Source of the DNA: a virus
Virus record (IMG/VR): IMGVR_UViG_3300037558_000224
Location: 1-34,648 of that record
DNA: 34,648 nucleotides
Direction: 5' to 3' (one strand)
Shown: piece after piece, positions 1-34,648 of the stretch
How the letters are laid out: each line of letters opens with the position of its first letter
Position numbering within the stretch: the first letter of the stretch is position 1
The notes under the pieces: generated by a model
The model's input: only the letters and a program-made list of their open reading frames with translations
Told to the model about the DNA's origin: nothing
The model's database searches: none
Program-made: the position numbers and the translations under genes

Positions 1-187
1 CCACATAGTGGGAAACTTATCTGGCCACGCAACATTCTTTCGTGTTCAAATAGGGACACGGCGTGCCTCATACTATGCTAACGCATTGGTTTATATCGAC
101 AAAAACAATCATACCAGCGGAAGCAACTACCTGCTTAGTTTGACATTGCAGTCAACGTATCTATCGTCTCTCTCGTCTCTCGCGCAA

Positions 188-240
188 CCTGAGCTATCGT
201 GAGTAGCATCAGTAGCCTGAGTAGCCTGAGCTATCGTGAG
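188..240. repeat. Short direct repeats
   Basis: CCTGAGCTATCGTGAG occurs at 188-203 and again at 225-240. Between and around the copies are further GAGTAGC / AGTAGCCTGA units, and a related TGAGTAGCCGAG lies near 329-340. Short repeat clusters of this sort flank the terminal repeats of T7-like genomes; that role here is inference. Confidence 0.7.
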
Positions 241-253
241 CATACCTGAGCAG

Positions 254-430
254 ACATTGATCGACAGACCCCAAAGCCTTCTAAGCTGCTGGAGATAGCT
301 GAAGCGTGGGAGATCACTTCGCTATGCTTGAGTAGCCGAGGCTTCGTTGGTGTCTTTGTCTGTTCTTATGTTTTTATCCCCTCCCCGCGGGGGGTGTCGG
401 GATAAGACAAAGCGGTCTGTCGATCAATGT
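254..430. repeat. 17-bp perfect inverted repeat enclosing a nested hairpin
   Basis: ACATTGATCGACAGACC at 254-270 is the exact reverse complement of 414-430. Inside it, CTTTGTCT (354-361) can pair with AGACAAAG (405-412), and TTATCCC (374-380) with GGGATAA (399-405). Around 383-392 is the palindrome CCCCGCGGGG. No U-run follows on either strand, so it does not look like a simple Rho-independent terminator. Confidence 0.75.
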
Positions 431-482
431 TTGCTTGAGACTGGTAATGATGAGTAGACTTAGTATCTGTGTCGCCACACAT
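366..482 (-). CDS. Possible 38-residue ORF downstream of a promoter-like element
   Basis: The ORF begins with ATG at 482 and ends with TAA at 366-368, encoding a hydrophilic 38-residue peptide starting MCGDTDTKST. Its support is positional: it is the first ATG after the 25-bp promoter-like element at 500-524, with an AGAGAG stretch just upstream. The purine-rich stretch is only about 3-4 nt from the ATG, which is poor spacing for a ribosome binding site. The ORF also runs through one arm of the inverted repeat, so the coding reading may be accidental. I recognise no family. Confidence 0.2.
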   Translation of the reverse strand: MCGDTDTKSTHHYQSQANIDRQTALSYPDTPRGEGIKT

Positions 483-499
483 ATGCTCTCTTTATCTAT

Positions 500-524
500 A
501 GCGGTACCCACAATTCATGGTTGT
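500..524 (-). promoter_or_regulatory. Putative phage RNA polymerase promoter, copy 1
   Basis: Read on the minus strand it is ACAACCATGAATTGT followed by GGGTACCGCT. The same 25-bp element recurs at 10873-10897 and 14846-14870 with only the two bases after ACAACC differing. The layout of about 15 bases followed by GGG resembles T7-type promoters, which initiate on G runs. Transcription would run off the left edge of the window, presumably toward genes beyond it. The function is inferred from recurrence, orientation and the presence of a T7-type RNA polymerase gene. Confidence 0.6.
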
Positions 525-680
525 GCTTTTGTTGGGCTGTGTTAAGCTTAGGGTTGTGTGAATATAGAGGCGGCAAAAGTACTGATTGGTTCTTTATGTT
601 GTCGTAGTTGCAATAGCTGTCGAAGATATTATATGCTTAAAGGAGTAGGCTGCGGACCTAGACAGGTCTAATGTTTATTA

Positions 681-758
681 GCGAGAGTATCGGATGATTT
701 ACCCAGCATAATGACTGGGGGCTTCGGGCCACTTGGTGGCTATCAGCGATACTCTCGC
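681..758 (-). ncRNA. Three-way-junction RNA structure, possible ncRNA or 3' end element
   Basis: A perfect 12-bp stem joins 747-758 to 681-692. It encloses two hairpins: GCCAC-CAA-GTGGC (728-740) and CCCAG-8 nt-CTGGG (702-719). On the transcript this gives a compact three-way junction directly after the stop of the last leftward gene (764). Three nested perfect stems in 78 nt are unlikely by chance. It could be a stable small RNA, an RNA processing signal or a 3' end protecting structure. No U-run follows, so a classical terminator is less likely. It is not a tRNA. Confidence 0.5.
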
Positions 759-763
759 GACCA

Positions 764-961
764 TCACCTGTTATACAATGTTTGCCATTCGTCGTCGGTG
801 ATGCCGGTGATAATGAACTCTCGTTCACTAGGACTGAGGTGGCCCATGACATGCTGTATCGGCGTGCCTGCTTCCCAGTCAATAAGCTGTTGACGTGTCA
901 CGTCGAGGTCGAGGGTGCGTGTGACCCCCGACACCTGTGATGTTCTTTTGATCTTCATCAT
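764..961 (-). CDS. Small conserved phage-type hypothetical protein
   Basis: This is a 65-residue soluble protein beginning MMKIKRTSQVSG. I chose the ATG at 961, or equally 958, over a GTG at 967. AGAGAGG lies at proper spacing upstream, and the start overlaps the preceding stop as TGATG. The body (TRTLDLDVTRQQLIDWEAG, then SEREFIITGITDDEW) resembles small uncharacterised proteins seen in many marine podoviruses. These carry a short acidic domain that predicts an 'attack when the threshold is met' style of sentence only in annotation, not a known activity. It is the last gene of the leftward replication/metabolism operon and is followed directly by the structured element at 681-758. The function is unknown. 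Confidence 0.75.
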   Translation of the reverse strand: MMKIKRTSQVSGVTRTLDLDVTRQQLIDWEAGTPIQHVMGHLSPSEREFIITGITDDEWQTLYNR

Positions 962-1203
962 CAGCACCTCTCTGCTATGTAGTCGCGTAGCTCTGATCGT
1001 GTGATGATGCCCATGCCTTGGCAGACAGGGCAGACCTCATGTGTCGCACTAGGCTCACCCGAGCTATCGAAGACCGCTGCGCCCTCTCTGAAGCCTCGAT
1101 CACACGATGACGAAGGGCAGGGCACAGAGGCACTCTCGGGTCCGTAGTTATCGTAGGGTCGCAGCGATGATGACTTAGGCCGCCGAGGATATGTCAACGA
1201 CAT
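961..1203 (-). CDS. Small cysteine-rich (zinc-ribbon-like) protein
   Basis: This 80-residue protein has paired cysteines: C29 and C34 (CPSSSC), then C58 and C61 in CPVCQGMG, plus C80 at the C terminus. The CPVCxGxG form resembles the zinc-binding repeats of DnaJ-type proteins, so a small zinc ribbon is likely. No catalytic domain is visible. The ATG at 1203 follows AGGAGG at about 8 nt, which favours it over the GTG at 1206. The gene overlaps the end of the ribonucleotide reductase gene by 29 nt in another frame. It may bind nucleic acid or a protein partner; I cannot assign a role. Confidence 0.75.
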   Translation of the reverse strand: MSLTYPRRPKSSSLRPYDNYGPESASVPCPSSSCDRGFREGAAVFDSSGEPSATHEVCPVCQGMGIITRSELRDYIAERC

Positions 1204-3172
1204 CACACACGCCTCCTGTACACGCTAGCTCCTGAGATGCAGTGGTATGGTCGCGGCCCTGTTCGTAGTCAGCTAGCTTCGACCAGTCCACGTTCTGCGG
1301 GATATGCTCAAGCAGGCGCTCGTACTGTGCAGGCGTGATGTCTTGGTAAGGTGCCTGCTCATAGGTGTGGTCGCTGTGGGGCAGGAAGCTCACGCCCGAC
1401 ATCAGATCAAAGTGCTTGAACACCCAAGCCCCCACTGCAGGCCACTCATGATCTCTCACGCTGACCGTGATCGAGGGCTTATGACAGCAGAAGTTCGTTT
1501 GATACTCCAGCCACATCTCTAGTTGCTCGATGGCCGTCATATCATTGCGTGTGAGTGCGCCAGCCGGTGCTTTCATTGGGAACGAGAACACGGTGGTCGT
1601 GGCACCATTGTAAACGCAAGGAGCGTGAGGAAAGCCTGCGTCTCTCATGAACGAAGTCACTGGGTCGTGGTTGTCGCCTCTCACGGTCCTGACATAGTAT
1701 GGCGAGTGCCTTGCGTGTATCCCAGAGGCACTGTCAACAAGGCTGCTCACAGTCCCACTTGGTTTGACACAGGTGACAGCCGCCGCCGTGTTAATGCCTA
1801 ACTTTGTGGCCCACTGATGGTTGGTCGTGATAGCCACGTTGCGGAGGTGTCGAAGCAGGGCACCGAGGCCGTATCCATTCATGCCATTAGTGTACGGGTT
1901 GTCCATGATGCCGGTCATCGACACACCGAGCAAAGCCTCCTTTTCTGTGTTCTCACGCCAGATCGGACGCAGATAAGGAAACGACGTCAGCGTGGCCTGT
2001 ATCGTGCCCAAGATAGTCGCCAGCCTGATCTTGCGCTCAAGGTCAACCGGAGTATCCGTAGCTCTGACCACGACCTCAGTGAGGTTGCAGAACTGACCTC
2101 CTGTCGCCGGTATGCCTTCGCCTGTCTCAGGATCAATGCGCTGTCCACGTAACACGATCTCACTGCAGGGGTTCGTCCCGAACTCGTTCATGTGGTCGCG
2201 ACCTATCATCTCAGCATGTCGCCGCGCAGCTTCCCTGTTGAAGATGCCACGCTCACCTGAGCCACTCTTAGCCAGCGACAGCCATTCCTCCATGAACTCA
2301 GTGCTCGTGGGCGTGTGCTCATATGCAACGCTGTTGTTCGATAGAGCAAAGTGCTGATTGTCCTTCCACCACTCGCCTGACTTAGCCAACCGCATGTCAT
2401 CGTCGCCTAAGTCCGACAATGAGATCAATGCTGACCGGCGCACCCCGCCAACGACCACCACTTGGCCCACCATGCAGATCAGGCTGTGGACCTCGATTGG
2501 TGTCAACTTGCGACCCTCTGCGCCTTTAAAGATCTTGACTGTGTGGTTAAAGAGCTTCTCTAGCGGCTCAGGCCCACTGGCACGGCCACCAAATGTCTTG
2601 AGCGGGGCACCGGCAGGCCTCACACGGCTGAGATCCCAGTCTGGTTGTCTGCCCATCCACAGTAGATTGATGAGGTCTTGGAAGGCGTAGGCCCATCCCT
2701 CTTTAGAGTCCTCGACAATGATCAACTCGGACCCATCAATGATAAACGGTGGCACCTGTGGCAGGCTATCGACATACTTCTGTTCGCAGCTAAAGCCGAC
2801 CCCCGTCCCATTGAGTAAGATGTAGAGCACTTCGCTGAACGTCTGAGGATGGTCGATAGGCGTGTAGCTGCAATTGAATCCTGCAATGTTGCTTCGATCT
2901 AACGCAGGCCCCGCAGTCATCAGCGCACGCATCGAGGGCATGACCTCGCACCCAAGGATCGCCTGCTCTAGCTCTTCGATAATCGGAGTATTCTCATTGT
3001 CGTCACCGATTTCATTGAAAACGACGTTATCGATGTACCGACCGACAGTCTCGGACCAAGTCTCACGTCGCCCATCAATGAACTTGGCATCAATGAACTT
3101 GGCATAGCGACTGGTGTGGATGAACCGTTGGAACTCGGTAGGTAAATAGTTACTATTGTTATTGTCAGTCAT
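1175..3172 (-). CDS. nrdJ: Class II (adenosylcobalamin-dependent) ribonucleotide reductase
   Basis: The 665-residue enzyme reduces ribonucleotides to deoxyribonucleotides for phage DNA synthesis, using coenzyme B12 as radical source. Visible marks are C101 in FNCSYTPID and the active-site motif NPCSE with C336 and E338. The C-terminal redox pair is C651 and C656 (ACTGGVC), which regenerates the active site. There is no sign of an R2 subunit or a glycyl-radical motif, which fits the one-subunit class II type common in marine phages. At about 5-10% shorter than the Lactobacillus enzyme (739 residues), it is a normal phage length. The start overlaps the DUF3310 gene by 8 nt (ATGACTGA), suggesting translational coupling. 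Residues 24-33 carry a tandem AKFID-AKFID duplication. Confidence 0.95.
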   Translation of the reverse strand: MTDNNNSNYLPTEFQRFIHTSRYAKFIDAKFIDGRRETWSETVGRYIDNVVFNEIGDDNENTPIIEELEQAILGCEVMPSMRALMTAGPALDRSNIAGFNCSYTPIDHPQTFSEVLYILLNGTGVGFSCEQKYVDSLPQVPPFIIDGSELIIVEDSKEGWAYAFQDLINLLWMGRQPDWDLSRVRPAGAPLKTFGGRASGPEPLEKLFNHTVKIFKGAEGRKLTPIEVHSLICMVGQVVVVGGVRRSALISLSDLGDDDMRLAKSGEWWKDNQHFALSNNSVAYEHTPTSTEFMEEWLSLAKSGSGERGIFNREAARRHAEMIGRDHMNEFGTNPCSEIVLRGQRIDPETGEGIPATGGQFCNLTEVVVRATDTPVDLERKIRLATILGTIQATLTSFPYLRPIWRENTEKEALLGVSMTGIMDNPYTNGMNGYGLGALLRHLRNVAITTNHQWATKLGINTAAAVTCVKPSGTVSSLVDSASGIHARHSPYYVRTVRGDNHDPVTSFMRDAGFPHAPCVYNGATTTVFSFPMKAPAGALTRNDMTAIEQLEMWLEYQTNFCCHKPSITVSVRDHEWPAVGAWVFKHFDLMSGVSFLPHSDHTYEQAPYQDITPAQYERLLEHIPQNVDWSKLADYEQGRDHTTASQELACTGGVCDVVDISSAA
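3074..3103. repeat. 15-bp in-frame tandem duplication in nrdJ
   Basis: ATCAATGAACTTGGC is present twice in direct succession (3074-3088 and 3089-3103). It duplicates five residues (AKFID) near the reductase N terminus without changing the frame. The two units are identical, which points to a recent slippage or duplication. Confidence 0.85.
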
Positions 3173-3404
3173 TGATTGCTTTGCCTTCTAGCTGATTGAG
3201 ACGCATGTCGATGTACCGCCGCGCCTTCTTAAGATCTGTGATTTCGGATTCATCAGGGGTCATACCGACATAATGTTTCGAACCGGCGCGGACTGTGTAT
3301 TTGATCACGTTGCCAGCCCAGAAACTCAGGCCGTTGCCCATGATGAATGTGCTTGGTTCGATTGACCATTTGGCATAGTGATCAGGTGATTTAATGATGC
3401 TCAT
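3165..3404 (-). CDS. DUF3310 family protein (SaV-like)
   Basis: This 79-residue protein has the hallmark order of DUF3310: DHY near the N terminus (residues 8-10), then LSFWAGNVIKYTVRAG, then DLKKARRYIDMRL. The family is very common in phages and is sometimes annotated as a nucleotide kinase or MazG-like protein, but its biochemical role is not settled. It sits between a hypothetical gene and nrdJ, overlapping the first by 4 nt (ATGA) and the second by 8 nt. It is therefore part of the nucleotide-metabolism end of the operon. The family call is strong; a direct function cannot be given. Confidence 0.88.
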   Translation of the reverse strand: MSIIKSPDHYAKWSIEPSTFIMGNGLSFWAGNVIKYTVRAGSKHYVGMTPDESEITDLKKARRYIDMRLNQLEGKAIND

Positions 3405-3952
3405 GTCTTAGCCCCGAGCCTATGCTTGTCGCGCATGTATCTCTCGTCCCGCTCGCGCTCTTTTGCATCAATGACGTGGCCGCAGTTGGCCCTGCCTTTA
3501 GGCGTGAGCCGCCACATGCCCTCGGTCTCCGCTGGCTCAATGAAGTCGCGCATTTTAAGGATGTCGAAGATGTGCTGCACATGACGTTTGACGCAAAGCT
3601 GACTAGTGGCGACGTTCTGCACAGTGTCTCCCAAGTGATCCATCAGCAGCATGTGCTCATAGGTCCTCAGTGCAGCCTTGTGGACAGGCAGACGGGCCTC
3701 TCTGGTCACTGCAGTCAGCGAGTGCCGAGGCTCGGGCTCAGGGCGGTAGATCTCAGCCTCATGAGCGGCGATAAGCTGCCCGAACACGGTCTCTTCGGCT
3801 TGGGTCATCGGGGCCAACTTCGAGCCCCTGTTGCGATAGCTAAACAAGTGCTTCCAGTAGCCGCTTAAGACGACGCCCTTGAGCGGGTGAGGCGGCGCAG
3901 ATCCGAAGTGCTTGTTGTGTGGCTGGCGCATATAATGTGGATCAAGTGTCAT
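3401..3952 (-). CDS. Hypothetical protein, possibly with a winged-helix-like C-terminal half
   Basis: I do not recognise a named family in this 183-residue soluble protein. The C-terminal half (about residues 90-160) reads as helices followed by a segment containing LKMRDFIEPAET then WRLTPKGRANC. This is the usual look of a winged-helix domain: recognition helix, then a wing with 'L.P.G'. The N-terminal half is basic and proline-rich, with HPLKGVVLSGYWKHLF. It overlaps both neighbours by 4 nt (ATGA), so it is certainly translated within the operon. A DNA-binding or regulatory role is only a suggestion from predicted fold features. Confidence 0.7.
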   Translation of the reverse strand: MTLDPHYMRQPHNKHFGSAPPHPLKGVVLSGYWKHLFSYRNRGSKLAPMTQAEETVFGQLIAAHEAEIYRPEPEPRHSLTAVTREARLPVHKAALRTYEHMLLMDHLGDTVQNVATSQLCVKRHVQHIFDILKMRDFIEPAETEGMWRLTPKGRANCGHVIDAKERERDERYMRDKHRLGAKT

Positions 3953-4509
3953 TGTGCTTGTCCCCCCCGCCGCAGGGGCTTAGCCAGAAAGAACAGGAGA
4001 GCTGCAGCAATAACTGTGACCAGCACTTTGCCAAATATCTGACCCTCAAGATGAGCAAGTGAACCGAAAGCGATGCTTAAGAAAAGCACACTATCAACCA
4101 CGCTGCCGACTACTCCGCTGGCAAGAATGCCCAACTCGCGACTGCGTTCTCTTATGCGGGAGTAAACCGCAAAGTCGCTCAACTCGCTGACGCCGAACGC
4201 GACAAGTGACGCAATGGCGATAAACGGGTCGGCCAGCATGTACGACAGCACCGCGCCAACAAGAATGGCAGCAAGAGCAACTTTTGCCCCTAGCCACTCA
4301 TGCACCGCATCGCGCAGCAATAATGCCACGCCGATCATTAATACGCCTGAAGGGGCCATGATGCCAAAGCCCAAAGGTATCAAGCACGGTCCATCTATGA
4401 TGCAAACAGTGCCTACATTGTGGATCATCCAGTTCGCCGTAGGTATAGTTGCGGCGTAAAGTGCAGCGGCGACATAGCCAGCTTTGTTTCGGTCAATCTC
4501 TATCATCAT
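3949..4509 (-). CDS. VUT family (YhhQ/QueP-like) queuosine-precursor transporter
   Basis: This 186-residue integral membrane protein has about six hydrophobic segments. Family marks are NW near residue 27, then PLGFGIMAPSGVLMIG, then LLRDAVHEWLG, SELSDFAVYS and VGSVVDSVLFLSIAFGSL. VUT/YhhQ proteins import 7-deazaguanines such as preQ0 and preQ1 across the inner membrane. The start is the ATG at 4509: AAGGAG lies 8 nt upstream and the ATG overlaps the previous stop as ATGA. Coding frame upstream of this point is an accident. Its partner is the adjacent DpdA-like gene, which would use the imported base. No preQ0 biosynthesis genes are visible in the window, so salvage is the simplest reading. 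Confidence 0.88.
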   Translation of the reverse strand: MMIEIDRNKAGYVAAALYAATIPTANWMIHNVGTVCIIDGPCLIPLGFGIMAPSGVLMIGVALLLRDAVHEWLGAKVALAAILVGAVLSYMLADPFIAIASLVAFGVSELSDFAVYSRIRERSRELGILASGVVGSVVDSVLFLSIAFGSLAHLEGQIFGKVLVTVIAAALLFFLAKPLRRGGQAQ

Positions 4510-5186
4510 ATCATCATCTCCTTTTGTTCTGCTCTGACAGCCCAAAACGCTGGGCATTGCACGGCATCGATCCGTCGGGCCATGCGCTCTGGGCAAATGT
4601 TTAATTCGTTGTGATGGCGAGCCACGTTGGCGCTGTCGGCACTGGCAAACGGCCACTTATCGCCGCTCAGAGCGAGGCCACGCAGCATGTGTATCCAAGG
4701 CGTTATTCCGCGCTTCACGATGGCGTTGAATGCCTCGTCTGCTCTGCGCTCCCATGCTGCGCTTCCGACCTGCCAGTATCGACCAGATGACCCAAAGCAA
4801 AGTTTGCCGAAACCAAGATCAAGCAGGCGCAATAGATGCTCAATCGACTCTCCCATATGCCATACAACAGCACTGCAATCGTGTCGGTGGGGCCACTGCT
4901 TGATTAGATGCAGATTATCGTCAGCCGTGCCATCGATGACGTCTGGCACGACAGCCCAATGCGGATGTGATAATCGTGGTTCGAGCCACTTGTAATAGCC
5001 GTTCCAATCGGGCTCTTTACTCTGCGTGTAGGCAGTGAAAGCGCCATTGTCCCACATTACGCTCTGGCCGTTGAGTAGGCACCAGTCGCCGTCACGCTTG
5101 TCGGCGAAGCTGACGCAAAAGTGCTTGCCTGCCATTGCCAGTATTTTAGCGTGAGGCGTCACTGGCGTCCCGTGGTAATGTATCAT
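4506..5186 (-). CDS. TGT-fold protein, DpdA-like DNA/tRNA base transglycosylase
   Basis: This 226-residue protein resembles short phage members of the tRNA-guanine transglycosylase superfamily, the DpdA group that swaps guanine for a 7-deazaguanine in DNA. It opens with MIHYHGTPVTP. Candidate TGT landmarks are D46 in MWDNGAF (like the DSGGF substrate-binding motif), D82 and D85 in PDVIDG, and LCFGSSG around 129-135. D184 in FASADSANVAR lies where the nucleophilic aspartate is expected. It lacks the C-terminal zinc-site cysteines of bacterial Tgt. It is coupled by a 4-nt overlap to the VUT transporter gene, which supports a base-exchange role. I infer DNA as substrate from the phage context; tRNA is possible. 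Confidence 0.78.
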   Translation of the reverse strand: MIHYHGTPVTPHAKILAMAGKHFCVSFADKRDGDWCLLNGQSVMWDNGAFTAYTQSKEPDWNGYYKWLEPRLSHPHWAVVPDVIDGTADDNLHLIKQWPHRHDCSAVVWHMGESIEHLLRLLDLGFGKLCFGSSGRYWQVGSAAWERRADEAFNAIVKRGITPWIHMLRGLALSGDKWPFASADSANVARHHNELNICPERMARRIDAVQCPAFWAVRAEQKEMMI

Positions 5187-5943
5187 TGCTCTTCTGTGGC
5201 TCCCATAGTTTGATTGTTGATGTGTCTTGGTCCCAGTCCTCGAACCTTAGTATCCGAGCGCACCTCGCTTGCTGGAGGGCGTCGGCTGCTGTGAGCCCCG
5301 CCTTGAGATACGCGGCGACCACCAGATCCCAGTGTGGCTGTGGACCCAGTACCTTGGCGGCTGTGACTGCTCCGATGCGGGGGCATCCCATGTACCCATC
5401 GGTCGGATCGCCAGTCAGGGATTGCGTAAGAAACGCCCGATCAGCATCGGCGACTGAGATGTCGTGGTGCTCCCCTGACACGGGGCGATAAAGCTTGGCA
5501 GGCAGGGTCAGCATGTCTTTGTCGTCGCTGACAATGACACCTTTGCTGTCGGGCGCAGTCGCAAGAATGCCCATGATATCGTCGGCTTCTAAAAACGGCT
5601 CTGAGTGCCAGAGATATGTGTCGCGTGCCCATTGCACCGCAGCCCCATAGCCCACCGGCTTGCGTACTTTCTTGCGACCGCCTTTGTAGCTGGGCAGCAC
5701 TTCTTTTCGAAAGTTGTCACGGTCGCTAAAGCACAGGATAAAGTTGGCCGTGTCGAGAGCTTCACAGACCTCCTGCAGCGTCCTCTGGAAGATCGACTTG
5801 GCCTCTTTGAGGTCAGTCTGTAGCGACCATAGATCGTCGCCCCAATCGACTTCCTCCTCGGCGGCAGCACATGCCCTGTATAGGTACAAGTCCGCATCAA
5901 TCAGTAGTATTGTTTCGCTTAGAAGCTTCTCGCAGTATTTCAT
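5146..5943 (-). CDS. 5'-3' exonuclease, FEN family (T7 gp6-like)
   Basis: This 265-residue metal-dependent nuclease would degrade host DNA and remove RNA primers during phage replication. Acidic motifs typical of the PIN/FEN fold are LLIDADLYLYR (D16, D18), SDRDNFRKEVLPSYKG, EADDIMG and VSDDKDML. The helix-hairpin-helix DNA-binding segment follows as GDPTDGYMGCPRIG then AVTAAKVLG. The length is close to T7 gp6 (300 residues). It lies directly after the polymerase block, as expected of a T7-type replication module. Its 5' end overlaps the 129-codon gene by 47 nt and its 3' end overlaps the DpdA-like gene by 41 nt, both in different frames. Confidence 0.93.
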   Translation of the reverse strand: MKYCEKLLSETILLIDADLYLYRACAAAEEEVDWGDDLWSLQTDLKEAKSIFQRTLQEVCEALDTANFILCFSDRDNFRKEVLPSYKGGRKKVRKPVGYGAAVQWARDTYLWHSEPFLEADDIMGILATAPDSKGVIVSDDKDMLTLPAKLYRPVSGEHHDISVADADRAFLTQSLTGDPTDGYMGCPRIGAVTAAKVLGPQPHWDLVVAAYLKAGLTAADALQQARCARILRFEDWDQDTSTIKLWEPQKSNDTLPRDASDASR

Positions 5944-6286
5944 CTAATTGTCTCCGCAGTCTTATGCCTGATTCAGTTATTACCCAGTGGTTGGCCCACT
6001 GTTCGTTGCTCGGGTGCTCATCCGCAGCCGTGGTTATCCAGCCTTCCGACGCGGTCATCGCGACGTAGAAAGCGCCTTCACGGGCAAAGCGGGATTTCAC
6101 AGAAAAAGAGCGCCGATACGCCCGATCAAGAACAAGATAAATCGCCATTGAGTGCGCCATCTGCTCGTCAATTTCAGTGTGTGTCAGCCCAAGTGTTTCC
6201 AACGCTAAAGTCGGATTCGATGGCGATGTTGCTTTGGAAAGCCTCGCCACTCTTTTTCGCCATTCGTCTAGTGATACTACCGACAT
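5897..6286 (-). CDS. Hypothetical protein overlapping the DNA polymerase gene
   Basis: This 129-residue soluble protein begins MSVVSLDEWRKRVARLSK. I recognise no family. The start is very well supported: AAAGGAGGT lies 8 nt upstream of the ATG at 6286. The first 113 nt are therefore read in a different frame inside the 3' end of the DNA polymerase gene, whose own C terminus (ending NTWADTH) is also normal. The C-terminal part (GWITTAADEHPSNEQWANHW, then ITESGIRLRRQLDEIL) has the look of a small helical domain with a possible winged-helix turn. It may be a small accessory factor of replication, but that rests on position only. Confidence 0.75.
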   Translation of the reverse strand: MSVVSLDEWRKRVARLSKATSPSNPTLALETLGLTHTEIDEQMAHSMAIYLVLDRAYRRSFSVKSRFAREGAFYVAMTASEGWITTAADEHPSNEQWANHWVITESGIRLRRQLDEILREASKRNNTTD

Positions 6287-7970
6287 GATCGGCTACCTCC
6301 TTTGATTTACATGCGATCTGCACCTCGTCGTGAATCCATCCGACGATGTAAGCTTGGTCGCTAATCTGCTTGAGTTCGTGGTCGATCAAAGCGACCCATT
6401 TCTTGCAGAGTATGGCCCCTGCACTTTGCAGTAGCTGAGACAGGCACTTGTGCTCTGAGCCGCCTCTGATAATGAGACGCCGCCCATCTAGGCCTTTAAG
6501 GTATCCACGCCGCTTGAATGCTCGGCTGATGCCTCTCTTTAAGTGGGCAAAGGCTGGAACTTCGCGGTCGTAGTTGGCTTTGAGCTCTTTGCCGAGCTTG
6601 GCATCGCCGCCAGCTATCTGACCGGCCAGTGCATCCCCACAACCATAACTCATGGCATAAATTAGGGTCTTCGCGGTGGGTCGATCTACGCCAAAGGCCT
6701 TCGCATTATAAGTGTGAATGTCGCCGTCGAGGATCTGGGCTGTGAACTCTGGGTCGTTGCAGTAATGCGCCATGCAACGCAATTCTAGCCCCGATAAATC
6801 ACTGCCTAAAAGCACCCAGCCCTCGGGCACCGTAAACAACTCTCGACACTCCTGACCAAAGGGCAGACGGGCGGCAGGAACTTGAGCCAAATTCGGCGAC
6901 CGGTGGCTTGCGCGGCCTGAGATCGTACCTCCTGAGACAATCTGGTGCCTGATGCGGCCATCGCTATCAACACGCTTCATCCACGCCTGTCGGCCTTCCG
7001 CAAGCTGTCCAATGCGCTTCTGGAGCATGAACATCTCGGCTAGCTTCTGCGCCTCGGGATACTCGGTCAGGCTTCCGAGGATGACCTCGTTGATGACTGC
7101 GTGTCCGTCTCCGGTATGGTGCCTTGGTTCCCAGCCATACTTGGATCGCAAGCACCGCTCGATGTGACGCCTGCTTGATGGGTTAAACTCAACGAGCTTT
7201 TTCTTAATAAACGGCTCGTTCTTCTTGTAGCCGCGTGTCTTGTTGTCTCTTGCAGGGATAAAGGTCTCGCTGATCTCCCAAGGTGGAAACAGGGTATCGA
7301 GGTCTTTGCTTAGAGCCTGCCGCTTCCCTGCCAGCTTGGCATACAATGCCCCCGCCTTCTGCTTATCAAAGGTCCAGCCGTTGCTACCGACGCGAAAGCA
7401 AATCTCGGCAAGCTGGTGCTCCAAGTCTACCGCCACCTCAGATGCGTGGGCGCCCATGAGCTTGTGATAAAGCTGCACAGTGACATTGACGTCTTGGACG
7501 CAGTACGACAGCATCTCTTCCGAGAACTTCTCCCAGCCGCCATCATAGTCATCCTTGAAGTTGCCGATCCGCAGGCCCCAAGCCTTAAGACTGTGAGAGC
7601 CCCAGAGCCGCTTGGGGAAGTCTTCGACGCAGCGTTGTGCTGAAACATCCTCGCCCATCAAGTCGGCGTGGATCAGGCGCGAGAGCACCAGCGTGTCGGT
7701 GACTTTGCCTTTCGGCTCAAACCACGGATGTACGATCTGGATGGCAGGGATATCGTAGCCAATGATGTTGTGGCCGACGATCTCAGCCGCCGCTTGCAGC
7801 ATGTTGAGGCCTTCGATGATGCCTGCAGGATACCGGCTGTCGAAGCGGTAAATCTGTCCGGTATCAAGGTCTCTCAGAACTAGGCAGTGTATGCGGTTGA
7901 TGGTGTCGAGCAGGCCATTGCTTTCTAGGTCAAAGGCAAAGCGGCTGGGTCCAGCAATGTAAGTGCCCAT
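6174..7970 (-). CDS. Family A DNA polymerase with 3'-5' exonuclease (T7 gp5-like)
   Basis: This 598-residue replicative polymerase has an N-terminal proofreading domain with D14 and E16 (FAFDLESNG), NIIGYD and YCVQDVNVT. The polymerase domain has motif A at D391 (GSDLSGLEL), the O-helix region AKTLIYAMSYGCG, and motif C at H547-D548-E549. All metal ligands are present, so it should both polymerise and proofread. T7 gp5 has 704 residues; this is a compact version like those of marine podoviruses. GGGAG lies about 8-9 nt upstream of the ATG. It follows the primase-helicase gene after 66 nt that contain a weak stem (7999-8005 with 8032-8038) around an A/T-rich loop. Confidence 0.96.
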   Translation of the reverse strand: MGTYIAGPSRFAFDLESNGLLDTINRIHCLVLRDLDTGQIYRFDSRYPAGIIEGLNMLQAAAEIVGHNIIGYDIPAIQIVHPWFEPKGKVTDTLVLSRLIHADLMGEDVSAQRCVEDFPKRLWGSHSLKAWGLRIGNFKDDYDGGWEKFSEEMLSYCVQDVNVTVQLYHKLMGAHASEVAVDLEHQLAEICFRVGSNGWTFDKQKAGALYAKLAGKRQALSKDLDTLFPPWEISETFIPARDNKTRGYKKNEPFIKKKLVEFNPSSRRHIERCLRSKYGWEPRHHTGDGHAVINEVILGSLTEYPEAQKLAEMFMLQKRIGQLAEGRQAWMKRVDSDGRIRHQIVSGGTISGRASHRSPNLAQVPAARLPFGQECRELFTVPEGWVLLGSDLSGLELRCMAHYCNDPEFTAQILDGDIHTYNAKAFGVDRPTAKTLIYAMSYGCGDALAGQIAGGDAKLGKELKANYDREVPAFAHLKRGISRAFKRRGYLKGLDGRRLIIRGGSEHKCLSQLLQSAGAILCKKWVALIDHELKQISDQAYIVGWIHDEVQIACKSKEVADHVGSITRRMAKKSGEAFQSNIAIESDFSVGNTWADTH

Positions 7971-8036
7971 AGGTATAATCTCCCAAGATTAAAGTTGAAA
8001 TCCCAAACCATGTTTTTAAAAAAAGCCTCATTGGGA

Positions 8037-9665
8037 TTAAAAAGGCACGTCGCTATCAAACTCACCATCGACCTCACTGAGCCGCCCACTAGCCATGTCG
8101 TACCGCAGAGATCCTGCGAAACCGACTGAGCCAGTGTGGCGGTTCTTTAGTACCTGCAGATTACGGAGCCCTGACGTGGGGTCTTGGCTGTCCACCTCAA
8201 GGCCTATGCAAGCATCAGCAAGCTGTGCAATCGCGTGACTGCCACGTAGCTGGCTTAGTTGGACCTTTGCCCCACCCTCATGACCTGCTTCGGACTGTGG
8301 CCGTCTCAGGTGGCTCACGACGAACAGGGCAATGTCTAGCTCTTGAACTAAGACACGTAGATCATTCATTATCTGATCGATCAGACGGCGCTCATCAGTC
8401 ACCCCGCCCGTCGCCGCTGAGATCAACAGCGAGATATGGTCAAGGAAGATAACCTTGCAACCAAGACCCTTGTTCATATAGCGGATGCGGTTGCTTAACA
8501 CCTGCAGATCCGAGCCGCCGAAGTGATCAAAGAAGTACACTTGCTGCTTCTGCACTAAGCTGTCGAAGCTGGCCTCGATCTCTTCGCGGGTCGCGCAGTC
8601 TGGGTCCACGGTGATGTTCTTGTTCATGTGGAGTCCGACAAGGCCCTGCAGGCTGCGCTTCGTTGTCTCTTCCAGCATCATCATGCCGACAGGGCCAGCT
8701 TTGCCGCTCTGGTGGATGGCATAAGCAAACTCACGCACCAATGTGGACTTCCCGACACCCGATCCTGCCGCAATGGTAATCAAAGACGAGGTACGGATGC
8801 CCATGAGCAAATCGTTGAGCTTTTGGTACGGGTATTCTATGTCAGCCTTAGCATCAGCCTCGCCGACAATGTCCCTCAGATCCGCAGCACTCACGATCCC
8901 ATCGGGCCTGTAGTCGCTAGCACCGAAGATGGCATCAATCAAAGCAGCACTCTCGTCACCGAGTAAGCACTCGTTTGGGTCTTTGAATCCCGTTGGCATA
9001 GTGGCTATCTTGACCTTGCCAAGCGGCAGGGCCTCGGCGCAGGCGACCGCTGCTGACTGCCCAGCCTCGTCGGCATCGAACATCAGCACGACCTCTTCAA
9101 AGTTGCTCAAGTAGTCGAGCGACTTAAGCAGGCATTTCTTAGCCGACTGAGCACCGCCGCTGACTGACACAGTCGCCCAGCGATGGCCTTGGATCTGAGA
9201 CACTGACATTGCGTCGATCTCGCCTTCGCAGACCACGATCTTCTTGCCTTTGCTCCACAAGTGACTGCCAAACAGCGTCATCGCAGCAGCATCGCCTACA
9301 ATGCTAAAGTTCTTATCTTTGGTACGCAGCTTCTGCGCCGCTGGGCGACCGGCGCTATCGCGGTACGTCGCTATCTGCACAGGCTGACCTTGGCTGTTCT
9401 TGCCCACTTGGTAGCCAAACTTGCGACACGTTTCTTCGGTCAACATACGCTTCCTGAGAGGCCTGTAGTCGCCCTCAAGCAGGGGTTGGCTAGCCTTGGC
9501 CTTAGACGGCACCACAGACACCCTCTCAGCGTCCCCTTGGACGTGCTCGGCGCAGCCAAAGCAGTACGTGTGGCCGTCGTCAAAGAGGGCAGCGTTGTCG
9601 CGAGATCCACAGGTATCGCAGGGTACGTGAGCGACAAACTCGCTGGTGCTTTCTTGGATGCTCAT
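8037..9665 (-). CDS. Bifunctional primase-helicase (T7 gp4-like)
   Basis: This 542-residue protein makes RNA primers and unwinds DNA at the phage fork. The zinc-binding primase domain has C16, C19, C35 and C38. A TOPRIM domain follows, with VVCEGEIDAMSV and MFDADEAGQSAA near the middle. The RecA-like DnaB-type helicase domain has a Walker A with K306 (GSGVGKST), then KVIFLDHISLL and a C-terminal RGSHAIAQLADACIGLE segment. The length matches T7 gp4 (566). The start overlaps the stop of a 45-codon gene by 4 nt (ATGA). It sits upstream of the DNA polymerase gene, as in T7. Confidence 0.96.
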   Translation of the reverse strand: MSIQESTSEFVAHVPCDTCGSRDNAALFDDGHTYCFGCAEHVQGDAERVSVVPSKAKASQPLLEGDYRPLRKRMLTEETCRKFGYQVGKNSQGQPVQIATYRDSAGRPAAQKLRTKDKNFSIVGDAAAMTLFGSHLWSKGKKIVVCEGEIDAMSVSQIQGHRWATVSVSGGAQSAKKCLLKSLDYLSNFEEVVLMFDADEAGQSAAVACAEALPLGKVKIATMPTGFKDPNECLLGDESAALIDAIFGASDYRPDGIVSAADLRDIVGEADAKADIEYPYQKLNDLLMGIRTSSLITIAAGSGVGKSTLVREFAYAIHQSGKAGPVGMMMLEETTKRSLQGLVGLHMNKNITVDPDCATREEIEASFDSLVQKQQVYFFDHFGGSDLQVLSNRIRYMNKGLGCKVIFLDHISLLISAATGGVTDERRLIDQIMNDLRVLVQELDIALFVVSHLRRPQSEAGHEGGAKVQLSQLRGSHAIAQLADACIGLEVDSQDPTSGLRNLQVLKNRHTGSVGFAGSLRYDMASGRLSEVDGEFDSDVPF

Positions 9666-9799
9666 GGTCTGCCCCTAAGCACTTTAGGTTTCCGCACTTT
9701 CAACGTCTTTGATTTAATGTTGGGCTTAATGCGCTGCTGTAGCTGCGACTTTCGAATGTACCTATCGAATTGCTCTTGCAAGATGATTTTTAAAGCCAT
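9662..9799 (-). CDS. Small basic protein (45 residues)
   Basis: The gene starts at ATG 9799 and ends at TGA 9662-9664, overlapping the primase-helicase start by 4 nt. The product is rich in Lys, Arg and Gln (opening MALKIILQEQ, ending KVLRGRP), with no hydrophobic segment. GGGAG lies about 8 nt upstream in a leader almost identical to that of the integrase gene (GTTGGGAGACCA then A or C, GATATG). Good ribosome binding site, start/stop coupling and filling of the gap support it. A small nucleic-acid-binding accessory protein is plausible from its charge. I recognise no family. Confidence 0.65.
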   Translation of the reverse strand: MALKIILQEQFDRYIRKSQLQQRIKPNIKSKTLKVRKPKVLRGRP

Positions 9800-9820
9800 A
9801 TCTTGGTCTCCCAACCACAC

Positions 9821-9857
9821 AAAGTAAAAGGGGCCACCAGTTTCCCAGCAGCCCCTT
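9821..9857 (-). terminator. Probable Rho-independent terminator after the endonuclease gene
   Basis: On the minus strand AAGGGGC (9851-9857) pairs with GCCCCTT (9828-9834), followed by TTTTACTTT. The 7-bp GC-rich stem plus T-rich tail fits an intrinsic terminator or attenuator between the endonuclease gene and the small gene upstream of primase-helicase. Read-through must occur if the replication operon is one transcript. Confidence 0.5.
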
Positions 9858-9865
9858 GCTCTCGC

Positions 9866-10312
9866 TTATGCTGGCATTTGACACTCGGCCAACCAGTCGT
9901 CAGGAATCCACCTATGTGCATACTTCCACCCGTGCTTTTCGCAGTAGGCGGCGTATGTTGTCGGTGAACCTTTGTAGAGCTTTGCCCTCTCGTTACTGAA
10001 CACAAAGCGTATGTCGAGATCAGGCGATTGATCCTTGATCAGAAGGTGTTTCTGTCGATCTTGGACCGTCCAAATGCCTTTAGTCTCGATGTAGATAAAG
10101 CCGCCGTCTTTCTTCGGCAGCTTGAAATCTGGAGTGTACTTGGCACCCCGTTGCGGTACGACGTAAGAGACCTTGTCAGTCTCAAAGAGAACCGGCAGTC
10201 CTGCTTGGGTTATCTGATCGGCGACCTTAGCTTCAAGGCCCGACCTATAACCATGCTTAATGCCGACGCGCTGGCGACTACGACGCCTGCTACTAGTAGT
10301 CGAAGTCATCAT
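9866..10312 (-). CDS. Endonuclease I, Holliday-junction resolvase (T7 gp3-like)
   Basis: This protein of about 148 residues cleaves branched DNA and helps degrade host DNA. It matches T7 gp3 along most of its length: RSGLE (Glu ligand), YTPDF (Asp ligand) and IYIETKG (Glu and Lys of the PD-(D/E)XK site). These are followed by KHLLIKDQSPDLDIRFVFSN and KLYKGSPTTYAAYCEKHGWK. The start is ATG 10312 or 10309, both inside the end of the SSB gene; the overlap is about 17-20 nt. No clear Shine-Dalgarno sequence is visible, so translation may depend on coupling. The extra N-terminal stretch is basic and serine-rich. Confidence 0.94.
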   Translation of the reverse strand: MMTSTTSSRRRSRQRVGIKHGYRSGLEAKVADQITQAGLPVLFETDKVSYVVPQRGAKYTPDFKLPKKDGGFIYIETKGIWTVQDRQKHLLIKDQSPDLDIRFVFSNERAKLYKGSPTTYAAYCEKHGWKYAHRWIPDDWLAECQMPA

Positions 10313-10838
10313 CTGGCAAAGCATCGCCGCCTAGATCATCGTTCTTACTAGTCTTCGGAGCGACGTAACCGCCCTCGACAGCATCGAACCCTTCACCGTC
10401 GTCATCAAAGTCACCATCTGACAGCGACAGGATTTGGACTTTGTTAAGGTTAAGGTTGATGCCTTTGTTAATCTTTGACTGCTCATATTCGCCAATGGTA
10501 CCAACGACCTTCAACTTTGACCCTGAGTAAATCTTCGGCGCGTTGGCAAAATGAATTGGCGTAGTTGCCGCGTCCACGAACTTTGGCTCATACAAAGTCT
10601 TAACAACAAATACGACATCGCCAGTATCTTCGTCAATTTGCCAAGGCATCTTAAGCTTGTCAGCATTACCGAAGGCTTCCTCGCCAGCTTTTAAGCACAT
10701 TGTCATCAAAGGCTTGGCAGCTTCTGGAGACATAATTAGCTGTGTTTTGAACTTATTGTCCAAATGGTCAACTTTGTGTAACCGAGGATATCGAGCGATG
10801 CCCTCGGCTGATCTGAAGTTTATCTTAGTCTTTCCCAT
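10293..10838 (-). CDS. Single-stranded DNA-binding protein (T7 gp2.5-like)
   Basis: This protein of 181 residues coats single-stranded DNA and recruits polymerase and helicase. The body has an OB-fold-like pattern, with VVFVVKTLYEP and YSGSKLKVVGTIGEYE. The C-terminal tail is strongly acidic and ends DDDFDY, like the acidic tail with terminal aromatic residue of T7 gp2.5. The start is ATG 10838 (MGKTKINFRS), with AAGGAA 8 nt upstream. A longer frame to 10886 would run through the promoter-like element at 10873-10897, so I reject it. It is the first gene after that element, so it heads the replication operon. Confidence 0.93.
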   Translation of the reverse strand: MGKTKINFRSAEGIARYPRLHKVDHLDNKFKTQLIMSPEAAKPLMTMCLKAGEEAFGNADKLKMPWQIDEDTGDVVFVVKTLYEPKFVDAATTPIHFANAPKIYSGSKLKVVGTIGEYEQSKINKGINLNLNKVQILSLSDGDFDDDGEGFDAVEGGYVAPKTSKNDDLGGDALPDDDFDY

Positions 10839-10872
10839 GATCGGGGTTCCTTTCGCAGACTTAGTTGTCTGT

Positions 10873-10897
10873 AGCGGTACCCACAATTCAAGGTTGT
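10873..10897 (-). promoter_or_regulatory. Putative phage RNA polymerase promoter, copy 2
   Basis: Minus-strand ACAACCTTGAATTGT then GGGTACCGCT. It begins only 7 nt after the RNA polymerase stop codon and lies 34 nt upstream of the SSB start. It would drive the replication and metabolism genes. It matches copies 1 and 3 at 23 of 25 positions. Confidence 0.65.
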
Positions 10898-10904
10898 CGA
10901 GTGT

Positions 10905-13700
10905 TCAACTAAAGCAGTAGCGGCTTTCGAGGACTCCGTTAATGTCTAGGTCGCCCTTGGCAGGCATAGGCGTCTTAAGCTTGGCATCAGCGTCTGCAAG
11001 CTGCTCTCGCACCTCGGTCTCAAGGGTCTCAAAGAAGCAAGTGCCACCATAGATATCGACGAACACACGACGCACTAAGTGATACATCGTGTCAGTGTCG
11101 GCAGCTTGGGTCGCAAATGAGTCATGTATCATAAAGAAGTCGTTGATGCCCTTGCCTGAGTCCAGCATCGCGCAGATCGTGAGCGCCATGTGCCCTGCAT
11201 CCGCTGCATGAATCAGGTTAGGGCTTGCACTATTCGATGCCTTTCGACTGTCGATCTCGTCGTGCTTATCTTCGACCATCGTGATCTGGGACCGCTTGTA
11301 GATCTTAGCCTCTCGATCCCAAAGAAACACGCGCACCCTCATCCGCTTGGTCTTCTGATACCTCTGGAACACGGGGAACCCACTGGCTGACGTCGAGCGC
11401 ATGACCTTGTTTTCTTTGCTCAATGCCTCTGAAAGTCCGCGCAGATAATCCATAGCTCCTGAGACTGACTTCAGCGTCTCCCTGATTGTCTCGTACTGTA
11501 TGTTGGCTAAGTACCGAGCAGCGTCTCTCTGCACATGGTCATCGCCAAAGGGGTGCTTCTTGATCTCCCTGTACGCAGCTTTGCGCTCAAGCGGGACCAT
11601 GAAATCCTCCATGAGTTGGTCGTACATACCGTTTTGATTGCTGCTATAGCCAAAGGTCATGGTACTACGTTTGCACACCGTGCGAGTTATGCCAAAGTCC
11701 AGCCATAGACGCGCCAGATCACCCAAAGTTGGGGTGTAGCCACGCTCGACCACGTTGCCATCCTTGTCGGTCTTAATCGCATATGGCAGCGTCTTGTCGC
11801 TGGTCAGGTCTTGCTTGACACGCTCTTCGACGGCCTTAGCGACCACGCCATAAACATCTTGGCAAGCGTCGTCTGGGACTAGGTTAACGAGGTATCCATC
11901 GACAGCGTTAAGAGTGGCGGCAGCATAGTGCTGGGTGCCACTGTTGGTGCCATCGAGGCTTGGAGGCAAGTGACACACGTACCCTGCGCCGTGATCGCAG
12001 TACTCAGCGTAAGCCACGCAAGCAGCCAAGAACTGGAACGGCTTATCGGCTCGGCTCCAATCACCAAAGCTGGCTTTGAAGTCATCGGCGCAAGCAATCA
12101 ATTGGTCGTGGTTATCATCGACCCAAGCTGCGCGGTCCTCAAAGCTTTGCTTGCTGATCTTGTCGAAGTCACCGCAATTTGCAAGGTGGACCTTGATCCA
12201 CTTTGGATCTGTGACGGCCTTGCCCCGAGCAAACTGAAACATTGCTTTAATGTGGTCAGCACGGTGGTAATTCAACGTGGACAGCATGTACATACGACCT
12301 CGGAAGTCCATGTTCCAAGGAGTGTAGAACTGATCGTAACTTTGCATATCTCGGGCAGTCTTCAGATCACTCTGCATACAGTGCCGGTTTGCCACGACCT
12401 CTCGCCGCTTTAGGTGCCACTTGCGTAGACCAGCGCGATGCTGCGATTTGACCTTGTCGCTCAGACCTTCGTAATCTTCGGGTAACACAGGCCTCGGGGG
12501 AGCCTCTGCTGCGGGGAACTTCTTGAACATCTTGGCCTCGTCCCAGCACCACTGTACCGCATCGACCACAGTGTCGTTGATCGCCAGAGGCGTGGCCTGC
12601 AGTGCATTGACCGCTCTCACGTATGACGGGTCACCAGCGTCCAAGTCGGCCTCGACGGCGCGCTTCTGAGCGCCTGTAGCGCCACGGACTAGGCTGATGT
12701 CACCACCGGCGCTTAGGTCCGTGAGGTAGCCGCCATCGGTAAACGTCGTCCAAGGGATCGGTGGTACGACCATAGGCTGGTATACTGGGGCCATCCAACG
12801 GGCATCCATGTCATTGTCTTCCAAGAGTTGCCGAGCCTCGTCGGTCAGATCGATGAAACGCTTGGACTTCGTTGCCGACACGTATTCAGTGGTAACTTGG
12901 AAGATGTCAGTGCTGCTCAAGACGCTATTGATTACAAAGGTCCCAATGACAGCGCGGTCTTTCTTTCGCAGCTTAGAGTGCGAGGCCAGCGTCGTTGATG
13001 GCTTGTAGCCTTCCTTGGTGGCAATGTGTCTGATGGCCTTCTGGCGATACCGTAGCGCCGAGTGAGCTTTGGTGACTTGCGCCTCGACGCGCTTCGCCAT
13101 GACCTTGTCAAAGGCAAGGAACTCAGCCCACCAAGCTTGGTGCTCGATAGCCTTGGAGATGCGGAAACCTATGCTGTCTATGCCTGACGTGAGTGAGCCT
13201 TGAGAGCCTACTGCGTCCATCATGGTAGACAAACCTATGAAAGCAAGCGTCTCGGGGTTGTTGATGTCTTTAGCTATCTTGACCCACAGTGGCGGCGCAC
13301 CGGCTCCTGCAACAGCCTGACGCAAGCTGTCTTGGATCGCCTGAGCGACGTGGCCGACAACGCCTTCGATCAATCTGTGGGGTTCGTTTGCTTTGCTGTA
13401 CGATGCGACACCTGTAATGTTGCCGTCTTGGTCGTACTTGGCTCCTGCCTGTGATGCCTGCCTGCTGATGTATCTGTCGTGGCCTTCATCGGCCATCTGT
13501 TGTTCCCGCGCAATCTGAGTGTCGAAGAGAGAGGCTGGTGGGGCTTTGTTTGGGTTGAGCCAACTTGAGACTGGTGCCACGCCGACGCTGCCTTGGCCGA
13601 CGTTTCCTTCGAGAGCCGGTGCCACAATGTTAGCGTCGTTCCACGCAGGTACATGTTGGCTGTAGACCATCCCACTTCTAGTTGCTTTCTCGTTAACCAT
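10905..13700 (-). CDS. T7-type single-subunit DNA-directed RNA polymerase
   Basis: This 931-residue enzyme would transcribe phage middle and late genes from its own promoters. Palm and fingers motifs are complete. D465 lies in MDFRGRMYML (T7 D537). K677 and Y685 in KRSTMTFGY keep the same 8-residue spacing as T7 K631 and Y639. D860 lies in MIHDSFATQ (T7 D812). The C terminus ends RYCFS, like the aromatic 'FAFA' foot of T7 polymerase. It is about 50 residues longer than T7 RNAP, mostly at the N terminus, the promoter-recognition and melting end. ATG 13700 has GGGAGA 7 nt upstream, formed by the last codons of the integrase gene. The adjacent 25-bp element is its likely promoter. Confidence 0.96.
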   Translation of the reverse strand: MVNEKATRSGMVYSQHVPAWNDANIVAPALEGNVGQGSVGVAPVSSWLNPNKAPPASLFDTQIAREQQMADEGHDRYISRQASQAGAKYDQDGNITGVASYSKANEPHRLIEGVVGHVAQAIQDSLRQAVAGAGAPPLWVKIAKDINNPETLAFIGLSTMMDAVGSQGSLTSGIDSIGFRISKAIEHQAWWAEFLAFDKVMAKRVEAQVTKAHSALRYRQKAIRHIATKEGYKPSTTLASHSKLRKKDRAVIGTFVINSVLSSTDIFQVTTEYVSATKSKRFIDLTDEARQLLEDNDMDARWMAPVYQPMVVPPIPWTTFTDGGYLTDLSAGGDISLVRGATGAQKRAVEADLDAGDPSYVRAVNALQATPLAINDTVVDAVQWCWDEAKMFKKFPAAEAPPRPVLPEDYEGLSDKVKSQHRAGLRKWHLKRREVVANRHCMQSDLKTARDMQSYDQFYTPWNMDFRGRMYMLSTLNYHRADHIKAMFQFARGKAVTDPKWIKVHLANCGDFDKISKQSFEDRAAWVDDNHDQLIACADDFKASFGDWSRADKPFQFLAACVAYAEYCDHGAGYVCHLPPSLDGTNSGTQHYAAATLNAVDGYLVNLVPDDACQDVYGVVAKAVEERVKQDLTSDKTLPYAIKTDKDGNVVERGYTPTLGDLARLWLDFGITRTVCKRSTMTFGYSSNQNGMYDQLMEDFMVPLERKAAYREIKKHPFGDDHVQRDAARYLANIQYETIRETLKSVSGAMDYLRGLSEALSKENKVMRSTSASGFPVFQRYQKTKRMRVRVFLWDREAKIYKRSQITMVEDKHDEIDSRKASNSASPNLIHAADAGHMALTICAMLDSGKGINDFFMIHDSFATQAADTDTMYHLVRRVFVDIYGGTCFFETLETEVREQLADADAKLKTPMPAKGDLDINGVLESRYCFS

Positions 13701-13704
13701 GTTT

Positions 13705-14628
13705 CTATCTCCCGTTAACTTTGTTGCTGCTATTGTTAAACCTTCTGCCTAATTGAGCGCCGACGTCTGCCGCAGCGTCTCCCTTGATATGCACGTAACC
13801 CTCTGTGGTTTTGAGCGACTTGTGACCCAAGAGACGTGCGATTAATATTGTGTTGATCTGTAGATCATTTGCCATCGTGGAAGCCGCAGTGTGGCGCAGG
13901 CTGTGAAAGACAAATGTCTCATCGTTTGGTGCTATGGCCTGACGTGCGGCACGCATAGCGTCATAGAAAGGATGTTCGCGGAAGTGCAAAGCAGGGCGAT
14001 TGTCGAGCTTTGCTAAAGCCTCAAGCACCGCCTCGTTGGCAGGGACGCGCCGGTCATCGCCGTTCTTGGTTTGCTCTAGCACCAGCCACGCGCCATTCTC
14101 ATCGTGTTCAATGTTGTCGGGGTCCAAGCTGCGTATCTCTCCGAGCCGCATGCCTGTGTTGATGCCAATGATGACAAACTCTCTGACAAAGCGATAGTCT
14201 TCGGGCAGACCGGCAAGGTAGCCGAGCAAAGCATCCAACTCGCGGTCACTCAGGAACCGGCGCTTGTGTTGCTCATGCTTACCAATCTTGCGGAACTTGA
14301 CGCGGGGTGCCTGTTCAATGAGACCCATTTCCTCGGCATGTTTGAACACAGCAGACAGACAGGCAACGTACCGATTCGTCGTTGCTGGTGAACACCCGTT
14401 GGGCTTTCGCGCCGTTGGCGTCGTCTCAATGTGCGACATAAAGATATACAAGTGTTCCGCACTAAAAGAGTCAAGCTTTTGATTTCCATAGTCGGAAAAG
14501 GCGCAGAACCTCTGCATTTTCGCGAGGGACTTCTTTTCATGTGCGCCACCGCCCCAGATGATCCTAGAGTGCGTGGCAACGAAGTCAGCTAGCGTTACAG
14601 TTGATTTGCGTGCGTTGACATTGGTCAT
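13705..14628 (-). CDS. int: Tyrosine recombinase, phage integrase
   Basis: This 307-residue site-specific recombinase inserts the phage into the host chromosome. The catalytic set is complete: R161 (GMRLGEIRSL), K188 (TKNG), H242 and R245 (HSLRH), H269 (LLGHKSLKTT) and Y278 (GYVHI). The N-terminal half holds a SAM-like core-binding domain. I chose ATG 14628, because GGGAG lies 9 nt upstream; the extra 43 codons upstream run into the non-coding attP-like region. It lies immediately before the RNA polymerase gene with a 4-nt gap, the arrangement known from temperate T7-like marine phages. It implies a lysogenic option in an otherwise virulent-looking T7-type genome. Confidence 0.95.
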   Translation of the reverse strand: MTNVNARKSTVTLADFVATHSRIIWGGGAHEKKSLAKMQRFCAFSDYGNQKLDSFSAEHLYIFMSHIETTPTARKPNGCSPATTNRYVACLSAVFKHAEEMGLIEQAPRVKFRKIGKHEQHKRRFLSDRELDALLGYLAGLPEDYRFVREFVIIGINTGMRLGEIRSLDPDNIEHDENGAWLVLEQTKNGDDRRVPANEAVLEALAKLDNRPALHFREHPFYDAMRAARQAIAPNDETFVFHSLRHTAASTMANDLQINTILIARLLGHKSLKTTEGYVHIKGDAAADVGAQLGRRFNNSSNKVNGR

Positions 14629-14791
14629 ATCGTGGTCTCCCAACCCAGTGTTAATCTGAGAGGCCCAATATATACTAATGTTTTCAACAACTTCCGCTGC
14701 GTGCGTCTCCGCGAGGGAGTTACAGTCCCCTGCCACACCTTGCGGCCTGTCGCCCAAACTTTAGTAACACTGGGTCCAGCCCTGTAATCGC

Positions 14792-14820
14792 TAGATAATC
14801 GTGCGTCTCAGAGATTGCAA
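14792..14820 (-). promoter_or_regulatory. Weak candidate host sigma70-type promoter for int
   Basis: On the minus strand TTGCAA (14815-14820) and TATCTA (14792-14797) are separated by 17 nt. Both boxes are only partial matches to the consensus. It would let host RNA polymerase transcribe integrase and phage RNA polymerase early in infection, which a T7-like programme needs. The evidence is weak. Confidence 0.25.
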
Positions 14821-14845
14821 GTGTTTTCTTTGTCCCCTTGCTAAC

Positions 14846-14870
14846 AGCGGTACCCACAATTCGTGGTTGT
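14846..14870 (-). promoter_or_regulatory. Putative phage RNA polymerase promoter, copy 3
   Basis: Minus-strand ACAACCACGAATTGT then GGGTACCGCT. It lies about 220 nt upstream of the integrase start and just past the late terminator. If active it would make the integrase and RNA polymerase genes responsive to the phage's own polymerase, a positive loop. It shares all but the two variable bases with copies 1 and 2. Confidence 0.6.
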
Positions 14871-14925
14871 ACGTGAGAGACGTGCGCGTCGGGGTCACGC
14901 TTTGGCTGTCCCCTGCGCCAAGTTG

Positions 14926-14949
14926 AAAAAACACCGATACTAGTCGGTG
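14926..14949 (-). terminator. Rho-independent terminator closing the structural/lysis transcript
   Basis: CACCGA (14944-14949 read on the minus strand) pairs with TCGGTG (14932-14937), followed directly by TTTTTT. It lies just downstream of the last lysis-region gene and before promoter copy 3. That is the expected place for the main late terminator. Confidence 0.75.
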
Positions 14950-14963
14950 CTTAAGCTTTAGTA

Positions 14964-15179
14964 TTATAATGCGACATCGTCTTTAAGATCATTCGGTCCC
15001 CACATAATACAGCGGGCTCCTGCTATCTTTGAGTTGGGGAAGTTGCGAACAAGGTGCGGGATGCCAACCTCGGCAAAGTTATCAATGCACTCTTGTTCAG
15101 TTGCGAAAGCTGGACCCCCGCCGCTCACGCAGGCAGGAGTCGGCAGGGCGGTGCAGACTAGCACTATGGCGGTCCACAT
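14964..15179 (-). CDS. Small exported protein of the lysis region
   Basis: This 71-residue protein has a short hydrophobic N terminus (WTAIVLVCTALPTPA) like a signal peptide. A soluble part with two further cysteines (C32, C57) follows, which could form a disulfide outside the cytoplasm. TPAC at residues 14-17 is a poor lipobox, so a lipoprotein is not well supported. The start overlaps the endolysin stop by 1 nt (TAATG). The position suggests a helper of lysis such as an outer-membrane disrupting protein. I do not recognise the family. Confidence 0.65.
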   Translation of the reverse strand: MWTAIVLVCTALPTPACVSGGGPAFATEQECIDNFAEVGIPHLVRNFPNSKIAGARCIMWGPNDLKDDVAL

Positions 15180-15718
15180 TATGAAGCCCCCGCCGCAGCC
15201 ATCTTAAGGGCTTGATCGCGGGTCTCGTCATTGCGGCGCAGCCATCCCCGACCAAAGCGGTCGAAGTCGCTCAGGCGGCGGTAGAAAGCCTCGCGCTGCT
15301 TGTGTACGTTGTTGATTGTAAGCATGGCATCCTCTCTGTCTAACAAGGCTAATGTCTTGGGACCTATGACGCCGTCTGGTGAGGCACCACAGGCCTTCTG
15401 CATGGCCCGTGAAGGACGCTTGGCCCCTGAGTTTACACACCAGTCAAAGGCTGACCAATCAAGGCCTGCCTTGAGGTCATCTGCTTTCACGGCGTCCCAG
15501 TACCAAGCACGATACATCTCGCCGATATCTTTGGGTTCTAGTGCCCGCATTGTGTCGTGGTCAGCGGGCTTGCCAGTCCACTTTTCCCAGACGGCACTGG
15601 TGACGCCGAGCATGGTTGAGCCACCGTTCCTGTTGCCACGATCATGGGGGTCTGAGGTAAAGCCGCCTTCGTGCTCGAGGAGCATCTCAAGGCAGTGGTC
15701 GAAGTTACTTGCTGTCAT
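15179..15718 (-). CDS. Endolysin, GH108-type N-acetylmuramidase with peptidoglycan-binding end
   Basis: This 179-residue enzyme cleaves peptidoglycan glycan strands for host lysis. The N-terminal half has the GH108 pattern LLEHEGGFTSDPHDRGN then LGVT, with E17 of EGGF the likely catalytic acid. The second half has WCVNSGAKRPSRAMQKACG followed by PDGVIGPKTLALL, the usual peptidoglycan-binding repeat of this enzyme class. There is no signal peptide, so release depends on the membrane proteins encoded just upstream. The gene overlaps its upstream neighbour by 14 nt. The length is normal for the class. Confidence 0.93.
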   Translation of the reverse strand: MTASNFDHCLEMLLEHEGGFTSDPHDRGNRNGGSTMLGVTSAVWEKWTGKPADHDTMRALEPKDIGEMYRAWYWDAVKADDLKAGLDWSAFDWCVNSGAKRPSRAMQKACGASPDGVIGPKTLALLDREDAMLTINNVHKQREAFYRRLSDFDRFGRGWLRRNDETRDQALKMAAAGAS

Positions 15719-15854
15719 CGTCTTTGCTCTCTCTCGTTTGGTAATTGTCGTTGATTAAGGCCGTCTGCTCACGCACAAGCCGTCTCTGACGCTCAAGCTC
15801 CAGCCACTGGGCATCAACATCATTGAGTGCGGGGAAGGGGACGACGACGGTCAT
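15705..15854 (-). CDS. Small hydrophilic lysis-region protein
   Basis: This 49-residue protein begins MTVVVPFPALND, followed by a charged helical stretch (LELERQRRLVREQ) and a hydrophilic tail. The start is ATG 15854, which overlaps the holin-like gene stop by 4 nt (ATGA). The longer frame upstream to 15926 lies inside that gene and is rejected. It has no membrane segment. It could be a coiled-coil cofactor of the lysis proteins, but I recognise no family. Coupled overlaps on both sides support expression. Confidence 0.6.
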   Translation of the reverse strand: MTVVVPFPALNDVDAQWLELERQRRLVREQTALINDNYQTRESKDDDSK

Positions 15855-16195
15855 TTGCCAAAGCCGCGCAGCGTTCTGAAACCAAAGCTGGCTGCAATGC
15901 TGGCGTACATGCCGTACTTGACCCACTCAGGGCACTGCGCGAGGTTCTCAAAGCCAATCCGCATGTGATCCTGCATCGACGGTATGAAGTTCGCGCACAG
16001 GATTAAGATGAAAACTAGCGTCCATGCCTCGTCCTTGAGGCTGTCTTTCGAGGCCTCGATAGCCGACTGTTCCCAGTCAGTCTCTGACGTTGCCTTCTTT
16101 AGACGGATCTCTGCATTGGCCTTCTGGATCGCAGTTTTACCGTCAATGTAAGACGTCGCTAGTCCGCTTACTGCGGATACGATTGCGCCGATCAT
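15851..16195 (-). CDS. Probable holin-like membrane protein
   Basis: In this 114-residue protein, a short hydrophobic N terminus (IGAIVSAVSGLATSYI) is followed by a charged helix. A clear membrane segment comes next (AWTLVFILILCANFIP), then a C-terminal hydrophobic helix (YGMYASIAASFGFRTL). The layout, including a KDEAWT-like turn before the second segment, resembles small phage membrane proteins annotated as holins in marine podoviruses. It lies two genes upstream of the endolysin and overlaps both neighbours by 4 nt. It would permeabilise the inner membrane at the time of lysis. Confidence 0.7.
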   Translation of the reverse strand: MIGAIVSAVSGLATSYIDGKTAIQKANAEIRLKKATSETDWEQSAIEASKDSLKDEAWTLVFILILCANFIPSMQDHMRIGFENLAQCPEWVKYGMYASIAASFGFRTLRGFGK

Positions 16196-16410
16196 ACCTC
16201 TTTGTGTCCAACAGCGAAGAACGCTCCGACAAGCGCACTAAGTGAACCATACATCATCATCATCTGAGCATCGGCCTGAGCCATGCGGGCAGGGTCGACA
16301 ATGACGGCTATAGTTGCTGCGACCATCATTGACAAAGCAACGTAACACATGCGTCTTCGGGCTAGCTGATAGTCTTTTACATTGATGTGCTGTCTTTCTT
16401 CTATAGTCAT
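16192..16410 (-). CDS. Small two-helix membrane protein, possible second holin/antiholin
   Basis: This 72-residue protein has two hydrophobic segments (about residues 22-40, CYVALSMMVAATIAVIV, and 50-68, MMMMYGSLSALVGAFFAVG) after a basic, hydrophilic N terminus. GGAGAG lies close to ATG 16410. It overlaps the next gene by 4 nt. Size and topology match small class II holins. The call is from topology and position, not from a recognised family. Confidence 0.65.
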   Translation of the reverse strand: MTIEERQHINVKDYQLARRRMCYVALSMMVAATIAVIVDPARMAQADAQMMMMYGSLSALVGAFFAVGHKEV

Positions 16411-16420
16411 ATGTCTCTCC

Positions 16421-16876
16421 TTACTGCATGGCCCAAACGACGAGGGCGATTATGGTGACAACGAGAATGCCGAGGATCAACGAGGCTCCGACCGTTGCGG
16501 CGCTCTCAAACTCTTCTTTTCGGATCTTAGCGGCGCGGGCATCGGCGGCTGCTTTATGCTTTGCGGCTAGCTGCATTTCTTTCTGGAGCGATATCACTTT
16601 CTGCCATACACCCCAGTCCCAACGAGCCATGATAAGCTGTTTTGCGTCCTCGATTGCCTCTTTTGCCAACTCTTCTTGAATGACGATTTCTGTCGCTGAT
16701 TGGCCCGTGGCCTTCGCCTGTTTCTTTTGTTGGCGTATCTGCTGTGCGCCGGTAAACAAGTTGTCTAAGTCAGTGGTGATCTGACTGATGTCTTTGGCCG
16801 CACCGATTGTGCTTTTGATACCGTCGATGCTGGCCTTTACCAATGCTGCTCCCGCTAATATCTCGGCCACTGGCAT
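16421..16876 (-). CDS. Hypothetical protein with C-terminal membrane anchor
   Basis: In this 151-residue protein, a long Lys/Ala/Gln-rich helical middle (about residues 45-120) probably forms a coiled coil. It ends in a strong membrane segment, ASLILGILVVTIIALVVWAM. The N terminus (VAEILAGAALVKASIDGI) is also mildly hydrophobic. AAGGAA lies 8 nt upstream of ATG 16876. A tail-anchored coiled coil in a lysis block could act like a spanin component or a holin regulator. I do not recognise a family. Confidence 0.65.
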   Translation of the reverse strand: MPVAEILAGAALVKASIDGIKSTIGAAKDISQITTDLDNLFTGAQQIRQQKKQAKATGQSATEIVIQEELAKEAIEDAKQLIMARWDWGVWQKVISLQKEMQLAAKHKAAADARAAKIRKEEFESAATVGASLILGILVVTIIALVVWAMQ

Positions 16877-16900
16877 GGGCGTTGTTCCTTGTTTCTATGC

Positions 16901-17155
16901 TTAGTATTTAGCGGCGACCATCAGATCTATGGCATCGCGGATGGCTTCAAGATTGGCGTCGATCCTCGCCATTGTGACCGCTTGACTGTGCGCTGTGCTC
17001 TCAACCTCAGACATGCGGGATGACATGCGCTGGATGTCCACAGTGTTGGCCTCAATGTCCTTCACCATTCCTGACACCGACCAAACAATAGCCGCGCCTT
17101 GGCCTATCAGGGCCAGTACAATTGCAGCACCCGTCCACTCACTTTTTACTGTCAT
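16901..17155 (-). CDS. Small membrane-anchored coiled-coil protein
   Basis: In this 84-residue protein, one N-terminal membrane segment (about residues 9-28, AAIVLALIGQGAAIVWSV) is followed by a heptad-like helix to the C terminus (VKDIEANTVDIQRMSSRM onward). This N-anchored coiled coil is the topology of an inner-membrane spanin (T7 gp18.5 type), though no partner lipoprotein is certain. Similar small proteins are widespread in marine phages as unknowns. It overlaps the upstream gene by 4 nt. Confidence 0.65.
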   Translation of the reverse strand: MTVKSEWTGAAIVLALIGQGAAIVWSVSGMVKDIEANTVDIQRMSSRMSEVESTAHSQAVTMARIDANLEAIRDAIDLMVAAKY

Positions 17156-17358
17156 TTGTACACCTTGTGTTCATCGGGGTTTTTAAGAAAACGCGGCACA
17201 CAATAGGCCAGCGCGTAGTGCTTGGGGCTCGTCAGATGGCCGTATCGATGGACGATCTCTCCGGCGTGGTAGTTGCAAGCTGTGAGGCTGGCAAAGAGCA
17301 TCGCAGGGCCCTCTAGTGAGGCCCCGCCGACAAAGACTAGCAGGGCAAACACATGCAT
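17152..17358 (-). CDS. Small protein with hydrophobic N terminus
   Basis: This 68-residue protein opens with MHVFALLVFVGGASLEGPAM, a likely signal peptide or membrane anchor. A soluble part with C28 and C53 and a basic end follows. It starts 2 nt after the stop of the adaptor gene and overlaps the next gene by 4 nt (ATGA), so it is part of the tightly coupled string. I recognise no family. An exported role in lysis or at the cell surface is possible. Confidence 0.6.
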   Translation of the reverse strand: MHVFALLVFVGGASLEGPAMLFASLTACNYHAGEIVHRYGHLTSPKHYALAYCVPRFLKNPDEHKVYK

Positions 17359-17360
17359 CT

Positions 17361-17969
17361 CTAGTCCGCGTATTGGGCGCTAGGCCGCATGACTTGGATG
17401 CTGCCTGCCTGCGCGGCCTCGTTCGCTTGCTCTTGTTCTTCTGCGAGAAACTGCCGGTACTTTTCTTCGAATATGGGGCCGCGCTCATCGAGGAAATAGT
17501 CGGCAGCATAGCTCAATGCTGAGTACATGATCAGATCACTAGACGTCGCGGCAAGCGCGTTCTCATCGCTGTCGGCGGTCATGGTGGCAAACGGGCCATA
17601 GTAGCTTACGCTGACCGTGCCACTACTGGGCTCGGGGAACAGCAGTATCGTCGTGCCTTGCTGGCTGAAGTGCGTAGCCGTGCCGACTTGGCCGGTAGCT
17701 TTGAACTCAAGCATCTCATGGAGGGGCACCCGCGTCAGGGCGCTGTTGTTATGATAGATGTCGATGACCTCCAAGGCGGTCGCAGGCAGGGCAATAGACG
17801 CCGTCTGACTGCTGACCGCATAGGTCTGTATGGCCTCCATTGATGGGATGCGGAGGACGCGCTGAATGCGTGAGATGCCTTGGTCAACAAAGGTGTCAGC
17901 CAAAGCGTTCGTGCAGTCACTGCGATTGAGCAGCGCCTTGAAGTGTGTTCGAATGGCACCTTTGTTCAC
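17361..17969 (-). CDS. Head-tail adaptor (connector) protein
   Basis: This 202-residue protein should form the ring beneath the portal that joins head to tail. The N-terminal helix pattern RTHFKALLNRSDCTNALADT followed by FVDQGISRIQRVLRIP is characteristic of podovirus adaptor families. A beta-rich middle and acidic helical end follow. It lies just downstream of the capsid gene, as expected. The start is a GTG at 17969 with AAAGGAAC about 6 nt upstream. The next gene leftward belongs to the lysis block, so tail genes do not follow it here. Confidence 0.85.
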   Translation of the reverse strand: MNKGAIRTHFKALLNRSDCTNALADTFVDQGISRIQRVLRIPSMEAIQTYAVSSQTASIALPATALEVIDIYHNNSALTRVPLHEMLEFKATGQVGTATHFSQQGTTILLFPEPSSGTVSVSYYGPFATMTADSDENALAATSSDLIMYSALSYAADYFLDERGPIFEEKYRQFLAEEQEQANEAAQAGSIQVMRPSAQYAD

Positions 17970-17972
17970 GGG

Positions 17973-18290
17973 CTAGTTCCTTTTATTCGTCGCCATAAAG
18001 TAGTCCAGAGACTGGTCACGCAGACGCTTGGTGATCTCTTTGACGCTGTGCTGGTAGAGGTCGAAGCCTTCGCGGAGCCACTGTTCGTGAACGGCAACGG
18101 GTATCGAGGCGACACGCTGGAACTCTTTTTCAAGGGTGTTATCCGACGCATTTCTGCTGTCTTGTAGGTCATCCATGAAGGCGGGGGTGATCTCTTGGGT
18201 GTGCTTAAAGGTAACATTGTTGCCCTCTTGCAGGTACTCGGTCTCAACGCCCAGCAGCTTGCGCGGGGCGGGCTTAGTATCTTTTGTCAT
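17973..18290 (-). CDS. Small head protein between capsid and adaptor
   Basis: This 105-residue soluble protein opens MTKDTKPAPRKLLGVETEY. Its C-terminal part reads FQRVASIPVAVHEQWLREG then KRLRDQSLDYFMATNK. Proteins with this ending are regular in the same slot of marine podoviruses, next to the major capsid gene. Their role is unknown; head completion or decoration is a guess. I chose ATG 18290 rather than the far upstream start, because upstream codons run through the terminator hairpin at 18354-18384. The upstream Shine-Dalgarno is weak. Confidence 0.75.
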   Translation of the reverse strand: MTKDTKPAPRKLLGVETEYLQEGNNVTFKHTQEITPAFMDDLQDSRNASDNTLEKEFQRVASIPVAVHEQWLREGFDLYQHSVKEITKRLRDQSLDYFMATNKRN

Positions 18291-18346
18291 GTGTAGGGGT
18301 GCTCGATTTGTTGCTCGTAGGTAGGAAAAGAAGACGGCGAGGCAGC

Positions 18347-18384
18347 AAAGTAAGGAGAGCAGCCAACCTTCGCTGGTGCTCCCC
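18347..18384 (-). terminator. Terminator/attenuator after the major capsid gene
   Basis: GGGGAGCA (18377-18384, minus strand) pairs with TGCTCTCC (18354-18361), with one G-U pair and an inner CCA/TGG extension. A T-rich TTACTTT follows. T7 has its main terminator at the same place, right after gene 10. This would raise capsid expression relative to downstream genes. Confidence 0.6.
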
Positions 18385-18409
18385 GCCGACTTCAATAGTT
18401 TACACGGTC

Positions 18410-19560
18410 TTAAGACAGGCCGGTGATCATGTGAGAATCAGCAAAACTGGAGTGCTTGCATGAGATTTCAGCCACGATCTGGTGTCTGTCGGAATCGCCA
18501 TTCTTGGCAAGCAGGGTGCGTGTGTAAGGACGCAGTACCACTTGCTTGAACATCGATGGATCGATGAGAAAGGCGTGGGTCGTAAGCTGGTGACGGTTAA
18601 GTACGACTTTGTACTCACCGAAAGGACCAACATAGAGGTCGATCACATTGACCAATGTCTTTGTCGAAGCAAACTCACGGTTACGCCCAGAGGCGGCTGT
18701 GAAGCCTGCAATGATAAGACCATCGGCTGGCTTGACCATAAGCACAGACGGATCTGAGCCTTTCTCGAATGCGTCTTGACCTGCTACGAGAAGCTTGGCT
18801 TCAGTGAGCGGATCAGTCGCATTAGAACCGGCGTCTGTACTGTTTGTGATCATCTGATCAATCGAGGCCATCTTACGAGCAGCAGAGGCAGTGCCTGTTA
18901 CCGCAGCCTGAGATACACCAACAAATGCTCGCTCCTGATCGCGCTTGATTTCCTTCAGGGCTTTGCCCATCTGGTACGCAGTTTCCTTCGCACGACCATA
19001 GGTCTTGATCGCGTCAGCAGTTGCTGAGATTTGGAAGGCTTTGGTTAGGATCTGAGTGACGTTAGACCGCATGGTCGTAGGCGAGAGTGTCGCCATAGAT
19101 GCGTCTGCCCCTTCAACGGCGGCGTTGACCGCTGCGCTTGCAAGGCTGTCTTCCTGCCATTCAAAGACACGGGCGTGTGTCTTCTCAGACTTCATCAGAG
19201 TTGACATGGGGGTGTCGGTGGGAGTGATGTCGGTTATGCATTGTGTTCGCCTAAGTTCGTTAATCTTAGACCGCCCGAGGGCTGCTATAGGTTCATAATC
19301 CCCATAGATCAGACTATATCATCACCCTGCTTTCACAGGGGCTGTGCGCTTCGGACCACTTGGCCCTACTCCCCGAAAGGATAGTCGTTGCACCTTCCCT
19401 CACATCTGCAAGGGCTTGGCTCAGGATTGTCCAACGTGGGATGTTCCCTGAGTTCACACAGTTTGTTTTGACGGATTGCTCCGAAAGGACACCATTGTTA
19501 CCTAATGTCCGAGACATCTTCCGCTTTCCCAACTTGGTTGTAGGTCGAATATGTAGCCAT
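18410..19560 (-). CDS. Major capsid protein (DUF5309/SU10-like), gene split by a group I intron
   Basis: Exon 1 is 19505-19560 (56 nt) and exon 2 is 18410-19238 (829 nt). Joined they give 885 nt, exactly 294 codons plus stop. Exon 1 encodes MATYSTYNQVGKAEDVSD and two bases of the next Ile codon. Exon 2 continues ITDITPTDTPMSTL then KTHARVFEWQEDSL. The joined N terminus (EDVSDIITDITPTDTP) matches the family pattern, whereas an unspliced gene stops after 20 codons at TAA. AAGGAGG lies 7 nt upstream of ATG 19560. The downstream ATG at 19207 would give a truncated protein lacking the conserved N-terminal arm and is very unlikely to be the real start. The protein is the hexamer/pentamer shell subunit, of HK97-like fold by family. 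Confidence 0.92.
19239..19504 (-). ncRNA. Self-splicing group I intron in the major capsid gene
   Basis: This is a 266-nt intron without an ORF. It begins after exon T 19505 and ends with G 19239. P1 pairs exon GGACAT (19505-19510) with the guide GTGTCC (19487-19492), including the U-G pair at the splice site. P2 is CGGA-GCAA-TCCG (19472-19483), with a GNRA loop. P3 is TTGGAC (19429-19434) with GTCCGA (19351-19356). P7 is GACTAT (19381-19386) with ATAGTC (19312-19317). P8 is CCCTG/CAGGG (19325-19340) and P9 is CTATGGG/CCTATAG (19285-19307). Core text AATCCTGAGCCAAG and GATATAGTC is classical. A hairpin between P7 and P3' suggests subgroup IA. A 3-bp P10 (ATG with exon CAT) is possible. Confidence 0.93.
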
Positions 19561-19587
19561 AAGACTACCTCCTTATAGTGCTTTGGG

Positions 19588-20652
19588 TTATTGCTCCCAA
19601 CGCGCTAACAAGGCCTCCGCGATGTCATCAGCATCACCGTTTCTCGAGGGATTACTTCGCAGCATTTGCTGGGCTTTCTTAGCTCGGCGTAATGTGCTGT
19701 CATCTGAGACGGGTGATTTGGTTGACCTTAAGATCTTCTTGCCTTTGTTGCCGTCCTTAGCCCTGATGACCTTAGACTTCGCCTTCTTGGTTTCGGCGGT
19801 CGCCTTGGTTTGGTCATATAGACGGGCTTTGTTTAGCAACATGATTACCTGTGGATCGACGTATTGATCGACTTGCTCTTGGGGTAATCCTTGGCTGACC
19901 GCATAGGCTCGGATGTCGTTGTAAACATCGTTGCCCCAGTCGTGCATTTGGCTCTGAAGAACCTTGACGCATTCACTCGCGGCCTGCTGATGCAGCACTT
20001 TCTGCTGGTCTTGGGCATCGCGGTAAAAGGCGTCGGCCTCTTCTTTGAGAAACTTAAGGTTGTCTTCTGCGTCTTTGGCTTCGGCCCTGAGCTTTGCAAA
20101 ATCGTCAGCATCCATCTGTCGGCTAGCGACTAGCATGTCCACTTCAGAGTAGGGCTTGGCTCGGGCTTCTGCGCGTTCGAGAAGCTTTTGATAACTGATG
20201 TCTGCCTTTTGAAGGGCAGCGTCGGCCTGCTTGCGCGTGGCAGCGAGGTCTTGAGACTTTCGGGTCAGAGATGCCTCTTGTCCGTGCAGTCGTTTCAAAG
20301 CCGCGATGGATACCCGCTGCGTTTCCCCGTCAACGATGATTTCGACTTGAGTGTCATCGTCAATACCTGACAACTCTACTTCGTCTTCTTCATCGGTCTC
20401 GGGTTCTTCGCTTTCTTCTTCGTCGGGGTCCGTCTCGTCCTCGTCTTCGGTCTGCTCGTCGTTGTCATCCTGAATCTCAGACTGATCCTCGCTAGTCTCG
20501 TCTTCGTCTTCTTCGCGAGGTTCGTCTGTTGCCTCTTGACCTTCGTCCGATAGCGTTTCCGCGTCTTCCCAACGGTTAAGAATGGCTGCTTCCGCATCAT
20601 CGAGATCGAGATTGCGGGGTTGAGGTTCTTCGTGTGTTTGGACGTCTGTCAT
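19588..20652 (-). CDS. Capsid assembly scaffolding protein
   Basis: In this 354-residue protein, the first 110 residues are extremely acidic, dominated by Glu and Asp runs. A compact segment (VEIIVDGETQRVSIAALKRL) follows, then a long Ala/Lys/Gln-rich coiled coil (about 150-240). The C terminus is basic (KSKVIRAKDGNKGKK onward). Acidic N terminus, coiled coil and basic capsid-binding end immediately upstream of the major capsid gene are the standard marks of a podovirus scaffold. It would guide procapsid assembly and then leave. It starts 4 nt after the stop of the preceding 88-codon gene. Confidence 0.88.
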   Translation of the reverse strand: MTDVQTHEEPQPRNLDLDDAEAAILNRWEDAETLSDEGQEATDEPREEDEDETSEDQSEIQDDNDEQTEDEDETDPDEEESEEPETDEEDEVELSGIDDDTQVEIIVDGETQRVSIAALKRLHGQEASLTRKSQDLAATRKQADAALQKADISYQKLLERAEARAKPYSEVDMLVASRQMDADDFAKLRAEAKDAEDNLKFLKEEADAFYRDAQDQQKVLHQQAASECVKVLQSQMHDWGNDVYNDIRAYAVSQGLPQEQVDQYVDPQVIMLLNKARLYDQTKATAETKKAKSKVIRAKDGNKGKKILRSTKSPVSDDSTLRRAKKAQQMLRSNPSRNGDADDIAEALLARWEQ

Positions 20653-20656
20653 GGTC

Positions 20657-20923
20657 CTACGTGTCCTCTCGACTGTTGTCGTCTATAGTGCGCTCGTTGA
20701 TTTCGTCTCGAACGGCGACCCATTGCTTCAGTGTGTTTGCCACGTCTACTAGTGCTCGATAGTGGCGGTAGTTTAGCTCTCGTCCTGCGCTGTCATCGGG
20801 GTCGGAGTTGACGTAGGTAGTGAACGTCCCTTCGACCAACGTGTTGACGCAAGAATTGAATGCAGTGCTAGACAATAGCTGCTCTGCCTCGTCACCTTGT
20901 GTGACAAGTTCTTCTTCGGTCAT
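20657..20923 (-). CDS. Small conserved hypothetical protein between portal and scaffold
   Basis: This 88-residue, acidic, all-helical protein begins MTEEELVTQGDEAEQLL and contains RHYRALVDVANTLKQWV near the middle. AAGGAGAG lies 6 nt upstream of ATG 20923. Small proteins with the same helical pattern occupy this slot in related marine podoviruses. No activity is known. A role in head assembly is inferred only from its neighbours. Confidence 0.75.
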   Translation of the reverse strand: MTEEELVTQGDEAEQLLSSTAFNSCVNTLVEGTFTTYVNSDPDDSAGRELNYRHYRALVDVANTLKQWVAVRDEINERTIDDNSREDT

Positions 20924-20950
20924 AGTGTGCTCTCCTTGGGGGTGGTGTGT

Positions 20951-22978
20951 TTAGCCGGTTGGCGAGGCGATTGCCCTCAGATCGTCAGCTTTCTTCGCAA
21001 GCTCTAGTTCTTCCGTATCCACCATCACTTTGTGGTCAAGCTGAGACTCTTTGAGGTCCAGATCGTCGCTCTGCATAGCAAACGATTGCTGTGCTTTCAT
21101 CTGGTCTAGTTGTAGTTTCATCTGTGCCATCTGCGCGTCCATCTGCTGTTTGGCTTCTGCCAAAGCGGTCTGACGTTCTTGGATCTGCATTTGCTGTTGC
21201 TGCATTTGCATTTGCATCTCTTGCATCGGATCTGGCTGTGGTGGCGGCAGTTGCTCAGGCGGCGTCAGATAGTCTTGGACGTTCTTAATGCCCGAGTTCT
21301 CCATGACGTGCGACATGAGCTTGTACTGGTTTGGCGCTTGATACATGGACGACAGGGTAGGGTCCTGAGACATGAGCCCGTGTAAGGCCAAGTACTTCTG
21401 CGCCTCCTGCTCTTGTTCGCCATATCCGAGGTGCATCTCGACGGTCACATCGCGCTTAGATGCCCATTGCGCTGGGCTTATCTCGACGTAATCACCGGCT
21501 AGTTCAACAACCTTTTCGTCGGTCTCATTCTCGACGCATAGCTGGTAAACAATCTGATACAGGGGACGCAGGAAGTTGTTTGCGAAGTTGCGGGCGATGA
21601 TCTTCTGGCGTTGTTGAGACATGGTCGCAAGCTGCTCAACCATCGCGGCTGAGTTTTGCTTGCTGACTGCGTCTTTGTTGGTGCCTTGGCTAAGACGGCT
21701 AACGCCCGTCGTGTCTTCTTTGTCCTCGTCCAGCATTTGGATCGTGTTAAAGATAAACGGGTTTAGAGGTGCCTGCGCCATAGGCACAATAGCGTCAGGT
21801 CGGGTGACGTTGACAATGCCCCCGACGCGACCATCGATAAGCTCACGAGGGTTGGTAACACCGCCTTTCGTGACCACGTATCTCGGGTTGTTGGTGATCA
21901 TCGCGTGGTCAAGGATAGACCTTGTGAGCACCGTGCGGGCGTTCTGAATAGGCACGACCTTGCTGGCAAAGTTGTTTCCCCAGAAGGAATGCGGGATCGG
22001 CAGCGGGGTAAAGCAAACAAAGGGCTTTCGGTTCACGCGCTCCTGCTCAAGCAGGACATTGCCAGCCTTGACCAAGCGGTAAAGTTCAGCTTCGCCGGTG
22101 CCCTCGACATCAAGCATCGTGTAGCACTCGTAGCAGGTGACCGATCTTACCTGATCTTGGTATCCGAAGGCGTTGAAACCTCGGTCGCTGCCTATCTCTT
22201 CGTGACGCGCTAAGACCTCTGGATCAGTCTCCATCTCGGTGTCTTCATGGTCCCCGATCTTGTCGATCAGTTCCTCGTCGTAGCCCATTTGTCGAAGCTC
22301 TGAGATGGTCTTAGTTGATCTGTGAGCGCAGAACAGGACGTCATCAAGGTCCCGTGCTTGCGGCTCAATCAGAAACTCCTCGGGGGCGACGTTCTCAATA
22401 ACAACCTGAGAGGTGTCTTGGGTCACGCGAATGTCACCGCTGTAAAAGCCGAGGCTCTCCTCGATCTCTTCGATCTCAGTGTTGTCTTGAGCCAGTACGG
22501 CGTCAAGCTCATCCTCAGTCAGATCCTCGACGTATTCTAGGTGGCTCTCGGTCTGCTCTTTCCAGTAAACCCTGACGATGCCGCAGCGGGCAATGAGACC
22601 GTCGTGTATGGCGGTGCTCATCACAGAGTAGAGGTCGTTCTGCCTGTGGGCCACGTAGTCAGTGTATTCGGTGCAAACCTCTGCCATCTTAACGTCGTCG
22701 GCGTTCTGTGGGGCAAAGCGCACGGTTTTGTTACCGCTGGCGAATGTCTCAAGCAGCGCAGCTTTCATCGACTCGACGCTGTCGTAGACGTCCATTGAGA
22801 CATATGAAGAGTTGCCGTCGTGGGCTTTCTTTGGCAGCGTGGCGTTGTAATAGTCTACAGCTTTCTTGCGCTCACGGCTGATCTGGCTGTCGTAGTAGCC
22901 GACGGATCTGCGGATGTTGGCATCAAGGATCTTAACGATGCCCTCGTCGTCCAACTTCTTATAATCTTTCGTTTGCAT
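20951..22978 (-). CDS. Portal protein
   Basis: This 675-residue protein should form the dodecameric ring through which DNA enters and leaves the head. The body matches the P22/SU10-type portal layout: an early basic helical stretch, VAPEEFLIEPQARDLDDVLF in the middle, then TPLPIPHSFWGNNFASKVVP. A stem region with SRLSQGTNKDAVSKQNSAAM follows. The last 110 residues are Gln/Met-rich coiled coil, the barrel/crown end. It starts 5 nt before the end of the large terminase stop region, so the two are effectively coupled. The length is normal for the class. Confidence 0.93.
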   Translation of the reverse strand: MQTKDYKKLDDEGIVKILDANIRRSVGYYDSQISRERKKAVDYYNATLPKKAHDGNSSYVSMDVYDSVESMKAALLETFASGNKTVRFAPQNADDVKMAEVCTEYTDYVAHRQNDLYSVMSTAIHDGLIARCGIVRVYWKEQTESHLEYVEDLTEDELDAVLAQDNTEIEEIEESLGFYSGDIRVTQDTSQVVIENVAPEEFLIEPQARDLDDVLFCAHRSTKTISELRQMGYDEELIDKIGDHEDTEMETDPEVLARHEEIGSDRGFNAFGYQDQVRSVTCYECYTMLDVEGTGEAELYRLVKAGNVLLEQERVNRKPFVCFTPLPIPHSFWGNNFASKVVPIQNARTVLTRSILDHAMITNNPRYVVTKGGVTNPRELIDGRVGGIVNVTRPDAIVPMAQAPLNPFIFNTIQMLDEDKEDTTGVSRLSQGTNKDAVSKQNSAAMVEQLATMSQQRQKIIARNFANNFLRPLYQIVYQLCVENETDEKVVELAGDYVEISPAQWASKRDVTVEMHLGYGEQEQEAQKYLALHGLMSQDPTLSSMYQAPNQYKLMSHVMENSGIKNVQDYLTPPEQLPPPQPDPMQEMQMQMQQQQMQIQERQTALAEAKQQMDAQMAQMKLQLDQMKAQQSFAMQSDDLDLKESQLDHKVMVDTEELELAKKADDLRAIASPTG

Positions 22979-22982
22979 TCGG

Positions 22983-24563
22983 CTATACCATTTCTATGTA
23001 GTGATCGTCTGTTGATTCAATAGGCTCCCAAGCGCCTTCGTGGATGTGGTTGGCTAAGGCCAGCGACATGACGCAGTCGTCAAAGCACCCTGCCTCGGCT
23101 TCCATCGCGCCGGTCTCGGTAACAATGTAAGTAAGCATCTCGCGGAGCGTGACCTTGCAGTTAAGCTCTAGCTCGTCGTCTCGGTGGCTAGCTCGTAGCT
23201 GATCGATGATCAAAGGCTTGGTCTTGGAGGTCGTGGTAAACCCGAGCTTCACGGTCTCGCGGTCTGTCAGCTTATCGACTTGGACCTCAGTGTAGAAGTT
23301 AGGATAGGCCATGTCTTTCCCGAGCCGAGTACACGTCAGAATACCGTGGCTGTTGTTTTCCACGATTATCAAGGCCTCATTGTAATACTCGCCCAGCGCA
23401 TAGAGCACGGTCGCGAAGTAGTCGGGATGCACATGACTGCGCCACACAGCGACCTGACGCTTCTTGCTGTCGAGGATCTGAGCGCAGGAGTAGTCACCGC
23501 CTCTCACGCCCATGCTGACGTCGGCTCCTATGACATACTGCTCACCGTCAACGTGTGGCCGGTAGATCGATAGTTCACCTCGGGCGTTGTCCAGCCAGTC
23601 GTCGCCTTCAAGGGCAAGCCGCTGCTTAAGTTCTTCGGTCTCAGACAGCCGCGACAGGAGCTTGTCGGGGTTAAACACTGGTCGCCCAGTTGTCAGGAAC
23701 GCCTCGTCTGGGTAACTCGGGTACTCCTGCCGAAAGAGGTCTAAGCCATTCTGCGCGACCTTGCGTCGGCGAAACATAAGCTGCTCGTCATCGAGGTCAT
23801 ACTCGGCAGCGAGGTCTATCTCGTCGGGGGTACGCTCGAAGTTGTCGGGGACGGGCTCACGATAATCGGGGTCGGTGAACCACGGGATGAAGACAGGGAC
23901 ATACCCGTTGGTACCATCGACGGCACCTTTCCAGAGGTCGTAGAATATACCCGAGATACCATTGGCGGTGCTCTCGACAAAGATCGCCGTGCCGTTAGTG
24001 TTGGGCACCGCTTGCGTCAGTCCATTCCAGTTTTCAAGGGCTGTGCTCTTCTGCCAGAACGCAAGCTCAGATGCGTGGACATGGGTCAACGTCTCGCCGC
24101 GACCAATGCTCTCCCCGCCTGCTGTCGCGACCACAAAGCTACTGTCGAGCACGTCGAAGCTCAGTTCTCGGCGGGAGCTATACTTGGTGTGAGGCTTAAG
24201 GATCTCAGGACAGTTCTCATGGTAACGCTTGGTCATATCAAAGAGTGCTCGGGTACTGTCCGAGTGGTGCGTGACCACCATCGCTTTGCTGGCGTTACGC
24301 TGGCTGACGCTGAAGTACAAGTAACCGCCTGTGTATGTACTGAGACCCTGCTGTCGGGCCTTCAAGATAATAATGCGGACCTTGCCTTCAGACGCCAACT
24401 GTGCCTCGACAGCATCGTTGAGGATGGTCTGGGCGTTGTTCAGTTTAAGCGGTGCAATCTCACCCGCCTTGGTACGGATCTTTAGTGCGCTGGGCGCATA
24501 GAAGCTAAAGTCATTTAGCAGGCGTTTCCTCACTGCTACCAATTTGGGGTCTAATGCTGTCAT
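22983..24563 (-). CDS. terL: Terminase large subunit
   Basis: This 526-residue motor packages DNA into the procapsid. The ATPase domain has a Walker A-like KARQQGLST (residues 68-76), a Walker B region at HVHASE (161-166) and coupling segment VESTANG (197-202). The RNase H-like nuclease domain has D348 (IGADVSMG), E402 (VENNSHG) and D495-D496 (FDDCVMSLALA). All metal-binding acids are present. The start at 24563 lies inside the small subunit gene (53-nt overlap, other frame). The N-terminal pattern VRKRLLNDFSFYAPSALKI fits related terminases, which supports this start. Confidence 0.95.
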   Translation of the reverse strand: MTALDPKLVAVRKRLLNDFSFYAPSALKIRTKAGEIAPLKLNNAQTILNDAVEAQLASEGKVRIIILKARQQGLSTYTGGYLYFSVSQRNASKAMVVTHHSDSTRALFDMTKRYHENCPEILKPHTKYSSRRELSFDVLDSSFVVATAGGESIGRGETLTHVHASELAFWQKSTALENWNGLTQAVPNTNGTAIFVESTANGISGIFYDLWKGAVDGTNGYVPVFIPWFTDPDYREPVPDNFERTPDEIDLAAEYDLDDEQLMFRRRKVAQNGLDLFRQEYPSYPDEAFLTTGRPVFNPDKLLSRLSETEELKQRLALEGDDWLDNARGELSIYRPHVDGEQYVIGADVSMGVRGGDYSCAQILDSKKRQVAVWRSHVHPDYFATVLYALGEYYNEALIIVENNSHGILTCTRLGKDMAYPNFYTEVQVDKLTDRETVKLGFTTTSKTKPLIIDQLRASHRDDELELNCKVTLREMLTYIVTETGAMEAEAGCFDDCVMSLALANHIHEGAWEPIESTDDHYIEMV

Positions 24564-25074
24564 CTGTGCTCTCTGTTAACTTAAGCTGCTCGTCATCCTG
24601 TGGCCCGTCGTGCTCGATGAGTAGCGATGACAAGAAGCTCTCCGCTTTGCCGACAGTGACCTCTACGCTGGCCGCTGGCTTCGATCTGGTGAAGTCTAAG
24701 ACCAGCCGTGCAGCCGTAAGCTTGTCGCGGTTCTGCGCGGGTTCACGCATGATTGACACAGCAGCGCGTAAGGCTTCCTTGCTGTATTCATCGTTTATGT
24801 CGAATTGTTCGCTCATGATTGCGACCACCTTGTCTGCTTCGGCTCGGGCCTTTTCTCGGATTGGCACTAGCTGTGCTGCTGTGTAACCGTCTAATGCGCC
24901 AATTGGACGACCCGCGTTCTTCTTGGGTTTATTGCTCCACTGCTTTCTTAAAGCGCGGCCTTCGGGCGTTTTCATTAAGTTGCTAAAGTAGTGGTTCTTC
25001 TTTGGTGTGCTTTTCTTTGGATACTTTAGCTCTTCTTTTGCCACCTTGTTTCGGGCCTTCTTTGGTGCGCCCAT
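24511..25074 (-). CDS. Terminase small subunit
   Basis: This protein of 187 residues should recognise phage DNA for packaging. A basic N terminus (MGAPKKARNKVAKEELK) is followed by a helical core with AGRPIGALDGYTAAQLVPI and REPAQNRDKLTAARLVLDFT. An acidic tail follows. ATG 25074 has AGGAG 7 nt upstream; the longer frame to 25095 lacks this. Placement directly before the large subunit, with overlap, supports the call. The sequence of small subunits is poorly conserved, so the family is inferred in part from position. Confidence 0.85.
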   Translation of the reverse strand: MGAPKKARNKVAKEELKYPKKSTPKKNHYFSNLMKTPEGRALRKQWSNKPKKNAGRPIGALDGYTAAQLVPIREKARAEADKVVAIMSEQFDINDEYSKEALRAAVSIMREPAQNRDKLTAARLVLDFTRSKPAASVEVTVGKAESFLSSLLIEHDGPQDDEQLKLTESTDDSIRPQIGSSEETPAK

Positions 25075-25255
25075 TTGCCAACTCCTGCTTAACAATTCTC
25101 AGTGATTGCTGCGAAGATCCGCAGAATTGATCTGGTGGCAACGCAGCCTCCATCTCTGTGTAGATCGCAAGCTTGTCGGGGCTCGAAAGGGACGACGTGC
25201 GAACCCAGTCTATGCGCTTCAGCATGTCCGCGAAGTTAAATGCTGTTGTTATCAT
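24983..25255 (-). CDS. Hypothetical protein overlapping the small terminase gene
   Basis: This 90-residue protein begins MITTAFNFADMLKRIDWVR, with a helical N-terminal part and a very basic C-terminal end (TKEGPKQGGKRRAKVSKEKH). AAGGAGAG lies about 11 nt upstream of ATG 25255, a reasonable ribosome binding site. Its last 92 nt are read in another frame inside the small terminase gene, and the terminase ribosome binding site falls within it. The basic tail suggests nucleic acid or capsid contact. I recognise no family. Confidence 0.6.
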   Translation of the reverse strand: MITTAFNFADMLKRIDWVRTSSLSSPDKLAIYTEMEAALPPDQFCGSSQQSLRIVKQELANGRTKEGPKQGGKRRAKVSKEKHTKEEPLL

Positions 25256-25286
25256 TGTGGGGTGCTCTCCTTGTTAGCTTATTAGT

Positions 25287-25343
25287 TTACTTCTTTGGTG
25301 GACGGCCCTTCTTAGAGCCGTAAGTGCCTTTGCCTTGGGGCAT
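25287..25343 (-). CDS. 18-residue basic peptide MPQGKGTYGSKKGRPPKK
   Basis: ATG 25341-25343 to TAA 25287-25289. AAGGAG lies exactly 6 nt upstream of the ATG, the best ribosome binding site in the neighbourhood. It sits in the gap between the giant virion gene and the terminase region. I recall near-identical short peptides of the form MPxGKGTYGxxxGRPPKK in marine phages; this is memory, not a search. The GKGTYG and GRPPKK blocks look like a DNA-binding or AT-hook-like tail. The gene is far too short for standard gene callers. Confidence 0.7.
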   Translation of the reverse strand: MPQGKGTYGSKKGRPPKK

Positions 25344-25365
25344 AAGCTTCTCCTTTTCTTGGGGG

Positions 25366-28300
25366 TTACGCGGCGAACTGTTGCTGTGACAGAGCACCGG
25401 CTTGGGGTGACAATGCGCCCGCAGGCATTTGCTGGCGCTGTTGCTCTTCCTCTTCCTCCTCGGCGCGACCGTTGAGCATCATGGCGAGAACGACGGCGAC
25501 GATGGTTGCGAATGGGTAGGCGTGAAGCTTCAAGTCTGGGTTGCCCGAGGCGTTGAGGTTCTCTTTAATTAACCGCGAGGTGGTTGGTGCAACGGCTTTT
25601 GCCAGACGTGGGTTCACAAAGTACAAGAGCACGGGATCAACAGCCCTCTCGTCTGCTTGGTTTATATAGTCCAAGAAACGATTGACGCGGGGCGTCTGTG
25701 ATGGGTCATCTTTACGGGCTTGCAGTGCCGCCATGACCCGACGAACAGGCCGTCGTTGTTTGGGGTTATTCTCAACGTAAAGATCAATGTTCTTTTGGAT
25801 ATTGTCGATCTCTTTGTAGACGCGCTTGCGGACACTGTCGCTGTATTCTGAGTTGTCCTGCATCATACGGTCAATGACGCTTTCAAAGCCGCTGTCTTTA
25901 GCCGCTGCGTGACCAAGCTCATGTAATACAGTGGTCAGTGCATAGAGGTCGTTGACGTTACCAAGCGTCTCAGCTTGAGCACCAGCGTTCATGCCCCAGA
26001 CAGTGCGACCTAGCTCGGAGTAAGCGCCTCTGATGCCTTTAGCATTCTCTGTCAGTGGGCGACCCATGTCGTCAAACATCTCTTGCTGGCTGTCAAACAG
26101 ACGAACACTGACGTTAAGAGCTTTACTAAGTTGCAAAGCGGCATCGATGTCTTGGATGCCGTCAGCGTACTTTGTACCGGCCTTGCCGATCTCAAACGCA
26201 GGGCGAACGAAGGGAAGCTGTGCTTTCACTTGATCAGGTGTAGCAGGCTGGGAGCCAAGCATCTTGTTGACCAGCGACTTCATGTTGAGCGGGGATTGCG
26301 GTTGTGGCTGCTGTGTTAAAGCGCCTGCGCTCTGGTCTGCAATGTCTTGGTCGAAGGACTGCTCGATCATTTCGTCCGGTGCGATGTTCTCAGACCACGT
26401 CCATGAAGGCATTACGCCTATCTTTTGGTCTGCAAACTTAGTGTCCTCAACACTGGCAGTTTGGTTGTTTTCTCCGTGCGGGCCATAGTTCAAATACGAG
26501 TTCTGACCTCGCGTTTCGCTAGTCATTGCGCCTCGGGCAGGGCCAACAAACAAACGAATGTGAGCTTGGAACGCATTCTCTTCGCCGCGTGCTCGGAAGC
26601 CTGATCCCTCTAATCCATGACCAAACGCATCGTGTACGGCTCTGAATAAATCATTATACAGTACATCTTTGGGGGAGCCATCTTCGTTTACCCAAGTTTC
26701 GCCAGACGTCTCCAGCAAAGGGTTGTCATCGAAGGTTGCATTCTCGTCGCTTCCGTAGCCTTCATCAGTTGGGAAAATGCCCATACGCTTGTTTAAGCGG
26801 AGGTCCTCCAGCGCAGTGACTGGGCTGTCCCCGTAGCCACTGTCGGGGTCAATGAAAAAGAAGGTGTACCCGTCCTGCACAAGAGCGTCATACTGGGCTT
26901 TGGTTTGCCTAATCATATCAGCATATGCAGCTTTGACCGCTGGATCGTTAGGCTGATCTTTCATCTGATCGTAAGCTTCTGCCACTCTTGCGCCAAAAGC
27001 AGGGTCTACATTTACAAACTCGCCCTGTGCAACATACGGGATATTGTTTTCGGCGGCGTACTTTTCGACGACCTTGACTAGGTTTTGGATCGGGCCTTTG
27101 TGGCCTCGGAGAACCGGCGCATCTTCAAGCGGCGTAAGCTGCCCGTTCGAATCCCTGCGGCTTCTTCCTCTGCCTCTGTCGTTGGCCTGTTTGCCTCGTA
27201 GTATGCCTGCTGGCTCTTGGTCAAAGGATTGTCCTGCGTCGAGGCTGTTTGTTCCTCCGTTAACGGCATCAAGGGCCCGTCCATCGGAAACTGCTTGATC
27301 TTGCCGTAATTCTTCATCAGTTCTTCGAACTTGCTTGCCATGTTCTTTTGCTTTCTCCGCTAAGGCCTTAAGGTTTACTTCATCTCTGAAATACCAAGGC
27401 GCATTCCCACTTTGTGATACGCGGAATTTACTTGGAATAACCCCGCTTTTCGCGCTTTTTACCGCTTCTAAGAAGGAAGTAAACTCTGGGACGGTGAATT
27501 TAAAGTCCCCAGCATTGGGAACATTGTAAATAAATCCCTTTTTGCCATCAATGATGCCGTATCTAGCGCCATAAGCAAAGGCCCCATATTCGCCTTCTTT
27601 AGCCATAACACCGTCTAGCGGGTTAGGGTCACCTTTTGCCCGTGCTAAAATAGCGTCTATTGTTGCATGAGAGGCTTCCTGCTCTGATGAGGCCACCCAC
27701 GTTTCCCAGTGATAGCGTCCAAGGCTAGCGACTTCTGGCCTGCCAATGTCTTGGTATATTTGCGGGAGCCTGCTTAATAAAGATTGCTCTAATGCTTCGT
27801 AAATGAGCAGACCCCTTGCGCCGTTTGTCAGAGTTGAAAGCTGGGAGCCAGTGACAGTCTTGCCCTTGTCTTTAAAGCCATCATATAAGTTAAGGCCATC
27901 AAAACGGCCATCGTTCCACATCTGCCGCATCTGCACACGGTCCATAACGACCACGTCATCAAAACCGGCGACCAGCAGAGTGAATGAAACTACTTTGTTA
28001 TCTACGCCAACGCCTTCGCCCATCCGCATGAACTGACGCCGGATCTCTTTGCCGGTGGACTTCGGATCGGCCATCATGTCGTGAATGACTTGCAACCTCG
28101 ACCGTCCATCACCAAGGCCTGCGTCACGCGACATTTTCAACAGGAAATCTCTGCCAAAACCATTGAGGTTGTGCATTGCTCCTGCGCCAGATTGCCCAGA
28201 GCCTCGCGGTGCTGTTGTTTCTGCCCATGCGTAAAACGCAGGCATTTGGTCTTTTAAAGTTCCATCAGCCGCTGCGCCTATCCACTTATCAATGCCATCA

Positions 28301-31300
28301 AAGCTGTCAATGAATAGACTTTCTTGCGTGTAGGGGCTAACGCCTTTTGAAAGAAACGACCAAAGGAATAGACGCCCTGTATCGTTAACACTTATCGTAC
28401 CATCGATGTAGGCCTGACGAAACTCCCGCGCATTTGCAAAACCGTGATCAGCGTCTGCAATTTGACCAGCCGTCAGCTTTGATAACAGCGCCTGCGCTCC
28501 ACCATTGTTTATATCGTCAATAAACTGCCGTGGCGGGGCGGGGATGTCTCTTGTTGCTAGGGCGTCACCCATCATGTTAGTCCAAGACGTTACCGACTCG
28601 GCAGGGTCTGGGTAGCGGGATAAAACCTCATCAATTGCATTGATCTGCGCTGAAGCATTTTTGTTGTTGGTTTTGATCGTGAATAAGGGCTTACCATCAC
28701 GCGCTTTTGGAGCTTTTACGCGCAAGTGTGGCATAAAACCGTGGGTGTTTTTAGTCGCTTTTATCTGCCCGTCCACTACCGGCATAGGCACACTCAGACT
28801 TGCAGTTTGCTTGAACACAGGCTTGGCAGGGCCTTGCTTTGGTGCTGGCCCAAAGTCCTCGTCAAGCGCCAGATCAGTGCCGGTGCTTGTCGGGGGCTGC
28901 TGGCGACCACTGCGGGCTTGCTGTCGCAGAACACGCTCGACGTAAGGCATGATGTGTCGATTGATTAGGCTTTCGCTGATCCCGTCGGACTTGAGCCTGC
29001 TTACGACATCCATAGCCGCCACTGCGGGGTCACTGCCAAGGTTGTACTGTAGTTCATCGAGGGCAGTCAGCAGTCTACCGCGCTCGGCAGGGGTCAGGCT
29101 TGTGTTTGCAGCGAGGCCTTGGCGCAGCTTCTCAAGCTGGGCGCGGTTGTCATCGATGCCCTGTTGCACGGCTGGACTGCGGCCCTGTGGCTGCTGTTGC
29201 TGCTGGGCGGTGCCTGCTGATGACTGGGCCGTAGAGGGTCCGAAGCCTGCGCGTCTGCGGGCTCGTTGTGCAAGTGGATTATCAGGCTGATCTTCGCGTA
29301 AGGCGTCAAGCTCTTCGCTCTGATTCAAAGTACCGTTGATAGCTTGAATCCAAGGCGAAATGTCGTCAATACTGTTGCCTTCACCAGCCAAGTTGCGTCG
29401 GGTTTGGTCAACGTAAACCATGACGTCGGGAGTAGTGTCTGGCGCAGTTTCAATGTAATCGAGAAGCTTGTTTAAGCCATCTGGGCTAAGGCCGGTGCCT
29501 GCTAGTATGCTTCCGACTGGGCTGTTGATATTGTCGCCGCCATCTCTTTTATCATTGTACGCTTGTAGACCAGCCCGTGTTGACGAGGCTTGCTGTGCTT
29601 GCTGTAAACGCTGCTCTCGGAAGCTTGGGGGACGAGGCGCGGGCAGACCAGCTTTGTCTTTGTTCTCTTTAATGAACTTATCAACACTGCTGTAAGTGCC
29701 TCGGGCTTTGTCGAGACGCTGTCCTATACTGGCGACGGCTTGCTGTCCTAAAAGAGATAGTCCGCTTGTGTTCAAACCAAAAGACAAAGAAGCGATTGGA
29801 CGCACTACGCGCTCTACGGCCACAGCAGATTTGTCGTAGCCTGTTCCCCCGCCTAGAACAGAGAACATATCAGTAAACTTAGAAAGTTTGCCTTGATAAT
29901 CGTTGTTGTGAACCTCGGTCATTATCTGAGATTCGCGGATCAGGTTCATCAAGGCCTGACCTTCGGTGTAACCGCCAACCAAGTCTTGCAGCGCAAGGAA
30001 GTTCTCTGCAGTGACAACCGACTTTGTCTTGTTTCGCGCCATCTTCTGAGCAACAGCAGCGCGAACCTTTTTAAAGCGCTGGTCAAAGGTATCTTGGTCG
30101 CTTTTGCGAAGCAGTTCTTTTAGGTCGGCTGCTTTATCTGCAATCTCACCTACGAGGTCTGTGTGAGCCGCTTCTACGACAGCCCTTGCCCCCGTCTGGG
30201 ACATTTTGTCGATATCTTGGAGGTCAAACGTGTTGCCATTTAAGTCGCCGCCGGTAGCAATCTTATCAAGACGACGCGCAAATGTAGCTGCAGCCTGCTG
30301 GTGCTCTCTAGTAAGGTTCTCAATGGCCTCAATGGAACCATCATCTTTGAATAGCCGAGTAGCCTTGCCTGCGGTCTCTGTGGTGGCGGTCATGGCCCCA
30401 CCCATTGCTGCACCAAGAACTGCTGAATCTATGTTTCGGTCAAGAACCTCTTTGCCAGTATACTCGGCACCTTGTGTGGCCGCTGTCCCCATAATGACGT
30501 TCTCTTGAGCCGCCTCGGTCACGCCCTCGATAGCCATGCCGCGCATGATATTCTTTGCAATCTTACCTTTGCCTGCCTTACGGAGTGCAGCGGTAATCTC
30601 ATCAAGAGACATAGTCAGTAGTTTGTCTTTTGAGATGCCCAGTGCTTTACTAGCGCCAAACCTGTCAAGCAGACCAACTATTGTACCGCCAATCACAGCA
30701 GCATTTGGGTTGTAGTCGTCTTCGCTTACTTTGGACTTTAGTTCATCGGTGGTTTCACCAATTCCCATTCCAACAGTCCCAACAGTAGTGAGGCCCGCGA
30801 TTAAAGTTGCGATTGGTACATGGTAAGGCGCAGTAAGAGCCGCCGCTGCATAGCCCCCATATGTTGCAAGCGTAGGTATGGAGTTCTCAACCATCTTCTC
30901 GCCAACAAAACCAAGTTTGTCTGCAGCGCCTTCTTGGTCTAGAAAGCTGCCTTGATATGTTGACTGGTAACCACGACGGGCAATGTCTGCCTCGTTCTTT
31001 TCGACAACAGACCGTCCATATTGAGCCATAGGACCGCCAACAGCGGGGACCGCCTGCTCAATGAAACGACCAGTGCCTTCAATAGCATTGCCTACAAGCG
31101 TTTGCGCCCTATCCACTGCAAACATGCCTCGGCTTGCGTTAGGGTCAACGTAACGCTCAGGCTGCTCGGGCTGGGCGGCTGCGGGCTGCTGTTGTCCGCC
31201 CTGCTGTGCCATCATCTGCTCTATGGCTGCATACGCGGCCTCGGGGTTAGCCACGCCTTCGACCTTGAACTTGCGCCCATCGGGCAGTTCAACTTGGAAA

Positions 31301-31308
31301 TTAGCCAT
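25366..31308 (-). CDS. Giant multi-domain virion/ejection protein with zinc-protease motif
   Basis: This 1980-residue protein begins MANFQVELPDGRKFKVEG, a small beta domain often seen at the start of large phage proteins. Residues about 143-184 are hydrophobic and membrane-active in look. Long Gln/Ala helical linkers follow (650-800). A domain at 1559-1600 carries HDAFGHG, RGEENAF and ETRGQN, a signature of large phage polyvalent proteins. HELGH at 1796-1800 is a zinc metallopeptidase motif with a hydrophobic lead-in (LYALTTVL). A hydrophobic helix near 1930-1946 precedes a Glu run and Gln-rich tail. AAGGA lies 9 nt upstream. Such giants are usually carried in the head and injected with DNA. 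The role is inferred; no activity is shown. Confidence 0.8.
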   Translation of the reverse strand: MANFQVELPDGRKFKVEGVANPEAAYAAIEQMMAQQGGQQQPAAAQPEQPERYVDPNASRGMFAVDRAQTLVGNAIEGTGRFIEQAVPAVGGPMAQYGRSVVEKNEADIARRGYQSTYQGSFLDQEGAADKLGFVGEKMVENSIPTLATYGGYAAAALTAPYHVPIATLIAGLTTVGTVGMGIGETTDELKSKVSEDDYNPNAAVIGGTIVGLLDRFGASKALGISKDKLLTMSLDEITAALRKAGKGKIAKNIMRGMAIEGVTEAAQENVIMGTAATQGAEYTGKEVLDRNIDSAVLGAAMGGAMTATTETAGKATRLFKDDGSIEAIENLTREHQQAAATFARRLDKIATGGDLNGNTFDLQDIDKMSQTGARAVVEAAHTDLVGEIADKAADLKELLRKSDQDTFDQRFKKVRAAVAQKMARNKTKSVVTAENFLALQDLVGGYTEGQALMNLIRESQIMTEVHNNDYQGKLSKFTDMFSVLGGGTGYDKSAVAVERVVRPIASLSFGLNTSGLSLLGQQAVASIGQRLDKARGTYSSVDKFIKENKDKAGLPAPRPPSFREQRLQQAQQASSTRAGLQAYNDKRDGGDNINSPVGSILAGTGLSPDGLNKLLDYIETAPDTTPDVMVYVDQTRRNLAGEGNSIDDISPWIQAINGTLNQSEELDALREDQPDNPLAQRARRRAGFGPSTAQSSAGTAQQQQQPQGRSPAVQQGIDDNRAQLEKLRQGLAANTSLTPAERGRLLTALDELQYNLGSDPAVAAMDVVSRLKSDGISESLINRHIMPYVERVLRQQARSGRQQPPTSTGTDLALDEDFGPAPKQGPAKPVFKQTASLSVPMPVVDGQIKATKNTHGFMPHLRVKAPKARDGKPLFTIKTNNKNASAQINAIDEVLSRYPDPAESVTSWTNMMGDALATRDIPAPPRQFIDDINNGGAQALLSKLTAGQIADADHGFANAREFRQAYIDGTISVNDTGRLFLWSFLSKGVSPYTQESLFIDSFDGIDKWIGAAADGTLKDQMPAFYAWAETTAPRGSGQSGAGAMHNLNGFGRDFLLKMSRDAGLGDGRSRLQVIHDMMADPKSTGKEIRRQFMRMGEGVGVDNKVVSFTLLVAGFDDVVVMDRVQMRQMWNDGRFDGLNLYDGFKDKGKTVTGSQLSTLTNGARGLLIYEALEQSLLSRLPQIYQDIGRPEVASLGRYHWETWVASSEQEASHATIDAILARAKGDPNPLDGVMAKEGEYGAFAYGARYGIIDGKKGFIYNVPNAGDFKFTVPEFTSFLEAVKSAKSGVIPSKFRVSQSGNAPWYFRDEVNLKALAEKAKEHGKQVRRTDEELRQDQAVSDGRALDAVNGGTNSLDAGQSFDQEPAGILRGKQANDRGRGRSRRDSNGQLTPLEDAPVLRGHKGPIQNLVKVVEKYAAENNIPYVAQGEFVNVDPAFGARVAEAYDQMKDQPNDPAVKAAYADMIRQTKAQYDALVQDGYTFFFIDPDSGYGDSPVTALEDLRLNKRMGIFPTDEGYGSDENATFDDNPLLETSGETWVNEDGSPKDVLYNDLFRAVHDAFGHGLEGSGFRARGEENAFQAHIRLFVGPARGAMTSETRGQNSYLNYGPHGENNQTASVEDTKFADQKIGVMPSWTWSENIAPDEMIEQSFDQDIADQSAGALTQQPQPQSPLNMKSLVNKMLGSQPATPDQVKAQLPFVRPAFEIGKAGTKYADGIQDIDAALQLSKALNVSVRLFDSQQEMFDDMGRPLTENAKGIRGAYSELGRTVWGMNAGAQAETLGNVNDLYALTTVLHELGHAAAKDSGFESVIDRMMQDNSEYSDSVRKRVYKEIDNIQKNIDLYVENNPKQRRPVRRVMAALQARKDDPSQTPRVNRFLDYINQADERAVDPVLLYFVNPRLAKAVAPTTSRLIKENLNASGNPDLKLHAYPFATIVAVVLAMMLNGRAEEEEEEQQRQQMPAGALSPQAGALSQQQFAA

Positions 31309-31320
31309 GTAGGGTAGTCC

Positions 31321-33207
31321 TTATTCAGCAAACACTTTGCCACCGTTAGGCGCTGTAAATAACACTTCTTTACCAGTGCTTCCCCCGCCACCGCCGTTCT
31401 TGTACGGCGTTTGACCAGTTGAAAGGTTGGTGTGCATGGTTGTAAGCGCAGCAATGTAACTATCGATCCAGTCGCGCCACACTTTCTCATCAGAGGTCCA
31501 AGAGGGCTGATCACTCATAAAGATGTCCATCTCTTTCTCTGAGATTGCACCTTTTGTTTGAGCAACACGGGCAAGCGTTGAATCGACCTTCATTTTGGCT
31601 ATTTTAAGACGTATTGCAGCCTGTTCGTTACCATTAATATTGTCCCAGCCCTGACGTATCCAGTAGCTCCAGCCAACGGGGCTTGCAAAGCCGTCATACT
31701 TGTCAAATCCTCGAAGGACAGCCCTTGCGTTGTCTAGTGCAATACCGGCGACCTTCGCCTCATCGCCACCGCCACCAGCGCCCTTGTTCTTAGACGCAGC
31801 CAACGCAGCAACACGCGCAGCATGTGCCTGCCTGCGCTCTTCTTCGATGCCGAAAGCTTCCATCTCGGCTTGGCGATTGGCTTGGTTAACGTCGGCACTT
31901 GCGCCAAACATTGCGCCCATCTGCGCGAGAGATCCCTGACCGCCTGCGGCCAAGCCTGCGGCGCCCATACGCATCAGGCGCTCGTTGAGACCGATCTGCA
32001 TGTCTGGGAGGTCCGAGCCTCTGGCGTTGCCTGTGTAGCCGCCGGTCGTGGATCTGACGGTGGACTGTGTGGGCTTTGACGGGGCAGGGTTGGTGAGGAC
32101 GCCTTTGTCAGTCTGCGGTGCTTGGGTGACGACGGTGCCGTTGTCAGTGTTAGTGTCGGTGCTGGGGTTGGTCAAAGCCCCGCCTGTCCTGCCTATAGGG
32201 TCATTGATGTCCAACATACGTTGGGCGTCTTGCATACTTGGCAGTGCTTCCCGTGCCTCTGTAGTGCGCTTGCTTTCCAAATATCGGCCTAATTCGGTAT
32301 TTTCGAAAGGTATGTACGGCCAATAGTTTCTTTCACCGTCAGGCCCTAGCTTATCCATCATAAATGTGCCTAATTCAGCGCTGTTTTCTTTAAGCAACTG
32401 CAGCGCAGGCTTCTCCATTTGTTCGATAGCCTTTGCTATGGATTCTTCCCGTCCAAATCCTTCATCGAGGAAACGCTTTACAAGGCTTTGGAAGACATCG
32501 TCTTTGTCGCCTCCCTCTAAACTGTAAATATTGCCCATGCCATCATCCAGATTACTGCCGTCAGGAGCGTAGCGGGCAGGGTCTTGGTTCATCATTATAC
32601 CGCTGCGGCGGTTGTCCCTTATTTCGTTTGCAGTGGGACCAAGCAGTGCCGCTCTCGCCTCATCTGTGTAATTGCCAGTTTCGTCAGTGTTGTCAGAAAG
32701 AATGGCGTCCTGCTGAGTTAGCATGGGATGACCGGCGGGGTACAAGTTACCATCTGCACCCGTAAACATTGTTACCGCTGGCTCTGTGAGGCGGGCGTGT
32801 TTCTGTGCCTCTGTGAGGGGACGCTCGACGTCATTGACTGGCAACTCAGGAGCGTAGGCACCAGTTTGCAGAGCGGGCTGGGGAGCCGAGCCCATCTTAG
32901 TGCCGGTGAGGTGTGAAGGAGTAAGGGCAGGGGCAGCTTGCGCTGGTGGGGGCAACAATCTTTCAGGTTTGTATCGCAGTACTGAATCCCTGATGCTTTT
33001 GCCAACGTAGCCGTGCATGTCGCCTTTAGTGCCGGTGACCGAGAGAAGGTCCCTGTTTAAGCCCATTGGTCCCTTTTCCATAGCCTTTAAGGCGTCAAGA
33101 TGGGACAGCCCTCTATCTCTTCCTTCCCAGTAGGCACGGTTTGCAAGTTCGTCAGCAGTGTTTTGGAAGTTTGGGTCATTGATACGGAAGTTATCTAGTG
33201 CAGCCAT
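31321..33207 (-). CDS. Probable internal virion protein
   Basis: This 628-residue protein starts MAALDNFRINDPNFQNTAD. ATG 33207 is chosen because GGGAG lies 8-9 nt upstream, in the last codons of the preceding gene; the frame upstream to 33255 is overlap only. The N-terminal segment (ELANRAYWEGRDRGLSHLDA) is helical and the middle is low-complexity, rich in Asp, Thr and Pro. A hydrophobic Ala/Gly/Met stretch (GAAGLAAGGQGSLAQMGAMFG) precedes a charged helix. Size, composition and its place between two other likely ejection proteins fit an inner-head protein. I recognise no defined family. Confidence 0.7.
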   Translation of the reverse strand: MAALDNFRINDPNFQNTADELANRAYWEGRDRGLSHLDALKAMEKGPMGLNRDLLSVTGTKGDMHGYVGKSIRDSVLRYKPERLLPPPAQAAPALTPSHLTGTKMGSAPQPALQTGAYAPELPVNDVERPLTEAQKHARLTEPAVTMFTGADGNLYPAGHPMLTQQDAILSDNTDETGNYTDEARAALLGPTANEIRDNRRSGIMMNQDPARYAPDGSNLDDGMGNIYSLEGGDKDDVFQSLVKRFLDEGFGREESIAKAIEQMEKPALQLLKENSAELGTFMMDKLGPDGERNYWPYIPFENTELGRYLESKRTTEAREALPSMQDAQRMLDINDPIGRTGGALTNPSTDTNTDNGTVVTQAPQTDKGVLTNPAPSKPTQSTVRSTTGGYTGNARGSDLPDMQIGLNERLMRMGAAGLAAGGQGSLAQMGAMFGASADVNQANRQAEMEAFGIEEERRQAHAARVAALAASKNKGAGGGGDEAKVAGIALDNARAVLRGFDKYDGFASPVGWSYWIRQGWDNINGNEQAAIRLKIAKMKVDSTLARVAQTKGAISEKEMDIFMSDQPSWTSDEKVWRDWIDSYIAALTTMHTNLSTGQTPYKNGGGGGSTGKEVLFTAPNGGKVFAE

Positions 33208-33211
33208 CTGG

Positions 33212-34288
33212 TTATCTCCCGAACTTGCTAAAGTCGAACTTGCGACCAGAGCCATAGCCCACGGCGTTCATATCGCGGCCATTGTAACCACCGGCATAGT
33301 TAGGCTTCATCATGTCACCCATGAAACCAAAGCCGCCAGCAGCACCGGAGATTGTGCTCATAACTGGATCATAGTTGTTGCTTTGCACGCCTTGGCTGCT
33401 GTTAGGCGCTCGGCCCAGCATCGTCGCCATGTAATCCTTGCGCTGGTTCAGTGCGAAGTCTCTGTTACCCTCAAACCTCGCTCGGGCATCGTCCATCGCA
33501 GCTTGGTCATAACCTTGCAGGACATTGCCTGCATTCATTCCGAAATTCGCGCCTTCGCCCATAGTATTAAGGCCTTCAGAATATGCGGAGCGGATAGCGT
33601 TGTTGGCTGATCCTGCCCCTTGGAGGGCCGAGCCCTGTTGGTTGAACTGCGTATTCTGTTGGCCTAGAGATCGGGCTGTGAAGGCGTCGTTGATGCCTGC
33701 GGTGACATCGGCTCGGCGGTCATCGTAACCTCGATTGGCAATGGCCTCGGCTACACCGGCACGGCTCGACGCTGTGTTACCCGAGGCGCTGGCGGCTTGG
33801 TTGATTGAGGGCAGTACGTTCTCTTGCAAGTTGCGCCTGTCATCTCGCATGGCGGCGTCGATCATTGGCTGAGAGTTAGCCAGAGCATACTGCTGGGCGA
33901 CTGCAAGGCGGTCTGTGTTTCGGGCGTCGTTAGCCATAGCATTGTACTGACCGTAAATGCCTTGACTGTTGTCGCCAAAGCCTGCGAAGCGGTCCATCAT
34001 ACCTGCGCCACGGTTGATCATAGCGCCACCAGCGCCACCCATTGCAGTTGCGGTGTTGCGCGAGAAGTCGTTGGGACCAGCGTAGGTTGGACCGCCGTAG
34101 TAGCCCTCGTCTAGGACACCGCGCAGGGCATCTTGGCCCCCAGTCAGATTGGCGTCCACGTATGGCTTATACTGGTTGAAGCCCGCCATCCGAGCAGCGT
34201 TTGCACGGTCCATAGCTGCGGCTTGGTGCTTGGCACTGCGATTGCCCATAACACCGCCAATTACAGCGCCTGCTATCTGTCCCCACAT
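33212..34288 (-). CDS. Probable internal virion/DNA ejection protein, Gly/Ala/Asn-rich
   Basis: In this 358-residue protein, the N terminus WGQIAGAVIGGVMGNRSAKH is a short glycine-zipper hydrophobic segment, common in phage ejection proteins. Long Gln/Ala/Asn/Arg-rich helices follow, with NQYKPYVDANLTGGQDALRG early and repeated ASASGNTASSRAGVAEAIAN-type turns. AGGAG lies 7 nt upstream of ATG 34288. It is the first of three large genes likely making the inner head or injection apparatus. The class is inferred from composition and position. Confidence 0.72.
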   Translation of the reverse strand: MWGQIAGAVIGGVMGNRSAKHQAAAMDRANAARMAGFNQYKPYVDANLTGGQDALRGVLDEGYYGGPTYAGPNDFSRNTATAMGGAGGAMINRGAGMMDRFAGFGDNSQGIYGQYNAMANDARNTDRLAVAQQYALANSQPMIDAAMRDDRRNLQENVLPSINQAASASGNTASSRAGVAEAIANRGYDDRRADVTAGINDAFTARSLGQQNTQFNQQGSALQGAGSANNAIRSAYSEGLNTMGEGANFGMNAGNVLQGYDQAAMDDARARFEGNRDFALNQRKDYMATMLGRAPNSSQGVQSNNYDPVMSTISGAAGGFGFMGDMMKPNYAGGYNGRDMNAVGYGSGRKFDFSKFGR

Positions 34289-34330
34289 GTGGTGACTCCT
34301 GTTTTTGTTATTATTGTAGTGTGTGTGCTT

Positions 34331-34645
34331 TTAAACTGCCGACCATGAGTTGCCGTCGTAGACAACAAGGCCAGAGTGACCCGACACGGGTATCCACGGC
34401 GACACCGCGTAGCGAACCATGCCACGTCTCTTGGTCGTGGGCTCTGCGTCAGCCAGTAAGATTGTCGCCTCAGTCACGGACGACAGCGTTCGTTCAATGT
34501 TCTGGAACTCGTTGCCAAGCGTGTCCCTTAACTCGCCAGTCGGAAGCACTCGACGGCTGTATCTTTGCACGATGGCGTCTGTACGTTCAGACGTGGCCGA
34601 GCGGAAGATCTGGGCAAAGGAGCCACAAGTAATCTTGCCAATCAT
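34331..34645 (-). CDS. Short structural protein, possibly truncated at the window edge
   Basis: This 104-residue product begins MIGKITCGSFAQ and runs to the stop at 34331. The C terminus (PTTKRRGMVRYAVSPWIPVS then GHSGLVVYDGNSWSAV) matches a motif common at the ends of phage tail and fibre-associated proteins, where a beta-hairpin 'GMVRYADG...GLYVYDGSSW' closes the chain. The middle is helical (LRDTLGNEFQNIERTLSSV). The ATG at 34645 is 3 nt from the window end, so the gene may begin further right. No ribosome binding site can be checked. Confidence 0.6.
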   Translation of the reverse strand: MIGKITCGSFAQIFRSATSERTDAIVQRYSRRVLPTGELRDTLGNEFQNIERTLSSVTEATILLADAEPTTKRRGMVRYAVSPWIPVSGHSGLVVYDGNSWSAV

Positions 34646-34648
34646 CGC

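Follow-up and report, generated by a model that had tools for sequence, protein, structure and literature searches.

When dpdA is deleted from E. coli phage CAjan, the phage loses dPreQ0 (PMC6884629). Group-3 phages, exemplified by Salmonella phage 7-11, encode DpdA alone; Hutinet et al. (2019, PMC6884629) put forward the idea of uptake, left the base source for DpdA-only phages open, and saw phage YhhQ homologs that were uncorrelated with any phage group. Pantoea phage MED16 has DpdA as its only such gene and carries dADG in its virion DNA, at about 0.13% of G and with no restriction protection from the enzymes tested (PMC8306585). Mycobacteriophage Orion, which also has DpdA only and infects a host without the pathway, is unmodified; Mycobacterium smegmatis lacks the whole pathway (PMC6884629). 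Phage-encoded preQ0 transporters are known from Enterobacter phage EC151 and Seuratvirus (PMC8310023), where they accompany 7-deazaguanine genes that in EC151 include DpdA, and from archaeal HCTV-1 and HCTV-16 (PMC8651126), again alongside 7-deazaguanine genes. In bacteria, TGT and QPTR (YhhQ) form salvage pairs that serve tRNA with a full-length TGT, some of them as TGT-QPTR fusions (PMC11130926). A TGT-family fold also occurs in Cap10 of type IV CBASS (9ntn), a remodeled enzyme whose ligand is a protein terminus modified with NDG and which works with the QueC-like Cap9 on a protein conjugate (PMC11996544).

The locus we describe here lies in a whole IMG/VR record of 34,648 bases (the window), classed as linear and possibly incomplete. 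Like MED16 and 7-11, it encodes a DpdA of the same PHROG and no preQ0 synthesis genes; those two phages have no PF02592 importer, whereas the window couples DpdA to an importer of its own. With EC151/Seuratvirus and HCTV-1/-16 it shares a phage transporter placed with a 7-deazaguanine gene, but these encode FolE, QueD, QueE, and QueC (or a preQ0/G+ pathway), while the window is without QueC and QueD and has only import and exchange. Its import-then-exchange logic would be that of the bacterial TGT-QPTR pairs, with a small DpdA that does not have the TGT zinc motif. Its DpdA resembles Cap10 in fold (Z 15.0), yet no CBASS genes occur among the PHROG matches of the window, and PADLOC is negative for both proteins. 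A lone DpdA, the uptake idea, and transporters within full preQ0 pathways are thus already known. The near-obligate, biosynthesis-free pairing of DpdA with VUT appears to be undescribed so far, since we did not find this two-gene form in the open-access literature searched, subscription papers being outside its scope.

The first-pass annotation had described a T7-like phage with an integrase, and the gene content bears this out. PHROG scans and Pfam identify a single-subunit RNA polymerase, a gp2.5-like SSB, endonuclease I, PolA, and a primase-helicase, and a tyrosine integrase (PF00589) is encoded in the same window. Named phages are related to it only distantly, the nearest being Bordetella phage BB8 by RNA polymerase (31%) and Roseobacter phage CRP-7 by terminase (39%); at the DNA level, its first 25 kb matches none of the 50,697 phage records searched. 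A ribonucleotide reductase gene at 1175-3172 (phrog_367, E 1.3e-170) matches a B12-dependent class II insertion domain and is adjoined by a DUF3310 ORF at 3165-3404. A 1980-aa ORF at 25366-31308 is probably an internal virion protein; its sole PHROG match is weak (phrog_3170). The features of the DpdA/VUT locus are as follows.

5146-5943, minus strand: 5'-3' exonuclease gene (phrog_107, E 1.5e-63; PF02739), its 3' end overlapping the dpdA start by 41 nt
4506-5186, minus strand: gene for a small DpdA-like (TGT-fold) base-exchange enzyme, predicted, 226 aa, ATG start and TGA stop
4518-4522, minus strand: AGGAG, likely the VUT ribosome-binding site, within the dpdA 3' end and 8 nt upstream of the ATG
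4506-4509, minus strand: ATGA in which the VUT start overlaps the dpdA stop, alike in many relatives
3949-4509, minus strand: gene for a putative importer of the VUT/YhhQ type (PF02592), 186 aa, with six TM helices predicted
3401-3952, minus strand: downstream 183-aa ORF, identified as an open reading frame only, overlapping VUT by 4 nt (3949-3952)

Both genes of the proposed two-gene arrangement lie where the first-pass annotation had placed them, on the minus strand and joined by the ATGA. The VUT ORF can be extended to a GTG at 4656; we took the ATG at 4509 as its start because this start is conserved. Purifying selection is indicated by pN/pS values of 0.15-0.34, with synonymous sites near saturation. 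The 41-nt overlap with the exonuclease gene shows that the cassette sits inside the replication gene array. The 4-nt overlap had also been read as a sign of coupling. It is real, but overlaps are common among the neighboring genes here (4 and 41 nt on either side), so that alone it is weak evidence, and we set it aside. The 183-aa ORF has no significant family match in PHROG, Pfam, or PADLOC searches and is not shown to be a member of the cassette.

The strong evidence for a cassette is instead comparative. We surveyed gene neighborhoods with local profiles, seeded separately on VUT and on small DpdA. Seeding on VUT returned a TGT/DpdA-like ORF adjacent and on the same strand in 86 of 88 viral loci (34 of the 35 clusters obtained at 85% identity), and the two unpaired loci are both cut at contig edges. 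Seen from VUT, pairing in phages is near-obligate. The small-DpdA survey drew on the best 80 of 532 candidates, those closest to the window. In it, 66 of 74 non-redundant viral loci have an adjacent VUT, a share that may fall among more distant relatives. Among these 74 loci, again from the best 80 of 532 candidates, VUT lies downstream in 47, upstream in 19, and is not adjacent in eight; on a quick tree, supported branches force at least seven changes in the upstream label, perhaps one fewer. A second DpdA clade, typified by mycobacteriophage StevieRay gp54, is VUT-paired in 8 of 8 viral loci, and cluster P mycobacteriophages and Rhodococcus phage ReqiPine5 show this pairing as well. A third clade, of the phiLM21 type, is paired in only 3 of 37 loci and serves as a negative control, indicating that adjacency to VUT is no generic property of phage DpdAs. 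Across gene orders and DpdA clades, independent phages show the pairing far more often than chance would allow.

Named isolates with the pair include Pseudanabaena phage Pam5, Rhizobium phages RHph_N3_2 and RHph_X2_30, phiLM21, and StevieRay; Aminobacter phage Erebus has both genes, at separate places. DpdA loci without VUT have no other sizeable multi-TM ORF beside DpdA, and so give no sign of a replacement importer. One apparent phage VUT without DpdA (MT837598.1, locus L251) was discarded, as a reading of its ORFs found GlnE-, ferrochelatase-, and GrpE-like neighbors and the record is probably bacterial chromosome.

The assignment of the transporter to the VUT/YhhQ type is upheld by a PF02592 match (E 8.7e-14; 52.6 bits against a Pfam gathering score of 27.2) and by an S-component-like fold. 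Assignment to the narrower TIGR00697 queuosine precursor transporter equivalog fails, at 44.8 bits against a cutoff of 50.95, which places the protein in PF02592 at large and leaves its substrate uncertain. Its structure model (pLDDT 90, six TM helices) best matches ThiT (3rlb) at Z 9.5, a moderate value for a helical protein, and the first 21 structural matches are all ECF S-components, related ECF membrane subunits, or BtuM. We regard it as a PF02592/COG1738-type protein with a predicted S-component fold. COG1738 members carry preQ0, preQ1, or queuine, differing by protein (PMC11130926), so the exact base is not readable from sequence and any of the three is possible.

Taken with the relationship of the enzyme to phage DpdA, detailed below, these data are probably best explained by a two-gene cassette that salvages a 7-deazaguanine and uses it to modify phage DNA. 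In this mechanism VUT would act as a solitary S-component-like COG1738/YhhQ importer that raises the level of free 7-deazaguanine base in the cytoplasm, most likely preQ0 but perhaps preQ1 or queuine. Guanines in phage DNA would then be exchanged for the imported base by the small DpdA in a TGT-type transglycosylation, D184 probably serving as nucleophile and D46 probably as acid/base. Such a phage need not encode FolE, QueD, QueE, or QueC. From the comparisons presented here we infer the import step, the base transported, and the activity on DNA and its modification, along with any target motif and any protection from nucleases.

No gene for preQ0 biosynthesis is visible in the window, as had been noted at first pass: PHROG scans and QueC and PTPS profiles are negative in this linear and possibly incomplete contig, and FolE and QueE were not seen in PHROG scans, a search that covered the window only. 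The pattern extends to other carriers. With profiles that detected their positive controls, neither QueC nor QueD (PTPS) rose above its cutoff in any of 50 viral records (0 of 50 for each). This set, which includes a few relatives without VUT, comprised the window, 42 IMG/VR records, and seven complete phage genomes. A 98-aa QueD-like ORF in Caulobacter phage DMCA (L024:5705-6001) was rejected, as it scores below the PTPS cutoff and does not have the cysteine before HGH; it directly precedes DpdA, and this phage has no VUT. Together with DpdA kinship and the pairing, the absence of QueC and QueD supports, as the best inference, the earlier proposal that a preQ base is imported and then exchanged into DNA.

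A different source of the base is the host itself. DpdA might use preQ0 made by the host, with VUT only boosting the supply or serving the queuosine metabolism of a lysogen; we consider this unlikely, though it fits several observations. Bacterial carriers of the gene are mostly alphaproteobacterial, and the gene is apparently in prophages; no further copies were found in 397 genomes of one carrier's order, so it is rare in chromosomes. Of the 35 bacterial genomes with the gene, 28 have QueC, which means that import is not always needed and may boost host supply as well as replace it. Several relatives persist without VUT, and both MED16 and 7-11 are modified without it (PMC8306585, PMC6884629). 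Weighing against host supply is the tie between VUT and DpdA in nearly every carrier virus, including paired cassettes in phages of M. smegmatis, a host without the pathway (PMC6884629). Among bacterial carriers, VUT occurs in six of seven genomes without QueC versus 9 of 28 with it (Fisher one-sided p 0.016), but six of those seven are MAGs, and the indication that VUT is commoner where host QueC is missing is only suggestive. In three carrier genomes (G019:C2, G025:C26, and G035:C24) QueC lies beside a weak TGT-like match, in what look like chromosomal dpd islands.

Some of these observations also count against the salvage cassette that we favor. VUT is adjacent in only 14 of 33 non-redundant bacterial relatives, mostly apparent prophages; modification occurs in lone relatives that have no VUT, MED16 among them; and MED16, the closest characterized relative, is sparsely modified and was not protected from the restriction enzymes tested. 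In addition, the window contig may be incomplete. By contrast, the unmodified state of Orion is what salvage leads one to expect of a phage without a supply, if Orion is indeed VUT-less.

The identity of the enzyme bears on what it would modify. The 226-aa protein matches phrog_887 (E 3e-37), which also takes in the DpdA of CAjan and proteins of 7-11 and MED16, but no Pfam or NCBIfam family, PF01702 included. Profile alignment with hhalign recovers MED16 gp38 (E 2.4e-55; 34% identity) and CAjan DpdA (E 4.3e-9, prob 96), whereas nine cellular TGTs give no match (prob 0.3). The CAjan alignment pairs DNGAF with DSGAF, ADSAN with CDSSS, and H166 with a histidine. Residues D46, D82, H110, H166, R169, and D184 are invariant in an alignment of 35 homologs, and D46 and D184 line up with the CAjan DSGAF and CDSSS motifs; D82 may be equivalent to TGT D156, judged by position only. 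D46, D82, and D184 of the catalytic aspartates suggested at first pass therefore stand, while D85 varies among homologs and is ruled out.

Structure prediction agrees with the TGT fold proposed for this gene. The AlphaFold model is confident (pLDDT 90.1, pTM 0.87). Foldseek alone placed generic TIM barrels on top and did not single out TGT, and a PDB sequence search using profiles gave no useful match, but a second look with VIA did single it out, with archaeosine TGT (1iq8) at Z 15.0 over 214 residues and the Zymomonas (Z. mobilis) TGT 4htb at Z 14.6 (2.8 A over 201 residues). The protein does not have the TGT zinc motif CxCxxC and has no room for the TGT C-terminal part. By sequence it is a DpdA-related protein that sides with phage DpdA rather than with tRNA TGT.

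These properties argue against a second alternative, in which the pair serves to increase the queuosine content of tRNA from host or phage, VUT importing a queuosine precursor and the TGT-like enzyme acting as a small tRNA transglycosylase. The predicted TGT fold would suit such a role, and PF02592 transporters do serve tRNA queuosine salvage, some bacterial ones being fused to TGT (PMC11130926). Family, profile, and size nonetheless led us to reject a tRNA TGT reading of the enzyme; moreover, no tRNA gene was found in the window, and 33 of the 35 carrier bacteria already have a cellular TGT. We give a role in tRNA only a slim chance.

Action on a protein-bound deazaguanine, in the manner of type IV CBASS Cap10 and perhaps as a counter-defense enzyme, seems highly improbable. 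Cap10 (9ntn_B) does tie for the best structural match at Z 15.0 and is itself a TGT-family enzyme that binds a modified protein terminus (PMC11996544), but TGT-fold proteins all score alike (14.2-15.0). Neither protein of the pair matches a PADLOC defense model, sequence kinship is with phage DpdA, and a coupled importer argues for consumption of a free base.

That the two genes are chance neighbors and the transporter imports an unrelated vitamin was already disfavored and is very improbable, because, although overlaps are routine in dense phage gene arrays and VUT is named for "vitamin uptake," the pairing holds in nearly all non-redundant VUT clusters with differing DpdA clades and gene orders.

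If the salvage cassette is what it seems, a near-obligate importer would offer a concrete, testable answer to the question of the base source in DpdA-only phages, and Pam5, RHph_N3_2, and StevieRay are isolates that carry the pair and could be used to test salvage. More tentatively, and with the balance of probability on the other side, we raise the possibility of a widespread biosynthesis-free strategy: phages would supply the importer themselves, and modification would depend on an environmental micronutrient base. Uptake and exchange would then be the entire system, and paired phages could modify their DNA even in hosts that lack the queuosine pathway, as with the cluster P phages and M. 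smegmatis. Phage DNA modification may in that case hinge on scavenged micronutrients, tying restriction evasion to community chemistry. The pair might also serve as a compact two-gene system for introducing 7-deazaguanines into DNA.

Two families of small proteins recur near these genes. A conserved protein of ~81-86 aa (GGLEPRFIIERADG...) lies between or beside DpdA and VUT in Pam5, RHph_X2_30, DMCA, and two others (L021:17005-17265, L023:5512-5757, L024:6723-6977, L012, and L059), and is possibly a third, optional member of the cassette. Another family (MNIYRYSFTCRCPTDKTMVTYHLTIESP... in RHph_X2_30) recurs near DpdA in about a dozen loci, among them L007, L008, L009, L019, L023, L025, L081, L088, and L090.

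Follow-up and report, generated by a model that had tools for sequence, protein, structure and literature searches.

A compact group I intron in the major capsid protein gene of a marine phage and its apparently mobile, endonuclease-less relatives

How does a phage produce its major capsid protein (MCP) if the gene appears to end after 20 codons? This question is raised by the minus strand of the viral record IMGVR_UViG_3300037558_000224, all 34,648 nucleotides of which were analyzed and are referred to here as the window. An earlier note on this DNA had described a ribosome binding site followed by a short frame and, further on, by a second one, and had proposed that an unannotated group I intron lies between them. 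Coordinates and letters were as described: the ribosome binding site AAGGAGG (19574-19568, read directly from the letters) precedes an ATG at 19560, from which 20 codons run into a TAA starting at 19500, and a second frame, opened by an ATG at 19207, extends to 18410. Excising 19504-19239 (266 nt, without a protein gene) results in an open frame of 294 codons, in which exon 1 (19505-19560) supplies codons 1-18 and two bases of codon 19, and exon 2 (18410-19238) supplies the remainder including the stop codon at its end. The exon ends in U (19505) and the intron in G (19239), and under these U/G rules this was the only well-scoring junction for the window when compared with its homologues.

A search with the Rfam group I model RF00028, which the earlier note had proposed as a check, gave a match at 19514-19285 on the minus strand that scored 76 bits, above the cut-off of 50 (E 8.8e-18), and this was the sole match of the window at the cut-off of any Rfam family. 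While these positions are the extent of the intron according to Rfam, its 3' end at 19239 was set by the reading frame, the homologues and the terminal G. Joining the exons also restores the N-terminal part of the Pfam capsid profile PF17236 (SU10_MCP): the joined 294-residue protein matches positions 4-291 of 292 (3.1e-77), a full-length match, whereas the uncorrected 265-residue ORF from 19207 (3.8e-69) starts only at profile position 30 and scores 27 bits less. Homologues start at the same residue as exon 1. Had they aligned only from the internal methionine, the intron would have been in doubt; instead, intronless relatives are unbroken across the junction, and 154 of 196 MCP loci (tblastn; window counted, not deduplicated) are uninterrupted over essentially the whole protein, in both cases with the exon 1 part included. 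A promoter and terminator scan around the capsid gene revealed nothing above chance. By these sequence tests the intron is real, and we consider 19504-19239 (minus strand) a compact group I intron that splits an SU10-type MCP gene; its splicing we infer.

The helices that had been claimed for this intron were backed by covariation over 21 related introns, namely P1 with a U.G pair, P2 with a GNRA-like loop, P3, P7, P8 and P9, and in addition P4 and P6. On the minus strand, the internal guide GUGUCC (19487-19492) pairs with the exon end GGACAU to form P1, with U.G at the splice site, and AUG (19493-19495) forms P10 with CAU (19238-19236), the three bases that open exon 2. P3 unites 19457-19461 with 19346-19342 (100% of cells paired; four of five pairs changed on both sides), and the guanosine-binding helix P7 unites GACUA (19382-19386) with UAGUC (19316-19312; 100% of cells paired, two of five pairs changed on both sides). 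Across the alignment, which comprises 21 of the 42 distinct introns described below and none from L239, L240, L354, L355 or L368, 95.5% of cells are paired in a structure of 59 pairs and 12 helices that includes the P3/P7 pseudoknot. On every measure this structure scored higher than any of the 500 shuffles and any slid version. Of its pairs, 44 have a change on both sides, whereas the shuffles averaged 30.7 and no slid control exceeded 18, although pairs other than those of P7 are favored in this test because they were drawn from the consensus fold of the same alignment. Two hairpins (helices 8 and 9 of this structure) are located between P7 and P3, where introns of subgroup IA carry two extra hairpins; the intron may belong to this subgroup. 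All 17 aligned rows with letters at the 5' splice site retain its U.G pair, an exon-final U and an intron-final G being preset conditions of the junction search.

Guide pairing was more variable. P1 and P10 together form a mean of 8.3 pairs with an intron's own exons versus 3.4 with exons of other sites, and among all U-ended positions of the gene the window junction ranks in the best 1.6%. Pairing is weak, however, for 19 of the 42 introns, whose true junction falls outside the best 5% of U-ended positions; most of these cases come from sites 19 and 75 and from part of site 672 (site numbers are nucleotides of the window coding sequence). Fold energy alone fails to set the window intron apart, being only mildly low (z -1.9; 9 of 200 shuffles were as good). 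Between the window and its relative L003 the guide helix has changed on both sides in a compensatory manner (GGACAU/GUGUCC versus GGGCAU/GUGCCC), and the core is conserved, which argues against a dead remnant that no longer splices and leaves the capsid protein to start at Met 19207 (265 residues). That reading can point to the ATG that opens the second frame, but the strong ribosome binding site stands before 19560, none was seen by eye before 19207, and the short form would miss positions 1-29 of PF17236; we therefore regard it as very improbable. A start at ATG 19560 rather than at Met 19207 would give the N-terminal peptide MATYSTYNQVGK.

Every one of the 42 distinct introns, whichever of the three phases it is in, has an in-frame stop no farther than 30 nt from its 5' splice site, while a rate of about 38% is expected for random sequence, the 42 introns being related and hence not independent. 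A group I intron is hindered in its folding when ribosomes translate into it; with such stops in place, ribosomes on unspliced RNA would not traverse the ribozyme. The stops bear equally on whether the insert might be an intein, a site of ribosomal bypass or an assembly error, since any frame-splitting insert could first be read in these ways. They leave no open protein insert in any of the 42, the insert matches RF00028 and its helices covary, identical genes with the same insert recur across metagenomes (L302-L305 from four; L003 and L004), and a GenBank phage, C72C1, carries such an intron in its capsid gene (see below), so that we give these readings hardly any credence.

To place the window among its relatives, we used five capsid-protein scans of viral contigs, two of which contributed the best 80 of 145 and the best 80 of 189 loci. 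The resulting 247 MCP loci correspond to 165 distinct sequences, i.e., sequences that differ in the stretch from the first to the last aligned residue; some are probably from the same population, and truncated contigs are included. Among the loci collected, 32 of the 165 sequences contain introns and 133 are intronless (125 of these span at least 280 residues and eight span fewer). When genome contigs were scanned for the capsid protein, one relative emerged, L356, an intronless gene on a Gammaproteobacteria MAG contig. The 47 intron instances represent 42 distinct sequences of 245-291 nt each and occupy 12 positions of the MCP gene: sites 56, 75 and 319 are used in nine, 13 and eight genes, respectively, site 672 in five, sites 19, 165, 167 and 486 in two each, and sites 259, 338, 665 and 804 in one each. 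One complete intron is present in 22 genes, two in six, three in three (L242 and L243 have three each) and four in one. The last of these, L355, has its four introns within the 221 codons covered, and L354, which covers the other gene end, has introns at 486, 672 and 804 plus the tail of another at its start; their site-486 introns are 99.6% identical, and together the two loci account for six intron positions. L318, L319 and L320, with proteins 87-91% identical to the spliced L355/L354 query, are intronless.

Junctions were called by a script that demanded an exon-final U, an intron-final G, a kept frame and kept homology, except for those of L354, L355 and L368, which were set by hand from the sequence. 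The best junction was unrivaled except in L075 and L241, which have one near rival each (for site 259 of L241, a junction at 265). RF00028 matches the inserts of all 32 intron-bearing genes (for L075, in the longer copy L203). At site 165, the introns of L355 and L368 fall short of the cut-off, with 39 and 41 bits (E about 5e-11 when calculated for one record). The same model gave no match in the six intronless controls L002, L008, L021, L061, L079 and L237, in intronless L346, L356 and L320, or in L296 and L309, whose alignments begin at about residue 20 near a contig end. As to the choice of insertion point, the idea that introns sit at the most conserved residues was unsupported here: conservation near the insertion codons (0.65-0.88) falls on either side of the gene mean of 0.75.

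These introns were seen in one gene only. In the 24 intron-bearing records (471,139 bases, four records of at least 34 kb, 22 distinct MCP sequences), RF00028 has 34 matches, all 34 of which are inside MCP introns already called, and in 24 intronless relatives (751,032 bases, 14 records of at least 34 kb) it has none. Because many records are fragments, the absence outside the MCP gene is valid for the DNA searched and at the sensitivity of the model. The introns themselves encode no endonuclease, the longest stop-free stretch in any frame being 90 codons. The Pfam profiles HNH_3, GIY-YIG, HNH and LAGLIDADG_2 each identified no homing endonuclease in the 24 intron-bearing records, which are mostly fragments, and PHROGs identified none among 20 ORFs of the window, where a 152-residue protein (9866-10324) has its stronger match in the 'endonuclease' family phrog_945 and a weaker one in Holliday-junction resolvases. 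With no endonuclease from four profiles in 24 records, an agent of mobility was not seen.

The remainder of the window gives some indication of the kind of phage involved. A T7-like RNA polymerase is encoded beside a tyrosine integrase (10905-14757, minus strand), and the portal, capsid and adaptor are of SU10 type, making this a temperate-looking mosaic of podovirus modules. A 226-residue protein at 3949-5186 (minus strand) matches a PHROGs family annotated as queuine tRNA-ribosyltransferase and adjoins a membrane protein of phrog_4899, a family of unknown function, which by eye we take to resemble queuosine-precursor transporters. A protein of 1980 residues (25366-31308, minus strand) is, judging from its position, perhaps virion-associated.

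If no endonuclease is visible, have these introns moved at all? The window, L001 and L020 have exon DNA that is 90-92.5% identical, while their introns, at sites 56, 167 and 665, are only 52-64% alike. L020 and L001, whose exon DNA is 92% and 90% identical to that of the window, thus present empty alleles of its site and have an intron elsewhere. Conversely, introns at the same site can be far more similar than the genes around them: 93.6% versus 71.0% exon identity for the window and L003, and 92.6% versus 70.7% for L001 and L367, a near-identical intron at one site within diverged exons being one mark of mobile (homing) group I introns. Smaller differences were found for the window and L308 (76.9% versus 67.6%) and for the window and L030 (67.0% versus 66.9%). 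Since same-site introns reach 93.6% where exons stand at 71%, we interpret this excess as pointing to lateral movement. Among the 156 same-site pairs, a good number of which are related to each other, the intron is ahead of the exon by at least 10 points in 61. It lacks such a lead in the other 95, in four of which it is behind by at least 10 points. All four of the latter involve site 672 of L354, where the intron looks like a second arrival at that position.

Old introns, inherited vertically with many losses and without recent movement, would explain both the tendency of introns to group by site and the 95 pairs lacking a 10-point lead, such as the window and L030. We consider this unlikely in light of the 61 pairs that have such a lead, L003 and L367 being the partners in the most pronounced cases cited above. 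Nor does a slowly changing ribozyme fit, because same-site introns fall to 64-67% at an exon identity of 61-67%. On the MCP tree (FastTree), which left out the four short rows L245, L246, L354 and L368 and in which 30 of 161 rows are intron-bearing, intron presence changes at least 22 times. A quick intron tree, with weak branches, needs 12 site changes for the 12 sites; site 56 is not one clade in it, and the L020 site-665 intron is placed among the site-319 introns.

Lateral movement of the DNA might have left traces in the flanks of the introns. At site 167, L001 and L367 share 11 of 12 bases (-8 to +4), and none of 153 empty alleles matches L001 so well; the same test at site 56 was weaker (7 of 146). 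This short shared flank could fit copying together with short flanks, or selection for guide pairing. In reverse splicing, by contrast, free intron RNA would enter guide-matching mRNA sites, be copied to DNA and be recombined into the genome. Such a route would explain hopping within one gene without an endonuclease, as well as the choice of a very abundant late mRNA. It is consistent with the 12 positions in a single gene that contains all 34 matches of the 24 records, with the absence from these records of endonucleases of the four profiles, and with L354, whose introns at 672 and 804 of the same gene are mutual nearest relatives (79.3%). However, it requires a reverse transcriptase, the guides differ between neighboring sites so that the guide would have to be re-made at each move, and introns mostly keep their own site, as in DNA-level homing. 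The nearest relative of 35 of the 42 introns is at the same site in another phage; of the seven exceptions, five have their site to themselves and two, L071 (site 75) and L354 (site 672), do not. We therefore think reverse splicing improbable too, if somewhat less so than purely vertical descent, and prefer lateral copying at the DNA level.

To look beyond this phage group, we built a gene-blind core pattern from the introns of this capsid gene, and counted an intron as beside an exon when a stop-free stretch was close to it. The pattern identified at least 120 stretches with at least 128 introns. Among the matches listed, 84 of 128 introns adjoin capsid exons: 45 adjoin exons matching the model of this capsid family and 39 more adjoin other major head protein families, as assigned by one representative for each single-linkage cluster. 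Nine loci have no individual class (L189, L191, L198 and L202, with an exon; L111, L120, L155, L156 and L188, with a short exon). Merging exons that are 90% alike left 63 of 104 beside capsid exons among the matches listed, the control share given below being unmerged. When 74 of the other exons were scanned singly, the outcome agreed with these assignments: capsid-type Pfam families had 18, 12, 5, 3, 1 and 1 members, a total of 40 of 74 if the families do not overlap and of at least 18 in any event. By cluster representative, the other hosts among the matches listed are portal (5), ribonucleotide reductase (5), terminase (about 4) and endonuclease genes; single scans yielded two portal and three ribonucleotide reductase members.

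As a control, a pattern for another group I class identified 64 stretches with 67 introns, of which one is associated with the SU10-type model and about 15-20 with any capsid family (Pfam on 65 exons: 7 Phage_capsid, 7 Phage_capsid_4, 1 gpT; PHROGs: up to four more head proteins among the best 25 of 75 families). Using 19 of 67, and treating related contigs as independent, the difference from the census has a Fisher p of about 1e-6. Capsid genes are thus frequent hosts for the control class too, only less so, and uncultured phages in general may often carry introns in them. The control introns gave 11 LAGLIDADG matches; across loci L369-L432, introns of this class were also seen, in a fair share of cases, beside capsid and terminase exons, often with LAGLIDADG proteins.

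The window intron resembles stretches in 385 GenBank phage records. In a 60-row spread of these, 20 stretches are annotated as thymidylate synthase, two as DNA polymerase and none as capsid, many being unannotated or uninformatively annotated. One record, phage C72C1 (L434, OQ984150.1), has two separate 'major head protein' CDS within 2153-3354, separated by three small ORFs on the reverse strand. Between both pieces lies a group I intron (2434-2674), and the stretch that matches the window intron is annotated 'hypothetical protein'. By eye, the upstream exon ends in GTTGCGT, the intron ends in ATG and the downstream exon begins with ACCAGAAG, giving REVAYQKVLKSL, the same codon and phase as site 319. 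The earlier expectation that ORF callers truncate the capsid protein in this phage and its relatives is accordingly borne out for C72C1, annotated in two pieces, but holds for a minority of relatives, as only 32 of 165 sequences carry introns. Furthermore, assemblies may break at such introns: the end of L368 and the start of L338, both from sample 3300030328, overlap by about 76 bases (by eye), and the break falls at an MCP exon-intron junction.

Phage group I introns are usually discussed in DNA-metabolism and lysis genes, and are often moved by their own endonuclease. The earlier note had accordingly called a compact, ORF-less intron in a capsid gene unusual. Its compactness and lack of an endonuclease were confirmed, but the choice of gene has precedents. 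In the excerpts of the report on mycobacteriophage LittleE (cluster J), the major capsid gene contains an intron, most likely group I according to its authors, whose splicing was shown by RT-PCR and N-terminal sequencing, and Tuc2009 is cited as another case (PMC3706429). The LittleE intron shares the exon-final U and intron-final G, but, as described in these excerpts, it is about 820 bp long with an endonuclease ORF and occupies one site in one phage, unlike the compact introns at many sites found here; a 265 bp intron in a tail gene of BAKA also has no endonuclease gene (PMC3706429). Crass-like phages of the Delta and Zeta groups have MCP group I introns, with one MCP in five fragments; according to the excerpted account, these are larger gut phages, in which introns were recognized mainly via endonuclease domains and in which introns and inteins occur in other core genes too (PMC7886860). 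The introns of Jug phages are likewise small (about 206 nt on average), and metatranscriptome reads support splicing for 37 of 76, but, in the preprint excerpts, they are spread genome-wide, with 18.5 per genome on average, in terL, nrdD and other genes and with many endonuclease genes (PMC12363816).

The window intron also aligns with stretches in DNA polymerase genes (Salmonella phage Vi06, Aeromonas phage MQM1) and in T4-like td. These T7-like DNA polymerase and T4-like td introns have the same ribozyme core, with 69-79% identity over 56-61% of the window intron, but reside in other host genes and often adjoin an endonuclease ORF. In the open-access literature we found no report of a capsid gene in which introns without endonucleases use so many alternative positions, subscription papers and bioRxiv being mostly outside that search. 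Capsid-gene introns are thus known in phages, and what is new here is their density, their position-hopping and the missing endonuclease.

Taken together, we conclude, with a probability of roughly 93%, that codon 19 of the window MCP gene contains a compact self-splicing group I ribozyme that belongs to a laterally moving, endonuclease-less swarm. In the late transcript, the ribozyme would bind guanosine in P7 and cut after the exon U held in P1, P10 would assist exon joining, and the spliced mRNA would give the 294-residue capsid protein, while translation of unspliced RNA would terminate no more than 30 nt into the intron. The window intron would be one of a set of related introns that lack endonucleases, use 12 positions of the MCP gene in marine phages, and appear to come and go laterally between them. 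The likeliest route is that recombination in co-infected cells copies them into empty alleles, a process triggered either by a nuclease whose gene lies elsewhere (free-standing, or in the host or partner phage) or by ordinary phage recombination; of all the steps proposed, we are least sure of these. More tentatively, and with the odds somewhat against it, there may be a lineage of tiny endonuclease-less group I introns that is specialized on tailed-phage capsid genes, at many positions, several per gene and in different capsid families. Such a lineage may persist by removing cutting sites, and so shielding an indispensable gene from free-standing endonucleases, or via capsid-gene exchange in co-infection.

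The sole target seen among these relatives is one short, essential, highly expressed gene in which a dozen positions are in use and no endonuclease was seen; this density and exclusive placement, combined with lateral movement, should surprise a specialist. Since ORF callers can split the marker gene, as in C72C1, and assemblies can break at introns, as in L338 and L368, capsid-based surveys would miss or truncate such phages. Close phages that have exons 90-92.5% identical and introns at different positions offer natural material on how introns without an endonuclease move.
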